A stretch of DNA of 64,000 nt from Acuticoccus sp. I52.16.1. Its GTDB lineage: Bacteria > Pseudomonadota > Alphaproteobacteria > Rhizobiales > Amorphaceae. The stretch is from contig NZ_CP094832.1 in assembly GCF_022865125.1 (NCBI RefSeq), positions 1 through 64,000 on the forward strand, read 5' to 3'. The position numbers were made by a program, and so were the translations under genes. Below the pieces are notes generated by a model. The model was not told where the DNA came from and made no database searches. It saw only the letters and a list, made by a program, of their open reading frames with translations. Of this stretch, positions 1-64,000 are shown in pieces. Positions within the stretch are counted from its first letter, which is position 1; every line of letters starts with the position of its first letter.

Positions 1-230
1 TCGATCAGTTGAAGGCCTTCGTCGAGGCGGATGTCCCCGAAATCGCCAAGTTGAACGAAGACAAATTCGGGGTCACGAACGCGCAGGCCAAGATCGACCG
101 GTTCATGGGTCTCGTGGAGAAGTGGGAAGGTCTCGTCGCCGCGATCGATCCGACCAATCCGGATCAGGTCGCCGACCTCTACCGTGACAACATCTACGGT
201 GACACCGACAAGTCGACCTACGGGATGTAG
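1..230 (+). CDS. C-terminal end of a TRAP transporter substrate-binding protein (partial)
   Basis: Only about the last 75 codons of this gene are present; it enters from outside the window and ends at TAG 228-230. The visible part (FVEADVPEIAKLNEDKFG near its start, IYGDTDKSTYGM at its end) is soluble and has no strong domain signature. The assignment to a DctP-like or solute-binding protein rests mainly on position: the TRAP small and large permease genes follow directly, and periplasmic binding proteins usually head such operons. A TTG at 9 lies in frame but is internal. Inference from context, with no catalytic or binding motif seen. Confidence 0.55.
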   Translation, partial: DQLKAFVEADVPEIAKLNEDKFGVTNAQAKIDRFMGLVEKWEGLVAAIDPTNPDQVADLYRDNIYGDTDKSTYGM

Positions 231-292
231 GAAACCACCGGCGGCCGCCTCGCGCGGCCGCCGCCATCGTGCCCACCTCGGGGAGGAATAGC

Positions 293-826
293 ATGCTCGG
301 TTGGATTGGCCGCGTCCTGTCCCGCGTGCTCGACGCGACGCAGATCATCGCCGCTCTGCTCATCATCGCGATGATGTTTCACATCACGCTCGACGTCCTG
401 ATCAAGTATACGACCTCGCGCGGGTTCCCGGCGACGGTCGAGATCGTCTCGCATTACTATATGGTCGGCGTCGCGTTCCTGCCCATCGCGTTCGCCGAGC
501 GGATGCGCGCGCACGTCTCGGTCGAGGTGGTGACGCACACCCTGTCGCCGCGGCTGCAGAGCGTGGCGCTTTACGTCTCCTGGCTTCTGTCGATCGTCGT
601 CTATGCGCTGCTGACCTATCGGACCTTCCTCGATGCCGAGAAGAAGCGCGCCGTCGGGGCCTTCGTCTTCACCCAGGACGTCCGGCTCGACATCTGGCCG
701 ACCTACTACTTCCTGCCGATCGGCTTCGGACTGATGGTCTTGACCCTGATCTACCGGTGCGTCGTCTTCTTCCGGCCGCAGGACGACGTGATGAAGGGCC
801 GGATCAGCGAAGCGGTTCCGACATGA
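293..826 (+). CDS. dctQ: TRAP transporter small permease (DctQ family)
   Basis: A protein of 177 residues with about four hydrophobic membrane segments (residues near 15-40, 50-70, 90-110 and 130-155), the size and layout of DctQ small permeases. These pair with DctM in the inner membrane for ion-gradient-driven uptake of organic acids. The ATG at 293 is preferred over the in-frame GTG at 269 because GGGAGGAATA lies just upstream of it. The stop overlaps the dctM start in an ATGA, so the two are translationally coupled. The substrate is unknown; the CoA-ester genes downstream suggest a carboxylate. Confidence 0.88.
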   Translation: MLGWIGRVLSRVLDATQIIAALLIIAMMFHITLDVLIKYTTSRGFPATVEIVSHYYMVGVAFLPIAFAERMRAHVSVEVVTHTLSPRLQSVALYVSWLLSIVVYALLTYRTFLDAEKKRAVGAFVFTQDVRLDIWPTYYFLPIGFGLMVLTLIYRCVVFFRPQDDVMKGRISEAVPT

Positions 827-2133
827 CCGACCTGATCCTCGGCTTCGTCGGCATCGGGATGGCGGTCTTCCTCATCCTGGGCGGCATCCCGATCGCGGTG
901 TCACTGATCTCGGTCTCTTTCGTCGGCATCTTCGTGATGGTCGGCGAGCGGGCGGCCTTCGGCATCCTCACCGCCGTCGTCTACGACTTCGTCTCGAAGT
1001 GGACGCTGACCTCGATCCCGATGTTCCTGCTGATGGGGTTCGTCTGCTACCACGCCGGCCTGACGCGGGGTCTGTTCGAGCTCTTCCGTATCTTCTTCGC
1101 CCGCCTGCCCGGCGGCTTGGCGATCACCGCGGTGGTCGGCTCGGCCGGCTTTGCCACCGTCACCGGCTCCAGCGTCGCCTGCGCGGCGGCGATGGGGCGC
1201 ATCGCGGTCCCGGAGATGATGCGCCTCGGCTACAAGCCGGAGCTCGCCACCGGCAGCATCGCGGCGGCCGGCACCATCGGCGCGCTGATCCCGCCGTCCA
1301 TCCTGCTGATCCTCTTCGGCACGTTCACGCAGACGCCCGTCAGCCACCTCTTCCTCGGCGGCATCGGCGTGGGGCTGCTGACGGCGGTCGCCTACATTGC
1401 CGTCATCATCGTGCGGGTGAAGCTGAACCCGTCGCTGGCGCCGGCGACCACGCAGGCGGTGACACCGGCGGAGCGGAGCGCCGCGGTCAAGCAGACGTGG
1501 CCGACGCTGCTCTTGATCCTGACCGTGTTCGGCGGCCTCTTCTCGGGCGTGTTCACGGCGACCGAGGCGGGCGCGGTCGGCGCGATGGCGTCCTTCGTGG
1601 TCGCCGCGCTCAACCGCTCGCTCAACGGGCGCGTGGTATGGAGCGCGGTGACGGAGACGACGTACACCACGGCCAGCATCTTCGTCATCACCATCGGCGC
1701 CAACCTCCTCACCCGCTTCCTCTCGCTCAGCGACGTGGCGGGGGTCTTGTCGGAATTCGTGGTCAGCTTCGGCGCCGAACCGTGGATCCTCGCGATCGGC
1801 CTCGCCGTGCTCTACGTGCTGCTGGGCCTCATCCTGGAACCGCTGGGCGCGCTCCTTCTGACGCTGCCGGTCGTGCTGCCGGTCATGCAGGCCTCGGACG
1901 CCAGCATGATCTGGTACGGGGTGCTGGTGGTGAAGCTCCTGGAAGTGGGGATGATCACGCCCCCCGTCGGCCTCAACGTCTTCGTGGTGAAAGGGGTCGT
2001 GGGCGACCTCGTCTCCACCTCGGCGATCTTCCGCGGCATCTGGTGGTTCTTGATGATCGACGTCGTCGTCATCGCACTGGTGATCGCCTTTCCGGGGCTG
2101 GTGACGGCGATCCCGAACCTGGCGGGCGGCTAG
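823..2133 (+). CDS. dctM: TRAP transporter large permease (DctM family)
   Basis: 436 residues, almost entirely hydrophobic, about 12 predicted membrane segments, the usual DctM size. Family features include GSAGFATVTGSSVACAAAMG and GTIGALIPPSILLILFG in the first half and the EPLGALLLTLPVVLPV stretch in the second half. It is the ion-coupled channel subunit of a TRAP importer. Its ATG lies inside the end of dctQ (ATGA overlap). A longer open frame begins at 301, but that upstream part is only dctQ read in another frame. Confidence 0.93.
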   Translation: MTDLILGFVGIGMAVFLILGGIPIAVSLISVSFVGIFVMVGERAAFGILTAVVYDFVSKWTLTSIPMFLLMGFVCYHAGLTRGLFELFRIFFARLPGGLAITAVVGSAGFATVTGSSVACAAAMGRIAVPEMMRLGYKPELATGSIAAAGTIGALIPPSILLILFGTFTQTPVSHLFLGGIGVGLLTAVAYIAVIIVRVKLNPSLAPATTQAVTPAERSAAVKQTWPTLLLILTVFGGLFSGVFTATEAGAVGAMASFVVAALNRSLNGRVVWSAVTETTYTTASIFVITIGANLLTRFLSLSDVAGVLSEFVVSFGAEPWILAIGLAVLYVLLGLILEPLGALLLTLPVVLPVMQASDASMIWYGVLVVKLLEVGMITPPVGLNVFVVKGVVGDLVSTSAIFRGIWWFLMIDVVVIALVIAFPGLVTAIPNLAGG

Positions 2134-2172
2134 GGCCATGCACGACATCCGCAGAACTCCCGAGGAGGTACG

Positions 2173-3147
2173 ATGAGAACCCGCATCACGGAGCTGCTGG
2201 GGTGCTCGGTTCCGATCATCCAGGGCGGCATGCACATGGTGGGCGACGCGACGCTGGCCGCCGCCGTCTCCAACGCCGGTGGCTTCGGGATCATCACCGG
2301 TCTCTCCCAGGGCACGCCCGAACGGCTGGCGGCCGAGATCGCCCGCTGCCGGACGCTGACCGACCGGCCCTTCGGCGTGAACCTCACCTTCCTGCCGACC
2401 GTGAAGACGCCCGATTATCCCGGCCTGATCGACGCGATCGAGAGCGGCGGGGTGCGCGTGGTGGAGACGGCCGGGCGCAACCCGCAGCAGGTCATGCCGC
2501 GGCTGAAGGCGGCGGGCATCGCGGTGATCCACAAGTGCACCTCGGTGCGCCATGCGTTGAAGGCACAGCGGATCGGCTGCGACGCGGTATCGGTCGACGG
2601 GTTCGAGTGCGGCGGCCACCCGGGCGAGGACGACGTGCCCAACATGATCCTGCTGCCGCGGGCGGCGGAGGAACTGGAGATCCCGTTCGTGGCGTCGGGC
2701 GGGATGGCGGACGGGCGCTCGCTGGTCGCGGCGCTGGCGCTGGGAGCGGACGGGATCAACATGGGCACGCGCTTCCTGTGCACGCGGGAGGCGCCGGTGC
2801 ACGAGAACGTCAAGGCGGCCATCGTCGCCGCGAGCGAGCTGGACACGCGGCTCATCATGCGCGGGCTGCGCAACACCGAGCGTGTCCTCAACAACCCGGC
2901 GGTGGCGCGCATCCTCGAGACGGAGCACGCGCGCGGCGCGGACCTGCGGTTCGAGGATGTCGCCGAGGAGGTGGTCGGGGTCTACCCGCGCGTCATGAAG
3001 GAGGGCCAGGCCGACGTCGGCGCGTGGTCGTGCGGGATGGTCGCCGGGCTGATCCACGACGTTCCGAGCGTCAAAGAGCTGGTCGAGCGGACGATGGACG
3101 AGGCGCGCGCTTTGATCCGCGGCCGGCTGGCCACCCTCGCGGCCTGA
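2173..3147 (+). CDS. Nitronate monooxygenase / FMN-dependent 2-nitropropane dioxygenase family
   Basis: 324 residues with the TIM-barrel FMN signature of the NMO/FabK family: IIQGGMHMVGD and NAGGFGIITG at the N-terminus, VDGFECGGHPG (the family's active-site His loop) near residue 140, and PFVASGGMADGRSL with ALGADGINMGTRFL, the phosphate-binding region, near 175-205. GAGGAGG lies just upstream of the ATG. Members oxidise nitronates, or reduce enoyl thioesters in the FabK branch. Among hydratase, racemase and thiolase genes, an enoyl-type flavin role is as plausible as nitronate removal. Confidence 0.85.
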   Translation: MRTRITELLGCSVPIIQGGMHMVGDATLAAAVSNAGGFGIITGLSQGTPERLAAEIARCRTLTDRPFGVNLTFLPTVKTPDYPGLIDAIESGGVRVVETAGRNPQQVMPRLKAAGIAVIHKCTSVRHALKAQRIGCDAVSVDGFECGGHPGEDDVPNMILLPRAAEELEIPFVASGGMADGRSLVAALALGADGINMGTRFLCTREAPVHENVKAAIVAASELDTRLIMRGLRNTERVLNNPAVARILETEHARGADLRFEDVAEEVVGVYPRVMKEGQADVGAWSCGMVAGLIHDVPSVKELVERTMDEARALIRGRLATLAA

Positions 3148-3156
3148 GGAGAGCGC

Positions 3157-4095
3157 ATGTTCGAGACCGAGATCGCCCGGCAGGAAGACGGCACCCTGGC
3201 CGGACCCTGGCGCCGACCGCGCCAGATGCTGTCCGACCAGGACTATGGCGGCCACGCCTCGATGCACGACGACGCGACGGCCCGCAGCGTCGGCTTTCGC
3301 GGCGGTGCCATCGAGGGGCCGACGCACTTCAGCCAGTTCGTCCCGCTGTGCGTGGCGCATTTCGGGGCCGACTGGCTGGCGCACGGCTGCCTGTCGGCGC
3401 ACTACCGCGCGCCGGCCTACGAAGGGGACGAGGTGCGCGCCGTCCTGACCCCCGGCCCGCGCGGCGACGCAGCGCAGATCCGGATCGAACGGGCCGACGG
3501 GACGGAGATCCTGCGCGGCACGGCCTCGATCGGCGCGGACGCTCCGCCAAGCGCGCTCGACGAGCGATTGAGCCGGCTGGAGCCGCTGGCGGAACCGGTG
3601 ATCCTGTCGCGGGTCAGCGTCGGCGCACGGGTGCCCGCGGTGCCGGTCCGCATGGGTATGCACGACCCCATGGGTGCGCTCTATCCGTTCACGCTGGCCG
3701 ACAAGCTCCGTGTCATCACCGAGCCGTCGCCGGCCTATCGCGGCCCGGACAACCCGTGGGGCCGGCCGCTGGTGCCGTTCGAGATGGTCAGCGTCTTGAT
3801 GCAGCACACCTGGGACGACACGGCGCTCGGCGTGAAGGGTCCCGCGCTCGGCATGTTCGCCGATCAGGAGATCCGCCTTGTCGCCGGCCCGGTGCTGCAG
3901 GACGTGGACTATACGCTGGAACGCGAGGTGGTCTTCCTCTCCGGCAGCCGGCGCACCGAGAGCGCCTGGATCCGCTCCACGCTGCGTGATGCCGCCAGCG
4001 GGGCGACCGTCGCGATCATGCTCCTCAACAGTGCCGTCCTGAAGGAGACCTATGCCCCCTATTTCGCCGAGCGGGAGGCACTCTATGGCCGCTGA
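3157..4095 (+). CDS. MaoC-like hot-dog domain protein (putative hydratase/dehydratase)
   Basis: 312 residues. The first half contains GFRGGAIEGPTHFSQF near residues 48-63 and a following LSAHYRAPAYEGDEV stretch, the pattern of MaoC-type (R)-specific enoyl-CoA hydratases, where a G-x-I-x-G-H/T-x loop follows the hot-dog helix. The second half may be another degenerate hot-dog repeat, which would account for the double length. GAGGAGAGC precedes the ATG, 9 bp after the nitronate monooxygenase stop. The gene overlaps the next by 11 bp. Catalytic residues are not confidently placed, so activity is inferred. Confidence 0.6.
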   Translation: MFETEIARQEDGTLAGPWRRPRQMLSDQDYGGHASMHDDATARSVGFRGGAIEGPTHFSQFVPLCVAHFGADWLAHGCLSAHYRAPAYEGDEVRAVLTPGPRGDAAQIRIERADGTEILRGTASIGADAPPSALDERLSRLEPLAEPVILSRVSVGARVPAVPVRMGMHDPMGALYPFTLADKLRVITEPSPAYRGPDNPWGRPLVPFEMVSVLMQHTWDDTALGVKGPALGMFADQEIRLVAGPVLQDVDYTLEREVVFLSGSRRTESAWIRSTLRDAASGATVAIMLLNSAVLKETYAPYFAEREALYGR

Positions 4096-4957
4096 AGACA
4101 ACGTCACCGATCGCGAGGTCCTCGTCACGATCGACGGCGACGTTATGGTGCTGACGCTGCACCGGCCGGACCGCATGAACGCCTTCACCTACCGGATGCG
4201 CGACGAGCTGCTGGACGCGCTCGAGCGCGCCGACGGCGACGACGCGGTGCGCGCGATCGTCGTCACCGGCGCGGGTCGCGCCTTCTGCGCCGGGGCGGAC
4301 CTTTCCGCCGGTGACGACGCGTTCGCCGGGGAGCACGCCGCGGCGCCCTGGCGCGACGGGGGCGGCATGGTCGTCCTGCGGATGTTCAACCTGAAAAAAC
4401 CGGTCGTCGCCGCATTCAACGGGGCGGCCGTCGGGATCGGCGCGACATTGTGCCTGACGGCCGACGTCCGCATCGCCTCGGACAAGGCGAAATTCGGCTT
4501 CGTCTTCACCCGCCGCGGGGTGGTGCTGGAGAGTTGCGCCTCCTGGTTCCTGCCGCGAATCGTCGGCATGCCGCAGGCGCTGCGCTGGTCGATCTCGGGC
4601 CGCGTGTTCGACGCTGCGGAGGCGCATCGCGCCGGGCTGGTGGCCGAGGTGACGGCGCCGGAGGCGCTCCTGCCGCGCGCCAAGGCGATCTGCGCGGAGC
4701 TGACGGCGGAGACAGCGCCGGTCTCCGTCGCGCTGGTGCGGCAAATGCTGTGGCGTATGGCGGGGGTGGATCACCCGATGCAGGCGCACCGCATGGAATC
4801 GCAGATCTTCGGCGCGCGGGCGCGCTCCCCCGACGTCGCCGAAGGGATCGCCTCCTTCCTCGAGAAGCGGCCGGCGACCTTCCCCGGACAGCCGTCGACC
4901 GACATGCCCGACGTCGGCGACTGGCTGCGCGATCCCGACTACGAGACCGGACGCTAG
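4085..4957 (+). CDS. Enoyl-CoA hydratase/isomerase (crotonase) family
   Basis: 290 residues of crotonase fold: HRPDRMNAFTYRM at the start, FCAGADLSAGDD (first oxyanion-hole loop) near residue 70, and FNGAAVGIGATLCLTADVRIAS (second oxyanion loop) near 115-135. The position after the second loop, normally Glu in hydratases, reads GFVFTRRGVVLES, so a Glu is present a little further on. The ATG at 4085 is preferred to the in-frame ATG at 4052 because it matches family N-termini and couples to the preceding gene. It is the last gene of the TRAP operon. Confidence 0.88.
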   Translation: MAAEDNVTDREVLVTIDGDVMVLTLHRPDRMNAFTYRMRDELLDALERADGDDAVRAIVVTGAGRAFCAGADLSAGDDAFAGEHAAAPWRDGGGMVVLRMFNLKKPVVAAFNGAAVGIGATLCLTADVRIASDKAKFGFVFTRRGVVLESCASWFLPRIVGMPQALRWSISGRVFDAAEAHRAGLVAEVTAPEALLPRAKAICAELTAETAPVSVALVRQMLWRMAGVDHPMQAHRMESQIFGARARSPDVAEGIASFLEKRPATFPGQPSTDMPDVGDWLRDPDYETGR

Positions 4958-4967
4958 CGCGGCTCGC

Positions 4968-4992
4968 CGCTCAGGGCGGGTCGACCTGAGCG
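4968..4992. terminator. Hairpin between convergent genes
   Basis: An 8-bp stem CGCTCAGG/CCTGAGCG with a 9-nt loop lies in the gap between the enoyl-CoA hydratase and the convergent CoA-transferase gene. There is no T tract, so it would be an atypical bidirectional terminator. Seen in sequence; function inferred. Confidence 0.4.
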
Positions 4993-5084
4993 AAGAGCAA
5001 TCGCGCCAGACCAGGAGAGCGAGCACGCATTTAGCCGCTCAATCCGATCCAGATTCGGCGGCGAGCGCGCTGGACCGGGCCGGT

Positions 5085-6227
5085 TCAGCGCTGGATTGCG
5101 GCACCGGAGGCCAGCAGCGCGTCGACGCTCGCCGCGTCGAAGCCCCAGTCTCCGAGGGCGGCGCGCGTGTCCGCACCGGCGGCGCGGGGCGGGGTCGGCG
5201 CGGCGGGCGTCGAGCGGGAGAAGCGCGGCGCCGCGGCGGGCTGGGCGACGCCGTCGACCTCTAGGAAGGCCTCGCGGGCGACCATGTGCGGATGGGCCCG
5301 CGCCTCGGACGGCGACAGGACGGGCGCAAAGCAGGCGTCGCTGCCTTCCATGCGGCGGCACCATTCCTCCCGCGTCGCCGAGCGGAAGTGGGCGGCGAAA
5401 GTGCGGCGCAGCAACGGCCATCCGGCGGTGTCGTATTGTGCGGGGAGGGAGGCCGGGTCGAGGCCCAGCAGCGTCAGCATCTGGGCATAGAATTTCGGCT
5501 CGATGGCGCCGATGGCGACGTGCCGGCCGTCCGCCGTCTCGTAGACGTCGTACCACGGCGCGCCCGTGTCGACGATGTTCTCGCCCCGCGCCTCGGTCCA
5601 CCGGCCGCCGGCGGTCAGGCCGTGGATCATGCCGATGAGCGAGCTGGCCCCGTCGACCATCGCCGCGTCGACCACCTGGCCGCGCCCGGAGGCCCGCGCC
5701 TCTATCAGCGCGCAGACGATGCCGAACGCCAGGTACATCGCCCCGCCGCCGAAGTCGCCGACGAGGTTCAGCGGCGGGACCGGCGCTTCGCCCTTGCGCC
5801 CGACGCTCCAGAGCACGCCGCTGAGCGCGATGTAGTTGATGTCGTGCCCGGCGGCGCGAGCCAACGGTCCGTCCTGGCCCCACCCCGTCATCCGCCCGTA
5901 GACGAGAGCCGGGTTGTGGGCGTGGCAAATGTCCGGAGCGAGGCCGAGCGATTCCATCACCCCGGGGCGAAAGCCTTCGATGACGACGTCCGCCTGCGCG
6001 GCGAGGGCCAGGGCGGCGTCGCGCCCCGCCGGATGCTTCAGGTCGAGGACGATCGAGCGGCGGCCCCGGTTCAGCACGTCGAACCGGTGCGTCTCGTCGG
6101 CCGTCACCGCGTCCGGACGGTCGACCCGCAGGACCTCGGCACCCATGTCGGCCAGCATCATCGCGCAGAAGGGCGCCGGGCCGATGCCGGCGATCTCCAC
6201 CACCTTCACGCCGTGCAGCGGACCCAT
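5085..6227 (-). CDS. Alpha-methylacyl-CoA racemase-like CoA-transferase (CaiB/BaiF, class III)
   Basis: 380 residues. The N-terminus LHGVKVVEIAGIGPAPFCAM and DMGAEVLRVDRP are typical of class III CoA-transferases. YGRMTGWGQDGPLARAAGHD followed by INYIALSG matches the racemase (AMACR) branch, where the Asp of AGHD and an upstream His act as acid/base. Members invert 2-methylacyl-CoA or move CoA between acids. It begins 6 bp after the thiolase-like gene ends and is third in a three-gene minus-strand operon. Racemase is favoured over transferase by the AGHDINY motif. Confidence 0.85.
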   Translation of the reverse strand: MGPLHGVKVVEIAGIGPAPFCAMMLADMGAEVLRVDRPDAVTADETHRFDVLNRGRRSIVLDLKHPAGRDAALALAAQADVVIEGFRPGVMESLGLAPDICHAHNPALVYGRMTGWGQDGPLARAAGHDINYIALSGVLWSVGRKGEAPVPPLNLVGDFGGGAMYLAFGIVCALIEARASGRGQVVDAAMVDGASSLIGMIHGLTAGGRWTEARGENIVDTGAPWYDVYETADGRHVAIGAIEPKFYAQMLTLLGLDPASLPAQYDTAGWPLLRRTFAAHFRSATREEWCRRMEGSDACFAPVLSPSEARAHPHMVAREAFLEVDGVAQPAAAPRFSRSTPAAPTPPRAAGADTRAALGDWGFDAASVDALLASGAAIQR

Positions 6228-6233
6228 CGTGCG

Positions 6234-7370
6234 TCAGCTCGGCCGGGTCGAGAAGATCGCCGTGCCGGCGGCGGCGAACATGCCGCCGAGAGCGTGGGCG
6301 AGCGAGACCTCGACGCCGTCCACCTGCGCCGCCGCCGTCCCGCGCAGCTGGCGAACGCTCTCCTGCACCGCATACATGCCGTAGCGGCCGGTGTGCGTGT
6401 AGGCGAGGCCGCCGCCCGTGGTGTTCACCGGCAGGCGCCCGCCCGGCGCGGTGGCGCGGCTCTCGTAGAGCGCGGCACCCTCGCCGGGCCGGGCGAAGCC
6501 CAGCGCCTCCAGCGCGAAGAGGGGGATATGGGCGAACGCGTCGTACAGCATCAGGTGCTGGATGTCGGACGGGTCCATCCCGGCGCTCTCGAACGCCATG
6601 CGTCCGGACCGCTCGAACACGCCCGCGAAGGCGAAGTCCTCCATCTGGCTCACCAGGGCGGCGCCATAGGCCTCGCCGACGCCACGCAGGTAGACCGGTT
6701 TGGCGGGGAAGTCCTTCGCCCGGTCCGCCGCCGTGACGACGAGGGCGCCGCCCCCGTCGGTGACGACGCAGCACTCCAGGATATGCATCGGCCAGGCGAT
6801 GACGCGCGAGGCGAGCACGTCCTCGACGGTGATCGGGTCGCGCAGGAAGGCGCGCGGGTTGCGGGCGGCCCACTCGCGCTGCACCACGGGAACGCTCGCC
6901 AGCGTCTCCGGCGCGATGCCGTGGACGGCCATGTAGCGCGTCAGCATCAGGGTCAGTGCGGTGGTCGGTCCGACGGTGCCGTAGGGCAGCTCGAACTGCC
7001 GGTGCAAGTCGGTGAACTGCATGTCCACCGGACCGCGGCCGACGCCGGAGCGGCCGCTTTCGCCGTGCGCGATCAGGACCGTCTCGCACTGGCCGGCGGC
7101 GATGGCGGCGGCCGCGTGCCGCAGATGCAGCATCGGGCTGCACCCGCCGACGTCCGTCCCGTCGAGCCAGTCGGCGCGCACGCCCAGGAAGTCGGCCACG
7201 AGGTTCGGCCGCTCGTAGCTCGTCGCGATCCCGTCGACGTCGGCGATCGTCAACCCCGCATCGCTCAGCGCATCGCGCGCCGCCTCCGCGATCAGCTCGA
7301 TCTCGGACATGTCGTCGATGATCCCGAGGCGCCGGGTTTCGGCGGCGCCGACGACGGCGAGCCCGCTCAT
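6234..7370 (-). CDS. SCP2-type thiolase-like protein (acetyl-CoA acetyltransferase family)
   Basis: 378 residues starting MSGLAVVGAAETRRLG, with DALSDAGLTIADVDGIATS, GGCSPMLHLRHAAAAIAAGQ and a C-terminal NTTGGGLAYTHTGRYGMYAV region, as in bacterial SCP2/lipid-transfer thiolase-like proteins. These usually pair with a DUF35 OB-fold partner, and here one lies directly upstream with an ATGA overlap. Such pairs act in side-chain cleavage or aldol and thiolytic steps. A longer frame reaching 7688 exists, but its extra N-terminus is the OB-fold gene in another frame. Whether the catalytic Cys is intact was not settled. Confidence 0.85.
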   Translation of the reverse strand: MSGLAVVGAAETRRLGIIDDMSEIELIAEAARDALSDAGLTIADVDGIATSYERPNLVADFLGVRADWLDGTDVGGCSPMLHLRHAAAAIAAGQCETVLIAHGESGRSGVGRGPVDMQFTDLHRQFELPYGTVGPTTALTLMLTRYMAVHGIAPETLASVPVVQREWAARNPRAFLRDPITVEDVLASRVIAWPMHILECCVVTDGGGALVVTAADRAKDFPAKPVYLRGVGEAYGAALVSQMEDFAFAGVFERSGRMAFESAGMDPSDIQHLMLYDAFAHIPLFALEALGFARPGEGAALYESRATAPGGRLPVNTTGGGLAYTHTGRYGMYAVQESVRQLRGTAAAQVDGVEVSLAHALGGMFAAAGTAIFSTRPS

Positions 7371-7792
7371 CGTGCGGCACCGTTCGGTGCGGGGCGGAAG
7401 TGGAGCAGCGTGGGTCCCTCCGGCAGGTCCTCGAATACCGGCTCGAGCGGCATGTCGATTGTCAGGTTCGCCGGGTCGGGCGCGACGTCGACGATCTGGG
7501 TCATGAGGCGCGGCCCCTCGGCCAGCGCGGCGACGGCGACGACGTTGGGACGGGCGAAACCGGGCACCCGGTGGTTGCTGACGACGAACGAGTAGAGCGT
7601 GGCCGCCCCCGACGCCCGGACGACCTCGACCGCCGTCCCCCCGCAGAACGGGCAGTGGTTGCGCGGCGGAAAATAAGCCCGATCGCACGGGGTGCAGTGC
7701 TGAATCAGAATTCGCCGCTCCGCCAATCCATCCCAGAAATGCTGCGTTTCCGGTGTGGGCTGGGGGACAGGCCGCGTCTCGGATCGTGCCAT
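7367..7792 (-). CDS. DUF35 OB-fold / zinc-ribbon protein (acyl-CoA-associated)
   Basis: 141 residues. The N-terminal rubredoxin-like zinc ribbon is seen as CTPCDRAYFPPRNHCPFC, two CxxC pairs near residues 29-46. The remainder is an OB fold with SFVVSNHRVPGF. The family partners SCP2-type thiolases, as in steroid side-chain aldolases, and may gate CoA-ester substrates. The ATG at 7792 is chosen because GAGGAGGAGCAG sits immediately upstream; the open frame extends further without support. First gene of the minus-strand operon with the thiolase and racemase. Confidence 0.85.
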   Translation of the reverse strand: MARSETRPVPQPTPETQHFWDGLAERRILIQHCTPCDRAYFPPRNHCPFCGGTAVEVVRASGAATLYSFVVSNHRVPGFARPNVVAVAALAEGPRLMTQIVDVAPDPANLTIDMPLEPVFEDLPEGPTLLHFRPAPNGAAR

Positions 7793-7937
7793 CTGCTCCT
7801 CCTCGTCCGACACTGCCGTCATTTCACGTAGTAATATTGTTTTCAACTGTTGACACGCTCGAAGGGCGAAAACTAGCGTACGGCGACGATGCGCCGGCCT
7901 GCGGGTGGGGGCCGGACGTGGGGCAAAAGGACAAGAA
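7793..7937. promoter_or_regulatory. Divergent promoter region between the two acyl-CoA operons
   Basis: 145 bp separate two divergent genes and include an AT-rich patch (GTAATATTGTTTTCAA) unlike the surrounding GC-rich DNA. On the plus strand TTGACA at 7850-7855 is followed after 18 nt by TAGCGT, a possible sigma-70-type promoter for the fused hydratase/dehydrogenase. A minus-strand TTGAAA overlaps the patch. No clear operator dyad was seen. Promoter calls are by eye. Confidence 0.4.
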
Positions 7938-10073
7938 ATGATTCGCTCTGACAGGCGCGGCGACGGGGTCCTGGTGTTGACCTGGGACCTTGCGGGACAC
8001 GCGACCAACGTGTTGTCCGCGCAGAGCATCGAGCGCTTCGGGAGCCTGATGCGCGCGGCGATCGCCGACGTTTCGGTGCGCGGCATCGTCGTCGCCTCGG
8101 CCAAGCGGGATTTCCTAGCCGGGGCCGACCTCACCAGCATTTTGCCGGGGACGATGGGCCGCGAGCCGTACGCGCAGCAGATCCGCGACTTCCACCGGAT
8201 CTGGCGGGACATCGAGACCGGCGGCAAGCCGGTCGTCGCCGCCCTCAACGGGACCACGCTGGGCGGCGGGTTCGAGCTGGCGCTGTGCTGCCATCGGCGC
8301 ATCGCGGCGGACGTCGGCGCGGCGCGGATCGGCCTGCCGGAGGTCACGCTGGGTCTCATTCCGGGCGGTGGCGGCACGCAGCGGCTGCCGCGCCTGATCG
8401 GTCTCGCCGCGGCGCTGCCGGTGATCCTGGAGGGACGCACGCTGCGGTTCGCCGAGGCGCACGAGCGGGGAATGATCGACGAACTCGTCGCGCCGGACGC
8501 GCTGTTGGAGCGGGCCTGCGTGGTGGCGAGCACGATGGCGGACGTCGACGCCTCGCAGCCTTGGGACCGCCCCGGCTTCACCCTTCCGGGCGGTATGGAC
8601 GCAGCGGCCGTCGACAAGGCCGAGGCCCGGATGCTGGAACGCACACGCGGCCTCCAGACGGCGCCGAGGCGGGCGCTGGCCAGCATGCGCGAGGGTGCCG
8701 CGCTGCCGATCGAGGCGGGCCTGGAACTGGAGGCGGAACATTTCGTCGCCTGCTGCTTCGACCCGCAGGCGGCCAATTTCATCCGCACGAACTTCTTCGG
8801 CATCGGCGCGGCGCGGAAGCTGGCGGCGCGGCCGGAGGGCGTGGACCGGCTCGATATCGCGCGGGTCGGCGTTCTGGGAGCGGGGATGATGGGGGCGGGG
8901 ATCGCCCAGGTCGCCGCCGCCGCGGGGATCGAGGTCGTCCTCGTCGACGCGACCGCCGAACTCGCCACGCGAGGGCGGGACAAGGCCGGCGCCGCGCTCG
9001 GCCGGCAGGTCGCCAAGGGGATCGTGAGCGAGGAGCAGCGAGCCGCGACGCTCGGCCGGATCCATCCGACGGACGACTTCGCCGCCCTGGCCGGTGTCGA
9101 CCTCGTGGTCGAGGCCGTGTTCGAAGACCGGGCCGTCAAGGCGGACGTGACCGGGCGCGCGATCGCGGTGGTCGGCGCGCAGACCCTGTTCGCGTCCAAC
9201 ACCTCGACGCTGCCGATCACCGGGCTGGCCGAGGCGAGCCCGGAACCGGCCAACGTCATCGGCGTCCACTTCTTCTCGCCGGTCGACCGGATGTCCCTCG
9301 TGGAGGTCATCCTCGGGGAGAAGACGTCCGAGACCGCGCTCGCTCACGCGCTCGACTTCGTGCGGCTCCTGCGCAAGACGCCGATCGTGGTGCGCGACGG
9401 GCGCGGCTTCTACACCAGCCGCGTCTTCGCGACCTACATCTACGAGGCTCTCGAGATGCTGGAGGAGGGTATCGCGCCGGACCTCGTGGAGGCGGGCGGA
9501 CTGGCGACCGGCTTGCCGCTCGGACCGCTGGCGCTGAGCGACGAGTTGTCGATCGAGCTGGCCTACCGCGTGCTGCGCCAGGAGCGCGAGGACACGGGCG
9601 ACGGCTTCGTCGAGACGGCGCCGTACCGGGTATGCAGGCTGATGGTGGACACGCTGGGGCGCCCGGGACGAAAGTCCGGCGCCGGCTACTACGCGTACGA
9701 CGAGGCGGGCGGCAAGCGGCTGTGGCCGGGCCTCGCCGCGCACTTCGCGCCGCTGGAGCGCCAGCCGGCGGTGGAGGAGATTGCCGAGCGGTTCCTCGCG
9801 ATCCAGTCGCTGGAGGCGCTGCGCTGCCTGGAGGACGGCATCCTCGCCCGCCACATCGACGCAGACATCGGCGCCGTTCTCGGATGGGGCTATCCGGCCT
9901 TCCGCGGTGGTCCCGTCGGCCACGTCCACACCGTCGGCCCGGCGGCCTTCCTGTCGCGCTGCGAGGCGTTGGCCCGGACCCATGGCCCGCGGTTCGACCC
10001 GCCGCAGAACCTGCGCCGTGCCGCGACCGGCGCCGCACCGCTCTACGACGCCGATCCCTCAGAGCTACGTTAG
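7938..10073 (+). CDS. Fused enoyl-CoA hydratase / 3-hydroxyacyl-CoA dehydrogenase (FadB/FadJ-like)
   Basis: 711 residues, the normal length for the multifunctional alpha subunit. The N-terminal crotonase half shows FLAGADLTSI (near 62), LNGTTLGGGFELAL (near 102) and LPEVTLGLIPGGGGTQRLPR with the catalytic Glu. The central Rossmann domain starts VGVLGAGMMGAGIAQVAAAAG near 313, with the HAD motif IGVHFFSPVDRMSLVEVI near 440. C-terminal HAD domains follow. It performs hydration and oxidation steps of beta-oxidation. AAGGACAAG precedes the ATG. No partner thiolase (FadA) is adjacent; the SCP2-like gene across the promoter may serve. Confidence 0.93.
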   Translation: MIRSDRRGDGVLVLTWDLAGHATNVLSAQSIERFGSLMRAAIADVSVRGIVVASAKRDFLAGADLTSILPGTMGREPYAQQIRDFHRIWRDIETGGKPVVAALNGTTLGGGFELALCCHRRIAADVGAARIGLPEVTLGLIPGGGGTQRLPRLIGLAAALPVILEGRTLRFAEAHERGMIDELVAPDALLERACVVASTMADVDASQPWDRPGFTLPGGMDAAAVDKAEARMLERTRGLQTAPRRALASMREGAALPIEAGLELEAEHFVACCFDPQAANFIRTNFFGIGAARKLAARPEGVDRLDIARVGVLGAGMMGAGIAQVAAAAGIEVVLVDATAELATRGRDKAGAALGRQVAKGIVSEEQRAATLGRIHPTDDFAALAGVDLVVEAVFEDRAVKADVTGRAIAVVGAQTLFASNTSTLPITGLAEASPEPANVIGVHFFSPVDRMSLVEVILGEKTSETALAHALDFVRLLRKTPIVVRDGRGFYTSRVFATYIYEALEMLEEGIAPDLVEAGGLATGLPLGPLALSDELSIELAYRVLRQEREDTGDGFVETAPYRVCRLMVDTLGRPGRKSGAGYYAYDEAGGKRLWPGLAAHFAPLERQPAVEEIAERFLAIQSLEALRCLEDGILARHIDADIGAVLGWGYPAFRGGPVGHVHTVGPAAFLSRCEALARTHGPRFDPPQNLRRAATGAAPLYDADPSELR

Positions 10074-10144
10074 AGCGCATCCATTCGCAAGGCGTCGGGA
10101 CGGTCGTGACGGCTCACGGCGCCAAGGTTCCATAAGCCCGATTA

Positions 10145-10233
10145 CGCGACCTGCGAGTGTAACGGGGTGTATTCACTTTCCAAGTGCGACAAGCCAGCGA
10201 TAGCAATGGTTTAGCGGACCTTGGGAATCGTAT
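10145..10233 (+). repeat. Possible end of an IS30-type element
   Basis: The stretch TGTATTCACTTTCCAAGTGC onward directly precedes the IS30 transposase stub and has the position expected of the terminal repeat and leader of the element. No matching second end is visible in the window, so the boundary is not proven. Confidence 0.3.
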
Positions 10234-10349
10234 GTGCCACGGGCCTACTCGCAGCTCGGCCTTGAAGAGAGGCGCAGAAGCGAAAGCTGGCGGCGCGGTG
10301 GGGTGAGCGTCGACGTGTTGGCGGAGAAACTCGGGCGGCATCGTTCGAC
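10234..10349 (+). pseudogene. IS30-family transposase, N-terminal stub
   Basis: Translation from GTG 10234 gives RAYSQLGLEERRRSESWRRG and VSVDVLAEKLGRHRST, the N-terminal helix-turn-helix region of IS30 transposases (consensus YSQL-LEER--I--W, then AEKLGRHRSTI-REI). Homology stops exactly after HRST at about 10349. The frame then continues into RHS-derived DNA lying on the other strand. The catalytic DDE domain is absent, so the element is dead. The junction marks a recombination or deletion event. Confidence 0.75.
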
Positions 10350-10543
10350 TTCAGACCATCCGACTCCAGCGTCTGGTTTTGCGGCGGATCGCCCGTCACG
10401 GACGTCAGATTGCCGTTGGCGTCGTAGCTGAGCGTCGCCGCCCCGACCTTCGTGGGGGCGTGCGGCCGCACCGACGTCGCCCCTTGCGCCGGGTAGGTGG
10501 TGCTCCCCAGCCCGGCCATCGATTTCAGGATGTTCGCCATGTC
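10350..10543 (-). pseudogene. RHS/YD-repeat fragment, second copy
   Basis: On the minus strand this encodes [20 protein letters not shown] and NQTLE(S/W)DGL, nearly identical to 11794-11985 of the larger RHS fragment. It is preceded by MANILKSMAGLGSTTYPAQG, which replaces the normal upstream RHS sequence. After DGL the match ends and IS30 DNA follows. An open frame of 109 codons (10211-10540) covers it, but the C-terminal part is IS30 read backwards. It could be a displaced orphan RHS tip or simple debris; it is not considered an active gene. Confidence 0.65.
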
Positions 10544-10576
10544 GGCCCTCTGGCTCGGCCGAGGTGCGGCCGCGCG

Positions 10577-10690
10577 TTACAGCGAGAGGTCGCTGTCTTC
10601 CTTGTTGCCGCCGGGGCGGCCGTAGGTGAGGAGGTCGAAGGGGCCTGAATTACCGGGATAGTGGTAGATGTAGCGGCGTGCCGTCGACGT
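10577..10690 (-). pseudogene. Fragment resembling the C-terminus of a GspG-type pseudopilin
   Basis: In one minus-strand frame the last residues before the stop at 10577 read [18 protein letters not shown] then RPGGNKEDSDLSL. This strongly recalls the C-terminal part of type II secretion major pseudopilins (Y-YRYPG--G-FDL-S-G-DG--GG-GEDADI). The sequence upstream in this frame is only shadow of the RHS fragment, so the piece is truncated at about 10673-10690 and joined to the toxin-like tip of the RHS gene. Assignment is by motif only. Confidence 0.45.
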
Positions 10691-12018
10691 CCATTTTGAA
10701 CCCTCTCCCGGAGGGGGCTCGGACCACGGGGCGGCCTTGTTTATCCGCCCATGTGCGAGTGCCCGGATGGTCCAAAATGTCGTCGACGATCTGCTCTCCG
10801 ACTTTGTTGCGTTCAGCCGGCCGCGTTCCGCCCGCCGGGTAGCGACTGTTTGGGCGGCCACTATGCTTTTGCAACGCTCTACCAGCTCTCGTGTGGTTTT
10901 GCTTATCTGGCATGCGTGCCGCGCGAGCGTATGATTGCTTTTCTGCTGCAGTCAAAGTGCGACCTTGACTTGGATTGCGCGGCAGAGCGGGACTCCGTTT
11001 CCCGATCTTCGATGCGGCCCAAGCCGCTAGCCTCCCCGCGTAGCGGCCACCGGATCTTGCTATCGTTCCGCAATAGGCAAGACACCCTCGTACGAGCGGC
11101 ACGATCCACGTTTCGCGCTCCATCGGAATTGCCCCGAGCGCTACGTATCCGGAATAGAGCTCACCCGTGCTTTCGACGCCTGCATGCTCCATTTCGTCTC
11201 CAAGCGCGCTGCGCTCAGATGGGGAGACGCTCAAATCTCCACCTGGGTCAGACCGGGATGCTTCGCCGCTTGCCTCACCCTCTGGGTCGATCAGATTCAC
11301 CGGATCATTTGCCCCATAGGCATACCGGTTGGTCCCAACGCCGGCCTCGATCGGGTCCAGCATATCGGGCGAGATGAAGCGCCCCAAGAGGGGGGAATAG
11401 TACCGGGCGTTGAGGTACATCAGCCCCGTCGACGCGTCGTACCGCTCGCCGATGAAGCTCTTCGACTCCGCCACAGGCGCGACGGCGAGTTCCGTCCGGG
11501 TTTCGAAGCCATACGGCATGTAGCCGATCGCCGTCACCTTCTGCCCCGACGCGTTGGTGACGAGCCGCACCGAGCCGTCGTGGTCGCGATGCACCCCGTA
11601 GGTCGCCGTCCCGACCCGCTTCACGTCGGGCACGGGGTACTTAGTGTAGACGGTCCCGTCGAACTCCATGTCGGCGAGGAAGTATATCGACTCCGGCGTC
11701 CCGCCCGTCGGGATCACCGTGCGCCGCAGCCGGCTGTCGTCCGGCCCGTAGACCATGATCGTCGAGCCGCCCCGGCTGACCGACTTCAGCCGGTTCAGAC
11801 CATCCCACTCCAGCGTCTGGTTTTGCGGCGGATCGCCCGTCACGGAGGTCAGATTGCCGTTGGCGTCGTAGCTGAGCATCGCCGCGCCGATCTTCGTCGG
11901 TGCGGCCGCATCGACGTCACCCCTTGCGCCGGGTCGGTGTAGATCCCCCTATCGGGCGCAGATTTAAGGTTGTTCGCCTTGTCGTAGGTGTAGTTCGTCG
12001 TCGCGTTGGTGGCGGTGT
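10650..12018 (-). pseudogene. RHS repeat protein, 3' part with C-terminal toxin-like domain (truncated, frameshifted)
   Basis: The minus strand encodes YD repeats ([20 protein letters not shown], then [18 protein letters not shown]), the RHS core end ([38 protein letters not shown]) and a variable tail of about 190 residues ending at 10650. Near 11905 about 4 bp are missing relative to the second copy, breaking the frame between RPH and PTK. The 5' end is cut by IS3 DNA at 12018. The tail ([37 protein letters not shown]) looks like a small nuclease-type toxin tip, but I cannot name its family. Its last residues derive from the GspG-like junction. DNA of the tail is visibly less GC-rich than its surroundings. 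Confidence 0.75.
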
Positions 12019-12019
12019 T

Positions 12020-12420
12020 ACGAGCCGGTCTCGAGGTCGAGCTCCATGGACCAGCCGACGATCCGGCGCGAGAAGGCGTCGAGCACGACGGCGAGATAGA
12101 GGAAGCCGGCCCACGTCGGAACGTAGGTGATGTCGGCCAGCCACAACCGGTCCGGTGCCTCGGCGCGGAAGGCGCCGCAGCTCCTCGCTCGTCAGCCCAT
12201 CGGTGCGGCTTCCGCCGTCACGCTCGGCCTGGCAGATCCAGCCGTGGACCCGTATGGGCACACGGTTCGAACTCGCGCGCCGGCTCCCCGATGCTGCGAT
12301 CTGTGCGCGTCAACGCCACGATCTGCTCGCGGAACTCCGCTGGATAGGGACGTCTCCTTCTCGGCATCGCGGCACTCTCCTCTCAGGGCAAGTGTGTCCA
12401 CCAAACCGGGCAACTCCAAC
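12020..12420 (-). mobile_element. Decayed IS3-family insertion sequence
   Basis: From ATG 12367 (minus) the sequence reads MPRRRRPYPAEFREQIVALT, RTDRSIGEPAREFEPCAHT, the N-terminus of an IS3-type OrfA. A frameshift then leads to HGWICQAERDGGSRTDGLTS EELRRL. After an internal deletion comes an OrfB/rve piece: FRAEAPDRLWLADITYVPTW, AGFLYLAVVLDAFSRRIVGW. The catalytic core is incomplete and the element stops at about 12020 against RHS DNA. GTGTCCACCAAACCGGGCAA at about 12393-12412 is the probable terminal inverted repeat. Confidence 0.75.
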
Positions 12421-12440
12421 TCCAACTCCAACTCCAACTC
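12412..12440. repeat. AACTCC hexanucleotide tandem repeat
   Basis: Nearly five perfect tandem copies of AACTCC directly abut the presumed IS3 end and precede ATGGG. It is not inside a recognised gene. Slipped-strand expansion is possible but nothing shows a function. Confidence 0.9.
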
Positions 12441-12499
12441 ATGGGTTCACCGTCTTTGGCTTGAATGCTTTCATCGGTGTCCTCGCAATCGGGGCGCGC

Positions 12500-12931
12500 T
12501 CATGCGACCTGTTCGGGCTCGCCGTAAGCGGTGGCGATCATCGTTGCGGCGATGGCGTCGTAGGCGCGGCGCCAGGCGGTCGCGATCTCGGGGGAATGGT
12601 CGTCGGCCAGCAGGACGCCCAGCATGTCCTGAACGGCGAGGCCGACGGTCGTGTAGTCCTCCGCCGCCACGCCGTATCTGACGTGCCGCACGGCGAGATC
12701 GGCGGTCATCTCGCGGCAGGCGTCGAGATCGTGGATCTGGGCCACGACGGCCCCGAGAGCGACCATCACCTTCTCGGTCTGCCCGGCGATGTCCGTGCCG
12801 AACAGCCGGCGCAGCTTAGGATTGTGCGCGAACAGACGTTCGTAGAAGACTTCGGTCGCGATGTGCTTGCGCTCGCGGATGATGTGCATGCTAGCGCGCA
12901 GTATATCGATTTCGTGGTCGCTCAAAGCCAT
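12500..12931 (-). CDS. Single-domain globin (bacterial haemoglobin-like), copy 1
   Basis: 143 residues with the globin fold: ILRASMHIIRERKHIATEVF YERLF at the A-B helices, PKLRRLFGTDI, QIHDLDACREMTADLAVRHV RYGV containing the proximal His of the F helix (RHVRYGV), and a C-terminal AWRRAYDAIAATMI helix. No reductase domain follows, so it is a single-domain globin rather than a flavohaemoglobin. It would bind O2 or NO in the cytoplasm. ATG 12931 is preferred over ATG 12937 because GGGAGA is well spaced to it. It lies 18 bp downstream of the LysR gene, so the two are probably co-transcribed. Confidence 0.85.
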   Translation of the reverse strand: MALSDHEIDILRASMHIIRERKHIATEVFYERLFAHNPKLRRLFGTDIAGQTEKVMVALGAVVAQIHDLDACREMTADLAVRHVRYGVAAEDYTTVGLAVQDMLGVLLADDHSPEIATAWRRAYDAIAATMIATAYGEPEQVA

Positions 12932-12949
12932 GACCATTCTCCCGAGTGT

Positions 12950-13825
12950 TTAGATGGCAATCGACATAGTGGAAATATCTTCGGCGCAGAACGCGGGCTC
13001 GAAGGTCTCGCGCAGCCAGCGCACGACGGCTTGGACGCGCGCGGACTGGACGGTGTCGGGATGCAAATGGAGGCTCATCGCGCACCACACCTCGGGCGGC
13101 CCGTCACACACCCGCCGCAGCCGCGGATCGGGATCGGCGATGCATACCGGGAGGATGCCACGGCCGATCCCCGCCGCCACCGCGGAGACGGCAGCCTGCG
13201 CATCGGATGTCGAAACGTGCACCGCCTCTCCGCGCTGTCGGAGGCGCTCCAAGTGGCGGCTCGGACCATAGCGCGGCAGCTCCTCGTCGAGGAGGTTCAC
13301 CCAGCCGGCAGGCATCTCGCAGCCGACGGCGGCGTAGACCGCGAAGGGCACCGCGCCGAGCTTGACGGCGAACTCCAGCTCGCGCGGGGCGCGCTCGAAC
13401 CACAATGCGACCGTTGGACCGCGCGGGACCTGCGGCCCAACCCCGCCAGCGGCGCGCAATTCCAGCTTGGGATGAGCGGCGAGCAGCGCCGCCATTGCCG
13501 AACCCGCGAGACGGTTGATGACCCAGGCATCGGCGCGGAGATGGACGAGACCGGTGACGCCGGACTCGGCGTCCGTGATCTGCTCCTTCATGCGCTCGAC
13601 GCGCAGTTCCATTTCGCTGGCACGCGCGATCATCGTGCGGCCCGCATCCGTGGGGGTCAGCCCGGACCGGGTGCGCACGAAGAGGATCGTCCCGACGGCC
13701 GCTTCCAAGGCCGCGAGCCGGCGTGTGGCGGTCGACTGGTTGATGCCCAGCAGGCCGGCCGCCTGCGTCAGCGATCCGGTCCGCCCCACGACGAGGGCAA
13801 CGCGAAGATCATCCCAGTTGAGCAA
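12950..13825 (-). CDS. LysR-type transcriptional regulator
   Basis: About 291 residues: LNWDDLRVALVVGRTGSLTQ AAGLLGINQSTATRRLAALE AAVGTILFVRTRSGLTPT is the N-terminal winged helix-turn-helix, followed by the effector-binding domain. No in-frame ATG lies near the conserved start; TTG 13825 (LLNWDDL) with GGAG about 11 nt upstream is the most likely start, and the open frame beyond is unsupported. It sits between two globin genes, one downstream on its strand and one divergent, so it is likely to regulate both. The variant helix (INQSTATRRLAALE) is typical of the VirG/TrpI-like branch. Confidence 0.85.
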   Translation of the reverse strand: MLNWDDLRVALVVGRTGSLTQAAGLLGINQSTATRRLAALEAAVGTILFVRTRSGLTPTDAGRTMIARASEMELRVERMKEQITDAESGVTGLVHLRADAWVINRLAGSAMAALLAAHPKLELRAAGGVGPQVPRGPTVALWFERAPRELEFAVKLGAVPFAVYAAVGCEMPAGWVNLLDEELPRYGPSRHLERLRQRGEAVHVSTSDAQAAVSAVAAGIGRGILPVCIADPDPRLRRVCDGPPEVWCAMSLHLHPDTVQSARVQAVVRWLRETFEPAFCAEDISTMSIAI

Positions 13826-13933
13826 CAGACATGGGTCTCCGTTTGGGGCACCGCGCGCCCCCCACGTCGAGAGTTTAGCTTGTCCCACATCGGCACGATG
13901 CGCTAGCCTTATTATCAGGCGAGGGTAGAATTC
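13826..13933. promoter_or_regulatory. Divergent LysR/globin promoter region
   Basis: 108 bp between the LysR start and the second globin. TATTAT at 13910-13915 is a good -10 hexamer for the plus-strand globin, and GAGGG at 13921-13925 is its ribosome-binding site. LysR proteins usually bind such divergent gaps; I did not identify a convincing T-N11-A box. Confidence 0.4.
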
Positions 13934-14410
13934 ATGACGATCACGCCCGACGATGCACAGCGGCTGAGACACTCGCTCGCCTTTCTGATCGCCGACGCAC
14001 CACAGACTGCGCACATATTCTATGATCACCTTTTCAGGCTTGCGCCGAAGACGCGGGGCCTCTTCGTGCGCTCCATGGATCGTCAAGGCATGAAGCTGGT
14101 CGCGACGCTCGGGACCATCGTGATGCATATCGAGAACTGGTCCGAGCTCGAGCCCCAGATCACGCAACTCGGGCTGCGCCACCTCGCCTACGGCGTGCGA
14201 CCGGAGCATTATGCGCCGACCGGCGAGGCCCTCATCGCGACCGTGAAGGACGTGATGGGCGAGGCCTACGAGCCTGCCGTGACCGCCGCATGGGCAAGGG
14301 CCTACGCGATGGTCGAGAAGGCGATGCTCGAGACCCCGGCGCACCGCCGCGTCTCGGCAGGCCCGGATGGGGCGGATCCGGATGAGACCCGCCTCGCGAG
14401 CGACCCGTAG
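13934..14410 (+). CDS. Single-domain globin, copy 2
   Basis: 158 residues: HSLAFLIADAPQTAHIFYDH LF at the start, PKTRGLFVRSMDRQGMKLVA, and LGLRHLAYGVRPEHYAPTGE holding the F-helix proximal His (RHLAYGV). A helical end AWARAYAMVEKAML follows, then a Pro/Asp-rich tail of about 25 residues. It is clearly a paralogue of the globin at 12500-12931 (both have RH-YGV then Y-T/PTG/VG), though diverged. GAGGG precedes the ATG. Divergent from the LysR gene, which probably controls it. A role in O2 or NO binding is inferred. Confidence 0.85.
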   Translation: MTITPDDAQRLRHSLAFLIADAPQTAHIFYDHLFRLAPKTRGLFVRSMDRQGMKLVATLGTIVMHIENWSELEPQITQLGLRHLAYGVRPEHYAPTGEALIATVKDVMGEAYEPAVTAAWARAYAMVEKAMLETPAHRRVSAGPDGADPDETRLASDP

Positions 14411-14522
14411 GGGCCGACCGGAGCGAAAGGCCCGCGTCACCGGATGCGATGGACGGGCTGCGCGTTCGCGCTCCCCCCACCCCCATCGCGCGATCGCGCC
14501 GCCCGTCGCACCTCGCATCGCA

Positions 14523-16184
14523 CTACAGAAGCTCGAGGAAACCGCAGTCGAGCGGCAGCTCCAGCGGGCCGACCGGCGGATCGATATAGAAGGGCTCGCC
14601 CCTGTCCGCATCGGCCGCCGCGTCGATCTTGTTCACCGGGGCGGCGTCGTTGTCGATGAGCAGTGAGGGGAAGAGCTCCTTACTGTCGATCAGGTCTTGC
14701 AGCGCGTTCACCGTCAGCCCCGCGAACTCGATGAAGGCGGTCCAGCCCTCAGGAGTATTGGCCCACAGAACGGAGTCGGCGGGATCCGCTCCGGACGATG
14801 CGAAGAACTGCTCGTCCAGCGGGGTGCTGATCGGGCCGAGGAGAAGCGAGTGAGAGAGTTCTATCCGGTCGACGCCGCCCTCGAAGTCGACGATGCGGTC
14901 CAGGTCGGGTCCGATCTCCTCGAAGATGAAGAAGTCGTACCCCTCGCCGCCGACGAGCGTGTCCATGCCGGGCCCGCCAATGATGAGGTCTTCGCCATCT
15001 CCCCCGTTGATGTAGTCGTCGCCGGCGTCGCCCCGCAGCGAGTCGCTGTCGTCGCCGCCCCAGATCGAGTCGTCGCCGGAGTTGCCGTGCAGAGTATCCC
15101 TTCCGTCGCCGCCGTAGATCCGGTCGTTTCCACCGTGGCCGCCGACGGTGTCACGACCGTCGCGGGCGATGAGCGTATCGTTGCCGTTTGTGCCGGCGAT
15201 GATGTCGTCACCCGATCCGGTGCGCACCTCCTCGATGCCCGAGACGCCGCTCGTGATCCCGTTCGCCGTGATGAAACCGTCCGAACCGGAGGGTGCCGCG
15301 CCTGAACTCAGACGCACCACGAGGTCGTCCGACGTATCGAAGAAGATCCGGTCCCAGCCGGCGCCGCCGTCGATGGTGTCGATGCCCGAGACACCGGTGA
15401 AGATGTCGTTGCCGGCCTGGCCGAGCATCAGGTCGTTGCCGGAGCCCCCGTCGATGGTGTCCGACCCGTTCCCGCCTTCCACCGTATCGTCGTCGGCTTC
15501 GCCGTAGAGCTGGTCGCTCTCGTCGCCGCCCTTGATGAGGTCGTCGCCGCTACCGCCACGGATCGTGTCGTAGCCGTAGCTACCGTAGAGAACGTCGTCG
15601 TCCCCCTGGCCGTACATGTCGTCGTTGCCGGTGTTGCCGTCCATCGTGTCGTCGCCGGTGCCGCCGAGCATGAAGTCGTGGCCATCGTTGCCCGACACCT
15701 CGTCGTCACCCGCATCACCGTAGAGCGTATCGTTGTCATCGCCGCCGGATATGACGTCATGCCCGTTGCCGCCGAAAACCGTGTCGGCACCGTCGCGCGC
15801 GGTGATGGTGTCGTTGCTGTCCAGCCCATCGAGCCGGTCGTTGGAATCCGATCCGCGAAGGGTGTCGGAATGATTGGATCCGGTCAGCCATTCGATCGAG
15901 ACGAGCATGTCCTTGTACTGAGCGGTCCCGTCCGGGGCGATGCGGAACGATTGGGCGTCACGCAGATCCGCCAGGATCGGGCCCGCGTATTGGTAGCTGA
16001 CCCGATCGAATCCCTCGCCGCCGTAGAAGTGATCCTGAACCAGCGGGTTGTAGGGGTCGTCGGCGGCGGACGCATAAATGGTGTCATTGCCGCCGTAGGC
16101 GAGGATCGTGTGGGCGTTGGCATTGTCGTAGAACGTCGTGCCGAAGTTGTTGCCGTACTGCGTTTCGTACTGTGGTGCAGGCAT
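14523..16184 (-). CDS. RTX (hemolysin-type calcium-binding) repeat protein
   Basis: 553 residues composed largely of glycine/aspartate nonapeptide repeats (GGNGHDVISGG, GDAGDDEVSGND, GGTGDDTMDGNTGNDD and so on) in two blocks, roughly residues 110-265 and 315-415, which form Ca2+-binding beta-rolls. There is no Sec signal peptide. The C-terminus ends in hydrophobic LPLDCGFLELL, compatible with type I secretion, but no TolC/HlyB/HlyD set is adjacent. No enzyme domain is visible outside the repeats; residues 430-520 form a short non-repeat tail. Probably a secreted or surface structural protein. Confidence 0.88.
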   Translation of the reverse strand: MPAPQYETQYGNNFGTTFYDNANAHTILAYGGNDTIYASAADDPYNPLVQDHFYGGEGFDRVSYQYAGPILADLRDAQSFRIAPDGTAQYKDMLVSIEWLTGSNHSDTLRGSDSNDRLDGLDSNDTITARDGADTVFGGNGHDVISGGDDNDTLYGDAGDDEVSGNDGHDFMLGGTGDDTMDGNTGNDDMYGQGDDDVLYGSYGYDTIRGGSGDDLIKGGDESDQLYGEADDDTVEGGNGSDTIDGGSGNDLMLGQAGNDIFTGVSGIDTIDGGAGWDRIFFDTSDDLVVRLSSGAAPSGSDGFITANGITSGVSGIEEVRTGSGDDIIAGTNGNDTLIARDGRDTVGGHGGNDRIYGGDGRDTLHGNSGDDSIWGGDDSDSLRGDAGDDYINGGDGEDLIIGGPGMDTLVGGEGYDFFIFEEIGPDLDRIVDFEGGVDRIELSHSLLLGPISTPLDEQFFASSGADPADSVLWANTPEGWTAFIEFAGLTVNALQDLIDSKELFPSLLIDNDAAPVNKIDAAADADRGEPFYIDPPVGPLELPLDCGFLELL

Positions 16185-16224
16185 GATGAAGGGTTCCGAT
16201 AAAATGCGATGAAATTGGAGTGTG

Positions 16225-16279
16225 TCCGCCGGCCCGGCGAAGGACTGCGGCGGGGCGCCGTCTCACCCGGGCCGGCGGA
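16225..16279. terminator. Long hairpin between the small Cys-containing gene and the RTX gene
   Basis: A perfect 13-bp stem TCCGCCGGCCCGG (16225-16237) pairs with 16267-16279, around a 29-nt loop that can itself fold. It lies 3 bp after the stop of the small secreted protein and upstream of the RTX start, both on the minus strand. No T tract follows, so it may be a terminator, an attenuator or an mRNA-stabilising loop. Confidence 0.5.
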
Positions 16280-16282
16280 GCG

Positions 16283-16549
16283 TCAGCGCCGGATCTGCCG
16301 TCGCGTGGCGGCGGCATTGTGCGAACCGCTGCTGGCGCCGGGCGCCTTGAACTGACCGTCGCACTGCTTGTACCCGTTCTTGAGACACGCACTGCGACGC
16401 GGCTCGGAGTAATTGTTGCAGGAGGACGTGACACCGTCGTAGCATTGGCCGCGGTTGTTGTAGGCCGCCTGCGCCGTCATGTTTGAGATCGCCATCGAGC
16501 AGATGATGATCGTGGACGCGGCGAGGGAAATGGTTCGAGCGGTCGACAT
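16283..16549 (-). CDS. Small secreted Cys-containing protein of unknown function
   Basis: 88 residues. A Sec signal peptide is clear (SLAASTIIICSMAISNMTAQ AA, cleavage near residue 28). The mature part has four Cys residues (QCYDG, SSCNNY, SACLKNG, KQCDGQ) that could form two disulphides, then a basic Ser/Ala-rich tail. GAAGGAAAG precedes the ATG. It stands upstream of the RTX gene on the same strand. I do not recognise the family. The signal peptide and ribosome-binding site support it as a real gene. Confidence 0.65.
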   Translation of the reverse strand: MSTARTISLAASTIIICSMAISNMTAQAAYNNRGQCYDGVTSSCNNYSEPRRSACLKNGYKQCDGQFKAPGASSGSHNAAATRRQIRR

Positions 16550-16661
16550 GATTTCTTTCCTTCGAACGGAAAATTGATTGAAAGGTCTTCGGACTTACGC
16601 GGCGCGACCCCGTCGCGGCGCTCCCGGTACATGGAGGCAGTTGCGCACGGATCGAAGAGGT

Positions 16662-16688
16662 ATCCGCGCATGGGCTTCATGCGCGGAT
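16662..16688. terminator. Hairpin in the 289-bp gap after the TetR gene
   Basis: A perfect 11-bp stem ATCCGCGCATG/CATGCGCGGAT with a GGCTT loop lies about 150 bp beyond the TetR stop. It lacks a T run on either strand. It is the only notable structure in 16550-16838; no other gene is seen there. Confidence 0.35.
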
Positions 16689-16838
16689 GTAGGAAGGGGC
16701 TGGCGGGTCGAACGGAGGTCGTGCCGGTGGCGCGTTGCGACGACTTGGGCGAGCGCGCGACCAGCGGACTCAGTTCGCGGCGATCCAGATGCGGATTGCG
16801 GCGAGTGAGTTGTCAGACCGGTGATCGTCTCGCGCGGT

Positions 16839-17501
16839 CTACCGCGGTCCCACGCGCTCCGGACCGTAGGCGCGCATGAAGACGCGGACCGCGCTTTCGA
16901 CGGTGGCGCGGACGTCGGCGTCGGTCGGCGCCGCGGTATGGCCGAAGAGGGCGCGTTTGGTGAGGGTGCCCTGGCACATCATCAAGAAGTGCGAGGCGGC
17001 CATCTCGTAGTCCTCGTCGATCGCCAGCCGGCCGCGGGCGACCTGCTCGCCGAGATAGCGGGCGAGGTGCTCGATGCCGCGGCGAGGCCCCTTCTCGAAG
17101 TACATCCGGCCGACTTCGGGGAACTTCTCCGCCGCGCCCATCACCATGCGGATCAGGGCGATGTGGTCCGGCGTTGTCATCAGCCGGAGGAACCGCTCGC
17201 CGAGGTCGAGGAGCACCGCCCGCGGGTCGGCGTCGAGGTCTTCGGCCTGGAACATCCGCTCGGCGGCGTCGCGCCGGTCCACCAGGACGAGGGCGGCGAA
17301 GAGCTCCTCCTTGTTGCGAAAATAGACGTAGAGCGTCCCCTTCGAGACGCCGGCGGCCTGGGCGATCTTGTCCATGCTCGCGCCGGCGAAGCCTTGGGCG
17401 CGGAAGACGCGTCGCGCCCCGGACAGGATCTCCTTGCGCTTGCCGGTGTCGGTGTCGTCCCCGTCGGTGGCGGCGTCGGGGACCGGGTCGCGGTGGGACA
17501 T
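16839..17501 (-). CDS. TetR/AcrR-family transcriptional repressor
   Basis: 220 residues. The N-terminal helix-turn-helix is clear: ILSGARRVFRAQGFAGASMD KIAQAAGVSKGTLYVYFRNK EELF at about 25-68. The C-terminal ligand domain contains a TetR_C-like MYFEKGPRRGIEHLARYLGE region. It is divergent from an EmrA/EmrB-type efflux pair, with two 19-bp palindromes in the gap, so it most likely represses both itself and the pump and is released by a pump substrate. Confidence 0.9.
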   Translation of the reverse strand: MSHRDPVPDAATDGDDTDTGKRKEILSGARRVFRAQGFAGASMDKIAQAAGVSKGTLYVYFRNKEELFAALVLVDRRDAAERMFQAEDLDADPRAVLLDLGERFLRLMTTPDHIALIRMVMGAAEKFPEVGRMYFEKGPRRGIEHLARYLGEQVARGRLAIDEDYEMAASHFLMMCQGTLTKRALFGHTAAPTDADVRATVESAVRVFMRAYGPERVGPR

Positions 17502-17576
17502 CGGTCGGGGTCTCGGTGCGGGCTGGGCACGGGCAACTCTGTCCGGAATAGCAGACAGCGTCCAGCTGATGTGGAT

Positions 17577-17595
17577 TGACTGAACGGTTCGGTCA
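17577..17595. promoter_or_regulatory. Palindromic operator 1 for the TetR repressor
   Basis: TGACTGAACGGTTCGGTCA is a near-perfect dyad: 8 of 9 pairs match, the exception being T against G at the fifth position. It lies in the divergent tetR/emrA gap. Its reverse complement equals operator 2 exactly, strong internal evidence that both are bound by the same dimer. Confidence 0.75.
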
Positions 17596-17614
17596 ACCTA
17601 TTTGCCGCAAGTAT

Positions 17615-17633
17615 TGACCGAACGGTTCAGTCA
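17615..17633. promoter_or_regulatory. Palindromic operator 2 for the TetR repressor
   Basis: TGACCGAACGGTTCAGTCA is the exact reverse complement of operator 1, centred 38 bp from it and 28 bp before the emrA start. The placement fits repression of the pump promoter and possible cooperative binding on the same general face of the helix. Confidence 0.75.
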
Positions 17634-17660
17634 TCCCTCGCGACGACGGACAGCCCGCAC

Positions 17661-19049
17661 ATGCAGCTCAAAAGCGACCGAGAGACCCGCGAGGCATCCG
17701 CCGCAGCGGACGACACGCTGGCGCTCGACCCCGACGAACCGGGGCGCGCCCCGCCCCCCGCAACGCCGCCCGCCGTGCCCGCCGCCCCGACCGGCGACGC
17801 CCCCGCGCCACAGGCCGCGCCCGACCCCGCCCCCGCCCCTGCGCCCGCCGCGCCGCCGCGGCGCAGCGCGAGGAAACGTGTCCTGCTCGTGGCGGTCCTG
17901 GCACTCGCGATCGGGGCCGCGGGCACCTTCGGCTACCGCTGGTGGACCGTGGGCCGGTTCGAGATCTCGACCGACGACGCCTATCTCGGCGCCGACATGT
18001 CGATCCTCGCCGCCAAGGTGTCCGGCTATGTGACCGACGTGGAGGTCGCCGAGAACCAGGCGGTGAAGACCGGTGACGTGATCGCCCGCATCGACGATGG
18101 CGACTACCGCCTCGCCGTGCGCGCGGCCGAGGACAAGATCGCGGTGCAGCAGGCGGCCGTCGCCCGCTTCGCCGTGCAGATCGACGCGGCGCGCACCCAG
18201 ATCGACGAGGCGAAGGCGAACGTCACGAGTGCCCGGGCCGACCTCGTGCTCGCGGAGGCCGAGCTGGACCGCAAGGCACGGTTGGTGAAATCGAACGTCG
18301 CCAGCCGCGAGACCTACGACACCGCCAAGGCTGCGGCCGACAAGGCGAGCGCCGCCCTCGCCGCCGCCCAGGCGACCGAGAAGGGGGCGGAGGCGAACGT
18401 CGCGGTGCTGGAGGCGGAGCGCAAGGAGGCCGAGGCGAGCCTCGCCAGCCTCTCCACCGCGCTGCGACAGGCCCGCCGCGACCTCTCGTTCACGGTGGTG
18501 CGCGCCCCGATCGACGGCATCGTCGGCAACAAGGCGGCGGAGGTGGGGGAACTGGTGCAGCCCGGCACGCGCCTCGCCGCGGTCGTGCCCCTCGCCTCGG
18601 TCTACGTGAACGCCAACTTCAAGGAGACGCAGCTCGAGGAGATGCGCCCCGGCCAGCGCGCGGAGGTCACCGTCGACGCCTTCCCCGGCGAAGTGTTCGA
18701 GGGCTATGTCGAGAGCATCTCGCCCGCGTCCGGAGCGCTCTTCAGCCTGTTGCCGCCGCAGAACGCCACCGGCAACTTCACCAAGATCGTTCAGCGCCTG
18801 CCGGTGCGGGTGGCCCTGTCGGACGAGGCCCGCGCCGGACGCACGTTGCGGCCGGGGATGTCGGCCGTCGTGACGGTGGACCGCCGCACCGGACCGGGGA
18901 CGGCCGGGCCCGCCGCGCCGCCCCGCCGGGCGACGCCGCCGGAGCCGGAGGCGGAGGGGACCCCGGTGGCCGCCGCCGGCCTGCCCCGGGACACCGCCGC
19001 GGCCGCCGAGCCCGCCGCGACAGCCCGCCGCCACGGCCGCGACCGCTGA
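17661..19049 (+). CDS. emrA: HlyD-family membrane fusion protein (EmrA-like)
   Basis: 462 residues. A Pro/Ala-rich cytoplasmic N-terminus (about 1-70) precedes one membrane helix (VLLVAVLALAIGAAGTFGYR). After it come STDDAYLGADMSILAAKVSG YV and a barrel-sandwich/lipoyl domain, a long alpha-helical hairpin rich in Ala and Glu (about 140-270), and VRAPIDGIVGNKAAEVGELV. It would link the inner-membrane EmrB-type pump to an outer-membrane channel, which is not encoded here. Regulated by the divergent TetR through the two operators. The Pro-rich leader and Ala/Pro tail are longer than usual. Confidence 0.9.
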   Translation: MQLKSDRETREASAAADDTLALDPDEPGRAPPPATPPAVPAAPTGDAPAPQAAPDPAPAPAPAAPPRRSARKRVLLVAVLALAIGAAGTFGYRWWTVGRFEISTDDAYLGADMSILAAKVSGYVTDVEVAENQAVKTGDVIARIDDGDYRLAVRAAEDKIAVQQAAVARFAVQIDAARTQIDEAKANVTSARADLVLAEAELDRKARLVKSNVASRETYDTAKAAADKASAALAAAQATEKGAEANVAVLEAERKEAEASLASLSTALRQARRDLSFTVVRAPIDGIVGNKAAEVGELVQPGTRLAAVVPLASVYVNANFKETQLEEMRPGQRAEVTVDAFPGEVFEGYVESISPASGALFSLLPPQNATGNFTKIVQRLPVRVALSDEARAGRTLRPGMSAVVTVDRRTGPGTAGPAAPPRRATPPEPEAEGTPVAAAGLPRDTAAAAEPAATARRHGRDR

Positions 19050-19059
19050 GGCCGCCGCG

Positions 19060-20640
19060 ATGAGCACCGTCGACGCCGCCGCCCTCGCGCCCCCCGCCCC
19101 CGCCGCGGGGATCGAGGGGCGCAAGATGATCGCCTTCATGGCGATGGTCTTCGGCATGTTCATGGCGATCCTCGACATCCAGATCGTGTCCGCCTCGCTG
19201 TCGGAGATCCAGGCGGGCCTGTCCGCTTCGGCCGACGAGATCTCGTGGGTGCAGACCGCCTATCTCATCGCCGAGGTGGTCATGATCCCGCTGTCGGGCT
19301 TCCTGTCGCGCGCGCTCTCCACGCGCTGGCTCTTCGCGGGGGCCTGCGCCGGCTTCACCTTCATGAGCCTGATGTGCGCGACCGCCACGTCGATCGAACA
19401 GATGATCGTCTACCGCGCGCTGCAGGGCTTCATCGGCGGCGCGATGATCCCGACCGTCTTCGCCGCCGCGTACTCGGTCTTCCCGCGCGAGAAGCAGCCC
19501 GTGGTGGCGCCGATCATCGGCCTCGTCGCCACGCTGGCGCCGACCATCGGTCCCACCATCGGCGGCTACCTCACCGAGATCTTCTCATGGCACTGGCTCT
19601 TCCTCATCAACGTGGTGCCCGGCGTGGCCGTGACACTCACCACGCTGACCCTGGTCGACTTCGACGAGCCGAACCTCGCCCTCCTCGACCGCTTCGACTG
19701 GCTGGGCCTCGCCTTCATGGCCGGTTTCCTGGGATGCCTCGAATATGTCCTCGAGGAAGGGACCCGGAACGACTGGTTCGAGGACCGCGCCATCACCCTG
19801 TTCGCCGTCGTCTCGGTATTGTCGGCGCTGGGCTTCTTCTGGCGGGCGTTCACCGCGCGTGAGCCGGTGGTCGACCTGTCGGCCTTCTCCAACCGCAACT
19901 TCGCGACCGGGGCGACCTTCTCGTTCGTGATGGGGATCGGCCTCTACGGCCTGACCTACCTCTACCCGGTCTATCTCTCGGCGGTGCGGGATTATTCGGC
20001 GCTGATGATCGGTGAGACGATGTTCGTCTCGGGCCTCGCGATGTTCGTCACCGCGCCGATCGCCGGCCGCCTGTCGGCCCGGCTCGACCCGCGCTTCATG
20101 ATCGGCGCCGGGTTCACCATCTTCGCCGCCGGCACGTGGCAGGCTTCGGGAATCACGGCGGACTGGGACTTCTGGGAGCTGCTCTGGCCGCAGATCTTCC
20201 GCGGCGTCGGGCTGATGCTGTGCATGGTGCCGATCACCAACGTCTCGCTCGGCACGATGCCGCCGGCGCAGCTGAAGAACGCCTCGGGCCTCTTCAACGT
20301 GATGCGCAACCTGGGCGGCGCAGTGGGCCTGGCGATCATCAACACGCTCATCACCACGCGCACGGACCTCCATACCGAGCGCCTGGCGGAGAGCGTCGCC
20401 TGGGGTCGCCCGGCCGCCGAGGACGCCCTGGCGCAGATGACGGCGAACTTCTCCGCGCTCGGCTCGGACGCCGAGCGCGCCGCCTTGGCGCGCCTGGAGA
20501 AGATGGTCGAAGGGCAGGCGACGGTGATGGCCTATGCCGACATCTTCGTCGCGCTGACGGTCCTTTTCGTGCTCCTGTGCTTCGCGACGCCGCTGATGCG
20601 CCGCCCCGCGGCCAGCGGTGGAGGGGGCGGCGGCCATTGA
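19060..20640 (+). CDS. emrB: MFS multidrug efflux transporter, DHA2 family (EmrB-like)
   Basis: 526 residues with 14 predicted membrane segments, typical of DHA2 drug/proton antiporters. Key motifs: FGMFMAILDIQIVSASLSEI in TM1, WVQTAYLIAEVVMIPLSGFL (motif A region) and GPTIGGYLTEIFSWHWLFLI N (motif C). It starts 10 bp after emrA, so the two form an operon. Exports hydrophobic compounds such as uncouplers, fatty acids or drugs; the substrate is not inferable. Its stop codon is the first base triplet of a tandem repeat array. Confidence 0.92.
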   Translation: MSTVDAAALAPPAPAAGIEGRKMIAFMAMVFGMFMAILDIQIVSASLSEIQAGLSASADEISWVQTAYLIAEVVMIPLSGFLSRALSTRWLFAGACAGFTFMSLMCATATSIEQMIVYRALQGFIGGAMIPTVFAAAYSVFPREKQPVVAPIIGLVATLAPTIGPTIGGYLTEIFSWHWLFLINVVPGVAVTLTTLTLVDFDEPNLALLDRFDWLGLAFMAGFLGCLEYVLEEGTRNDWFEDRAITLFAVVSVLSALGFFWRAFTAREPVVDLSAFSNRNFATGATFSFVMGIGLYGLTYLYPVYLSAVRDYSALMIGETMFVSGLAMFVTAPIAGRLSARLDPRFMIGAGFTIFAAGTWQASGITADWDFWELLWPQIFRGVGLMLCMVPITNVSLGTMPPAQLKNASGLFNVMRNLGGAVGLAIINTLITTRTDLHTERLAESVAWGRPAAEDALAQMTANFSALGSDAERAALARLEKMVEGQATVMAYADIFVALTVLFVLLCFATPLMRRPAASGGGGGGH

Positions 20641-20701
20641 TGCCCCGGCCTGCTGATGCCCCGGCCCGCTGATGCCCCGGCCTGCTGATGCCCCGGCCGG
20701 C
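20638..20701. repeat. Four tandem copies of a 16-bp unit after emrB
   Basis: The unit TGATGCCCCGGCCTGC occurs four times in a row (copies 3 and 1 identical, copies 2 and 4 with one or two changes) and begins exactly at the emrB stop codon. Each unit supplies a TGA and can pair as GGCC/CCGG-rich stems. It may act as a terminator-like spacer or be a slippage product. Confidence 0.9.
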
Positions 20702-20715
20702 GCGGGGCCGGGCGC

Positions 20716-21216
20716 CTATCCGGTCCTGCCCTGCTTGCCGTAGCGCTTGACGACCCGGTCCCGCTTCAGGCGGGAAAGGCGCTGGAGCCAGAAGACGCCG
20801 TCGAGCTGGTCGATCTCGTGCTGATGGCAGACGGCGCGCAGGCCCTCCGCCTCCTCCTCGTGCCAGGTGCCGGCGAGGTCCTGGTAGCGCACGCGCACCC
20901 GCGCCGGCCGCACGACCTCCTCGCTCGCCCCCGGCATCGAGACGCTGCCCTCGGCGTGCCGGATCGTCTCCGGCGAGGCAAAGACGACGGCCGGATTGAC
21001 GTAGACCGCCGGCGCCGCATCGCCCGGCAGGTCGAGCACGACGACGCGCCGCGCCACGCCGATGTGCGGGCCGGTGATGCCGATGCCGGGGGCGGCACGC
21101 ATCGTGTCCGTCAGGTCGGCCGCGAGCGCCGCGAGCGCGTCGTCGAACCGATCCACCGGGGCGGCGGGCGTGCGCAGGCGCTCGTCGGGGAACATGACGA
21201 TGGGCCGAACGGTCAT
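20716..21216 (-). CDS. Peptide deformylase-like protein with altered metal ligands
   Basis: 166 residues of deformylase fold. The three family motifs are all modified: GxGxAAxQ appears as GIGITGPH (44-51), EGCLS as EGSVS (89-93, Ser91 in place of the metal-ligand Cys), and HExDH as HEIDQ (133-137, Gln in place of the second His). His133 and Glu134 remain. Such deformylase-like proteins are known in alphaproteobacteria, and normal activity on formyl-Met is doubtful. It is the last gene of the minus-strand liv operon, 9 bp after the AKR-RidA fusion. The context hints at a small formylated or amide substrate (inference). Confidence 0.82.
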   Translation of the reverse strand: MTVRPIVMFPDERLRTPAAPVDRFDDALAALAADLTDTMRAAPGIGITGPHIGVARRVVVLDLPGDAAPAVYVNPAVVFASPETIRHAEGSVSMPGASEEVVRPARVRVRYQDLAGTWHEEEAEGLRAVCHQHEIDQLDGVFWLQRLSRLKRDRVVKRYGKQGRTG

Positions 21217-21225
21217 CGCGCGCGC

Positions 21226-22668
21226 TCAGCCAACGATCGCCTCCGCCTCGATCTCGACGCGGTAGTCGCCGACGAGGCCGCCGACGGCCAGCAGCGTGTT
21301 GGCCGGCTTCGTGTCGGCGAAGACGCGGCCATGGGCGCGCGAGACCGGCTCCCACTCGTCGATGTCGGCGAGGTAGACGCGGGTGCGGACGATATCTTCC
21401 GGCCCACCGCCCAGCGCCCGCACCGCGCCGATGATCTTGTCGAGGATATAGGTCGCCTGCGCGCCGGGATCGCCGGGGGCGACGACGCGGTCTGTCCCCG
21501 CGGTCGCCGTCGTGCCGGAGACGAGGATGCGGTCGCCGATCCGCACCGCGCGGCTGAAGCCGGCGAGATCCTCCCACACGCTGCCCGAGGAGACCCGCGA
21601 CCGGCCCGGCCGCGTCGCTTCGGCGGCGTGGGCGGTCGGCACGTCGGCGAGGTGGTGGCTGAGGTCGCCGGAGGCGGTGAGGAAGGGGGGCTTGCGATAC
21701 TCGTCGCCGCAGTCGCCCGGCAGCGGCGTTGTCGCGGCGAAGGCGGCGGCGAGGCGCGCGTGGTCCTCGGCGTCGAGCGCGAAGGAGAAGAGGCGGGCAT
21801 TGTCGACCCGGTGCTCGCGCTCGCCGAGCCGCGCACCGACGATGACGCCGGCGACGTGGGGATGGTCCAGCACCCAGCGCGTCGCGACGTTGGCGATGGA
21901 GACCCCGTGGCGCGCGCCGATCTGCGCGGCGGCGCCGAGCACCCCCTGGTAGGCGTCCCACCCGCCTGCGGCGTCGATGAACCGGCGGTACTTCATGCCC
22001 GACCAGTCGGCGATCTCGGCCGGCTCCGGCCGGCCGAGCCAGCGCTCCGACAGGAAGCCACCGGCGAGCGTCCCATAGCAGAGGAGCTTGACGCCGTGCG
22101 CCGCGCAGACCGCCGCGAGGTCCGCCTCGGCGCGCCGGTCGAGCAAGGAGAACGACACCTGGTTGGTCAGCAGGGGCACCCCGTCGGCGAGCGCGAGGCT
22201 CAGGTGCGCGGCGTCGAAGTTGGTGACGCCGAGCGAGCGGATGACGCCCTCCTCCCTCAGCCGGGTGAGTTCGTGGAGCGCGTCGAGCCAGGCGGGATGC
22301 TCGAAGGTCCACCAGTGAAATTGCAACAGGTCGATCGTCTCGACGCCGAGGCGGGCGCGGCGCTCGTCGACCCCGGCGCGTACGACGTCCGGAGTCATCG
22401 GGCCGGGCGCGGGGCACCATTTGGTGAACGCGAGCGGGCGCGGCGTCGGGCCGCGCGCCAGCAGCGCGCCGGTGATCAGTTCGGCGCTGCCGTAGTGGTC
22501 GGCCATGTCGAACGTGGTGAACCCGTCGGCGGCGTAGGCGGCGAGCGCGTCGGCGGCGGCCTCGCGGTCGAGCGTGGTGCCGTCTTTCTCCATGTCGGCG
22601 ACCTGCCAAAGGCCCGTCAGCACCCGCGCGATCCTGAGATCCGGAGCGAGGTCGTAGGTGTCGATCAT
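21226..22668 (-). CDS. Aldo/keto reductase fused to a RidA-type domain
   Basis: 480 residues. Residues 1-330 form an aldo/keto reductase: FTTFDMADHYGSAELI (Asp, Tyr), LAFTKWCPAPG (Lys), LLQFHWWTFEHPAW (His), LCYGTLAGGFLSERW. Residues about 355-480 form a Rid (YjgF/UK114) domain: SRAVRIGDRILVSGTTATAG, YILDKIIGAVRALGGGPEDI VRTRVYLADI, and a C-terminal VEIEAEAIV. The Arg typical of RidA (PARS) is replaced in KPANTLL, so classical imine deaminase activity is uncertain. The start overlaps the livM stop (ATGA). A paralogous stand-alone reductase lies at 27206. Confidence 0.88.
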   Translation of the reverse strand: MIDTYDLAPDLRIARVLTGLWQVADMEKDGTTLDREAAADALAAYAADGFTTFDMADHYGSAELITGALLARGPTPRPLAFTKWCPAPGPMTPDVVRAGVDERRARLGVETIDLLQFHWWTFEHPAWLDALHELTRLREEGVIRSLGVTNFDAAHLSLALADGVPLLTNQVSFSLLDRRAEADLAAVCAAHGVKLLCYGTLAGGFLSERWLGRPEPAEIADWSGMKYRRFIDAAGGWDAYQGVLGAAAQIGARHGVSIANVATRWVLDHPHVAGVIVGARLGEREHRVDNARLFSFALDAEDHARLAAAFAATTPLPGDCGDEYRKPPFLTASGDLSHHLADVPTAHAAEATRPGRSRVSSGSVWEDLAGFSRAVRIGDRILVSGTTATAGTDRVVAPGDPGAQATYILDKIIGAVRALGGGPEDIVRTRVYLADIDEWEPVSRAHGRVFADTKPANTLLAVGGLVGDYRVEIEAEAIVG

Positions 22669-23618
22669 GTGGGGCTCGTCGGTTTGCGGCGCCGGCGGAC
22701 GGGCGTCTCGCCCAGGAGGCCGCCGGGACGCGTCAGGAGGATGGCGCACAGCGCGACGCCGATGCAGACGATTTGCAGCGAGGCGGCCCGCGCCTGCATC
22801 GCCGCCGGCACGACGGCGCCGATGAGCGCGCCGGACGCCGCCCAGATCGCCCACACCAGCACCGCGCCGAGGATCGCGCCGCGATTGTTGCCGCTGCCGC
22901 CGACGATGAGCATCGCCCAGACCTGGAAGGTCAGCGTCGGCAGGAAGTTCTCCGGCGCGATGAAGCCGACGAAGTGCGCCTGTACCGCGCCGGCGAGGCC
23001 CATCACCGCCCCGCCCACGGTAAATGCCTCGATCCTCAGCCGCCGCGGGCTCTTGCCGAGCGCCTCGGCCGCGGTCTCGTCCTCGCGCACCGCTCTGAGG
23101 ACGCGGCCCCACGGGCTTTTCGCCAAGGTCTCCAGGAGGAGGTAGACGATGAGCACCGTGGCGGCGACGAGCGCGAAATTGGCGAGTCCGAAGCGGGCCG
23201 GGTCGCCGGCCCAGGCCGCGAACGGCCGGGGAATGAAGGTGATGCCGAACGGGCCCCCGGTGAGCCCGGTGAGATTGAGGACGGCGAGCTGCACCGCGAC
23301 CGCGACGCCGAAGGTGGTGATGGCGAGATAGTCGGCCCGCAGGCGGATGGTGAGCCAGGCGACGAGGTTGGCGAGCAGGGCCGCCGCCGCCGCGGCCGCG
23401 AGCCAGCCGACCGGCAGCGGCAGAGCGAAGCCGCCGATGCGACCCACGGTCGCCGGCGAGGTGAGGATCGCCGAGGTGTAGGCGCCCACCGCCACGAATG
23501 CGGCGACGCCGACATTGAAGAGCCCCGTCAGCCCCCACTGCACGTTGAGGCCGAGTGTGATCAGCGCGTAGGACAGCGCGACGGTGCCGAAGAAGGTGGC
23601 GTAGGCGAGAAGCTCCAC
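22665..23618 (-). CDS. livM: Branched-chain-amino-acid-type ABC permease (LivM)
   Basis: 317 residues, strongly hydrophobic with 8-9 membrane segments and the LivM signature: YALITLGLNVQWGLTGLFNV GVAAFVAVGAYTSAIL at the N-terminus and the EAFTVGGAVMGLAGAVQAHF cytoplasmic coupling region near 205-225. It forms the import channel with LivH, driven by LivG/LivF. It ends inside the start of the AKR-RidA gene and begins 1 bp after the livH stop. The real substrate may not be an amino acid, given the reductase and deformylase-like partners. Confidence 0.92.
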   Translation of the reverse strand: MELLAYATFFGTVALSYALITLGLNVQWGLTGLFNVGVAAFVAVGAYTSAILTSPATVGRIGGFALPLPVGWLAAAAAAALLANLVAWLTIRLRADYLAITTFGVAVAVQLAVLNLTGLTGGPFGITFIPRPFAAWAGDPARFGLANFALVAATVLIVYLLLETLAKSPWGRVLRAVREDETAAEALGKSPRRLRIEAFTVGGAVMGLAGAVQAHFVGFIAPENFLPTLTFQVWAMLIVGGSGNNRGAILGAVLVWAIWAASGALIGAVVPAAMQARAASLQIVCIGVALCAILLTRPGGLLGETPVRRRRKPTSPT

Positions 23619-23619
23619 G

Positions 23620-24531
23620 TCAGCCCCCTTTCTGGCCGAAGATGCCCGAGGGGCGCAGCATGAGGATGGCGACCAGGAGCATGAAGGCCGCGCCGGCGCG
23701 CCATTCCGCGCCCAGGAGCGCCACCGTCATCGCCTCGCCGATGCCGACCACGAGGCCGCCGACGACTGCGCCCGGCAGGCTGCCGACGCCGCCGAGGATC
23801 GCCGCCGCGAACAGCGGCAGCAGCAGGTCGAAGCCCATGGTGGGCCGGATCTGCACGAGGAGGCCCATGGTGACGCCCGCCGCGCACGCCAGCGCCGCGC
23901 CCAGCACCCAGACGAGGCGGATCGTGCGGGCGACGTCGATCCCGGCGAGCGCCGCCAGCGACGGGTTCTCGCGCACCGCGCGCATCGCCCGCCCCGCCGC
24001 GGTATGCGCCACCAGGAGGTGCACCGCCACGACGAGGACCGCCGTCAGCCCGAGCGCGGCGAGCTGGTCGGGCGTGACGCGCACCCCGCCGGCGAGGCGC
24101 ATCGCGATCTGCAACTCGCGGGTGAAGTAGGCGGGGCTGGAGGTCCAGGCGAACTCGATCGCCGCGCGCAGCGCCAGCGAGGCGCCGAACGAGGCCATGA
24201 CGACGATGATCACCGCCGCGCCGTGCCGCCGCAGCCGGGCGAACAGCACCCGGTCGAGCGCGAGCGCCAGCAGTGCCGTCCCTCCCATCGCCAGCAGCGC
24301 CGCCAGAATCACCGTCCACCCGAACGAGAACGGCCCGATGGGAGCCGATACGCCCACCGCCGCGCCGATCAGCCCCGCCAGCGTCAGCGCGATGTAGGCG
24401 CCGGCCGTCACCAGTTCGCCGTGCGCGAAGTTGGGAAAGCGCAGGATCGAGTAGACCAGCGTCAGCCCGATGGCCCCGAGGCCGATCATCGACCCCGAGA
24501 CCAGCCCGTCGACGAAGACCTGCGGGCTCAT
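23620..24531 (-). CDS. livH: Branched-chain-amino-acid-type ABC permease (LivH)
   Basis: 303 residues starting MSPQVFVDGLVSGSMIGLGA IGLTLVYSILRFPNFAHGEL, a typical LivH start, with GRAMRAVRENPSLAALAGID as the coupling helix. About eight membrane segments. A longer open frame exists upstream but is the livF gene in another frame. Start overlaps livF stop (ATGA). Confidence 0.92.
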   Translation of the reverse strand: MSPQVFVDGLVSGSMIGLGAIGLTLVYSILRFPNFAHGELVTAGAYIALTLAGLIGAAVGVSAPIGPFSFGWTVILAALLAMGGTALLALALDRVLFARLRRHGAAVIIVVMASFGASLALRAAIEFAWTSSPAYFTRELQIAMRLAGGVRVTPDQLAALGLTAVLVVAVHLLVAHTAAGRAMRAVRENPSLAALAGIDVARTIRLVWVLGAALACAAGVTMGLLVQIRPTMGFDLLLPLFAAAILGGVGSLPGAVVGGLVVGIGEAMTVALLGAEWRAGAAFMLLVAILMLRPSGIFGQKGG

Positions 24532-25250
24532 GCCGCCGCCGTCCCGAGGAAGAGGGCGCCGAGGTCGTCCCGCGCCGCGAGGTCGGCCGCCGGCGCGTCG
24601 AGCCGCACTTTTCCGTCGACCAGGACGACCCCGCGCGACACCACGCCCAGCGCCGCCCGCACGTTCTGCTCGACGAGGACGACGGTGGTGCCGGCGGCGT
24701 TGATCTCTCGCAGCGTGGCGAAGACGTCCTGCGTCAGCTTCGGAGAGAGGCCCGCGGACGGCTCGTCGAGGATGATGGCGGCGGGGGCGACGATGAGCGC
24801 GCGGGCGACGGCGAGCATCTGCCGCTGCCCGCCCGAGAGGCTGCCCGCGGCGCGGTGCGGTCTCGCCGCGAGGTCGGGGAACATGGCGTTCATCGCCTCG
24901 ATCCGCTCGGCGCGGACCGCGCGCGGCAGGATCTGCGCGGCGATCTTGAGGTTCTCGGCGATGGAGAGCGTGGCGAAGATGTTCTCGGTCTGCGGCACGA
25001 AGGCGAGGCCGGCCGCCAGCACCTCGTGCGCCGGGTGTCCGGTGAGCCGTGTGTCGCCGAGCCACGCCTCGCCGGCGAAGGTCGCGGCGGCCCCCGCGAC
25101 GGCCTTGACGAGGGTCGACTTGCCGGCGCCGTTGGGGCCGAAGATGCCGACGAACGCACCCGCCGCGACGGCGAGATCGACGCCCCGGACGATCGGCAGG
25201 TCGCGCTCGTAGCCGGCGACCAGCCCCGTCAGGCGCAGCGGCCGGCTCAA
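24528..25250 (-). CDS. livF: Liv-type ABC transporter ATP-binding protein (LivF)
   Basis: 240 residues. Walker A GPNGAGKST near 38-46, signature LSGGQRQMLAVARAL near 137, Walker B AAIILDEPSAGLSP near 157. The LivF-type stretch FVPQTENIFATLSIAENL is present. No ATG is available near the conserved start; TTG 25250 overlaps the livG stop (TTGA), with GGGAGGCGG just upstream, and is chosen. It energises uptake through LivHM in the inner membrane. Confidence 0.9.
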   Translation of the reverse strand: MSRPLRLTGLVAGYERDLPIVRGVDLAVAAGAFVGIFGPNGAGKSTLVKAVAGAAATFAGEAWLGDTRLTGHPAHEVLAAGLAFVPQTENIFATLSIAENLKIAAQILPRAVRAERIEAMNAMFPDLAARPHRAAGSLSGGQRQMLAVARALIVAPAAIILDEPSAGLSPKLTQDVFATLREINAAGTTVVLVEQNVRAALGVVSRGVVLVDGKVRLDAPAADLAARDDLGALFLGTAAA

Positions 25251-26044
25251 ACCGCCTCCCCCAGATAGGCGGCGACGACGTCGGGCCGCGTCAGCACCGC
25301 TTCGGCCGGCCCCGCGGCGAGGAGCCGCCCCGCCGCCATCACCACGACGCGGGGGCACATCGCCCGCACCAGCTCGATGTTGTGCTCGATGAGGAGGACG
25401 CTGACGCCGCCGGCATTGATCTGCGCGATCCGTGCCGCGATGAGGTCCATCAACGCCGGATTCACGCCCGCGGCCGGCTCGTCGAGCAGGAGGAGCGCCG
25501 GGTCGGCCATCATCAGCCGCGCCAGCTCCAAGAGCTTGCGCTGACCGCCGGAGAGGACGCGCGCCGGCTCGCCCGCCAGATGCGCCAGCGACGCGAAGTC
25601 GAGGAGGGCCGCGGCTTTCTGGCGTGCGGCGCGCTCCTGCCGGCGGGTGGCCAGCGGCGCGAAGAGGCCGGCCCCGAGCCGCTCGCCCGCCTGCCCCTGG
25701 GCGCCGACGAGCATGTTGTCCATCACGCTCATCGCCGGGAAGGGGCGCGGGATCTGGAAGGTGCGGCCGAGCCCGCGCGACAGGCGCCGGGCGGGACCCT
25801 CGCGCGTCACGTCGGCGCCGGCGATCGACACGGTGCCGCCGTCCGGCCTCAGACTTCCGGCGAGCAGATTGAACAGCGTCGTCTTGCCCGCGCCGTTGGG
25901 GCCGACGAGGCCGACCATCTCGCCCGGCGCCACCGCGAGGCTCATCCCGTCGACCGCGACGAGCCCGGCAAAGCGCTTGGCGAGGCGGTCGGCCGCCAGG
26001 ATCGGCGGTGATGCGGCGGGCGGCGGTGCGGGCATCGTCACCAT
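25247..26044 (-). CDS. livG: Liv-type ABC transporter ATP-binding protein (LivG)
   Basis: About 265 residues. Walker A GPNGAGKTT, LivG-type insert TREGPARRLSRGLGRTFQIP RPFPAMSVMDNMLVGAQG, signature LSGGQRKLLELARLMM, Walker B ALLLLDEPAAGVNP and the EHNIELVRAMCPRVVVM end. ATG 26044 (MVTMPAPPP) or 26035 are both possible; the upstream ATG 26077 lies within the operator dyad and is unlikely. First gene of the minus-strand liv operon, divergent from the GntR gene. Confidence 0.9.
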   Translation of the reverse strand: MVTMPAPPPAASPPILAADRLAKRFAGLVAVDGMSLAVAPGEMVGLVGPNGAGKTTLFNLLAGSLRPDGGTVSIAGADVTREGPARRLSRGLGRTFQIPRPFPAMSVMDNMLVGAQGQAGERLGAGLFAPLATRRQERAARQKAAALLDFASLAHLAGEPARVLSGGQRKLLELARLMMADPALLLLDEPAAGVNPALMDLIAARIAQINAGGVSVLLIEHNIELVRAMCPRVVVMAAGRLLAAGPAEAVLTRPDVVAAYLGEAV

Positions 26045-26051
26045 TGAAGAT

Positions 26052-26080
26052 TTTGTGATCACATCGTATCGTATCACAAA
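26052..26080. promoter_or_regulatory. Dyad operator between livG and the GntR gene
   Basis: TTTGTGAT (26052-26059) and ATCACAAA (26073-26080) form inverted arms. Within them TGTGATCACA (26054-26063) is a perfect 10-bp palindrome and CGTAT is repeated twice (ATCGTATCGTATC). The AT-rich patch stands out in GC-rich DNA and lies between divergent operons, 15 bp before the GntR start. It is likely the binding site of the GntR protein and may also hold the livG promoter. Confidence 0.65.
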
Positions 26081-26094
26081 CGCGGGGCCAAGGC

Positions 26095-26847
26095 ATGAAG
26101 ACCGTCGCGCGCGACCATCCGATCGACCTGTCCCGCGGCGCCGCCCCGCCCGCCGCCGGGCTCGACAGTCTCGCGCCCGTCGCCCGTCCCACGGTGCAGG
26201 ACATCGTCCACGGCGAATTGCGCCGGCTCCTCATCCAGGGCGCCATCGACCCCGGCCAGACCCTGAAGATCCGCGACCTCGCCGAGCGGCTGTCGGTGTC
26301 CACCATGCCGGTGCGCGAGGCGTTCGCGCGGCTGGTCTCCGAAGGAGCGCTGGAGGCGCTGCCCAACCGCACGGTGCGCGTCCCCCCGCTCACCCGCGCC
26401 CGGCTCGACGACCTGGAGCGCGCCCGTGCGCTGATCGAGGGGGAGCTGCTGGCCTGCGCCCTCCCCGCGCTGGCGGCCGACGATGCCGCCCTCACCGAGC
26501 TGGAGCGCCTGACCCGGGCCTACGACGATCTCGCCCCGCCGGCGGTCGACGCCTCGGCCGAGACCGCCGACCTCAACCACGCCTTCCACTTCGCGATCTA
26601 TCGCGCGGCGGGGTCGGTGGTGCTGCTGCCGATCGTCGAGAGCCTTTGGCTCCAGTCCGGCCCGGTGATCCGCCGCGCCGCCGCGCTCTTCCCGCGGGCC
26701 GAGCGCGCGGGCGCGACCGAGCATCACCGGGCGATCATCCGTGCGGTGCGCGCGGGCGACGCGGCAGCCGCCCGCGCCGCCCTCTCGGCCGACATCGGCC
26801 GCGCCTTCGCGCTGGTGCGCGCTTCGCTGGCGGAGGACGAGCGATGA
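26095..26847 (+). CDS. GntR-family regulator, FCD (FadR-like) subgroup
   Basis: 250 residues. The winged helix-turn-helix is at about 40-100 (IVHGELRRLLIQGAIDPGQT LKIRDLAERLSVSTMPVREA FARLVSEGALE). The C-terminal FCD ligand domain includes NHAFHFAIYRAAGSVVLLPI and EHHRAIIRAVRAGD, whose His residues usually bind a metal. It heads the plus-strand arm, facing livG across the dyad operator, and probably controls both arms in response to the transported compound. Confidence 0.9.
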   Translation: MKTVARDHPIDLSRGAAPPAAGLDSLAPVARPTVQDIVHGELRRLLIQGAIDPGQTLKIRDLAERLSVSTMPVREAFARLVSEGALEALPNRTVRVPPLTRARLDDLERARALIEGELLACALPALAADDAALTELERLTRAYDDLAPPAVDASAETADLNHAFHFAIYRAAGSVVLLPIVESLWLQSGPVIRRAAALFPRAERAGATEHHRAIIRAVRAGDAAAARAALSADIGRAFALVRASLAEDER

Positions 26848-27203
26848 GCGACGACACGTTCGAGCTCTACGACCTCAAGGTCGAGGTGGTGGCCCCGGAG
26901 GGCGCCACGCTCTACTGCGGCGCCACGCCGGGCGACCACTTCGAGCTGCGCGGCGAGATGCTGTACCTGCCCCCCGGCCAGGGCATCTCGATCTACTCGC
27001 TGGCCGCGGTGCTGCCGCTGCTGGCGGCCAAGCAGCGCCCGACCGACGCGAACGACTGGATGACCAGCGACGCGGACGTCGCCTGTCCCGACCCCCACTG
27101 CCCGTCCCGCCTTCGCATCACCCGGACGGGCAAACGCACCTTCAGCCACGTCGCGACGACCGCCGTGCCGCTGCCCGGTGCCACCCCCGGTGCCAAGGAT
27201 TGA
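26844..27203 (+). CDS. TIGR04076-like small protein
   Basis: 119 residues, overlapping the GntR stop by 4 bp. It reads LKVEVVAPEGATLYCGATPG DHFELRGEMLYLPPGQGISI then VACPDPHCPSRLRITRTG. The G-D-FEL-GEM and CPDP--- pattern fits the small TIGR04076 family of unknown function, members of which often neighbour aldo/keto reductases. There is no signal peptide or membrane segment. Likely an accessory to the adjacent reductase. Assignment is by motif and moderately secure. Confidence 0.65.
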   Translation: MSDDTFELYDLKVEVVAPEGATLYCGATPGDHFELRGEMLYLPPGQGISIYSLAAVLPLLAAKQRPTDANDWMTSDADVACPDPHCPSRLRITRTGKRTFSHVATTAVPLPGATPGAKD

Positions 27204-27205
27204 CC

Positions 27206-28255
27206 ATGGAACGCTTCTCCCTCGCCCCGGACGCCACGATCAGCCGCGTGATCCGCGGCGGCTGGCAGCTCGCCGGCGGCCACGGCATCATCGACGCCGC
27301 GCGCGCCCTCGAAGACCTGATCGCCACCGCCGACGCCGGCATCACCACCTTCGACTGCGCCGACATCTACACCGGCGTCGAGGAGATCATGGGCGCCTTC
27401 CGCCACGCCTACGCCGACCGGCGCGGCACCGAGGCGGCGCGCGCGATCCGCATCCACACCAAGTGTGTGCCGGACCTCATCCGCCTGCACGACCTGACGC
27501 GCGCCGACGTCGAGGCGATGATCGACGCGGCGCTGACCCGGCTCAAGACCGAGCGGATCGACCTCGTGCAGTTCCACTGGTGGGACTACGCCGCACCCCG
27601 CTGGCTGGAGGCCGCGATCTGGCTCGCCGACCTGCAACGCGCCGGCAAGATCCACCTCCTCGGCGGCACCAACTTCGACACCGAGCACATGCTGGCGATG
27701 ATCGAGGCGGGCGTGCCGATCGCGACGATGCAGCTCCAATATTCCCTGCTCGACCGCCGGCCGCACGCGCAGATGGTGCCCGCGGCACGGGATCACGGCG
27801 TGCACCTCCTGTGCTACGGAACCGTCGCGGGCGGGTTCCTGTCGGACCGCTGGCTGGGCGTTCCTGAGCCGCAGGGGCCGCTCGAGAACCGTTCGCTCAC
27901 CAAGTACAAGCTCATCATCGACGATACCGGCGGCTGGGACGCCTTCCAGGCGCTGCTGGCCGACGTGCGCGAGGTGGCCGACGCCACCGGCACGGACATC
28001 GCCACCGTCGCCAGCCGAGCCGTGCTGGAGTGGGACCGGGTCGCCGGCGTCATCGTCGGCGCGCGCAACGCGGACCATCTGGCGCACAACCTGAAAGTCG
28101 GCTCGCTGGAGCTGACCGCCCGCCAGCGTGCCGCGCTCGACAGCGCGGCCGAGGAGACGACCCACCTTCACGGTGACGTCTACACCCTGGAGCGCGACCG
28201 CGAGGGGCGGCACGGCGCGATCATGAAATACAACCTCAACGCGGCCCCGGCATGA
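27206..28255 (+). CDS. Aldo/keto reductase
   Basis: 349 residues. The catalytic tetrad region is seen as FDCADIYTGVEEIMG, RIHTKCVPD and LVQFHWWDY. LCYGTVAGGFLSDRWLGVPE and GGWDAFQALL are shared with the reductase half of the AKR-RidA fusion on the other arm, showing close paralogy. It lacks the Rid domain. It starts 2 bp after the TIGR04076-like stop and overlaps the next gene by ATGA. Reduces (or oxidises) a carbonyl using NADPH; the substrate is probably that of the transporter. Confidence 0.9.
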   Translation: MERFSLAPDATISRVIRGGWQLAGGHGIIDAARALEDLIATADAGITTFDCADIYTGVEEIMGAFRHAYADRRGTEAARAIRIHTKCVPDLIRLHDLTRADVEAMIDAALTRLKTERIDLVQFHWWDYAAPRWLEAAIWLADLQRAGKIHLLGGTNFDTEHMLAMIEAGVPIATMQLQYSLLDRRPHAQMVPAARDHGVHLLCYGTVAGGFLSDRWLGVPEPQGPLENRSLTKYKLIIDDTGGWDAFQALLADVREVADATGTDIATVASRAVLEWDRVAGVIVGARNADHLAHNLKVGSLELTARQRAALDSAAEETTHLHGDVYTLERDREGRHGAIMKYNLNAAPA

Positions 28256-28677
28256 GCCTCGCCGCCCGCGCCGCCGCCGAGGTCGTCGCAATTCACGAGG
28301 CCTTCGCGGACCTCCTCACTGGGCGGACCGGTGCGGACGCGCTTCCGGCCATCATGGCGCGGATGACGGACGACTTCACCCGCGTCGCCCCGGACGGTGC
28401 GGTGCAGGACCGCGCCGCCGTCGCGGCGATGCTGGCGGGCGCGGCCGGGACGTTGCCGCAGACCTTCACCATCACCTGCACCATCGAGGAGGCGCGCGAC
28501 CTTCGGCCCGCCGTCGCCCTGGTGCGCTACCGCGAGGACCAGGCGAGCCCCGCCGGCGCGACCGCGCGCCGTTCGACGGCGGTGTTCGTCGCGGGTGCGG
28601 ACGGGCCGCTGTGGGCCGCATTGCAAGAGACCTGGATCGGCGCCGCCGATCGTGGAGCGACAAGGAGAGAAGAATGA
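28252..28677 (+). CDS. NTF2-like/SnoaL-type small protein
   Basis: 141 residues: an N-terminal helix (VVAIHEAFADLLTGRTGADA), a MARMTDDFTRVAPDGAVQDR turn, then beta strands (FTITCTIEEARDLRPAVALV RYRE) and a final ALQETWIG. The pattern is like NTF2-fold proteins such as SnoaL or DUF4440, which can be small isomerases or binding proteins. No catalytic residue can be named. Four-base overlaps with both neighbours show tight coupling in the operon. Confidence 0.6.
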   Translation: MSLAARAAAEVVAIHEAFADLLTGRTGADALPAIMARMTDDFTRVAPDGAVQDRAAVAAMLAGAAGTLPQTFTITCTIEEARDLRPAVALVRYREDQASPAGATARRSTAVFVAGADGPLWAALQETWIGAADRGATRREE

Positions 28678-29960
28678 CCGTCAAGAGAATGGCCCAGGCG
28701 CTGGCCCTCAGCGCCGCGGGCACGACCCTTCTCGCGCTCAGCGCGATCGGCACGGCGCGGGCCGCCGCGTGCGAGATCGAGATCGGCATGGTGATGGAGC
28801 TGACCGGCCCCGCCGGGCAGTATGGCCAGGCCGGCGCCAAGTCGGTCGAGATGGCCTTCCGCGATCTCAACGAGGCCGGCGGCGTCCTGGGCTGCGACCT
28901 CGTCGCCGACACGCGCGACAGTCAGAGCCAGGGCACCGTCGCGGTGGATCAGGCCAACCAACTCGTCAACGTCAAGAAGGTGCCGGTCGTCATCGGCGGG
29001 ATCATCTCGTCAGTGTCGCTGCCGATCCTGACCTCGGTGACGGCGCCGGCGGGCGTGGTGCAGGTCTCCCCGGCCTCCTCCTCGCCGACGCTGACGGCGA
29101 TGGGCCGCGAGGGCAAGACCGGCGGGTTCTTCTTCCGCACCATCACCTCGGATGCGCTCCAGGGCACCGCGGCGGCGAAGTACGCGATGGATCAGGGGCT
29201 GACCAAGCTCGCGATCATCAACGTCAACAACGACTTCGGCGTGAACATGGTGAAGGAGTTCTCGGCCGCCTACGAGGCGCTCGGCGGGACGATCACCTCG
29301 ACGACGCCCTACAACGAGCGCCAGGCGAGCTACCAGTCCGAGGTCACCGCCGCACTCGAGGGCGATCCGGAGGCGCTCTACCTCGTCTCCTATCCGGTCG
29401 ACGGCGCCACGATCGCGCGCGCCTGGATCAGCCAGGGCGGCCCGCAGAAGTTCCTCCTCAACGACGGCATGAACTCGACCGACTTCATCGAGGCGGTCGG
29501 CGCCAAGTATCTGGCGGGCGCCTACGGCACCTCGTCGGGCACGACCGAGACCGCGTCGACGAAGTATTTCTACGACAACTACGGCGCCATGTCGGGCGGG
29601 ATCGACCCGTCGGCGCCGGCGGCGGACCGCTCCTACGACGCGGGCGCCATCGTCGGCCTCGCCATCGCCAAGGCGGGCGAGGCGAAGGCGGCGGCGATCC
29701 GCGACGCGATCCCGGCGATCGTCGACCCCGCGGGCGAGCCGATCTACGCCGGCCCCGAGGAGTTCAAGAAGGCGCTGGAGCTGATCGAGAGCGGCCGGCC
29801 GATCAAGTACGAGGGCGTCATCGGCCCGGTCGAGTTCGACCGGTACGGCGATATTTCCGGCCCCTTCCGCCTGTGGAAGATCGAGGACGGCGCGGTGACG
29901 ACCGTCGGCCAGATGACGGCCGAAGAGGTCGCCGCGATCAAGGCCGAGATCGCCCGCTGA
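28674..29960 (+). CDS. Liv-type ABC transporter periplasmic substrate-binding protein
   Basis: 428 residues. Signal peptide 1-31 (ALALSAAGTTLLALSAIGTA RA). The mature start ACEIEIGMVMELTGPAGQYG QAGAKSVEMAFRDLNEAGGV is typical of the LivJ/Periplas_BP_6 class. AAGGAGAGA precedes the ATG, which overlaps the previous stop. It provides the substrate specificity for LivHMGF encoded on the opposite arm and is the last gene of the plus-strand arm. Confidence 0.92.
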   Translation: MTVKRMAQALALSAAGTTLLALSAIGTARAAACEIEIGMVMELTGPAGQYGQAGAKSVEMAFRDLNEAGGVLGCDLVADTRDSQSQGTVAVDQANQLVNVKKVPVVIGGIISSVSLPILTSVTAPAGVVQVSPASSSPTLTAMGREGKTGGFFFRTITSDALQGTAAAKYAMDQGLTKLAIINVNNDFGVNMVKEFSAAYEALGGTITSTTPYNERQASYQSEVTAALEGDPEALYLVSYPVDGATIARAWISQGGPQKFLLNDGMNSTDFIEAVGAKYLAGAYGTSSGTTETASTKYFYDNYGAMSGGIDPSAPAADRSYDAGAIVGLAIAKAGEAKAAAIRDAIPAIVDPAGEPIYAGPEEFKKALELIESGRPIKYEGVIGPVEFDRYGDISGPFRLWKIEDGAVTTVGQMTAEEVAAIKAEIAR

Positions 29961-29977
29961 CCGGCGCGGCACGGAGA

Positions 29978-29992
29978 GGGCGGGCGCCGCCC
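29978..29992. terminator. GC hairpin between convergent genes
   Basis: GGGCGG-GCG-CCGCCC lies in the 37-bp gap between the binding protein and the convergent tartrate dehydratase. An identical 15-nt hairpin occurs at 49916-49930. No T tract. Confidence 0.4.
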
Positions 29993-29997
29993 GTCCC

Positions 29998-31161
29998 TCA
30001 GGCCAGCTCGCGCATCACGGCGATCAGCTTCGACTTGGCCTCGAAGCCGACGCCGGGGATCTGCGGCAGGCCGACCTGGCTGCCCTCCACGGCGATCCCG
30101 TCCGCAAAGCCGCCGAAGGGCTGGAAGACGTCCGGGTAGCTCTCGTTGCCGCCCAGCCCCAGGCCGGCGGCGATGTTGAGCGACATCTGGTGTCCGCCGT
30201 GCGGCACCACGCGGCGGGGCGACCAGCCCAGGTCCTCCATCACCGCCAGCGTCCGCAGGTACTCGACGAGGCCGTAGGAGAGCGCGCAGTCGAACTGGAG
30301 GACGTCGCGGTCCGGCCGCATGCCGCCGTAGAGCAGGAGGTTGCGCGCATCCTGGTGGCTGAAGAGGTTCTCGCCGGTCGCCAGCGGGCCGCTGTAGACC
30401 CCGGCGAGCTTGGCCTGCAGGTCGTAGTCGAGCGGGTCTCCGGCCTCCTCGTACCAGAAGAGACCGTAGGGCTCGAGCGCCTCGGCGTAGGCGAGCGCGG
30501 TGGGAAGGTCGAACCGGCCGTTGGCGTCGACCGCGAGGCGCCGGCCGTCACCGACCACCTCCAGCACCGCCTCGATACGGGCGATGTCGTCGGCCAGCGG
30601 CACCGCGCCGATCTTCATCTTCACGACGTCGTAGCCGCGGTCGAGGTAGCCCTGCATCTCGGCCTTCAGCTGCGTGTGGTCCTTGCCGGGGTAGTAGTAC
30701 CCGCCCGCCGCGTAGACCCAGACGCGATCGTCCGCCCGGCCGCCGCGGTACCGGTCCGCCAGCAGCCGCCACAGCGGGACGCCGGCGATCTTGGCGACGG
30801 CGTCCCACACGGCCATGTCGATGGTGCCGACGGCCACCGAGCGCTCGCCGTGCCCGCCCGGCTTCTCGTTGCGCATCATGGTGTCCCAGATCGCGAACGG
30901 GTCGAGGTTGTCGTTCGCCTCGTCGACCAGGGTCGCCGGGTCGGCCTCCATCAAGCGCGGGATGAAGCGGTCGCGCATCAGCGGTCCCTGCCCGTACCGG
31001 CCGTTGGAGTTGAAGCCGTAGCCGACGACCGGCACGCCGTCCCGCACGACGTCGGTGACGACCGCCACCACGGAGCAGGTCATCTTGGAGAAGTCGATGT
31101 AGGCGTTGGCGATCGGAGAGGCGATCGACGCCGTCGTCTCGCGGATCTCGGTGATGCGCAT
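29998..31161 (-). CDS. tarD: D(-)-tartrate dehydratase (enolase superfamily)
   Basis: 387 residues, closely resembling Bradyrhizobium D-tartrate dehydratase as I recall it. SPIANAYIDFSKMT, VGYGFNSNGRYGQG, NEKPGGHGERSVAVGTIDMA and YAAGGYYYPGK are hallmark stretches. Superfamily residues are in place: Lys100 (NEK), Lys183 (KMK), Asp212 (VDAN), Glu238 (YEE), Glu264 (GEN) and His321 (PHGGH). It dehydrates D-tartrate to oxaloacetate. The tartrate dehydrogenase gene lies directly upstream on the same strand, 23 bp away. High confidence in the subfamily. Confidence 0.92.
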   Translation of the reverse strand: MRITEIRETTASIASPIANAYIDFSKMTCSVVAVVTDVVRDGVPVVGYGFNSNGRYGQGPLMRDRFIPRLMEADPATLVDEANDNLDPFAIWDTMMRNEKPGGHGERSVAVGTIDMAVWDAVAKIAGVPLWRLLADRYRGGRADDRVWVYAAGGYYYPGKDHTQLKAEMQGYLDRGYDVVKMKIGAVPLADDIARIEAVLEVVGDGRRLAVDANGRFDLPTALAYAEALEPYGLFWYEEAGDPLDYDLQAKLAGVYSGPLATGENLFSHQDARNLLLYGGMRPDRDVLQFDCALSYGLVEYLRTLAVMEDLGWSPRRVVPHGGHQMSLNIAAGLGLGGNESYPDVFQPFGGFADGIAVEGSQVGLPQIPGVGFEAKSKLIAVMRELA

Positions 31162-31184
31162 AGGGGGTCTCCCGTATCGGCCGG

Positions 31185-32258
31185 TCAGGCGAGAGCGTCG
31201 GCGATGGCCTTGCCGCAGGCTTGCGTGCCCGCCGCGCCGCCGAGGTCGCGCGTGCGCAGCCCCGGTTCGGCCAGCACCCGCTCGATCGCGGTGACGATCC
31301 CGGCCGCCGCGTCAGCGTGCCCGAGGTGCTCCAGCATCATCGCCCCCGCCCAGATCTGGCCGACCGGGTTGGCGATGCCCTGGCCGGCGATATCCGGCGC
31401 CGAGCCGTGCACGGGCTCGAACAGCGACGGATAGGCCTTTTCCGGGTTGATGTTGCCGGAGGGGGCGATGCCGATGGTCCCGGTGCAGGCCGGGCCGAGG
31501 TCGGACAGGATGTCGCCGAAGAGGTTGGAGGCGACCACCACGTCGAACCGGTCCGGGTTGAGGACGAAGTGCGCGGTCAGGATGTCGATATGGAATTTGT
31601 CCCAGGTGACGTCCGGGTACTGCTTCGCCATCTCTTCGACGCGCTCGTCCCAATAAGGCATCGTGATCGAGATGCCGTTGGACTTGGTGGCGGAGGTGAG
31701 CTTGCGCCGCGGCCGGGTCTGCGCCAGCTCGAACGCGTAGCGCAGCACGCGGTCGATGCCGACGCGGCTCATCACCGTCTCCTGCATGACGATTTCACGC
31801 TCGGTGCCCGGAAACATCCTGCCGCCGACCGATGAGTATTCGCCCTCGGTGTTCTCGCGCACGATCCACATGTCGATGTCGCCGGGACCGCGGCCGGCGA
31901 GCGGCGAGGTGACCCCCGGCATCAGCCGCGCCGGGCGCAGGTTGACGTACTGGTCGAACTCGCGGCGGAAATGGATCAGCGAGCCCCACAGCGAGACGTG
32001 GTCAGGCACGGCCGCGGGCCAGCCGACGGCGCCGAAGAAGATCGCGTCGTGGCTGCCGATCTGGTCCTTCCAGTCCTCCGGCATCATCCGTCCGTGCTTG
32101 GCGTAGTAGTCGCAGGAGGCGAAGTCGAACGTGTCGAACTGAAGGTCGATGTCGTAGCGCTTGGCCGCCGCCTCCAGCACGCGCAGGCCCTCCGGGACGA
32201 CCTCCTTGCCGATGCCGTCTCCGGCGATGACGGCGATCTTCAGCCGATTGTCACGCAT
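31185..32258 (-). CDS. Tartrate dehydrogenase / D-malate dehydrogenase (IPMDH family)
   Basis: 357 residues. IAVIAGDGIGKEVVPEGLRV at the start, WIVRENTEGEYSSVGGRMFP, LTSATKSNGISITMPYWDER and NLFGDILSDLGPACTGTIGI are the hallmarks of the TtuC/DmlA branch of NAD-dependent beta-decarboxylating dehydrogenases, with Mg-binding Asp residues in the last stretch. It oxidises tartrate or D-malate in the cytoplasm. It is first in the operon with tarD, a strong case for growth on tartrate. Confidence 0.9.
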   Translation of the reverse strand: MRDNRLKIAVIAGDGIGKEVVPEGLRVLEAAAKRYDIDLQFDTFDFASCDYYAKHGRMMPEDWKDQIGSHDAIFFGAVGWPAAVPDHVSLWGSLIHFRREFDQYVNLRPARLMPGVTSPLAGRGPGDIDMWIVRENTEGEYSSVGGRMFPGTEREIVMQETVMSRVGIDRVLRYAFELAQTRPRRKLTSATKSNGISITMPYWDERVEEMAKQYPDVTWDKFHIDILTAHFVLNPDRFDVVVASNLFGDILSDLGPACTGTIGIAPSGNINPEKAYPSLFEPVHGSAPDIAGQGIANPVGQIWAGAMMLEHLGHADAAAGIVTAIERVLAEPGLRTRDLGGAAGTQACGKAIADALA

Positions 32259-32619
32259 GGGTCAGTCCTTCTCGGTCGTTGCGGCCCCGGGCGGTGGTGT
32301 CCGCCGCGGCCGATGATGTTGCGCATCGCTGGCATAGCATCGTGACCGCAGCGGCGCAGCGCCGGATCGACCGCCGCGCACGCATGACGCGCGTCGTCGT
32401 GACGAAACGCCGAAACCCCGCGGCCGTGCGAGCGCCCGGCAGGCGCAGCCGGCTACGCTCCAAATGTATGTACATTCGATGCGCCCCGGTGCATTGCGGC
32501 GCGCGTCTGCGGTTGACTTTGCGTCTGTAATTCGCTGAATTCGCGCGAGTCGAGGAACGGCGATGCGTCGAGGATGCAGGCGATCGCCTCAATCATGTAC
32601 GGACATTTGGCGAGGGGTG
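32259..32619. promoter_or_regulatory. 361-bp divergent gap with two dyads
   Basis: This gap separates the tartrate operon from the HutC-type regulator. AATGTATGTACATT (32463-32476) is a perfect 6+6 dyad about the centre TG, and ATGTACGGACAT (32595-32606) is a related dyad (ATGT/ACAT) 14 bp before the regulator start. Both are plausible operators for the GntR/HutC protein. No gene is seen in the remainder. Confidence 0.55.
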
Positions 32620-33357
32620 ATGGCCGACGACGGGGCGCGGGGCGCCGGAGCACCGCTCTACCGGCAGGTCGAGGCGTTGCTGCGCGCGCAGATCGAGGCC
32701 GGCAAGCATCCCGTCGGCACCGCGCTGCCGCCCGAGCAGGATCTAGCCGCCGCACTGCGCGTCAGCCGCGCCACCGTGCGCAACGCCATCCGCACCCTGG
32801 CCGAAGACGGCCTCGTCAAGCCGACGCCCGGTGTCGGCACCCTGGTGGTGCGCACGCGGACCCCGGCACGGCGATCGACCCTCCTCGGCCTCACCGAAGA
32901 TCCGCGCCTCACCGGCGTCCCCACCCGTGCGCGCACGCTGCATGCCGAACTTGCCGCCCCCTCCCCCGCCGTGCGCGACAAGCTGGCGCTGCGCCACGAC
33001 GAGCGCGCGCTGCACCTCGTCCGCCTGCGCGACGTCGCAGGGGCGCCGTTCACCGTCATCCGCTCGTACGTGCCCGAATGGGTCGGCCTGACGCCGAAGG
33101 ACGACTTTTCCGGCGCGATCTACGACCTCATCGAGCGTTCGCGGAAACTGCACATCACCCACGGCGAGGACACCGTCGCCGCCCGCGCCGCCACGCCGGG
33201 CGAGGCCGAGGCGCTGGAGATCGCCCCCGGCACGCCCGTCCTCACCATCCGCCGCACCTCCTTCGTCGAGCCCGACCGGCCGGTCGAGTATGCCGAGGCG
33301 GCGATCCGCAGCGACCTCTACGAATACAACGTCACCCTGACGAGGACCGCCCGATGA
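32620..33357 (+). CDS. GntR-family regulator, HutC/UTRA subgroup
   Basis: 245 residues. Winged helix-turn-helix at about 8-75: APLYRQVEALLRAQIEAGKH PVGTALPPEQDLAAALRVSR ATVRNAIRTLAEDGLVKPTP GVGTLV. The UTRA ligand domain follows (LHLVRLRDVAGAPFTVIRSY, VEYAEAAIRSDLYEYNVTL). ATG 32620 with GAGGGG upstream is chosen; a longer frame to 32563 lacks support. It heads the hydantoinase operon and is divergent from the tartrate operon, and probably regulates the former by sensing an amide or acid. Confidence 0.88.
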   Translation: MADDGARGAGAPLYRQVEALLRAQIEAGKHPVGTALPPEQDLAAALRVSRATVRNAIRTLAEDGLVKPTPGVGTLVVRTRTPARRSTLLGLTEDPRLTGVPTRARTLHAELAAPSPAVRDKLALRHDERALHLVRLRDVAGAPFTVIRSYVPEWVGLTPKDDFSGAIYDLIERSRKLHITHGEDTVAARAATPGEAEALEIAPGTPVLTIRRTSFVEPDRPVEYAEAAIRSDLYEYNVTLTRTAR

Positions 33358-33439
33358 TCCCGCCCCCACCGGGCCGGCGCCGTCGCGTACCATGACCCCA
33401 TCCTCTCCCGCCCCCTCCTCGACCCAAGGACAACGCCCC

Positions 33440-35278
33440 ATGCGCCAAGACGCGGAACCCGCATCCGGCGGCCCGCTGCGGCCCGCCGGTCCGCCGCCCG
33501 TGTGCGACCCCGTCACGCTTGAGATCGTGCGCGGCGCCATCTCCGCCGCGCAGAGCGAGATGGAAGCGCTGATCGAGCGCACCGCCATCTCCGCCTTCAT
33601 CCGCGAGAAGAAGGACTTCTACACCGCCCTCTTCGACGCCGACGGGATCATGGCGGTCGGCTCCAAGGTGCCGATCTTCGGCGACCTCACCGGCCCCGTC
33701 TTCGCCGTCTTCCCCAAGGAAACGATGCGGCCCGGCGACGTCTACTGGTACAACGACTGCTACGGCTCGCAGGGCGCGGTGTCGCATTCCAACGACCAGG
33801 TGCTGCTGGCCCCGGTCTTCACCGGCGGCGTCCTGTCGGCGTTCGTCATGTCCTGGGCGCACTTTGCCGACATCGGCGGCCTGCGCGCCGGGTCGATCAG
33901 CCCGGACGCGACCGAGATCTTCCAGGAAGGCATCATCATCCCGCCGACGAAGCTCGTCGACGCCGGGGTCACGAACGAGGCGACGCTCGCCATCTTCCAC
34001 CGCAACTCGCGCTTTCCCGACCAGAGCGTCGGCGACATGAGCGCGCTGGTGGCGAGCGTCGGGCTCGGCGTCACCCGCGTCGGCGAAATCGCCGAGCGGT
34101 TCGGGCGCACGGTGTTCGCCGATGCGCTCGCCCAGCTCCTCGCCCGCACGCGCGCCCTGGTGCGTCAACGCCTCGCCGAGACGTTCGACTACGGCACTCA
34201 CCGCTTCACCGACGCGATCGACACCGACGGACACGGCAACGGCCCCTTCAAGATGCGCTTCGCCCTCACCCGCGAGCGCGGGCCGGACGGCGAGGACCGC
34301 TTCATCTTCGACGCGACCGAGAGCGACGATCAGGCGGCGGGGCCGATCAACCTCATCATGAACCCCGGTGTCCCGGGCGCGGCGTTGGGGCTCTACTACC
34401 TCGGCGGCGACCCGGCGCAGGTGTGCAACGCCGGCGGCCCCCTCGCGATCGACGAGGTGCGGTTGCGCGAGGGGTCGATCGTGCAGCCCAGATGGCCGGC
34501 GCCGCTCGGCCTGCGCGGCCTGACGATGATGCGCATGCTCTCCGCGCTGAACGGGCTCGTCAACGTCGCCGGCGGCGGCGCACCGGCCGCCCAATCGGCC
34601 TACGTGGTGGCGATGATCCGCGGCATGGCGCGCGACGAGCACGGGGCGCTCGCCCCCTACCTCCTGTCGGACGGGATCGGCGTCGGCTACGGCGCGCGGC
34701 CGACCGCGGACGGGATCGACGCGGTCTACTTCGTGGCGCAGGAGAACTACCCGGTCGAGTTCCTGGAGCTCGGCTATCCGGTGACTATGCGCTCCTACGG
34801 CATCGCGGTCGACACCGGCGGGCCGGGGCGTTACCGCGGCGGCTGTGGCATCGTGCGCGAGTACGTCATCGAAGCCGAGACGGCGATGCTGTCGATCCGG
34901 ATCGACAGCGTGAAGAACCCGCCGTGGGGCTATGCCGGCGGCAAGTCCGGCGGCGCCGGGCGCGTCGTCGTCAATCCCGGCACGGCGAGCGAGCGCGAGC
35001 TGGCCCCGCTGTCGGACGGCAACGCCCTCCAAAAAGGCGACATCCTGCGCATCGTCACCGGCGGGGGCGGCGGCTACGGCCACCCGTACGACCGCCCGGC
35101 CGACGACGTGCTCGAAGACGTCCTCGGCGGCTTCGTCACCGCCGAGGCGGCCGCCCTCCACTACGGCGTCGTCGTCGCGGGCGGGGCGCTCGACGCGGCC
35201 GCCACCGCCTCGCGCCGCCTCGACCGTCCCGCCATCAAAGCCTTCCACCGTAACGAGTACGTCGATGCCCTCGTCTAG
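33440..35278 (+). CDS. hyuB: Hydantoinase B / oxoprolinase beta-subunit family
   Basis: 612 residues. CDPVTLEIVRGAISAAQSEM EALIERTAISAFIREKKDFY is the classical start of HyuB, and YWYNDCYGSQGAVSHSNDQV and the glycine-rich GGPGRYRGGCGIVREY and VTGGGGGYGHPYDRP stretches near the C-terminus are conserved. AAGGACAAC precedes ATG 33440. With the A subunit it hydrolyses cyclic amides (5-oxoproline, N-methylhydantoin, hydantoin) using ATP, or carboxylates a ketone in the acetone-carboxylase branch. The stop overlaps the hyuA start by 14 bp. Confidence 0.9.
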   Translation: MRQDAEPASGGPLRPAGPPPVCDPVTLEIVRGAISAAQSEMEALIERTAISAFIREKKDFYTALFDADGIMAVGSKVPIFGDLTGPVFAVFPKETMRPGDVYWYNDCYGSQGAVSHSNDQVLLAPVFTGGVLSAFVMSWAHFADIGGLRAGSISPDATEIFQEGIIIPPTKLVDAGVTNEATLAIFHRNSRFPDQSVGDMSALVASVGLGVTRVGEIAERFGRTVFADALAQLLARTRALVRQRLAETFDYGTHRFTDAIDTDGHGNGPFKMRFALTRERGPDGEDRFIFDATESDDQAAGPINLIMNPGVPGAALGLYYLGGDPAQVCNAGGPLAIDEVRLREGSIVQPRWPAPLGLRGLTMMRMLSALNGLVNVAGGGAPAAQSAYVVAMIRGMARDEHGALAPYLLSDGIGVGYGARPTADGIDAVYFVAQENYPVEFLELGYPVTMRSYGIAVDTGGPGRYRGGCGIVREYVIEAETAMLSIRIDSVKNPPWGYAGGKSGGAGRVVVNPGTASERELAPLSDGNALQKGDILRIVTGGGGGYGHPYDRPADDVLEDVLGGFVTAEAAALHYGVVVAGGALDAAATASRRLDRPAIKAFHRNEYVDALV

Positions 35279-37298
35279 TTCGGCCCTCTCCATCGCCGTC
35301 GACATCGGCGGCACCTTCACCGACGTCGCGCTGGTGGACCACGCCACCGGCACCAAGTGGCGCGCCAAGACGCCGAGCGTCCCGTCCGATCCGTCCGAAG
35401 CGTTCCTCAACGGCATCCGCCTGGCGCTCGCCGACGCGGGGCGCGAGGCGTCGGCGCTGACGCAGGTGCTGCACGGCACCACCGTCGCCACCAACATGAT
35501 CCTCGAAAACAAGGGCGCCAAGACCGCGCTGGTGACGACGCGCGGCTTCCGTCACGTCCTCGCCATCGGCCGGCAGGACATTCCGCGGGCGGCCAACCTC
35601 TACACCTGGGTCAAGCCCAAACGCCCCGTGCCGCCTTCGCGCATCGTCGAGGTGGACGAGCGCATTCTCGCCGGCGGCATCGTCGGCACCCCGCTCGACG
35701 AGGAGAGTGTCCACGCCGCCGCGCGCGCGCTGGCGAAGATGGACGTCGAGGCGGTGGCGGTGTGCCTGATGCACGCCTTCGCCAACCCCGAGCACGAGCG
35801 CCGCACCGCCGAGATCCTCGCCGCCGCGCTGCCGGGCGTCGCCGTCACGACGTCGACCGACGTGCTGCCCGAGGTCCGCGAGTTCGAGCGCTCGCTGACG
35901 ACGGTGCTCAACGCCGCGGTGATGCCGGGGATCACCACCTATGTCGGCCGGCTGGAGCGGCGGCTGGCGGACGAGGGGATCGCCGCGCCGCTTCTCCTCA
36001 TGCAGTCCAACGGCGGCGTCGCCGGCGCGGAGGCGATCCGCAAGGCGCCGGCGCTGACCGCGCTCTCGGGCCCGGCGGCCGGTGTCGTCGGCGCGGCGGC
36101 GGACGCGGCGGCCTGCGGCATCGCCGATATCATCACGGTCGACATCGGCGGCACCAGCGCGGACATCTGCCTCATCGAAGGCGGGCGCATCGGGCTGACG
36201 CAGAAGGGCTCGGTCGGCGCCTGGCCGCTGCCGCTGCCGATGGTCGACATGGTCACGATCGGCGCCGGCGGCGGCTCGCTCGCCAAGGTGGAGCGGGCGA
36301 CTCTGTCGGTCGGGCCGCAGAGCGCGGGGGCGATGCCCGGTCCCGCCGCCTACGGCCGCGGCGGCACCGCGCCGACGGTGACGGACGCGCACGTCGTCCT
36401 CGGCCACCTGCCGGCCCGCCTCCTGGGGGGAAAGATGGCGCTCGACGTCGAGGCCGCGCGCCGGTCCGTCGCCGAGCACGTCGCCGAGCCGCTGGGGCTC
36501 GACGTGGCGACGGCCGCGCGCGGCATCCTGGCGATCGCCGACAACCACATGGTCGGCGCGGTCCGCGTCGTCTCGGTCGAGCGGGGGCACGATCCGCGCG
36601 ACTTCACCCTCGTCCCGTTCGGCGGGGCGGGACCGCTGCACGGCTGCGCGCTCGCCGATCTTCTCGGCATCCGGCGCGTGATGATCCCGGTCGCGCCCGG
36701 CGTCCTGTGCGCCGACGGGCTGCTCGCGGCCGACCTCAAGGCCGAGTTCAGCCGCACCTTGCCGAAGGCCGGCCCGGTGGAGGTGGAGGCCGCCGGCGCC
36801 ATCCTCGCCGCGCTGAGCGCGCGCGCCACCGCCTGGTTCGACGCCGAAGGCGTCGCGGCGGCCGACCGGCGGACCGCCTCCGTCGCGCTCCTGCGCTATC
36901 ACGGCCAGGGCAACGAACTCGCCGTGCCCTGGGCCGAAACGCGCGCCGACGTGGAAGCCCGCTTCGCCGAGCGGCACGAAGCGCTCTACGGCTTCGCCCT
37001 CGACGCGCCGATCGAACTCGTCACCCTGCGGATCGAGGCGATCGGCGTCGCGTCCGAGCCGACGCGCAACCCCCTCCCCGCCGGCAACCGGCCGGAGCCG
37101 ACCGAGACGGTCGCGGTTCACTTCGCGGACGGGGCACGGGAGGTCCCGGTCTACGACCGGGCGACCTTCGGCGCGGGTACGCGGTTCGATGGCCCCGCCA
37201 TCGTCAGCCAGTTCGACACCACCACCCTCGTCGCGCCCGGCTGGAGCGGGACGGTCCACCCCTCCGGCGCCATACTCCTGACGAAAGAGCCCGCATGA
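35265..37298 (+). CDS. hyuA: Hydantoinase A / oxoprolinase alpha-subunit family
   Basis: 677 residues with the ASKHA ATPase start LSIAVDIGGTFTDVALVD, HGTTVATNMILENKGAKTAL, and a second phosphate motif IITVDIGGTSADICLIEGG. AIADNHMVGAVRVVSVERGH DPRDFTLVPFGGAGPLHG is typical of the HyuA centre. It supplies ATP hydrolysis for ring opening with HyuB. The exact ring substrate is open; with peptidases and a Dpp importer nearby, a peptide-derived 5-oxoproline or a hydantoin is plausible. Confidence 0.9.
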   Translation: MPSSSSALSIAVDIGGTFTDVALVDHATGTKWRAKTPSVPSDPSEAFLNGIRLALADAGREASALTQVLHGTTVATNMILENKGAKTALVTTRGFRHVLAIGRQDIPRAANLYTWVKPKRPVPPSRIVEVDERILAGGIVGTPLDEESVHAAARALAKMDVEAVAVCLMHAFANPEHERRTAEILAAALPGVAVTTSTDVLPEVREFERSLTTVLNAAVMPGITTYVGRLERRLADEGIAAPLLLMQSNGGVAGAEAIRKAPALTALSGPAAGVVGAAADAAACGIADIITVDIGGTSADICLIEGGRIGLTQKGSVGAWPLPLPMVDMVTIGAGGGSLAKVERATLSVGPQSAGAMPGPAAYGRGGTAPTVTDAHVVLGHLPARLLGGKMALDVEAARRSVAEHVAEPLGLDVATAARGILAIADNHMVGAVRVVSVERGHDPRDFTLVPFGGAGPLHGCALADLLGIRRVMIPVAPGVLCADGLLAADLKAEFSRTLPKAGPVEVEAAGAILAALSARATAWFDAEGVAAADRRTASVALLRYHGQGNELAVPWAETRADVEARFAERHEALYGFALDAPIELVTLRIEAIGVASEPTRNPLPAGNRPEPTETVAVHFADGAREVPVYDRATFGAGTRFDGPAIVSQFDTTTLVAPGWSGTVHPSGAILLTKEPA

Positions 37299-38674
37299 TG
37301 TCTGCCACCACCCCCATCGACGGCGTCTTCGCGCACATCGACGCCAATCGGGAGAGCTTCGTCGCGCGGCTGATGGACTATGTGCGCCATCCCTCGATCA
37401 GCGCGCAGAATATCGGCATCCGCGAGGTGTCGGCGCTGCTGGTGGAGATGCTGAAGGGCCTCGGCATGGAGGTCGAGGCGGTGCCGACGAAGAACCACCC
37501 GATGGTGCTCGGCCGCCGCGGCGCCGATCCGTCGAAGCCGACCGTGCTCCTCTACGGCCACTACGACGTGCAGCCGCCCGAGCCGTACGAGGAATGGCTG
37601 AGCCCGCCGTTCGAGCCGACGATCCGCGACGGACGGATCTACGCGCGCGGCGTCGGCGACAACAAGGGCCAGCACCTCGCCCAGCTCCTCGCCATCGAAT
37701 CGCACCTCGCGGTGACCGGCGAGCTGCCCTGCAACGTGATCGTCCTCCTGGAGGGCGAGGAGGAGATCGGCAGCCCGCACATCGCCGAGTTCGTGGCCGA
37801 GCATGCCGCCCGCCTCGACGCCGACCTCGTCGTCACCTCCGACGGACCGCTGCACCCCTCCGGCAAGCCGATCGTCGTCTTCGGCGTGCGCGGGATGGCG
37901 AGTTTCGACCTCGTCGCCAAGACGGCGGGGACCGACGCGCACTCGGGCAATCACGGCGGGTTGATGCCGAACGCCGTCTGGCAGCTCGTCCACCTCCTCG
38001 GCACCATGAAGCGGCCGGACGGGACGATCACCATCGACGGCCTGCACGACCCCGTCGTCCCGCCGACCGAGCAGGCCCGCGCGGCCGCCGCGGCACTGCC
38101 GCTCGACGTTGAGGGCTACAAGGCCGCGATGGGCCTGACGGCGCTCGACGAGCCGACGGACCGCCCGTTCTACGAGCGGTTGATGTTCCACCCGACGCTG
38201 ACCATCAACGGCCTTCACGGGGGCTACGGCGGCGACGGCTCCAAGGCGGTCCTGCCGTGCGAGGCGGTGGCGAAGTGCGACATCCGCCTCGTCGACGAGA
38301 TGACGCCGGACCAGGTGCTCGACGCGGTCGAAGCCCACGTCGCGCGCCATGCGCCGACGGTGAAGGTGGTGCGCCGGGGCGGGATGCTCCCCTCGCGCAC
38401 GCCGATGGATTCGCCCTACACCGCCCCGCTCGTCGCCGCCGTGGTGGCCGCGCGGGGCGTCGAGCCGCTGCTCTATCCCAGCCTGGGCGGCAGTCTGCCG
38501 GACTACGTCTTCACCAAGACGCTCGGCCTGCCGGCGTTCGTGATCCCCTACGCGAACGCCGACGAACGCAACCACGCGCCCAACGAGAACCTGGAGATCG
38601 ACCTCTTCATCAAAGGGATCCGGACCGGCGCGGCGCTCCTCGACCAGCTCGGCAAGATGACGCGCCGAGGGTAG
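37295..38674 (+). CDS. M20-family metallopeptidase (dipeptidase-like)
   Basis: 459 residues. Zinc-site motifs: LLYGHYDVQPPEPYEEW (His, Asp), RGVGDNKGQHLAQLLA (Asp), LLEGEEEIGSPH (catalytic Glu pair), SDGPLHPSGKP, and a C-terminal NERNHAPNE-like His stretch (ADERNHAPNENLEI). The length and motifs fit the Cys-Gly-dipeptidase/carnosinase-like branch (M20 with large lid domain). The start overlaps the hyuA stop (ATGA; ATG 37298 is an alternative). It cleaves dipeptides or N-acyl amino acids in the cytoplasm. Confidence 0.9.
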   Translation: MMSATTPIDGVFAHIDANRESFVARLMDYVRHPSISAQNIGIREVSALLVEMLKGLGMEVEAVPTKNHPMVLGRRGADPSKPTVLLYGHYDVQPPEPYEEWLSPPFEPTIRDGRIYARGVGDNKGQHLAQLLAIESHLAVTGELPCNVIVLLEGEEEIGSPHIAEFVAEHAARLDADLVVTSDGPLHPSGKPIVVFGVRGMASFDLVAKTAGTDAHSGNHGGLMPNAVWQLVHLLGTMKRPDGTITIDGLHDPVVPPTEQARAAAAALPLDVEGYKAAMGLTALDEPTDRPFYERLMFHPTLTINGLHGGYGGDGSKAVLPCEAVAKCDIRLVDEMTPDQVLDAVEAHVARHAPTVKVVRRGGMLPSRTPMDSPYTAPLVAAVVAARGVEPLLYPSLGGSLPDYVFTKTLGLPAFVIPYANADERNHAPNENLEIDLFIKGIRTGAALLDQLGKMTRRG

Positions 38675-38683
38675 CGGCCGCGG

Positions 38684-39391
38684 TCAGTCCGGGAGCTGCT
38701 CCAGCGCGGCGTCCCGGGCGTTGGTGACGTAGTGGCGCACGCTGCGGACGGCCCCCTCGGGGTCGCCCGCTTCCACCGCGGCGACGATCGCCTCGATCTC
38801 GCCCAGGCTCGTCTCGACGCGGCCGGGCTTGGACATCGACGTCATGCGCAGCCAGCTGATGCGGGCGTTCACGTGGTCGAGGATGTCGTCGAAGATCTCG
38901 TGGTCCAGCGCGTGCACGATGTGCTTGTTGAAGCGCACCATGACGTGCACGAGCTGCCGCAGGTCCATGCGGCCGGCGGCCTCCGTCAGCTCGCCGAAGA
39001 TCGCCCGCAGGCCGGCGCGCTGCTCGGGCGTCGCGCGAGCAGCGAACGCCTCGATCAGGCGTTCCTCCAGCATGCCGCGCAGCTCGTAGATCTCGGCCGC
39101 CTGCTTGCGGGTGAGCACGGCGACCGTGGGTCCGCGCTTGGGCCCCATATCGATCAGCCGCTCGGCCTCCAGCTGGCGGATCACCTCGCGGATGGACGCG
39201 CGGCTGACGCCCAGCCCCTCGCACAGCTCGCGCTCGATCAGCCGCGTGCCGGGGCGGAGCTGGCCGGTGATGATCGCCTCGCGCAGCCGCTCGAACGCCT
39301 TCTCGCGCACCAGCGTGGGCGGGCCGACGGCGTCCAGCGCATCGGCGACGCGGACCGCGACCGGGGCGCGCTCTTCGATTTCGCTTCTCAT
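38684..39391 (-). CDS. GntR-family regulator, FCD subgroup
   Basis: 235 residues. VREKAFERLREAIITGQLRP GTRLIERELCEGLGVSRASI REVIRQLEAERLIDMGPKRG is the winged helix-turn-helix, followed by the FCD domain with MVRFNKHIVHALDHEIFDDI. It converges on the M20 peptidase gene, and its stop lies 9 bp from that stop. It is the last gene of a minus-strand operon with the quinone-reductase-like gene and an M20 carboxypeptidase-like gene, unlike the usual divergent placement. Confidence 0.88.
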   Translation of the reverse strand: MRSEIEERAPVAVRVADALDAVGPPTLVREKAFERLREAIITGQLRPGTRLIERELCEGLGVSRASIREVIRQLEAERLIDMGPKRGPTVAVLTRKQAAEIYELRGMLEERLIEAFAARATPEQRAGLRAIFGELTEAAGRMDLRQLVHVMVRFNKHIVHALDHEIFDDILDHVNARISWLRMTSMSKPGRVETSLGEIEAIVAAVEAGDPEGAVRSVRHYVTNARDAALEQLPD

Positions 39392-40392
39392 GGGTCGATC
39401 GCCACCACGATGTTGCCGATGGTGCGTCCCCCTTCCATCTCCTCGTGCGCCGCGGGAGCCGCGCGCATCGTGTGAACCGAGGCGACGTCGGGGACGAGCC
39501 GGCCATCGCGCAGGAGCGCTGCGATCAGGCGGCCCCCTTCCCGTCGCACCTCGGGCGGCATCTTCCCGCCCTGCACGAAATGGAGCGTCACCCCCTTCAA
39601 AGCAAATGCGTAGTAGTCCAGCGTCGGCGTGCGATCGCTGGTGGACGAGTAGGATGCGACGCGCCCGTTCTCGGCGACCGTCGCCGCGTCGACCGCGCAG
39701 TTGGCGCCGAAGTCGACGTCGACGACGAGATCGGCGCCGCGCCCGCCCGTGATCTCGGCGACCGCGCCGGCGACGTCGTCGTTACGGTAGTCGAGGACGT
39801 GGTGCGCGCCGGCGTCCCGCGCGATGGCGCCCTTGTGCGGCGAGCTGACGGTGGCGATGACGCGCGCGCCGCCGTATCGGGCCAGCTCCACCGCGCAGCG
39901 GCCGACGCATCCCGCGCCACCGTGGATCAGCACCGTGCGCCCCGCGACGGGCCCGGCGTGCAGCACCGCGAAGTAGCCCGTGAACGCCGGGATGCCGACC
40001 GACGCGCCCTGCTCGAAGCTGAGCGTCGCCGGAAGCGGAAAGGCGTTCGTCGCCGGGGCCACCGCATAGCGGGCGCAGGTCCCGTTCTCGGGACCGACGC
40101 CCACGAGGAAGACGCGCTCGCCGATGCGCGAGGCCGGGACGCCGTCGCCGACCGCGACCACCACGCCCGCCCCGTCGCTGTGCGGGACGACGCCGCCCTC
40201 GGGCAGCGGCACCCCCAGCCAGCCGGAGCGCTTCTTGGTGTCGTGCGGATTGACGCCGGAAGCCTTCACCTCGACCAAGAGCTCGCCGTGGCCGGGTGCG
40301 GGAACGGGGAGGTCGACGAGTTCGAGCGTCGTCGCAGCGGGGCCGAAGGCGGTGTAGCGGACCGCCGGCATGCGCTCCGGGTGCGCCGCCAT
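39388..40392 (-). CDS. Quinone oxidoreductase-like zinc-free MDR enzyme
   Basis: 334 residues of the medium-chain dehydrogenase/reductase fold: VDLPVPAPGHGELLVEVKAS GVNPHDTKKRSGW (N-terminal GroES-like domain) and a Rossmann domain with TVLIHGGAGCVGRCAVELAR YGGARVIATV. The catalytic-zinc Cys/His set is absent, as in quinone oxidoreductases (Qor, NADPH). It ends overlapping the FCD regulator start (ATGA) and starts overlapping the M20 stop. Role in this operon unknown. Confidence 0.88.
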   Translation of the reverse strand: MAAHPERMPAVRYTAFGPAATTLELVDLPVPAPGHGELLVEVKASGVNPHDTKKRSGWLGVPLPEGGVVPHSDGAGVVVAVGDGVPASRIGERVFLVGVGPENGTCARYAVAPATNAFPLPATLSFEQGASVGIPAFTGYFAVLHAGPVAGRTVLIHGGAGCVGRCAVELARYGGARVIATVSSPHKGAIARDAGAHHVLDYRNDDVAGAVAEITGGRGADLVVDVDFGANCAVDAATVAENGRVASYSSTSDRTPTLDYYAFALKGVTLHFVQGGKMPPEVRREGGRLIAALLRDGRLVPDVASVHTMRAAPAAHEEMEGGRTIGNIVVAIDP

Positions 40393-41567
40393 CAGGGCGT
40401 CACCCGCGGCAGGCGCGACACGGCGAGCGCCACCGCCTGCGCCCGCGGCACTACGGTGGCGATCTCCAGATACTCGTCCGGCCCGTGGGCATGACCGCCG
40501 ACGGGGCCGATCGCGCAAATTGTGGGCACGCCCTGGGCGGCGGTGAAACCGGAATCGGCGCAGGAGAGCGTGAACTCGCCGTCCAGCGTGATACCGAGGT
40601 CGCTCGCGGCGGCCTTGTAGTGCGCGAAAAGCGCGTCGCCCTCCGGCGTCGGCGCGACGGGGAGGTACTCGCCGCGGATGGCGATCTCGCCGCGCGTGCC
40701 GTCGATCACGCAGGTCCGCGCGATCTCCTCCACCGCGGCGACGAGATCGTCCCGGTCCGCCGGCGTCTTGTAGCGCAGGTCGATCTCGCACCGCGCATGG
40801 GGCGCGACCGAGTTGACCGACTGCCCGCCCGAGACGAGGCCGACGTTGATCTGCATGTTTCGGTCGGCGAAGCGCTCGTTCATCGCGAACCAGCGGCCGA
40901 TCTTGTCGGCGATCTCGGCGATGGCGCTGCGGCCGAGATGGAAGCTGTTGCCCGAGTGCGCCGCCTTGCCGAAGACCTCGGCGACGAAGAACACCCCGCC
41001 GCGCCGCCCGGTGACGACGTTGCCGCTCATGCGCCCCGGCTCGGCGTTGAAGACGGCGCGCGCCCGCCGCGCCTCCGCCTCGATGATCGGGCGGCCGTGC
41101 GCGGTGGCGATCTCCTCGTCGCTGGTGAAGAGCGCGGCCATCGGCCCGGGCGCGCCGCCCAGCTCCTCGAAGGCGGCGAGGATGAAGGCGTTCTGCACCA
41201 GCCCCGCCTTCATGTCGCACACGCCGGGGCCGTAGGCACGGCCGTTCGCGGTGGAGAACGGCCGCTGGGCCACCTCGCCGCGGCCGAACACGGTGTCGCG
41301 GTGGCCCATCAGCAGGATCTCCTTGCCGGGCGCGTCGGCGTTGATCACCGCGCGCACCGCGTCACCGCGCTCGGCGATCGGGATCCACTCGCATGCGATG
41401 CCGCGTGCCTCGAGCCAATCGGCCAACACGCGGCCGACTTCGTCGACGCCTTCCTTGTCGTAACTGCCGCTGTCGATGTTCACGAGAGTCTCGGTCAGGG
41501 CCAGCATTTCCCCGCCTTTTTCCTCGAACCACGTCGTCAGTCGCTGTTCCTGTTCGGTCAGTGCCAC
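40392..41567 (-). CDS. M20-family peptidase (glutamate carboxypeptidase-like)
   Basis: 391 residues. LLMGHRDTVFGRGEVAQRPF (His, Asp), YGPGVCDMKAGLVQNAF (Asp), LFTSDEEIATAHG (Glu pair) and a C-terminal GGHAHGPDEYLEI (last zinc His) give the complete carboxypeptidase G2-like zinc site; the dimerisation domain includes GKAAHSGNSFHLGRSAIAEI. No ATG suits the N-terminus; GTG 41567 with AAGAGG upstream (VALTEQEQRL) is chosen. It removes C-terminal Glu or similar from folate-like or N-acyl compounds, or cleaves dipeptides. Divergent from the M28 gene. Confidence 0.88.
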   Translation of the reverse strand: MALTEQEQRLTTWFEEKGGEMLALTETLVNIDSGSYDKEGVDEVGRVLADWLEARGIACEWIPIAERGDAVRAVINADAPGKEILLMGHRDTVFGRGEVAQRPFSTANGRAYGPGVCDMKAGLVQNAFILAAFEELGGAPGPMAALFTSDEEIATAHGRPIIEAEARRARAVFNAEPGRMSGNVVTGRRGGVFFVAEVFGKAAHSGNSFHLGRSAIAEIADKIGRWFAMNERFADRNMQINVGLVSGGQSVNSVAPHARCEIDLRYKTPADRDDLVAAVEEIARTCVIDGTRGEIAIRGEYLPVAPTPEGDALFAHYKAAASDLGITLDGEFTLSCADSGFTAAQGVPTICAIGPVGGHAHGPDEYLEIATVVPRAQAVALAVSRLPRVTP

Positions 41568-41672
41568 GGCCCGAAAACCTCTTAGCTCAATCTTTGTGCA
41601 AGACCTAAATTGACACCAAAAAGGGCAGCAGTCAGTATTTTTATCGGACTGTCTGACAAAAAGGGTTTCGCC

Positions 41673-43445
41673 ATGGCGCCGGCGAGTGTGATCGACGAGG
41701 TGGATGCAGCGAACGTGCGGCGGCACGTGGAGACGATCGTCACCGAAATTCCGCACCGCGCGGCGGGATCCGAGAACGGCAAGCGGATGGCCGAGTACAG
41801 CGCCGCGGCGATGCGCGAGGTCGGTGTCGCCGACACGCACGTCCACGAGCTCCCCGCCATCGTCAGCTTTCCCGAGCACGCCGACTTCGCCGTCACGGCG
41901 CCGACGCAGATCTCGATCCAGGCCAACACGCTCGGCCACAGCACGCTGACGATGCCCGAGGGGATCGGCGGCGACCTCGTCTACGTCGGTTCCGGCGCGT
42001 TCGCGGACTACGAGGGCAAGGACGTTCGCGGCAAGATCATCCTGACCGAGCTGTCCTACTCGCCGGCGCGGCACGAGAAGCAGCGCATCGCGGCGCTGAA
42101 GGGCGCCATCGGCTGCGTGATGATGAACTGGGGCCACCCGGAGAACGAGGCGGTGCCGTTCGGCTCGGTCAAACCCGCCTGGGGCACGCCGACGCCCGAC
42201 ACCTACGACACCGAGATGGCGACGCTCCCGTGCATCGGCATCTCGCGCGCGGCGGGGCTGAAGCTGAAGGACATGTGCGCCGAGGGGACGGTGCGCGTGT
42301 GGCTGAAGACCCACGTCGAGAACGGCTGGCGGCCGGTGCAGATCACGGTCGGCGAGATCGCGCTCGACGCGAGCCCCGAGCCGGGCGACTTCGTCCTCGT
42401 CGGCGGCCATCAGGACTCTTGGCCGGGCGAGGCGGCGACCGACAATGCCGCCGGCAACGCCTGCATGATCGAGCTGGCGCGCGTCTTCAATCAGCACCGG
42501 GCCGAGCTGCGCCGCGGCCTGGTGTTCGGCTTCTGGACCGCGCACGAGACCGGGACGATGGCCGGCTCCTCCTGGTTCGCCGATCGCAACTGGGACAAGC
42601 TGCGCGACCACGCGGTCACCTACTTCCAGATCGACCAGCCGGGCTGCGTCGGCACCACGCGCTGGGCGACGTCGTCCAACGCGGAGCTGAAGAGCTTCCA
42701 CGACCGGATCGAGAAGAACCTCCTGGGTGGGCGGGAGAACTACTGGAAGCGCGCGGCCAAGAGCGGCGACTCCTCGTTCTTCGGCCTCGGCATCCCGATG
42801 TTCCACGGCGAAGGCTCCTTCACCGAGCAGGAGCTGAAGGACACCGCGCTCGCCACCCTCGGCTGGTGGCACCACTCCATCGAGAACAAGCTCGACAAGC
42901 TCGATTGGGATTGGATGCAGGTGCACCTGCGCATCTACGCCGCCTACCTGTGGGAGCTGTGCACGGCGCCGGTGCTCCCCTTCGCCTACCGCCCGGTCGC
43001 CGACCAGATCCTCGCCCGCCTCAACGAGCTGGCGGCGGCGGGTGCGCCGGTGGGCCTCGGCTCCGTCGTCGAGCAGGCCGAGACCTTCGCCGAGGCCGCC
43101 GACCGGCTCGACGCGCTGGCCGAGACCTGGCGCGCCAAGTTCGCGGACGGCGCCGGCGACGAGGACGCGGCGCGCACGCTCAACGCGGCGTTCAAGAAGC
43201 TGTCGCACATGCTGGTGACGTTGCAGAGCAGCGCCAAGGGCACCTACGGGCAGGACACCTACGGCTTCACGCCGCAGACCACCATGATCCCGTGCCTGTT
43301 CGACATTCCGCAGCTCGCCACCCTGCCCGACGGCGAGGCGCGATGGATGCTCGAGACCAAGCTGGTGCGCGACCGCAACCGCGTCGCCGACACCATCGCC
43401 GACGCGCTCGCCGTCATCGGCGACACCGAGCGCACGCTGGCCTGA
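41673..43445 (+). CDS. M28-family metallopeptidase with PA-like domain
   Basis: 590 residues. The peptidase core has GDFVLVGGHQDSWPGEAATD NAAGNACMIELARVF (His, bridging Asp) and GFWTAHETGTMAGSSWFADR (catalytic Glu pair), with a later HGEGSFTEQELKD His. The N-terminal part (DLVYVGSGAFADYEGKDVRG KIILTEL) is a PA-type lid. No signal peptide is visible, so it is probably cytoplasmic, unlike many family members. ATG 41673 is chosen with AAAAGGG upstream. It is the first gene of a plus-strand operon that continues into the racemase and Dpp importer. Confidence 0.88.
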   Translation: MAPASVIDEVDAANVRRHVETIVTEIPHRAAGSENGKRMAEYSAAAMREVGVADTHVHELPAIVSFPEHADFAVTAPTQISIQANTLGHSTLTMPEGIGGDLVYVGSGAFADYEGKDVRGKIILTELSYSPARHEKQRIAALKGAIGCVMMNWGHPENEAVPFGSVKPAWGTPTPDTYDTEMATLPCIGISRAAGLKLKDMCAEGTVRVWLKTHVENGWRPVQITVGEIALDASPEPGDFVLVGGHQDSWPGEAATDNAAGNACMIELARVFNQHRAELRRGLVFGFWTAHETGTMAGSSWFADRNWDKLRDHAVTYFQIDQPGCVGTTRWATSSNAELKSFHDRIEKNLLGGRENYWKRAAKSGDSSFFGLGIPMFHGEGSFTEQELKDTALATLGWWHHSIENKLDKLDWDWMQVHLRIYAAYLWELCTAPVLPFAYRPVADQILARLNELAAAGAPVGLGSVVEQAETFAEAADRLDALAETWRAKFADGAGDEDAARTLNAAFKKLSHMLVTLQSSAKGTYGQDTYGFTPQTTMIPCLFDIPQLATLPDGEARWMLETKLVRDRNRVADTIADALAVIGDTERTLA

Positions 43446-43450
43446 GGCGG

Positions 43451-44218
43451 ATGACGATGCGCCCGCCCCACACCATCCTCTACCAGCTCGTGGCACCGAT
43501 GGAGGTGACGGCGGGCCCGGAGGAGATCGAGCGGCGGCGCGCCTTCCTGGAGCGCTACGCCGCCGCCGGCACCGCCATCGACGTGCGCTCCGTCGCACGC
43601 GGCACCGCCGGAATCGAGAGCCACTACGACGCCGCGCTGGTGGTCCCCCACCTCATCGACAGCATCGAGGGGGCGGGGGCGGACGCAGTCATCGTCGGCT
43701 GCTTCTCCGACCCCGGCCTCGACCCGGTGCGCGAACGCCTCGACGTTCCCGTGATCGGTCCGGGCGAGGCGGCGATGGCGCTCGCCCTCCAGCTCGGCGA
43801 CCGCTTCTCGGTCATCTCGCCGGGTGATGCCAACCCGGCCCGTGTCCAGGCTCGCGTGCGCCATCTCGGCCTGTCGGAGCGGTACGCCTCGTGCCGCGGC
43901 ATGGGGCTTCGCGTGCCCGAGCTCGCCAACCGCGTGCCCGGCGCCCTGGAGCGGATCGAGACCACGGCGCGCGCCTGTCTCGACGACGGCGCCGACGTTC
44001 TCGTGCTCGGGTGCATGAGCATGGCGTTCCTCGGCCTCTCGGACGAGTTGCAGGCGCGGCTCGGCGTTCCGATCGTCAACCCCGTCGTCGCCGGCCTGAA
44101 GACGGCCGAGGCGATGCTCTCCCACGGCATCACGCAAAGCCGCCGCACTTGGCCGACGCCGCCGGACAAGCCGCTGCTCGACCGCGCGAGCCGCCTCGAA
44201 ACCACACAGACAACGTGA
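43451..44218 (+). CDS. Asp/Glu/hydantoin racemase family protein
   Basis: 255 residues. The two catalytic Cys motifs of cofactor-independent racemases are present: ADAVIVGCFSDPGLDPVRE and ADVLVLGCMSMAFLGLSD, with VPVIGPGEAAMALALQLG between. GAGGCGG precedes the ATG, 5 bp after the M28 stop. It would interconvert D- and L-hydantoins or Asp/Glu derivatives so that stereospecific hydrolases can act, matching hyuAB nearby. Confidence 0.88.
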   Translation: MTMRPPHTILYQLVAPMEVTAGPEEIERRRAFLERYAAAGTAIDVRSVARGTAGIESHYDAALVVPHLIDSIEGAGADAVIVGCFSDPGLDPVRERLDVPVIGPGEAAMALALQLGDRFSVISPGDANPARVQARVRHLGLSERYASCRGMGLRVPELANRVPGALERIETTARACLDDGADVLVLGCMSMAFLGLSDELQARLGVPIVNPVVAGLKTAEAMLSHGITQSRRTWPTPPDKPLLDRASRLETTQTT

Positions 44219-44231
44219 GGGGACCACTGCA

Positions 44232-45818
44232 ATGAAGACTTCGTTATTGGCGAGTGTCGCGCTCGCCGCGACGCTCATGGCGGGCTGGCCAGCGGGCGCC
44301 ATGGCCCAGGAGGCACCGTCCGAGATCGTCTGGGGCGACACCCTGCCCAAGGGCCTCGACCCGCATGTCGTCTACGACGTGCCGATGCAGTTCATCCTGC
44401 TCAACAACTACGACGGCCTGTTCCGCTACGTCGGCAACCCGCCCGAGCTGGAGCCGTGGCTCGCCGAAGGCTACGAGGTCAGCGACGACGCCCTCACCTG
44501 GACGATCTCGCTGAAGCCGGACGTCACCTTCCACGACGGCAGCGCGCTGACCGCCGACGACGTGGTCTATTCGTTCAAGCGCCTGCTGGAGATGGGCCAG
44601 GGCCCCTCGGGCGCGTTCAAGCCGGTTCTGAAGCCGGAGAACGTGACCAAGGTCGACGATCTCACCGTGCAGTTCGTCCTCGACGCACCGTACACGCCGT
44701 TCCTCGCCGCGCTGCCGCTGGTCGCGATCGTCAACGAGGACCTCGTCAAGGAGAACGAGAAGGACGGCGACTGGGGCGCCGAATGGCTCGCCTCCAACGA
44801 GGCCGGCTCCGGCGCCTACTCGATCGACCCGTCGACGTATCGTCCGCAAGAGAACGTGGACATGATGCGCTTCGAGGATCACTTCTACGGCTGGGACGAC
44901 AACGAGAACCCGGTCGACATCGTGCGCGCCGCGCCGGTGAAGGAGACCTCGACCCGCGTGCTGGCGCTGATGCGCGGCGATATCGACGCCACCGACTCCT
45001 ACCTGCCGACCGATCAGGTCGAGCGGGTCGAGAAGGCGGACGGCGTGCATGTGGCGCAGGACGAGTCCATGCGCGTCATGCTCATCCGCATGAACAACCA
45101 GCGCGCGCCGTTCGACAACAAGAACTTCCGCAAGTGCGTCAGCCATGCCTTCCAGTATGACGGGTTCATCTCGATCATCCTGAAGGACTACGCGATCCGC
45201 AACGCGGGCCCGATCCCCAACAACCTGTGGGGCGCGCCGGCCGACCTCGAGCCCTACGGCTACGATATCGAGAAGGCCAAAGAGTACTGCGACGCCGCGC
45301 GGGCCGAAGGCGCCGACCTCGACCGGCCGATGGAGATCCAGATCCAGTCGGCGCTCGACCAGACGACGCAGTCGGCGCAGCTTCTCCAGGCCGGCTTCCA
45401 GGAACTGGGCCTGACGCTGAACCTCGTCCCGTCCACCTGGGCGCAGCTCACCACCGACGCCGCCTCCGCCGAGACGACGCCGGACATGTGGGTCCACTGG
45501 GTCTCCACCTATTTCGTCGACCCGGAGAACTGGATCGGCCAGATGTACGACAGCCAGTTCCACGGCACCTGGAAGGCCTCGTCCTGGTACCAGAACGACA
45601 AGGTGGACGCGCTGCTGCGTGAGGCCCGCGCCGAGACCGACCAGGCCAAGCGCGCCACCCTCTACGAGGAGGCCTCGCGCATCGTCGTCGACGATGCGGT
45701 GGACGTGTGGATCTACAACACCGTCCAGCTGCGCGGCCTCAGCGACAAGGTGGAGGGCTACAAGTTCTCCCCCGTCGGCTCGGGCGGCGACATCCGCTGG
45801 ATCTCGATGGCCGAGTAA
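44232..45818 (+). CDS. Dipeptide/oligopeptide ABC transporter substrate-binding protein (SBP_bac_5)
   Basis: 528 residues. Signal peptide 1-26 (SVALAATLMAGWPAGAMA), then EIVWGDTLPKGLDPHVVYDV PM and the family stretch YEVSDDALTWTISLKPDVTF HDGSALTADDVVYSFKRLLE. C-terminal part EASRIVVDDAVDVWIYNT. It captures peptides or similar compounds in the periplasm for the DppBCDF-type system that follows. GAGGGGACC precedes the ATG. Confidence 0.92.
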   Translation: MKTSLLASVALAATLMAGWPAGAMAQEAPSEIVWGDTLPKGLDPHVVYDVPMQFILLNNYDGLFRYVGNPPELEPWLAEGYEVSDDALTWTISLKPDVTFHDGSALTADDVVYSFKRLLEMGQGPSGAFKPVLKPENVTKVDDLTVQFVLDAPYTPFLAALPLVAIVNEDLVKENEKDGDWGAEWLASNEAGSGAYSIDPSTYRPQENVDMMRFEDHFYGWDDNENPVDIVRAAPVKETSTRVLALMRGDIDATDSYLPTDQVERVEKADGVHVAQDESMRVMLIRMNNQRAPFDNKNFRKCVSHAFQYDGFISIILKDYAIRNAGPIPNNLWGAPADLEPYGYDIEKAKEYCDAARAEGADLDRPMEIQIQSALDQTTQSAQLLQAGFQELGLTLNLVPSTWAQLTTDAASAETTPDMWVHWVSTYFVDPENWIGQMYDSQFHGTWKASSWYQNDKVDALLREARAETDQAKRATLYEEASRIVVDDAVDVWIYNTVQLRGLSDKVEGYKFSPVGSGGDIRWISMAE

Positions 45819-45834
45819 GCCCGGCCCGGCACCC

Positions 45835-45858
45835 GCCTGCGGCACCCGTGCCGCAGGC
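45835..45858. terminator. Hairpin between the binding protein and first permease
   Basis: A perfect 10-bp stem GCCTGCGGCA / TGCCGCAGGC with CCCG loop lies 17 bp after the binding-protein stop, within the 146-bp gap before the permease. It has the usual place of an mRNA-stabilising or partial-termination loop that keeps the binding protein in excess over the membrane subunits. Confidence 0.6.
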
Positions 45859-45964
45859 TGTCGGCGGGCGCGTCGGCCCCTCGCGGGCGGCGCGCCCGCC
45901 GCACGCGCGGCCCCGCCGCCACGGCGCGGCGCCACCCTTCGCAGGGCCTCAACCGGAGACGGTC

Positions 45965-46975
45965 ATGTTTCGTTTCGTCCTTCGCCGCATCCTGTTGATG
46001 GTGCCGGTCCTCTTCGGGCTGCTGCTCCTCACCTTCGTGATGTTGCAGATGGTCCCCGGCGACCCCGCCGCGACGCTCGCCGGCGAGAACGCCACGCCCG
46101 AGCAGATCGCCGAGATCCGCCAGAAGTTCGGCTTCGACGATCCCATCGTCGTCCAGTTCGGCCGCTACCTGTCGCAGATCGCGCAAGGCGATTTCGGCGT
46201 CTCGGCCTACTCGCGCCGCCCGGTCGGCGACGACATCGTGCTGCGCCTGCCGGCGACGATGGAGCTGACCCTGGTGGCGCTCACCTTCGCGGCGTTCGGC
46301 GGCATCCTCGTCGGCACCCTCGCGGCGGTGTGGCACAACTCGCCGTTCGACCACGCGGTGCGCATCGTCTCGGTCGCCGGGCTCGCGGTCGCCTCGTTCT
46401 GGTTCGCGATCATGCTCCAGATGCTGTTCGCGATGGAGCTCGACTGGCTGCCGCTACGCGGCCGGCTCCCCACCGGAATGCCCGCCCCGCCGGACGTGAC
46501 CGGCCTCTACCTCGTCGATTCCCTGATTTCCGGCGAGTTCGGCACCTTCTGGCAGGCGCTGCAGCACCTCGTCCTGCCAGCCTTCACGCTCTCGCTGGGC
46601 GGGCTCGCCACCATCGCCCGGTTCACCCGCTCGTCGATCATCGAGACCATGCAGCGCGACTTCGTCACCTACGAGGAGGCGGTCGGCTACCCCAAGCGGC
46701 GCATCATCCTGCCCTACGTCCTGCGCAATTCGCTGGTCTCGCCGGTGACGCAGATCGGTCTCCTCTTCGGCCAGCTCGTCGCCGGCGCCGTCGTGGTCGA
46801 GGCGATCTTCGACTGGCCGGGCCTCGGCTCCTATCTCGTCGAGGCGATCTTCACCTCCGACTACAAGGCGATCCTCGCGGTGACGCTCGTCGTCGGTCTC
46901 ATCTACGCGGCGGTGAACATCGTCGTCGACCTCATCCACGGGATCATCGACCCCCGCGTCGCGGACCAAATGTAA
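45965..46975 (+). CDS. dppB: Dpp/Opp-type ABC permease (DppB)
   Basis: 336 residues with six membrane segments. FVLRRILLMVPVLFGLLLLT FVMLQMVPGDP is the classical DppB N-terminus. The cytoplasmic EAA-type loop is present around FTRSSIIETMQRDFVTYEEA, and GAVVVEAIFDWPGLGSYLVE AI ends the permease. It starts 146 bp after the binding protein and is 4 bp from dppC. Confidence 0.93.
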   Translation: MFRFVLRRILLMVPVLFGLLLLTFVMLQMVPGDPAATLAGENATPEQIAEIRQKFGFDDPIVVQFGRYLSQIAQGDFGVSAYSRRPVGDDIVLRLPATMELTLVALTFAAFGGILVGTLAAVWHNSPFDHAVRIVSVAGLAVASFWFAIMLQMLFAMELDWLPLRGRLPTGMPAPPDVTGLYLVDSLISGEFGTFWQALQHLVLPAFTLSLGGLATIARFTRSSIIETMQRDFVTYEEAVGYPKRRIILPYVLRNSLVSPVTQIGLLFGQLVAGAVVVEAIFDWPGLGSYLVEAIFTSDYKAILAVTLVVGLIYAAVNIVVDLIHGIIDPRVADQM

Positions 46976-46979
46976 CGCC

Positions 46980-47819
46980 ATGCTGGTTCTCAAGAAGCTC
47001 CTGCGCGACGTGCCGGCGGTGATCGGCCTCGTCATCATCCTCGCCATCGTCACCTGCGCGATCTTCGCCTGGCAGATCGCGCCGGACCCGGACGGCGTCT
47101 TCCGCGCCAACATCCTCGCCCGCCTCCAGCCGCCGAGCTGGGAGCACCCGTTCGGCACCGACAATCTGGGCCGCGATGTCCTCTCGCGCGTCATCGTCGG
47201 CAGCCGCACCGCGCTCACCATCGCCATCGGCGTCGTGGTCGTCTCGATGCTGATCGGCATCCCGCTGGGGCTTTACGCCGGCTACGTCTCGGGCTGGGTG
47301 TCGGAGGTCATCATGCGCGTGACCGACATCTTCCTCGCCGTGCCGCAGCTCATCCTGGCGCTGGCGGTGGCGCAGATCCTCTCGCGCGGGATCGAGAGCG
47401 CGATGCTGGCGCTCGCCCTCACCTACTGGCCGTTCTTCACCCGCACCGTCTATTCCGAGACGCGGCGCCTGCGCTCGGCCCTCTTCATCGAGGCGATGGA
47501 GGGGTTGGGGGCGAGCCGGCTGCGCATCATCGTGGCGCACATCCTGCCCAACGTCGCCGCGCCCATCATCGTGCGCGCCACCATCGGCATGGGCTTCACC
47601 ATCCTGACGGCGGCGACGCTCGGCTTCCTCGGCATCGGCGCGACGCCGCCCTCGCCGGACTGGGGCCTCGCCATCGCCGAGAGCCGGCAATACCTCCCCG
47701 AAAGCTGGTGGTTTGCGACCTTCCCGGGCCTCGCGATCCTCGTCACCGTGCTCGGCTTCAACCTCTTCGGCGACGGCCTCAGGGACCTCGTCGACCCGCG
47801 GCTGAGGCGCTCGCGATGA
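46980..47819 (+). CDS. dppC: Dpp/Opp-type ABC permease (DppC)
   Basis: 279 residues. PPSWEHPFGTDNLGRDVLSR VIVGSRTALTIAIGVVVVSM is the family N-terminal signature, RSALFIEAMEGLGASRLRII VAHILPN the coupling loop, and GATPPSPDWGLAIAESRQYL PESWW the conserved end. The stop overlaps the dppD start by ATGA. Forms the inner-membrane channel with DppB. Confidence 0.93.
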   Translation: MLVLKKLLRDVPAVIGLVIILAIVTCAIFAWQIAPDPDGVFRANILARLQPPSWEHPFGTDNLGRDVLSRVIVGSRTALTIAIGVVVVSMLIGIPLGLYAGYVSGWVSEVIMRVTDIFLAVPQLILALAVAQILSRGIESAMLALALTYWPFFTRTVYSETRRLRSALFIEAMEGLGASRLRIIVAHILPNVAAPIIVRATIGMGFTILTAATLGFLGIGATPPSPDWGLAIAESRQYLPESWWFATFPGLAILVTVLGFNLFGDGLRDLVDPRLRRSR

Positions 47820-48811
47820 CCGTCTCCACCCTCTCCGTCCAGGGCCTGAAGATCTCCGTCCCGACCGACGAAGGCCGCGCGCGGATCCTCGATTTCGTCG
47901 ACTTCGACCTGCCGCGCGGGCACGTCCTTGGCATCGCCGGCGAGTCCGGTTGCGGCAAGTCCACGCTGATCAAGACGATCCTCGGCATCCTGCCGCGGCA
48001 GGCGGTGGTCGACGCCGGGTCCATCTGGTTCCGCGGCACGGACCTCCTGACCCTGTCGCGCGACGAGATGCGCCGGCGCATCCGCGGCAGCGGCATCGGC
48101 TTCATCCCGCAGGACCCCTATCTGGCGCTCAACCCGGTCTTCAAGGTCGGCAAGCAGCTGATGGAAATCCTGGTCTGGAACGGGATGCCGGGCGAGGCGC
48201 CGGATGGGCGGCTGACCCGGGCCAAGGCGCGCCGTTACCGCGAGCACCTCGTCAAGCTCCTGCGCCAGGTGCAGGTGCCGGACCCGGAGGACGCGCTGGA
48301 GCGCTACCCGCACCAGTTCTCCGGCGGGCAACGGCAGCGCCTCCTCATCGCCGCCGCCCTCGCCTCGCAGCCCGAGCTGATCCTCGCAGACGAGCCGACC
48401 ACCGCGCTCGACGTGACGACGCAGATGCAGATCCTCAAGCTCCTCAAGGAACTGGTGGAGGAGTTCGAGGCGTCGATGCTGTTCGTGACGCACGATTTCG
48501 GCGTGCTGGCGCAGGTCTGCGATTCGGTCTCGGTGATGTACGCGGGGCAGACGATCGAGTCCGGCCGCGCGGCGAGCGTCATCGGCGCGCCGCTGCATCC
48601 CTACTCGCGCCGGCTGATCGCCTGCCACCCGGAACGCTCGGCGGATATCGCCGGGATCGCCGGCCAGGTCCCCTCCCCGCTCGCCCCGCCGGACGGGTGC
48701 CGCTTCAACCCGCGCTGCGAGCAGGCGATGCCGGCCTGTAGCGCCCGCCGCCCGCCGCTCGCCCGAACCGATGCGGGGGAGAACCGCGTCGCCTGTGTCC
48801 TTTATGAGTGA
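47816..48811 (+). CDS. dppD: Dpp/Opp-type ABC ATP-binding protein (DppD)
   Basis: 331 residues. Walker A GESGCGKST, Q loop GIGFIPQDPYLALNPVF, signature FSGGQRQRLLIAAAL, Walker B LILADEPTTALD. The C-terminal oligopeptide-transporter cysteine motif (DGCRFNPRCEQAMPAC) marks it as DppD/OppD type, with a possible Fe-S cluster. Overlaps dppF by 8 bp. Confidence 0.92.
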   Translation: MTVSTLSVQGLKISVPTDEGRARILDFVDFDLPRGHVLGIAGESGCGKSTLIKTILGILPRQAVVDAGSIWFRGTDLLTLSRDEMRRRIRGSGIGFIPQDPYLALNPVFKVGKQLMEILVWNGMPGEAPDGRLTRAKARRYREHLVKLLRQVQVPDPEDALERYPHQFSGGQRQRLLIAAALASQPELILADEPTTALDVTTQMQILKLLKELVEEFEASMLFVTHDFGVLAQVCDSVSVMYAGQTIESGRAASVIGAPLHPYSRRLIACHPERSADIAGIAGQVPSPLAPPDGCRFNPRCEQAMPACSARRPPLARTDAGENRVACVLYE

Positions 48812-49811
48812 TCGCCCCGCCATGCGCGACGAACCCCTCCTCCAGCTCGACCGCATCGTGACGGAGTTTCGCGGCACCAAGCGCTTCCTGGCGCCGGCGC
48901 CCGCCCCGGTCGTCGCCGTCAACGACGTCAGCCTCGAGGTGCGCGAGGGCGAGGTGCTGGGCCTCGTCGGCGAATCGGGGTGCGGCAAGTCCACCCTCGC
49001 CAAGACGATCCTCGGCCTCTACCGCGAGGACTCGGGCGACATCCTGCTCGCCGGGCGCGAGGTCTCCGGCGTCGACCCGCGGCGCGCGCGGCGGCTGCGC
49101 GGCGACATCCAGTACGTCCACCAGGACCCCGGCGCGGCGCTCGATCCGTGGTGGCGCGTCGGCGGGATCTTGCACGAATCGCTGCGCATCAACGGCGTGA
49201 CCGACCGCAAGGAGCGCGACCGCCTGATCGACGAGATGCTCGACGCGGTCGGCCTCGCGCCCTCCTTCAAGCGGCGCTATCCGCACGAGCTGTCCGGCGG
49301 GCAGCAGCGGCGGGTCGGCCTCGCCCGCACGCTCATCCTGCGTCCGCGCCTCATCATCCTCGACGAGCCGACCTCCGGGCTCGACCTCTCGGTGCAGGCG
49401 ACGGTGCTGCGGCTGATGCGCGACATTCGCGAGCAGTTCGGCCTCACCTACATCTTCATCAGCCACGACCTCTCGGTCGTGCGGCGCATGTGCGACCGGG
49501 TGGCGATCATGTACCTCGGCCGCATCGTCGAGATCGGCCGGACGGAGGATGTGTTCGCCCGCCCCCGCCATCCCTACACGCACGCGCTGCTGGAGGCGGC
49601 CCCCTCGCTGGAACCCGGCCAGCTCGACCGCGCCAAGATGATCGAGGGCGACCCGCCGAGCGTGCGCAAGGTGCCGGACGGCTGCGCCTTCCACACCCGT
49701 TGCGACTACTCGGACGACGCCTGCACCAAGGCCGTCCCCCCGCTGGAGGAGGCGGACGGCCACCACGTCCGCTGCATTCACTGGCAGGCCCTGCGCGACC
49801 GTGCCGCGTAG
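48804..49811 (+). CDS. dppF: Dpp/Opp-type ABC ATP-binding protein (DppF)
   Basis: 335 residues. Walker A GESGCGKST, YVHQDPGAALDPWW, signature LSGGQQRRVGLARTL, Walker B LIILDEPTSGLD, and the C-terminal cysteine motif DGCAFHTRCDYSDDAC. ATG 48804 overlaps the dppD stop; ATG 48822 is an alternative. Final subunit of the importer. Confidence 0.92.
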   Translation: MSDRPAMRDEPLLQLDRIVTEFRGTKRFLAPAPAPVVAVNDVSLEVREGEVLGLVGESGCGKSTLAKTILGLYREDSGDILLAGREVSGVDPRRARRLRGDIQYVHQDPGAALDPWWRVGGILHESLRINGVTDRKERDRLIDEMLDAVGLAPSFKRRYPHELSGGQQRRVGLARTLILRPRLIILDEPTSGLDLSVQATVLRLMRDIREQFGLTYIFISHDLSVVRRMCDRVAIMYLGRIVEIGRTEDVFARPRHPYTHALLEAAPSLEPGQLDRAKMIEGDPPSVRKVPDGCAFHTRCDYSDDACTKAVPPLEEADGHHVRCIHWQALRDRAA

Positions 49812-49915
49812 CCCGTCTTCGTAACCCGGCCGCGTAGCCCGTCCGCGTCCCCGGCGACACGGTCGCGGCCCGACCGCACCGCGGCCGGAGGCTCTCGCCC
49901 GCTTTGCCGGCTTCC

Positions 49916-49930
49916 GGGCGGGCGCCGCCC
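49916..49930. terminator. GC hairpin after dppF
   Basis: GGGCGG-GCG-CCGCCC, identical to 29978-29992, lies about 105 bp beyond dppF and before the MFS gene. No T tract; a candidate terminator of the dpp operon. Confidence 0.4.
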
Positions 49931-49972
49931 GTGCTTCATCAGGGCGCAGGATATTGTCGTCGATGGGTTCCG

Positions 49973-51232
49973 ATGGGTGATGTGACCGCCGCGGCTGCGC
50001 GGCCCAAGCCGTGGATCGCCGCGCTCGTGGTGGCGACGGCGATGCAGACCGTGCTCGCCATGCTGACGCGGGCTCTCCCCGTCATCGGCCCGCCGATCAC
50101 CGCGCTCGCCGGGGTGCCGGACGAGAATGTCGGCCATCTCGCGGCGCTGTGCTCGTTCGGGACGATGGTGTTCCTGCTCGGTGGGGCGCCGCTGATCGCG
50201 GTGTTCGGCCCGGTGCGGCTGCTGCAATGCGGCGCGCTGCTCGGCGGCGGGGCGATCCTTCTCGGCCTCAGCGGCTCGTGGGCGGCGCTGCTGCTGGCCT
50301 CGTTCGCGATCGGCGTCGGCTATGCCCCCTCCGCGCCGGCGGGGAGCGAGGTGCTCCAGCAGAGGGTGCCGGCGCGGCGCCGCTCGCTGATGTTCTCCAT
50401 CAAGCAGTCGGGCGTGCCGCTGGGCGGGGTGATCGCGGGGGCGATGCTGCCGCCGCTCCTCTTGTGGGGCGGTGTCCCGGCGGCGATCGTCGGCGCGGCG
50501 GTGCTGACCTTCCTCGCGGTCCTCGCCGCCGAGCCGCTGCGCCACGCCATCGACGCCGACCGGCCGTTGCCGCCGGAGGCCGCGGCGGGAGCCCTCGCCC
50601 CGCGCCTCGCCGCCCAGCTCACCATGCCGTTCCGCATCGTGCTGGCCGATCCGGGGCGCATCGTCATCACCTTCGCCGGCGTCTCGTTCGCCGTGGCGCA
50701 GGGGGCGCTCTTCACCTTCTTCGTCACCGCGCTGCACGTCGGCACGGACCACTCGCTCGCCGCCATCGGCGCGGCCTTCGCACTGATGCAGGCGGTCGGC
50801 GTCGTGTCGCGGGTGGCGGTCGGGTGGATCGCCGACCGGATCGGCTCGGCGCACCGCACCCTCGTCGGCCTCGCCTTCGCCTCCTCCGCGACGATGGCGG
50901 TGCTGGCGTTCGCCGAGGCGGACTGGCCGTATGTCGCCATCAGCGCCGTCGCGGCGGTCTCCGGCTTCGCGGTCGCCTCGTGGAACGGGGTGCTCCTCGC
51001 GGAGGTGAGCGCCCTCGCCCCGCGCGGCCGCGTCGGCGAGGCGACCGCGGCGACGACCTTCTTCATCTTCGCGGGCTACGTGATCGGCCCGCTCGTCATC
51101 AGTACCATCGTCGCCGCCACCGGCAGCTACACCGCCGGCTTCCTGTTCGCCGCGGCGCCCCCCTTCGTGTCGGGCCTGCTGCTGCTGGCGATCCGCCATC
51201 GTGCGCCGCCGACGCCGCGCGCCGGAGCCTGA
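49973..51232 (+). CDS. MFS transporter
   Basis: 419 residues with 12 predicted membrane segments. Features: TALAGVPDENVGHLAALCSF GTMVFLLGGAP, an RRRSLMFSIKQSGVPLGGVI AGAM loop between TM4 and TM5 (CynX/NimT-like pattern), and a second-half VVSRVAVGWIADRIGSAHRT. It lies after the dpp operon on the same strand but separated by 161 bp and a hairpin. The substrate is unknown; CynX-like carriers move small anions or amide-like compounds. A longer frame starts at TTG 49904 without clear support. Confidence 0.85.
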   Translation: MGDVTAAAARPKPWIAALVVATAMQTVLAMLTRALPVIGPPITALAGVPDENVGHLAALCSFGTMVFLLGGAPLIAVFGPVRLLQCGALLGGGAILLGLSGSWAALLLASFAIGVGYAPSAPAGSEVLQQRVPARRRSLMFSIKQSGVPLGGVIAGAMLPPLLLWGGVPAAIVGAAVLTFLAVLAAEPLRHAIDADRPLPPEAAAGALAPRLAAQLTMPFRIVLADPGRIVITFAGVSFAVAQGALFTFFVTALHVGTDHSLAAIGAAFALMQAVGVVSRVAVGWIADRIGSAHRTLVGLAFASSATMAVLAFAEADWPYVAISAVAAVSGFAVASWNGVLLAEVSALAPRGRVGEATAATTFFIFAGYVIGPLVISTIVAATGSYTAGFLFAAAPPFVSGLLLLAIRHRAPPTPRAGA

Positions 51233-51252
51233 CGAACGGTCCGCCGGCGGAC

Positions 51253-51738
51253 CTAGCCGGCCGCGCCGGCGAGGCGCGCGTCGAAGCCGAAGACCTCGGT
51301 GCGGCGGACCGTGACTGCCGCCATGAGCGGGTGGGCGGCGTTGAGCACCAGGTTGCGCTCCTGCGGCACGATCGCCGACGGCACCGAGAGGGCGAGCACG
51401 GCGCCCTCCGCCACCCACGCATCGCCGATGGCCCGGCAGGCGGCGGCGTCCTCCGGCGCAAACGTCCCGCGTGCCTCCACGTCGTCGATCCGCGCCTCCG
51501 CCGGCAGCACGATCTCGATCGCGCTCATCGTGGGGAGCGCGGCGACGGTGCGCATCTCGTGCGGCAGGTGGACGAAGGTTTCGAGGACGCACAGCGCCAG
51601 GCTGGAGCCGCAGTAGACCACCGCCACGCCGCGGCTGTTCCACCGGCCCCCGGCGAGGCGTGCGCCCTTGCCGTCGAGCCCCGGCGCATATTGCGGTCGC
51701 GTCAGGCGCCAGACGGTGCCCTCAACCGAAGACGCCAT
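51253..51738 (-). CDS. RES-domain toxin (putative NAD+-degrading)
   Basis: 161 residues. RLTRPQYAPGLDGKGARLAG GRWNSRGVAVVYCGSSLALC VLETFVHL holds the conserved Arg (GGRWN) and Glu (VLETFVH), and RNLVLNAAHPLMAAV is the conserved end. RES-family toxins (MbcT, Res) are NAD+ phosphorylases or glycohydrolases. The start overlaps the antitoxin stop by 17 bp. Located just downstream of parA-parB, consistent with plasmid maintenance. Confidence 0.88.
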   Translation of the reverse strand: MASSVEGTVWRLTRPQYAPGLDGKGARLAGGRWNSRGVAVVYCGSSLALCVLETFVHLPHEMRTVAALPTMSAIEIVLPAEARIDDVEARGTFAPEDAAACRAIGDAWVAEGAVLALSVPSAIVPQERNLVLNAAHPLMAAVTVRRTEVFGFDARLAGAAG

Positions 51739-52222
51739 ATTCGAACCTCACCAGCGCGTCCTCGACCTCGCGGGCGCCGACGTCGGTCCGCGCCATCTCG
51801 ATCGGTCGTTCGCCGGCGAGCGCGGGGTTGGGGCTGGTGAGCCAGCGGTCGGCGGTGGCGATGTCGCCGAACGCCTCCTCGGCGTGGGCGCGGACGCGGG
51901 CGAGGCGGACCACGGCGTCGGCCTCGGCGATCTTCAGCTCCTGCCCCTCGTTGATCCGCCGGGCGAGCGTCCGCGGCGGGATCACCATCTCGACATCGGA
52001 CCGGCGCAGGGCACCGCTGGCGAACGCTTCCGCGAGGCGGGCACCGCTGACGCCCTCCATGATCTCGGCATAGCTGAACGGCTGCACCCACACCTCGCTC
52101 GCCGTCACCGGCGAGGGTGCGGCCATCGCCTGCGCCGCGGGCCGGCGGGCCCCCTCCCCTGCCGCGCGGGTGCCGTGGTGCGACCGCGTGCGCCGCGCGG
52201 CCGGCTTCGCGTCGTCGCTCAT
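51722..52222 (-). CDS. Xre/MbcA/ParS-type antitoxin of the RES module
   Basis: 166 residues. A basic disordered N-terminus (PAARRTRSHHGTRAAGEGAR) is followed by YAEIMEGVSGARLAEAFASG and ALRRSDVEMVIPPRTLARRI NEGQELKIAEADAVVRLARV, an Xre-like domain, and a C-terminal toxin-binding DUF2384-like part ending ALVRFEYGVFG with DRWLTSPNPALAGERPIEM. The last is diagnostic of the MbcA/ParS antitoxins of RES toxins. It binds the toxin and its own promoter; a dyad upstream (52244-52285) is the likely operator. Confidence 0.88.
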   Translation of the reverse strand: MSDDAKPAARRTRSHHGTRAAGEGARRPAAQAMAAPSPVTASEVWVQPFSYAEIMEGVSGARLAEAFASGALRRSDVEMVIPPRTLARRINEGQELKIAEADAVVRLARVRAHAEEAFGDIATADRWLTSPNPALAGERPIEMARTDVGAREVEDALVRFEYGVFG

Positions 52223-52243
52223 GGTTCTATGCCTCGTTCGCCC

Positions 52244-52285
52244 TGCCTGCCATACGCCGTCAATACTTCGGCATTTGGCAGGCGA
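52244..52285. promoter_or_regulatory. Imperfect inverted repeat upstream of the antitoxin gene
   Basis: TGCCTGCCATACGCCG (52244-52259) and CGGCATTTGGCAGGCGA (52269-52285) are inverted copies with two or three mismatches around a short AT-rich centre (TCAATACTT). It sits in the 81-bp gap between parB and the antitoxin and overlaps candidate promoter hexamers on the minus strand. Likely toxin-antitoxin autoregulation site; less likely a partition site. Confidence 0.55.
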
Positions 52286-52303
52286 TTTCAAGGGCCGGCA
52301 ACC

Positions 52304-53536
52304 CTACTCGCTGCGGCTGTTCCATTCCTTCCAGAGGTCGTCGAGCTTGTCCCACAGGAAGTCGCCGAAGCCGGACGCGAGGCGCTTGTCGATGACGATC
52401 TTGTCGGACGCGGCCGTGACATCCCGGCGCAGCACCGGTTCCTTGGCGCCGCGCGGGCGGAACACTTCGCCCTTGGCCGCATGGGGGCGGCCGGCGGCGA
52501 TCAACCGGCGCATCGCCCGCGCGCCCCGGATCTCCTGGCGCTCCACCCGATCGAGCTCGGCGGCGATGCGGGCGCGCGCGGCCTCCTCGCGCCACAGCGT
52601 CTCCAGCGACAGCCATGTCGGCCGGCCGATCGACGGGTCGCCGCCGATGTGCATGACGAGACGGTCCGGCAAGGTCATCACCATGCGGTACCGGCTGACC
52701 TCGCTGCGCTGCACCCCGAGGACGTCGGCGGTGAACTGCACGGTCCACCCGGTGTCGGCGAGGAGCTTGGAGGCCTGGCGCGCCTTCTCGATGAAGGAAG
52801 GCGGGGCGTGCTGGCTGTTCTCGCGCGACAGGACGGTGACGGCGGCCTCGTCGTCCATCGTACGTACGATGGCGCGCAGCGGCCGGCCGAGCTTGACGCA
52901 CGCGCGGTGCCGGCGGTGGCCATAGACCAGCTCGAACCGCCCCGCCTCGCTCGGATGAGGGCGCACGAGCGCCGGCGCGATCTGCCCCTCGCGTAGAATG
53001 CTCTCGACCAGCGCGTCGAACTCGGCGCTGTCGTCGAAGTCGGCGAAGCGGTCGTGCCAGCGGAAGGGTGTGATGCGCTCGGTCGCGATCTCCTGGACGA
53101 CGGCGCCATCGTCCAGTGCGCGGCGCCAATGCTCGGCCTCCCGGCTCTGCTCGCCCCAGTTGTTGAGGAGGTGGCCGAGGCCCGGCGCGCGCGAGCCCGG
53201 CGCCGGCCGTGGCACCGACTTGGTCTCCGGCGCCGCCTCCGCCCGTGACGCGGCTGGCGGCTCCTCGGCTGACGGCGGCGTCGCGGGGGGTGCCGCCTCG
53301 ACCTTCTCCGCCGCGGCGCCGGCGACCGACGGGGGAGACGGCTGGGGCGCCGGGATCGGTCCTGCGGCCGGCTCGGATGCGGCGGGCGGTGTTTCGGCGG
53401 CCGCGGCGGCCGGGGGTTTCGGCGTGGGCTCGGGCCGGGCGGGCGCGGCGCGTGGCGGAGTGCGCGGCGCGTCGTCGTCCTCGTTGGCAATGTCGGCGAG
53501 GACGCTGGCGACGCGCTTGCGGGTCGATTTGGCCAT
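52304..53536 (-). CDS. parB: ParB-like partition protein (RepB-type)
   Basis: 410 residues. A long Pro/Ala/Glu-rich N-terminal linker (about 20-135), then the ParB/Srx nuclease-like CTPase core: FDALVESILREGQIAPALVR PHPSEAGRFELVYGHRRHRA (box with GHRRHRA), AVTVLSRENSQHAPPSFIEK ARQASKLL, and a helix-turn-helix WTVQFTADVLGVQRSEVSRY RMVMTLPD. A dimerisation tail follows. It binds centromere sites and is loaded with CTP. ATG 53536 is chosen since it starts MAKSTRKR and lies 1 bp after parA. Confidence 0.9.
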   Translation of the reverse strand: MAKSTRKRVASVLADIANEDDDAPRTPPRAAPARPEPTPKPPAAAAAETPPAASEPAAGPIPAPQPSPPSVAGAAAEKVEAAPPATPPSAEEPPAASRAEAAPETKSVPRPAPGSRAPGLGHLLNNWGEQSREAEHWRRALDDGAVVQEIATERITPFRWHDRFADFDDSAEFDALVESILREGQIAPALVRPHPSEAGRFELVYGHRRHRACVKLGRPLRAIVRTMDDEAAVTVLSRENSQHAPPSFIEKARQASKLLADTGWTVQFTADVLGVQRSEVSRYRMVMTLPDRLVMHIGGDPSIGRPTWLSLETLWREEAARARIAAELDRVERQEIRGARAMRRLIAAGRPHAAKGEVFRPRGAKEPVLRRDVTAASDKIVIDKRLASGFGDFLWDKLDDLWKEWNSRSE

Positions 53537-53537
53537 C

Positions 53538-54860
53538 TCAGTCCTCCGTGCGGTGGGTCGGCCGCTGCCACACGCGCAGGACCTCGGCCTCCAGCTCGGC
53601 ATTGACGCCGTCCATCGACTGCAACGCCCGGTCGTAGGTGCGCTTGTTGGAGCTGTCGCGCACCGCTTCGTAGAGGGTTTGGCGGGCGAGGCCGCAGTCG
53701 GCGACGGCGGTGCTGTGCACCATGGTCGCCGTCAGCACGTCGGTCCGGAACAGCGAGCGCAGGAAGGTCACCACCGCCATCTGCGGCTGGTCGGACGGGG
53801 TGTGCCGGGTGATCAGGATCTTCTCGAAGTCGAGCGGGGTGCTGCGGCCTCCCTGCCCTTCCAGCACCTCCATCAGCGAGCCGGCCAGCGTCATGAACTG
53901 CGCCATGGACGCGACGTCGATCATCTGCGGATGGACCGTCACGACGAGCCCTGTCGACGCGTAGAGGCCCGCCATGGTGATGAAGCCGAGCTGCGGCGGC
54001 GAGTCGAGGATGACGATGTCGTAGTCGTCGGCCACCTGGTCGATCGCCGAGGAGATGCGGGTAAAGAAGGGCGAGGGGTGACGCAGCATCAGCGCGCGCG
54101 GGCTCTCGGTCTCGAACTCGGCGAGCTCGAGGCTGGCGGGTACGAGGTCGAGGCCGGCGAAATAGGTTGGACGGATGATGTCGCGCAGGGGCCGCGGGCC
54201 GGCCTCCTCGCCGAGATGGGCGGGGTCGCCATCGTCCTGGAAGGTGATCGCGCCGAAGAGGCTCTCGTGCGGGCCGACATGCAGCTCCGGCGTGATGCCG
54301 AGCATGGTGGTGAGGCTCGCCTGCGGGTCGAGGTCGATGGCGAGGACGCGGTAGCCGCGCAGGGCGAAATATTGCGCGGCGTGGATCGCCTGGGTCGACT
54401 TGCCGGAGCCGCCCTTGAAGGTGGCGAAGTTGAGAACCTGGATGTGCTCGCCGGCGCGGCGGTGCGGCAGGTAGCGCCCCGGCGACTTGGCGTCGAGGTG
54501 AACCCGCAGGCGCGCCACTTCTTCCAGCGACCACACCCGCCGCCCGGCGGGCTTGGCCTCGGCCTTGGGGATCCCGAGTTCGCTCGCCATCTGGCGCACG
54601 TAGCGCTCGGTGACGCCGAGCAGGCCGGCCACCTCCTGGGTCTGGAAGGGGCGCAGGTTCTTGCTCTGGTCCGGCGCCCAGACCTCCTCGGCGAGGCGGC
54701 TGAGCTTGCGCGACAGGAGCTCGCCTTTGCGGGTGAAGCTGCGCGCGAGGCCGGCGTCCGATGGGGCGGCGGGGGCCGGGTGTGCGGGGCGCGCGTCCTC
54801 GTCCACACGGTCGGCGGCGGCGTCGGCCGCGGGGCGGTCCTGGACGCTGTTGCGATCCAT
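53538..54860 (-). CDS. parA: ParA-like partition ATPase (RepA-type)
   Basis: 440 residues. An N-terminal winged helix-like region (KNLRPFQTQEVAGLLGVTER YVRQMASELGIPKAEAKPAG RRVWSLEEV) precedes the P-loop FATFKGGSGKSTQAIHAAQY F (deviant Walker A) and DIVILDSPPQLG (Walker B). The large N-terminal DNA-binding domain is the repABC RepA/type Ia ParA feature and is used for autorepression. GAGGAGGAC precedes the ATG. Operon parA-parB, divergent from repC. Confidence 0.92.
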   Translation of the reverse strand: MDRNSVQDRPAADAAADRVDEDARPAHPAPAAPSDAGLARSFTRKGELLSRKLSRLAEEVWAPDQSKNLRPFQTQEVAGLLGVTERYVRQMASELGIPKAEAKPAGRRVWSLEEVARLRVHLDAKSPGRYLPHRRAGEHIQVLNFATFKGGSGKSTQAIHAAQYFALRGYRVLAIDLDPQASLTTMLGITPELHVGPHESLFGAITFQDDGDPAHLGEEAGPRPLRDIIRPTYFAGLDLVPASLELAEFETESPRALMLRHPSPFFTRISSAIDQVADDYDIVILDSPPQLGFITMAGLYASTGLVVTVHPQMIDVASMAQFMTLAGSLMEVLEGQGGRSTPLDFEKILITRHTPSDQPQMAVVTFLRSLFRTDVLTATMVHSTAVADCGLARQTLYEAVRDSSNKRTYDRALQSMDGVNAELEAEVLRVWQRPTHRTED

Positions 54861-54984
54861 CGCGATGTCCTCCTCGCGGACGTGGCACTAGGGGCCGAGC
54901 GGGCGCGGCGGTTCCGGTTTCGAGCGCCGCTCCACCGCCTCGACGGTTCTGCCGCTCCGTTCCGGTTCAGGGTCTCGCCCGGCC

Positions 54985-55003
54985 GGTTAACGAGTGGTTA
55001 ACG
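54985..55003. promoter_or_regulatory. Two GGTTAACG repeats upstream of parA
   Basis: GGTTAACG occurs twice, separated by AGT, 125 bp upstream of the parA start. Each contains the palindrome GTTAAC. Possible ParA or ParB binding site for autorepression; function inferred. Confidence 0.4.
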
Positions 55004-55255
55004 CCATCCCCGGCGCGACGCAAAGCCAATCGACGGCCCGAAACCGGTCTCCGCCCGAGTTCTGCACGTCAGCGGTAAACACTTCGTATGCGAACCCGCG
55101 CATGCTTGCGGTGTGCGCGTCGATCCCCGCGCATGGAGCCGTGCGAGAGACTGTGCCACCGGCCGAGCCGGCGGCGTGCTGCGCGAGAGATCGACGCCAA
55201 GAACCCACATCAACCGCCCGACCGCCGTTGCAAAGGGTGGCGATGGCCGCACCCG

Positions 55256-55273
55256 GCGTGCCAGCTGTCACGG
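55256..55273. repeat. 18-bp palindrome, copy 1
   Basis: GCGTGCCAGCTGTCACGG differs from the perfect palindrome at 55411 in two positions. Part of a three-copy set within 173 bp. Confidence 0.75.
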
Positions 55274-55357
55274 GCGGTCCATGGCGTCTGGCCGTTCTCT
55301 ATTTTATGTCGGCCGTCCGCCGACCGACTGCCGTCCGTGAACTGGGCGACGGCTCGG

Positions 55358-55375
55358 TCGTGACACCTGTCACGC
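55358..55375. repeat. 18-bp palindrome, copy 2
   Basis: TCGTGACACCTGTCACGC differs from the perfect copy in two positions. Centred 102 bp from copy 1 and 53 bp from copy 3. Confidence 0.8.
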
Positions 55376-55410
55376 GAGAGGGTCGCAGCCTGGCGCTTGG
55401 CTGGCGAACT

Positions 55411-55428
55411 GCGTGACAGCTGTCACGC
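55411..55428. repeat. 18-bp perfect palindrome, copy 3
   Basis: GCGTGACAGCTGTCACGC is its own reverse complement. Repetition of such a long palindrome in the par/rep gap suggests a protein-binding site for ParB, ParA or RepC. Confidence 0.85.
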
Positions 55429-55766
55429 ACCGCGAGCCGCTCGCAATTCGCCGGTGTGCGGTGTGCGGAGCGTGTGCGATCTTCTGACAGTGGCTCAGGC
55501 TGTTTGCTGCACTCGAACTTGCGTCCGGTGCCGTCTGAACTGCGTAGAACCGACGGAACGTATCGCGCGCCGCTGATGAGATTTCGCTTTGTCGCACTTC
55601 GCGGACACATTCCCACGAATAAAAACGGATGGGCTCTAGACGCTTACAATCTTAACGTGTCCTTCAATTAACCTCGAGCGGAATGCCTAGGGCCGCACAT
55701 CGAATCGCATCACAATAGCTCGATCCGCCGTCACCATCGGTTCCTCTTGGACGCGGCAGTGCCGTT

Positions 55767-55790
55767 TTTGACACGGAATTCCTCGTCAAA
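55767..55790. promoter_or_regulatory. TTTGAC...GTCAAA dyad centred on GAATTC
   Basis: TTTGAC (55767-55772) and GTCAAA (55785-55790) are symmetric about a central GAATTC (55776-55781). The arms resemble the -35 hexamer on both strands. Possible operator in the rep control region. Confidence 0.4.
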
Positions 55791-55872
55791 GCGGATGTGA
55801 CACGCGAAAAATGATCACCGCGACTCCACAACCGCGTCGGAATCGGTCATTTCTGGAATTGACCCTGAAAAC

Positions 55873-55886
55873 CGCTTCGAAGCGGA
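55873..55886. repeat. 14-bp perfect palindrome
   Basis: CCGCTTCGAAGCGG, a perfect dyad in the AT-richer part of the par/rep gap. It can form a hairpin or be a protein-binding site. Confidence 0.6.
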
Positions 55887-55941
55887 ACTGAGAACGCAAC
55901 GCATGAGCCGGCAGCACAGCCCTCGTCACGACACGACCGCT

Positions 55942-55957
55942 CGTTCCCGCGGGAACG
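55942..55957. repeat. 16-bp perfect palindrome (candidate parS-like site)
   Basis: CGTTCCCGCGGGAACG is a perfect dyad. Its GTT...AAC frame recalls the repABC parS consensus (GTT-N4-GC-N4-AAC), but the spacing is two bases shorter. Only one copy noticed. Confidence 0.5.
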
Positions 55958-56079
55958 GGACCGGGCGGCCGCGCAGGGCGGGTGCCGCGCGACCGGCGAT
56001 CGGTGCGTCCGCAGATCCTGGGGCAGGGGGGTCGCCCGAACCGGATTTCAACGAGGGTGTGAAGTCCATGACGTAACCC

Positions 56080-56157
56080 GGCAAAACGAAAGGCCTCGAA
56101 GCGGGAACTTCGAGGCCTTGGGTCTCACCACGTGAGTGGCGATAAGATCGTCTGGAC
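56080..56157 (-). ncRNA. Predicted antisense counter-transcribed RNA (ctRNA) of repC
   Basis: On the minus strand a promoter (TTGACA and CATAAG, 18-nt spacer) points away from repC, and about 70-75 nt downstream lies a perfect 12-bp hairpin followed by TTTCGTTTT, a canonical intrinsic terminator. The transcript would be antisense to the repC leader. This is the organisation of the inc ctRNA found just upstream of repC in repABC plasmids, where it limits RepC synthesis and copy number. Predicted start near 56157. Confidence 0.75.
56081..56119 (-). terminator. Intrinsic terminator of the predicted ctRNA
   Basis: AAGGCCTCGAAG (56090-56101) and its complement at 56108-56119 form a perfect 12-bp stem with a 6-nt loop. 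Read on the minus strand it is followed by TTTCGTTTT (complement of 56081-56089). It is also able to attenuate repC transcription on the plus strand. Confidence 0.8.
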
Positions 56158-56163
56158 AACGCT

Positions 56164-56193
56164 CTTATGCCATCGCGACGCACGGCGTGTCAA
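56164..56193 (-). promoter_or_regulatory. Promoter of the predicted ctRNA
   Basis: On the minus strand: TTGACA (complement of 56188-56193), an 18-nt spacer, CATAAG (complement of 56164-56169). A perfect -35 and a 4 of 6 -10 match. Strong promoters of this kind drive ctRNAs in repABC plasmids. Confidence 0.7.
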
Positions 56194-56247
56194 CAACACC
56201 GAGCCCGGTGAACGGCTCAGTTTTGCCCAGATTCTGGAGGCAGAGAG

Positions 56248-59563
<3,316 letters not shown>

Positions 59564-59918
59564 GAGGGGAGGAGACTGCGCGCCGCCTCGGGCGGTGTCA
59601 ATCATTGGGGACGCACCGGGGCGGCCCGAGATCGACGGCCGATGCGGCGGATGGGCGGTCCGTGGGCAGGAGGTGCCGCATGCGGCGGCACGGGATCAGC
59701 CCGCGGCGGCAACGACATGGCGGGAGGGCAGGGCGAGACCCGCCCGCACGGCGCGGCCGTGCCCCTGCGGCGAGTTCCTGCGGGGGTCGGCGGCGGATGG
59801 CATGCCGTTTGCTGCAGCACCTATCGCGACCCGTTCGCGCACCGGCCTGGCGGCGGTGTCCGGACACGGATCCAGTTCCCCTGAACACGCGGCGACCCGG
59901 TCCCGCGAAGGAGAGAAT
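59564..59918. other. 355-bp divergent gap, no gene seen
   Basis: The gap holds the presumed thiC promoter on the minus strand and the leader of the ABC operon on the plus strand. Several overlapping short frames lack ribosome-binding sites. No clear operator or second riboswitch was seen. Confidence 0.5.
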
Positions 59919-60935
59919 ATGAACGGTCTTTCGAGCCATGTCTCGGGCGTGCGAGGCGTCTTCGTCGCGACGGGTCTCGCGCTGGCGGCGGCATTCGCCT
60001 CGACGGCGCCCGTCGAGGCGCAGGAGCTGAAGGAGGTCAACTTCAGCGAGGCGGTCCACAACCTCGGCTACATCAACCTCTACGTCGGCATGCACGCCGG
60101 CATCTTCGAGAAGAACGGCCTGAAGATGAACGTCTCCGCCGCCGGCGGCGACACGCAGACCTTCGCCGCCGTCCTCGGCGGCTCGGCTGACTTCGCCATC
60201 GGCGACGCCACCATGGCCGTCATGAGCCGCGAGGCGGGCGGCCCCGGCATGGTCGTTGGCACCGTCGTTCAGCGCGCGCATTATTTCGGCGTGTCGAAGA
60301 ACCTCGACGTCATCACCGACCCGAAGGACTTCAAGGGCCTGACCATCGTCACCTCGCCCGAGCCCAACACCAACTACTCGGTCGCCAAGAAGATGATCGA
60401 GGACGCGGGTCTGACGGTCGGCGGCGACGTGACCATCCTGCAGGTCAGCCCTGGCACCGAGATCGGCGCCATGCTCGCCGGGCAGGCCGACATGGCGATC
60501 GCCTATCAGCCGAGCGTCGCCTCCGCCGTCGACCAGGGCGCCAAGGTGGTGTTCGACTTCTCCAACTACGTCGGCCCGTTCTGCAACACCGGCATCATGG
60601 TCCTGCCGGCCACGATCGAGAACGACCCGGAGATGGTCCAGGCGCTCGTGACCTCGTTCGAGGAAGCCTCGCGCATGACCTATGCGGACCCGGACTTCGC
60701 CAAGGAAGTCGCCCGCAAGGAGTTCCCGGACCTGCCGGGCGAGGTCGTCGACGCGGCGATCGACGCCGAGCTGGAATACCTGATCCCGGCCGAGCACGTC
60801 GTGGTCGAGAAGGATCAGTGGGAGAACCTGATGGCGATGCAGGAGTATCTCGGCAACATCAAGGGCACGATCTCGTTCGACGAGGTGATCGACAACTCCT
60901 TCGCCGAGAAGGCGATGGAAGAGGTCGACGGCTGA
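59919..60935 (+). CDS. NitT/TauT-family ABC transporter substrate-binding protein (NMT1/THI5-like)
   Basis: 338 residues. Signal peptide 1-34 (VFVATGLALAAAFASTAPVE A), then LKEVNFSEAVHNLGYINLYV GMHAGIFEKNGLKMNVSAAG GDTQTFAAVLGGSADFAIGD, the NMT1/SsuA-like fold. GAAGGAGAG precedes the ATG. This class binds nitrate, sulphonates, taurine or thiamine pyrimidine precursors. The neighbouring formamidase/acetamidase suggests an amide; the thiC gene across the gap keeps a pyrimidine ligand possible. Confidence 0.88.
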   Translation: MNGLSSHVSGVRGVFVATGLALAAAFASTAPVEAQELKEVNFSEAVHNLGYINLYVGMHAGIFEKNGLKMNVSAAGGDTQTFAAVLGGSADFAIGDATMAVMSREAGGPGMVVGTVVQRAHYFGVSKNLDVITDPKDFKGLTIVTSPEPNTNYSVAKKMIEDAGLTVGGDVTILQVSPGTEIGAMLAGQADMAIAYQPSVASAVDQGAKVVFDFSNYVGPFCNTGIMVLPATIENDPEMVQALVTSFEEASRMTYADPDFAKEVARKEFPDLPGEVVDAAIDAELEYLIPAEHVVVEKDQWENLMAMQEYLGNIKGTISFDEVIDNSFAEKAMEEVDG

Positions 60936-60961
60936 TCGCCGCGTCCGGCGCCGCCTCACCC

Positions 60962-61756
60962 GTGGCCGCGACCAAACCCGCCCCCGAGGGCGCGCCGAAG
61001 CTTTCGGCGCGTCACCTCGCCTTGACCTTCGACGACGGGCGCCGGCGCGTGCCCGTCATCGGCGACGTCTCGTTCGACCTCCATGCGGGCGAGGTGGTCG
61101 CCATCGTCGGCCCCTCCGGCTGCGGCAAAACCACGATGCTCAACGCCGTGTCCGGCCTCCTGAAGCCGACCGGCGGCGAGGTGACGTGGAACGTCGCCAT
61201 GACCAAGCGCCGCCCGCGCATCGGCTACATGCTGCAAAAGGACCTCCTGTTTCCCTGGCGCACCGCCAAGGGCAACGTCATGCTCGGCATGGAGATCCGC
61301 GGCGACACCGGCGCCAAGGCGCACGAGAAGGCGCGCGCGTTGCTCGACCAGCTCGGCCTGCACGGCTTCGCCGACGACTACCCCTCGACCCTCTCCGGCG
61401 GCATGCGCCAGCGCGTCGCCCTCGCCCGCACGCTCATCCACGACCCCGAGGTGCTGCTGCTGGACGAGCCGTTCGCCGCGCTCGACTTCCAGACCAAGAT
61501 CCTCATCGAGAGCGACACCGCCAAGCTGGTGCGCAGCGAAGGCCGGGCGCTGCTCCTCATCACCCACGACCTCGAAGAGGCGGTGTCGATGGCCGACCGC
61601 GTGATCGTCCTCACCGGACGCCCGACGCGCATCAAGTCGACCTACACGATCGAGCTGGGCGGCGACCGGACCGACATGATGGCCGCGCGCGAAAGCCCCG
61701 ACTTCGCCGACTATGTGCGCAGCATCTGGCGCGACCTCGATGTCGCCCAGCACTGA
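60962..61756 (+). CDS. NitT/TauT-family ABC transporter ATP-binding protein
   Basis: 264 residues. Walker A GPSGCGKTT, Q loop IGYMLQKDLLFPWRTAKGNV (the family's LFPWR), signature LSGGMRQRVALARTL, Walker B VLLLDEPFAALD. No ATG is available: GTG 60962 is used here, while CTG 60932 overlapping the previous stop (with GAAGAGG upstream) is an alternative that would add 10 residues. Confidence 0.88.
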   Translation: MAATKPAPEGAPKLSARHLALTFDDGRRRVPVIGDVSFDLHAGEVVAIVGPSGCGKTTMLNAVSGLLKPTGGEVTWNVAMTKRRPRIGYMLQKDLLFPWRTAKGNVMLGMEIRGDTGAKAHEKARALLDQLGLHGFADDYPSTLSGGMRQRVALARTLIHDPEVLLLDEPFAALDFQTKILIESDTAKLVRSEGRALLLITHDLEEAVSMADRVIVLTGRPTRIKSTYTIELGGDRTDMMAARESPDFADYVRSIWRDLDVAQH

Positions 61757-61768
61757 GGAGCGCTTGCG

Positions 61769-62617
61769 ATGACGACCACCACGGCCGACACCCCCGACGC
61801 CGTGTCCGACACCAGCGAGGTCAGCCGGACCGGGCACGCCGTCCGCCGCCGGGCGATGCGCGGGCATGCCATGGTGATCGCGACGCAGGTCGTCCTGCTC
61901 GCCGTGCTGCTCGGCCTGTGGGAATACGCCACCTACGCCGACAAGCAGACCGCCTTCATGTTCGGCTCGCCGAGCGCGATCTTCGGCTTCCTCGTCACCA
62001 TGGCGTCCGACGGCAGCCTCTTCCGCGACACCTGGGTCACCGGGCTCGAGACCGTGCTCGGCTTCGTCGTCGGCAATGTCCTCGGGACGGTGATGGGCCT
62101 CGCGCTCTGGTATTCGCCGTTCGTGTCGCGCGTCGTCAGCCCGTTCATCGTCGCGCTGGGGTCGATCCCGATCATCGCGCTGGCGCCGATGGTCATCATC
62201 TGGTTCGGCACCGGGCTCTCGTCCAAGATCGCGATGGCGACGTTGTCGGTCGTCGTGGTCGCCCTCGTCACCTCCTACAAGGGGGCGATGAGCGTCGATC
62301 CCGACCAGATCAACCTGATGCGCACCCTCGGCGCGCGCAAATGGCAGATCTTCAACCGCCTCGTCGTGCCCGCCTCGCTGAGCGACATCTTCGCCGGGCT
62401 GAAACTCACCGTCGGCTTCGCGCTGATCGGCGCGATCATCGGCGAGTTCATGTCGTCCTCGGAGGGGCTCGGCCACGCGATCTTCAAGGCCGGCTCGCTC
62501 TACATCATCCCCAAGGTGCTGGCCGCGCTGGTCGCCACCATCGCACTGGCGCTGGCGCTGACCTTCCTCGTCGGTAAGCTGGAGCGGCGGCTGATGCACT
62601 GGCGGCGCGACCTGTGA
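61769..62617 (+). CDS. NitT/TauT-family ABC transporter permease
   Basis: 282 residues with six membrane segments. The EAA-type loop MSVDPDQINLMRTLGARKWQ IFNRLVVPASLSDIFAGLKL and ALIGAIIGEFMSSSEGLGHA I are typical of SsuC/TauC permeases. It starts 12 bp after the ATPase stop and completes a three-gene importer. Confidence 0.92.
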   Translation: MTTTTADTPDAVSDTSEVSRTGHAVRRRAMRGHAMVIATQVVLLAVLLGLWEYATYADKQTAFMFGSPSAIFGFLVTMASDGSLFRDTWVTGLETVLGFVVGNVLGTVMGLALWYSPFVSRVVSPFIVALGSIPIIALAPMVIIWFGTGLSSKIAMATLSVVVVALVTSYKGAMSVDPDQINLMRTLGARKWQIFNRLVVPASLSDIFAGLKLTVGFALIGAIIGEFMSSSEGLGHAIFKAGSLYIIPKVLAALVATIALALALTFLVGKLERRLMHWRRDL

Positions 62618-62690
62618 GCCGCCGCCGGCACCCTCTTCCGCCGCGGTCCCTCAGGCCGGCCGCAGCGGCTTTTCAACGAACGGAGAAGTC

Positions 62691-63611
62691 ATGACTCACG
62701 TGGTTCCCAAGGCGGGCAATATCAAATTCGCCCTGTCGGGGCACGAGGCGTACGTGGACAAGATCGCCCCCGGCGAAACCTTCAAGGTCGAGTGCGCCAT
62801 CAACATCGGCGACGGCATCCTCACCCACGCCGGCCAGGCGATCGACCCGGCCAAGATCGTCGTCCCCTTCGTCAACGGCGCCACCGGGCCGATGGAGATC
62901 GAAGGGGCCAAGCCCGGCGACATGCTCAAGGTCGAAGTGATCGACATGGAGCTGGACAGCCTGGGATTCACCGCCCTGTGGCCCGGCATCGGCATGTTTC
63001 CCGACTGGGTGCGCCAGAAGGAATTCGGCTTCATCCCCCGCGTGATGGAGGTCAAGGACGGCTTCGTCCACTGGTCGGACAAGGTGAAGCTTCCGGTCGC
63101 GCCGATGATCGGCGTGATGGGTGTGGCGCCAGTGCTGGGCGCGACCCCGACGGTCGACAACGGCCCCAACGGCGGCAACCTCGATATCCAGGAATTCACG
63201 CCGGGCACGACGGTGATGTTCCGCGTCAACCAGGAGGGCGCGCACTTCTTCGCCGGCGACTGCCACGCCATCCAGGGCGACGGCGAGGCCAACGGCATGG
63301 GCGCCACCGAGATCGCCGCCGTGCTGACGCTCAAGGTCACGCTGGAGCCGGCGCCCGAGCGTCTCACCTGGCCGCGCATCGAGACAGCGACGCACATCGG
63401 CACCGTCGGCTGCGCCCGCCCGCTCGAGGACGCCATGCGCATCGCCTTCGAGGAGATGGTCTACTGGCTCGCCGACGACTACGGCATCCCCGAGACCGAA
63501 GCCTACATGCTGCTCGGCCAGATCGCCGAGGCCCGCTGCACGCAGGTCGTGAATCCGAAGTACACGTACGTCTGCAAGGTGTCGAAGGACATCCTGAAGT
63601 CATTCGCCTGA
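62691..63611 (+). CDS. Acetamidase/formamidase family amidohydrolase
   Basis: 306 residues of the FmdA/AmdA family. FKVECAINIGDGILTHAGQA, VNGATGPMEIEGAKPGDML, the GGNLDIQEFTPGTTVMFRVN strand and AHFFAGDCHAIQGDGEANGM G (metal-binding Asp/His loop) are conserved. It hydrolyses short aliphatic amides to acid and ammonia in the cytoplasm. It follows the importer by 73 bp, so an amide or N-formyl compound may be the transported substrate. It lacks the long C-terminal extension of some formamidases. Confidence 0.9.
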   Translation: MTHVVPKAGNIKFALSGHEAYVDKIAPGETFKVECAINIGDGILTHAGQAIDPAKIVVPFVNGATGPMEIEGAKPGDMLKVEVIDMELDSLGFTALWPGIGMFPDWVRQKEFGFIPRVMEVKDGFVHWSDKVKLPVAPMIGVMGVAPVLGATPTVDNGPNGGNLDIQEFTPGTTVMFRVNQEGAHFFAGDCHAIQGDGEANGMGATEIAAVLTLKVTLEPAPERLTWPRIETATHIGTVGCARPLEDAMRIAFEEMVYWLADDYGIPETEAYMLLGQIAEARCTQVVNPKYTYVCKVSKDILKSFA

Positions 63612-63693
63612 CGGACTGCCGCGCCCGCGGGGGGCCGGCCGGCGCCCCGTGGGCCGAGGGTTCGCGGGCCCGCAACGACATCGAGGAGCAATC

Positions 63694-64000
63694 ATGGATC
63701 TGGGTCTGAAGGGGATGAAGGCGCTCGTCACCGGCGGCACGAAGGGGATCGGCCGCCACTGCGCCGAGATCTTCGCTGCCGAGGGGGCCGACGTCGCGGT
63801 CTGCGCCCGCAAGGCCGACGAGGTCGCCGAGACCGTCGCCGCGCTCGAAGCCAAGGGCGTGAAGGCCTACGGCGCGGCGGTCGACGTCGCCGACAAGGCC
63901 GCGTTCGAGGCGTTCGTGAACGCCGCCGCCACCGCGCTCGGCGGGCTCGACGTCGTCGTCGCCAACGTTTCGGCGCTGGCCGTGGCGGACGACGAGACGG
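63694..64000 (+). CDS. Short-chain dehydrogenase/reductase (partial, runs off the window)
   Basis: The first 102 codons are present. KALVTGGTKGIGRHCAEIFA AEGADVAVCAR holds the TGxxxGIG NAD(P)-binding motif, and LDVVVANVSALAVADDE contains an NVS variant of the NNAG motif. CGAGGAGCAATC precedes the ATG. The active-site Ser-Tyr-Lys lies beyond the window. Same strand as the formamidase and probably in the same operon; substrate unknown. Confidence 0.85.
   Translation, partial: MDLGLKGMKALVTGGTKGIGRHCAEIFAAEGADVAVCARKADEVAETVAALEAKGVKAYGAAVDVADKAAFEAFVNAAATALGGLDVVVANVSALAVADDET

Follow-up and report, generated by a model that had tools for sequence, protein, structure and literature searches.

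What is the function of three copies of an 18-bp palindrome lying between the partition and replication genes of a probable plasmid, and which protein binds them? The window analyzed here comprises 64 kb, the 5′ part of the ca. 80-kb contig C5 of the source genome (G000; assembly of 5,526,513 bp). On its reverse strand, repA (positions 53538 to 54860) encodes a 440-aa partition ATPase of ParA type that belongs to the RepABC family and scores 481 bits on TIGR03453 (partition_RepA) against a cutoff of 348, and directly behind it repB (52304 to 53536, reverse strand) encodes a 410-aa ParB-type centromere-binding protein, the presumed ligand of the palindromes. RepB passes the cutoffs of TIGR00180 and PF02195, and alignment to Caulobacter ParB (6t1f) places its helix-turn-helix at about residues 265 to 286; its 199.8 bits on TIGR03454 (partition_RepB) fall just below the equivalog cutoff of 201.5. 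The 442-aa replication initiator RepC, also of the RepABC family, is encoded on the forward strand (56248 to 57576), with 192.8 bits on NF040974 (RepABC_RepC; cutoff, 150) and with PF03428 and PF11800 over their cutoffs. All three genes expected of a repABC replicon are thus present, but instead of forming a single repA-repB-repC operon, repAB and repC stand head to head across a 1.39-kb gap, a divergent layout shared with contig C2 of a sister species (G005). Uncoupled repC genes and repAB pairs without repC are already known in the class (PMC2783167), and in our genome comparison the Methylobacteriaceae furnished examples as well. Since a search of a plasmid collection gave, among the matches listed, no RepA above 51%, no RepC above 50%, and no RepB above 39% identity, no close named replicon is available for comparison. 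The module is flanked downstream of repB by a RES/Xre (ParT/ParS-type) toxin-antitoxin pair (51253 to 52291, reverse strand), presumably a plasmid stability module, whose “ParS” antitoxin has nothing to do with the parS DNA site. Adjoining repC is thiC (57549 to 59351, reverse strand), a housekeeping-type gene of thiamine biosynthesis on what is probably a plasmid.

The first-pass annotation of this DNA had described one perfect and two near-perfect copies of the palindrome in the par/rep gap, and a pattern search bore this out, the gap being bounded by the starts of repA (54860, reverse strand) and repC (56248, forward strand). Copy 1 (GCGTGCCAGCTGTCACGG, 55256 to 55273) and copy 2 (TCGTGACACCTGTCACGC, 55358 to 55375) carry 2 mismatches each, a single one of which falls within the central 16 bp, and are centered 405 and 507 bp upstream of repA; copy 3 (GCGTGACAGCTGTCACGC, 55411 to 55428), the perfect one, lies farthest upstream of repA, with its center at a distance of 560 bp from that gene and of 829 bp from repC. 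The three copies, at spacings of 102 and 53 bp, were also recovered by an independent repeat search. No fourth site with up to 3 mismatches to GCGTGACAGCTGTCACGC occurs in the window, and shuffled sequences gave a mean of 0.11 sites in this search and never three. In the whole assembly, where about 0.12 sites with up to 2 mismatches are expected by chance, the same three were the only ones found. The annotation's view that the cluster exceeds chance therefore stands, and an even spread through the genome, which it had named as a finding that would count against a dedicated function, is ruled out. The window is GC rich, and shuffles of the gap do occasionally yield short palindrome families, as one would expect of a chance or neutral repeat. 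Such a family of three related near-palindromes, however, arose in just 2 of 2,000 dinucleotide shuffles of the repA-repC gap, the genome holds no further copies, and the motif is kept in the sister species. This conservation already refutes an origin by chance, to which we attach a negligible probability.

Among 60 relatives searched, a close RepB relative was found in one genome, that of the sister species G005, which belongs to the same genus and whose RepA, RepB, and RepC are 85%, 68% (tblastn) to 73%, and 52% identical to those of the window. In the gap of its C2 locus lie two exact copies of CGTGACAGCTGTCACG, 46 bp apart and 947 to 994 bp from the repA start. The intergenic DNA around the palindromes cannot be aligned between the two species, and so the palindromes have outlived their neighborhood. 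Absence from related replicons, a second outcome that the annotation had listed as damaging, is accordingly not what we see. The distribution is otherwise narrow: in the family's eight remaining genomes, neither a site with up to 1 mismatch nor a close RepB relative was found, and scans of 397 genomes of the order (up to 1 mismatch) and of 385 genomes of the class (paired sites) returned, besides G000 and G005, one isolated 1-mismatch site inside an open reading frame in G130, about what chance yields, and no further cluster. Independent loci found with this spelling thus number two, which we count against the interpretation of the sites as parS, as we do the imperfection of two of the three copies in the window and the RepB score just below its equivalog cutoff.

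The same comparison bears on whether the palindromes bind the RepC initiator or form part of the replication origin, an alternative that the annotation had raised and that their placement in the rep gap and iteron-like repetition might suggest. RepC relatives on contigs C9 of G005 (50% identity) and C3 of G002 (42 to 56%) are as close to the window's RepC as is that of G005 C2, yet no such palindrome was found on either of these contigs, which lack this RepAB. Because the motif is missing where equally close RepC relatives are accompanied by other partition genes, it travels with RepAB and not with RepC, and a reading of the sites as RepC iterons was rejected. Moreover, the origin of repABC replicons sits inside repC (PMC10194956, PMC5613091), whereas the palindromes lie more than 820 bp from that gene. 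We regard a role in initiation as very improbable. As a separate observation, G005 C9 has a different ParA-like gene near its RepC relative and two GTAACCC-type palindromes, GTAACCCACGGGTTAC and GTAACCCGTGGGTTAC (locus L087, positions 12204 and 12263), which are candidates for the centromere of a different partition system associated with a repC of this kind.

The motif follows this RepB across replicons, as is expected of a repABC parS; is it also spelled like one? The annotation had found no match to the standard repABC parS consensus. Formally this holds: the perfect copy has 4 mismatches to GTTNNCNGCNGNNAAC, the copies overall have 4 to 5 each, and of the 10 positions that the published consensus fixes, 4 disagree, which counts against a reading of the sites as parS; when at most 1 mismatch is allowed, matches to the canonical consensus occur in the window at chance level only, none of them in the gap. 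The statement nevertheless understates the likeness. The parS of pAMI4, GTTGACAGCTGTCAAC, additional repeats of which are bound by RepB in vitro (PMC9040568), has inner 12 bp, TGACAGCTGTCA, identical to those of our sites, and the outer two bases per side, GTT...AAC becoming CGT...ACG, are the only difference. Like this and other repABC parS sites, the window motif is a repeated 16-bp palindrome close to repAB, with its three copies 405 to 560 bp upstream of repA, a placement common in the Rhizobiales; unlike them, it has CGT...ACG outer bases and lies between repAB and a divergent repC. Nor is departure from the consensus without precedent, as the parS of pSmeLPU88b, CCTGTCAGCTGACAGG, is functional and off-consensus, as shown by incompatibility (PMC10194956). 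By our count it too has 4 mismatches to the consensus, again with off-consensus outer bases and an intact CAGCTG center, although it differs from the window sites in its outer and inner bases and in lying downstream of the repC gene of a repABC module. A working parS can therefore break the consensus, and failure to match it lowers the textbook status of a site but does not exclude it from the family. A further parallel is offered by the compatibility-group palindromes of roseobacter RepABC replicons, TTAACAG/CTGTTAA and TTCACAG/CTGTGAA (PMC5613091), which are group specific, differ by a few reciprocal bases, and are recognized by their cognate RepB, as we presume ours to be. There, an inner position varies and the TT...AA flanks are kept, whereas in the window it is the outer bases that have changed.

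The canonical spelling is indeed the rule elsewhere. In a survey of 24 alphaproteobacterial RepA-related loci from other genera (L047 to L070), 21 carried repeated palindromes of the GTTGTCAGCTGACAAC type or closely similar to it, placed upstream of repA, near the repA-repB junction, or at both places; an Ochrobactrum locus had GTTGGGACGTCCCAAC twice, and two Paracoccus loci had no repeated palindrome. The second repAB loci within the genus (G000 C6, G005 C12, G007 C6, and G002 C1) follow the GTTGTCAGCTGACAAC-type majority.

Given their uniqueness beside repAB, their retention with repAB in G005, and the core shared with pAMI4 parS, we consider it highly probable that the palindromes serve as parS for a partition system of the repABC family and are bound by the adjacent RepB; the annotation's suggestion that they may be the centromere of the replicon is thus well supported. 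Very likely, this is repABC parS in a recoded form, on a replicon whose divergent repAB/repC arrangement is unusual; the variant spelling is new, and off-consensus parS sites as such have already been published. By analogy with the family, a RepB dimer would use its helix-turn-helix domain to grip each of the palindromes, then load and spread along the flanking DNA. RepA, through ATP cycling, would separate two RepB-parS complexes, ensuring that the low-copy replicon passes to both daughter cells.

Two further kinds of regulator must be weighed against parS. The palindromes contain GTGA-N6-TCAC, which we take to fit the half-sites of the CRP family, so that a CRP/FNR-type regulator could have its operators here. 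Such regulators have no need of the six central bases, and yet the CAGCTG center is kept in 4 of the 5 copies across the two species. Nor does the distribution resemble that of a global regulator with many sites upstream of regulated genes, since GTGACANNTGTCAC occurs nowhere else in the 5.5 Mb of the genome. The string GTGACAGCTGTCAC does appear in a table of predicted regulatory sites for Desulfovibrio (PMC545781). We have rejected this interpretation and think it extremely unlikely to be correct. Palindromes resembling GTGACAGCTGTCAC also turned up in viral DNA: several are scattered through the 49-kb contig IMGVR_UViG_3300005337_000008, which is without RepABC homologues, and the positions recorded are 1443, 10675, and 11448 in L082 and 3004, 3175, and 8317 in L084. 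These are probably operators of a phage whose sequence resembles ours through convergence. Exact motif matches in two viral contigs were set aside, as they had no link to RepABC proteins.

The other possibility is that the palindromes are not themselves a centromere but mainly an operator, at which RepA and/or RepB would act as repressors of the repAB promoter and perhaps also of repC. Their position upstream of repA is one in which repABC operons also have imperfect-palindrome RepA operators, and RepB with parS adds to repression in p42d and pTiR10 (PMC4492784). The published operators, however, are near or overlap the promoter, and strong autorepression in Rhizobium leguminosarum did not need parS (PMC4492784), whereas the sites here are 405 to 560 bp (window) and 947 to 994 bp (G005) from the repA start, differ, unlike an operator, in copy number and spacing between the two species, and have a core that matches parS. 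As a main function this strikes us as improbable, on account of the distance and the published work; repression of repAB may be a secondary role of the palindromes.

If the sites are parS, their two spellings may bear on plasmid compatibility. In G000, the canonical spelling is found on the 97-kb contig C6, with one 2-mismatch site on C1, while the CGT...ACG variant is confined to the 80-kb C5; likewise, G005 has the canonical spelling on C12 and the variant on C2. This split is by contig, and contigs are not necessarily separate closed replicons. Identical parS sites cause incompatibility (PMC10194956), and compatibility groups would be expected to separate spellings replicon by replicon; the same split in both species therefore suggests compatibility-group specificity. 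Probably, then, RepB of the window does not cross-recognize the canonical parS on the other contig of G000, and the plasmid can coexist with a second one of standard spelling. The presumed recognition helix offers a hint as to how. Both CGT-type RepBs have VQRSEVSRYRM in the helix-turn-helix, with Gln276 where the RepBs of GTT-type loci have Asp, a correlation over just two closely related CGT-type proteins. We think it likely that we are dealing with a distinct RepB-parS specificity class, with CGT...ACG and a changed recognition helix, on a head-to-head repAB/repC replicon; it would define a compatibility group able to share a cell with a canonical repABC-type partition system.

The gap holds other elements of potential interest. 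In the repC leader, on the reverse strand (56076 to 56193), is a candidate ctRNA (RepE-type antisense RNA) with promoter-like hexamers (TTGACA-N18-CATAAG, 56193 to 56164) and a 13-bp terminator stem (56119 to 56090) followed by a T-rich tail (fold z = −3.96). An Rfam search matched it to no family; the hexamers and hairpin are kept in G005, on the strand opposite to repC, and the candidate has the place and shape expected of a repABC ctRNA. About 130 bp upstream of repA is a perfect CtrA-box-like TTAA-N7-TTAA (TTAACGAGTGGTTAA, 54987 to 55001), the only one in the 64 kb, where 0 are expected; G005 has a one-mismatch counterpart at a nearly equal distance from repA. Cell cycle control of the partition operon is a possibility, and a putative CtrA site has been noted upstream of repABC in pAMI4 (PMC9040568). 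Finally, a block at 55754 to 55782 (CGGCAGTGCCGTTTTTGACACGGAATTCC) is conserved between the window and G005 amid diverged DNA and is possibly a repC promoter or regulator site.

A practical consequence is that searches with GTTNNCNGCNGNNAAC will miss real repABC centromeres. A specialist would not be surprised by the system, and its use lies in studies of ParB specificity. What appears to be a naturally recoded ParB-parS pair stands alongside a canonical pair in the same genomes, in two species, which would allow a direct test of the residues by which RepB determines centromere spelling and plasmid compatibility.

Follow-up and report, generated by a model that had tools for sequence, protein, structure and literature searches.

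A predicted antisense RNA in the leader of a repC gene with divergent repAB genes in Acuticoccus sp. I52.16.1

The repC locus and its divergent repAB genes

The window, that is, the whole stretch of 64,000 nucleotides of Acuticoccus sp. I52.16.1 that was analysed, belongs to a contig of 80,413 bp (C5) and carries the only RepC of the source genome. The ends of this contig have no exact-match overlap and thus give no indication of a free circular plasmid. The features of the repC locus, whose nearest relatives come from the same genus, Acuticoccus, are given in Table 1. With regard to its proteins, the locus corresponds to a classic repABC operon: RepA, RepB and RepC are all present, the models TIGR03453 and NF040974 are matched above their cut-offs and RepB scores 199.8 against a cut-off of 201.5. 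With regard to gene order (repA, repB and repC together, and the ctRNA between repB and repC), it is not such an operon, as repAB are found on the opposite strand. The initial annotation had stated that repB does not lie upstream of repC, and this is correct; both repA and repB are on the minus strand and diverge from repC.

Three parS-like palindromes sharing the core CGTGACAGCTGTCACG lie in the gap of about 1.4 kb between the divergent repAB genes and repC, and one is a perfect palindrome of 20 bp. The sister locus L059, which likewise has divergent repAB genes (RepA 85% identical), carries the 16-bp parS-like core between repA and repC in two perfect copies; it is one of two RepC loci in genome G005 and is located on a contig of 1.4 Mb. 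Divergent repAB genes were not seen at the other Acuticoccus loci, L058 and L060, within the stretches compared. On its other side repC overlaps tail to tail with the 3' end of thiC (minus strand, 57549–59570 region; named from its protein sequence), and an Rfam search placed a TPP riboswitch upstream of thiC at 59448–59570.

Table 1. Features in and around the repC leader, in window coordinates
Feature	Position	Strand	Basis or remark
repB (ParB-type)	52304–53602	minus	TIGR03454, 199.8 bits, slightly below cut-off 201.5; divergent from repC
repA (ParA-type)	53538–54860	minus	TIGR03453, 481 bits; divergent from repC
parS-like copies, one mismatch	55257–55272 and 55359–55374	none	sequence scan
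parS-like perfect 20-bp palindrome, TGCGTGACAGCTGTCACGCA	55410–55429	none	sequence scan
57-aa open frame, probably no gene	55903–56076	plus	stops 3 nt short of the leader box, in the place of the ribbon-helix-helix gene of relatives
Leader stem A, 5' strand, GGCAAAAC	56080–56087	plus	pairs with 56220–56227
Predicted ctRNA, about 75–78 nt	56157–56081	minus	both ends inferred; start set 7 nt past the -10 box
Putative intrinsic terminator hairpin of the ctRNA	56119–56090	minus	its complement forms the target hairpin of the leader
Leader segment GGGTCTCACC	56120–56129	plus	within the ctRNA target; anti-terminator pairing possible with 56207–56218 (GGTGAACGGCTC), MFE fold
Extra 5' stem-loop of the ctRNA	56125–56142	minus	folding; not in canonical ctRNAs
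-10 box CATAAG	56164–56169	minus	spacer to the -35 box 18 nt; without GANTC
-35 box TTGACA, ctRNA promoter	56188–56193	minus	read from sequence; GTCA core invariant in 25/25 aligned leaders (columns G112–A115)
S-element-like hairpin CACCG/CGGTG	56197–56210	plus	alignment
S-element-like hairpin GAGCC/GGCTC, then AGTTTT	56201–56218	plus	blocked fold
Leader stem A, 3' strand, GTTTTGCC	56220–56227	plus	doubles as U-tract after the leader terminator hairpin
repC Shine-Dalgarno GGAGG	56236–56240	plus	partly in a local hairpin
repC, replication initiator, 442 aa	56248–57576	plus	NF040974 RepABC_RepC, 192.8 bits (cut-off 150); PF03428

The predicted ctRNA and conservation of the repC leader

The predicted ctRNA is antisense to the leader directly upstream of repC and, as judged by sequence and conservation, has its own promoter and intrinsic terminator. 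The TTGACA/CATAAG promoter on the minus strand and the 12-bp stem of the initial annotation were both recovered: the hairpin reads AAGGCCTCGAAG-TTCCCG-CTTCGAGGCCTT with 12 Watson-Crick pairs (13 in the terminator scan, which includes one G-T pair) and is followed by the T-rich stretch TCGTTTTGCC. The 70–75 nt that the same annotation placed between promoter and stem had to be corrected, since this is roughly the length of the whole RNA, the gap to the stem being about 38 nt. The combination of CATAAG and an 18-nt spacer is also present at several other Acuticoccus and Microvirga loci. The ctRNA is predicted to fold into two stem-loops with a free energy of -35.1 kcal/mol (z = -6.57), a value that none of 200 shuffled sequences reached. 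A script looking for promoter, distance and terminator together found this pattern once on the two strands of the 64-kb window, and the joint pattern did not appear in any of 1000 dinucleotide shuffles of 54900–56300. The promoter was not listed by a sigma-70 scan of the window because CATAAG lacks the final T which that scan demands, and terminators counted by a loose criterion were in no excess over chance (2 observed, 2.2 expected).

To view the leader among its relatives, repC leaders were gathered from whole genomes of the order and from PLSDB plasmids, and 61 non-redundant leaders were extracted, with loci that repeat another locus (L003, L021, L027, L028, L051 and L058–L063) excluded. 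The RepC branch of the window provided 28 "near" leaders, 25 of which were aligned. All 28 contain a TTGAC-type -35 box and a terminator hairpin opposite the repC strand, and in the leader alignment the pairs of this hairpin are maintained despite changes on both sides. Over the 25 leaders, 99.0% of the cells of stem A (GGCAAAGC with GCTTTGCC) are paired, with two pairs changed on both sides; the window and L002 carry such a two-sided change (GGCAAAAC with GTTTTGCC). For the S hairpin CACCG/CGGTG the corresponding figures are 99.2% and ten cells changed on both sides, as against 28–41% pairing in the slid control, and the pairing of stem A is likewise far higher than in its slid controls; the shuffle controls preserve column composition and ignore kinship, so that their values are not probabilities. 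The anti-terminator-like helix is weaker, being paired in 77.6% of cells, and it too has two pairs changed on both sides. The Shine-Dalgarno sequence is mostly paired in 21 of the 25 short leaders, with only two of four bases paired in the window.

The promoter and terminator script misassigned some rows of the other group, outside the near branch (e.g. L016, L044 and L046), and the canonical ctRNA lengths used below exclude L041, L045 and L006, for which wrong starts were called. A second alignment, A2, was made of the ctRNAs alone (26 of 27 sequences, L072 being omitted as a near copy of L055) and was set aside on account of its poorly aligned 5' hairpin.

Relationship to known ctRNAs, methylation sites and upstream genes

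A covariance model (R1) was built on the 25 leaders and run on the window, on two other stretches and on 36 repC loci outside the training set. It gave the window leader a score of 132.8 bits. Judged from coordinates relative to repC, the match fell on the leader in 21 of these 36 with an E-value limit of 0.01 and in 26 with a limit of 1, leaving ten without a clear leader match; one match away from the leader, at L042, was not counted. The matches coincide with those of RF00489/RF00490 at L007, L026, L041, L045, L047 and L049, and in pRmeGR4a the model finds both the repABC leader (E = 9.3e-08) and the leader of the solo repC (E = 0.0035), indicating that the window leader is homologous to those of known repABC/repC replicons. 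Among 397 genomes of the order, 17 were matched, six of the matches being strong. The gathering score of the Rfam model RF00489 (ctRNA_p42d) was reached neither by the window nor by any of the 11 near-branch loci searched, while six of nine other repC loci in the same search were matched; a lax Rfam search of the window, extended to E = 10, returned chance-level matches only, and neither RF00489 nor RF00490 was among them.

Since the leader model also detects repABC leaders and the solo repC of pRmeGR4a, we assign the predicted window element to the ctRNAs of the repABC/repC family, homologous to known ctRNAs. In the repC family, according to PMC10194956, where the pRmeGR4a work is cited, repC is negatively regulated by an antisense RNA that also determines incompatibility, and repC with an antisense RNA and without an operon with repAB occurs in pRmeGR4a and pSmeLPU88b. 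A repC with a ctRNA and no adjacent repB is therefore already described, and what is new here lies at the level of the variant only. Like the repABC ctRNAs (RF00489 together with the RF00490 S-element; RepE of pTi), the window element is antisense to the repC leader, has a TTGACA promoter and a strong terminator hairpin complementary to the leader, and is accompanied by an S-element-like hairpin before repC. It differs from them in its predicted length of 75–78 nt (55–59 nt for repABC ctRNAs; PMC10194956), its extra 5' stem-loop, its sub-threshold Rfam scores, the absence of GANTC at the -10 box and a location that is not between repB and repC. In near-branch ctRNAs the 5' part comprises 34–51 nt and contains the stem-loop, while canonical ctRNAs with readable ends have 7–13 nt before the terminator stem. 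The solo repC ctRNAs of pRmeGR4a and pSmeLPU88b resemble the window in being outside an operon with repAB and, for pRmeGR4a, in the leader homology given above. However, the solo RepC of pRmeGR4a is only about 25% identical to that of the window, its ctRNA as placed in this analysis has 25 nt before the terminator stem compared to 38 in the window, and the window does possess repAB, although in divergent orientation.

GANTC motifs are reported to occur in the promoters of repABC and of repE as well as in origins located within repC, and GcrA represses the repE promoter in Agrobacterium (PMC11514494). Among our leaders, GANTC, the CcrM site, overlaps the -10 window in 22 of the 32 others with a readable -35 box (L057 is without one), compared to only 1 of the 28 in the near branch. 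There is no GANTC in 56080–56193, and thus none at the -10 box of the window ctRNA. This difference may be partly phylogenetic and possibly goes back to a single event, because the near branch is one clade. GANTC is rare over the window as a whole (56 against about 321 in shuffles), whereas the space between repA and repC together with repC itself contains 9, where the rest of the window would predict 2.08 (Poisson P = 0.00032); the GANTC-densest stretch of its size in the window is 54861–57576. The genome encodes GcrA and a RAMA-domain protein, which we take to be of the CcrM kind.

Of the 30 near-branch loci compared (the 28 together with L075 and L076), 25 have a gene for a ribbon-helix-helix protein of about 65–80 aa directly upstream, ten of the sequences having served to build a profile and fifteen having been found by it. 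It ends 1–7 nt before the ctRNA terminator box, in the place that repB takes in repABC plasmids, and is found upstream of repC at L031, L035–L040, L052, L053, L055, L056 and L066–L078 (most of them); at L054 this place is taken by repB. When six of the proteins were run against Pfam, one passed RHH_1 and one fell slightly below, and NCBI labels two as ribbon-helix-helix. All of the four Acuticoccus loci are without the gene. The 57-aa open frame of the window was considered as a relative and rejected, as it has no Pfam match and was missed by the profile. In the RepC tree the four Acuticoccus loci form a clade (100/99) beside Microvirga, within the gene-bearing branch; the long branches of this tree are L101, L034, L057 and L014, and the placement of Acuticoccus rests on other branches. 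The simplest reading is that Acuticoccus lost the ribbon-helix-helix gene, as its clade appears nested inside a branch that has it. This gene, the extra 5' stem-loop of the ctRNA and the lost CcrM site at the -10 box are three features on which the initial annotation was silent.

Some relatives have a palindrome upstream of the ribbon-helix-helix gene, e.g. GCTCGTAACGTTACGAGC, and many have none. It is possible that repC in the relatives with this gene is controlled by a ribbon-helix-helix repressor as well as by the antisense RNA. A comparable arrangement, with a small ribbon-helix-helix repressor and a terminator-hairpin antisense RNA before the initiator gene, is described for pMV158 (CopG and RNAII; PMC4485353). 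As pMV158 is a rolling-circle plasmid with an unrelated initiator, and the window has no ribbon-helix-helix gene, this is an analogy only. In the part of the literature covered, mostly papers outside subscription, we met no description of the order ribbon-helix-helix gene–ctRNA–repC or of the divergent order.

Proposed mode of action and alternative readings

The sequence features, their conservation, the covariation in stem A and the S hairpin, and the homology to known repC leaders together make it very probable that the element encodes a copy-control antisense RNA of a RepC plasmid, with transcription, termination, target binding, an effect on RepC and copy control as the predicted steps. 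A ctRNA controlling repC was also the reading of the initial annotation, which gains support from the conserved promoter, terminator and leader (28 of 28) and from the covariance-model homology. In this proposal, the ctRNA would be transcribed opposite to repC from a start near 56157 to a stop at its terminator hairpin, and would be the full complement of its segment of the repC leader. As long as the leader is free, stem A and the pairing of GGGTCTCACC with GGTGAACGGCTC would restrain the S-element-like hairpins. Binding of the ctRNA to its target would abolish both pairings, upon which the terminator-like hairpin at 56201–56218 followed by AGTTTT could form and the Shine-Dalgarno sequence would become less accessible, giving less RepC. 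More plasmid copies would then produce more ctRNA, resulting in negative feedback and incompatibility. In p42d, the free leader forms a large stem-loop that leaves the Shine-Dalgarno sequence and the start open, and binding of the ctRNA permits an intrinsic terminator to form (PMC3155836); in our folding models the window leader appears to match this scheme in outline.

The initial annotation had suggested folding the repC leader with and without the RNA, and the outcome was divided. Both stem A and the GGGTCTCACC/GGTGAACGGCTC pairing are present in the fold of the free window leader, and blocking of the target gives a fold that has the GAGCC/GGCTC hairpin followed by AGTTTT. Accessibility of the Shine-Dalgarno sequence decreased upon blocking in all four Acuticoccus leaders (0.43 to 0.25, 0.42 to 0.00, 0.56 to 0.00 and 0.78 to 0.00), in agreement with the expected effect. 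The S hairpin, on the other hand, increased in only 15 of the 25 leaders; it exceeded 0.5 in 12 when blocked and did so already in the free state in 8. In the window it merely rose from 0.05 to 0.12, and another hairpin forms instead. With such a mixed response, a simple folding switch that is uniform over the whole branch is not supported.

A genuine ctRNA might also act only through translation or RNA stability, without attenuation of transcription, an alternative to which we give a substantial but minor chance, somewhat over one in three. It would fit the poor U-tract past the S hairpin in most relatives (CGCTTTGCC), the local hairpin at the Shine-Dalgarno sequence that 21 of the 25 short leaders have and the drop in mean Shine-Dalgarno accessibility from 0.39 to 0.25 with the target blocked. 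Against it, a GTTTT tract does exist in the window and L002, and there are descriptions of attenuation in p42d (PMC3155836) and pTi (PMC11514494). A further alternative is that promoter and hairpin are a chance sequence, or the remnant of a decayed module that no longer replicates. The loose terminator count at chance level and the contig ends without exact overlap are in line with this, but the joint pattern appeared in none of 1000 shuffles, the leader is intact (132.8 bits) with compensating changes, and the repC, repA and repB reading frames are all open, for which reasons we hold it to be improbable. More improbable still is that the hairpin terminates a protein gene on the minus strand, namely the 455-aa frame antisense to repC (56125–57492). 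This frame does exist and its stop lies 6 nt before the hairpin; in the 24 other near-branch leaders, though, the longest antisense frame ending there has at most 35 aa, and in nine of them there is none. Shadow frames are common at high G+C, and the 455-aa frame was rejected as owner of the terminator, being a shadow frame without counterpart in 24 relatives.

Taking the copy-control reading further, we tentatively suggest, as a possibility short of an even chance, that repC copy control has a separate branch at these loci, with repC and its two-hairpin ctRNA moving together as a single module. The ctRNA promoter of this branch would have lost the CcrM/GcrA methylation site by which the classic ctRNA is timed, and the gene upstream could be swapped. 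In Methylobacterium, Microvirga, Bosea and phage-plasmid-like replicons this partner would be a ribbon-helix-helix repressor, in one Microvirga plasmid it would be RepB, and Acuticoccus would have none, repAB having been re-attached divergently in two of its four loci. If so, the cell-cycle signal would no longer act on the antisense arm, whereas GANTC would be retained at the repC promoter and origin. Independently of this suggestion, the predicted antisense control of RepC travels with repC whatever the fate of repAB, and the classic Rhizobium ctRNA is one end of a wider family extending beyond present Rfam coverage. With GANTC missing from the ctRNA promoter and kept upstream of and within repC, the locus also allows one to ask directly if the CcrM/GcrA timing of secondary replicons acts via the antisense RNA. 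Moreover, if the ribbon-helix-helix gene of the relatives encodes a repressor, alphaproteobacteria would have reached a solution with repressor and antisense RNA like that of pMV158.

Microvirga sp. VF16 carries five plasmids with closely related RepC (L035, L052, L066, L071 and L078), and their predicted ctRNAs differ most in the 5' tail, which exists in five versions (mean identity 0.66), alongside three versions of the 5' hairpin and two of the terminator (0.98). These data are consistent with the 5' tail being a determinant of compatibility; work by Rivera-Urbalejo from 2015 reportedly found incompatibility to be relieved when the p42d ctRNA is mutated at its 5' end. By itself the diversity does not show selection for compatibility, because the identity of the co-resident tails matches that of all ten Microvirga ctRNAs (0.67); the co-resident diversity is no greater than that of Microvirga overall and was rejected as proof of selection. 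As a separate observation, replicons of 115–118 kb from Sinorhizobium, Methylobacterium, Pararhizobium and Shinella (L056 and L073–L076) share this repC module, and one of them, pLM21S1, is described as a phage-plasmid.
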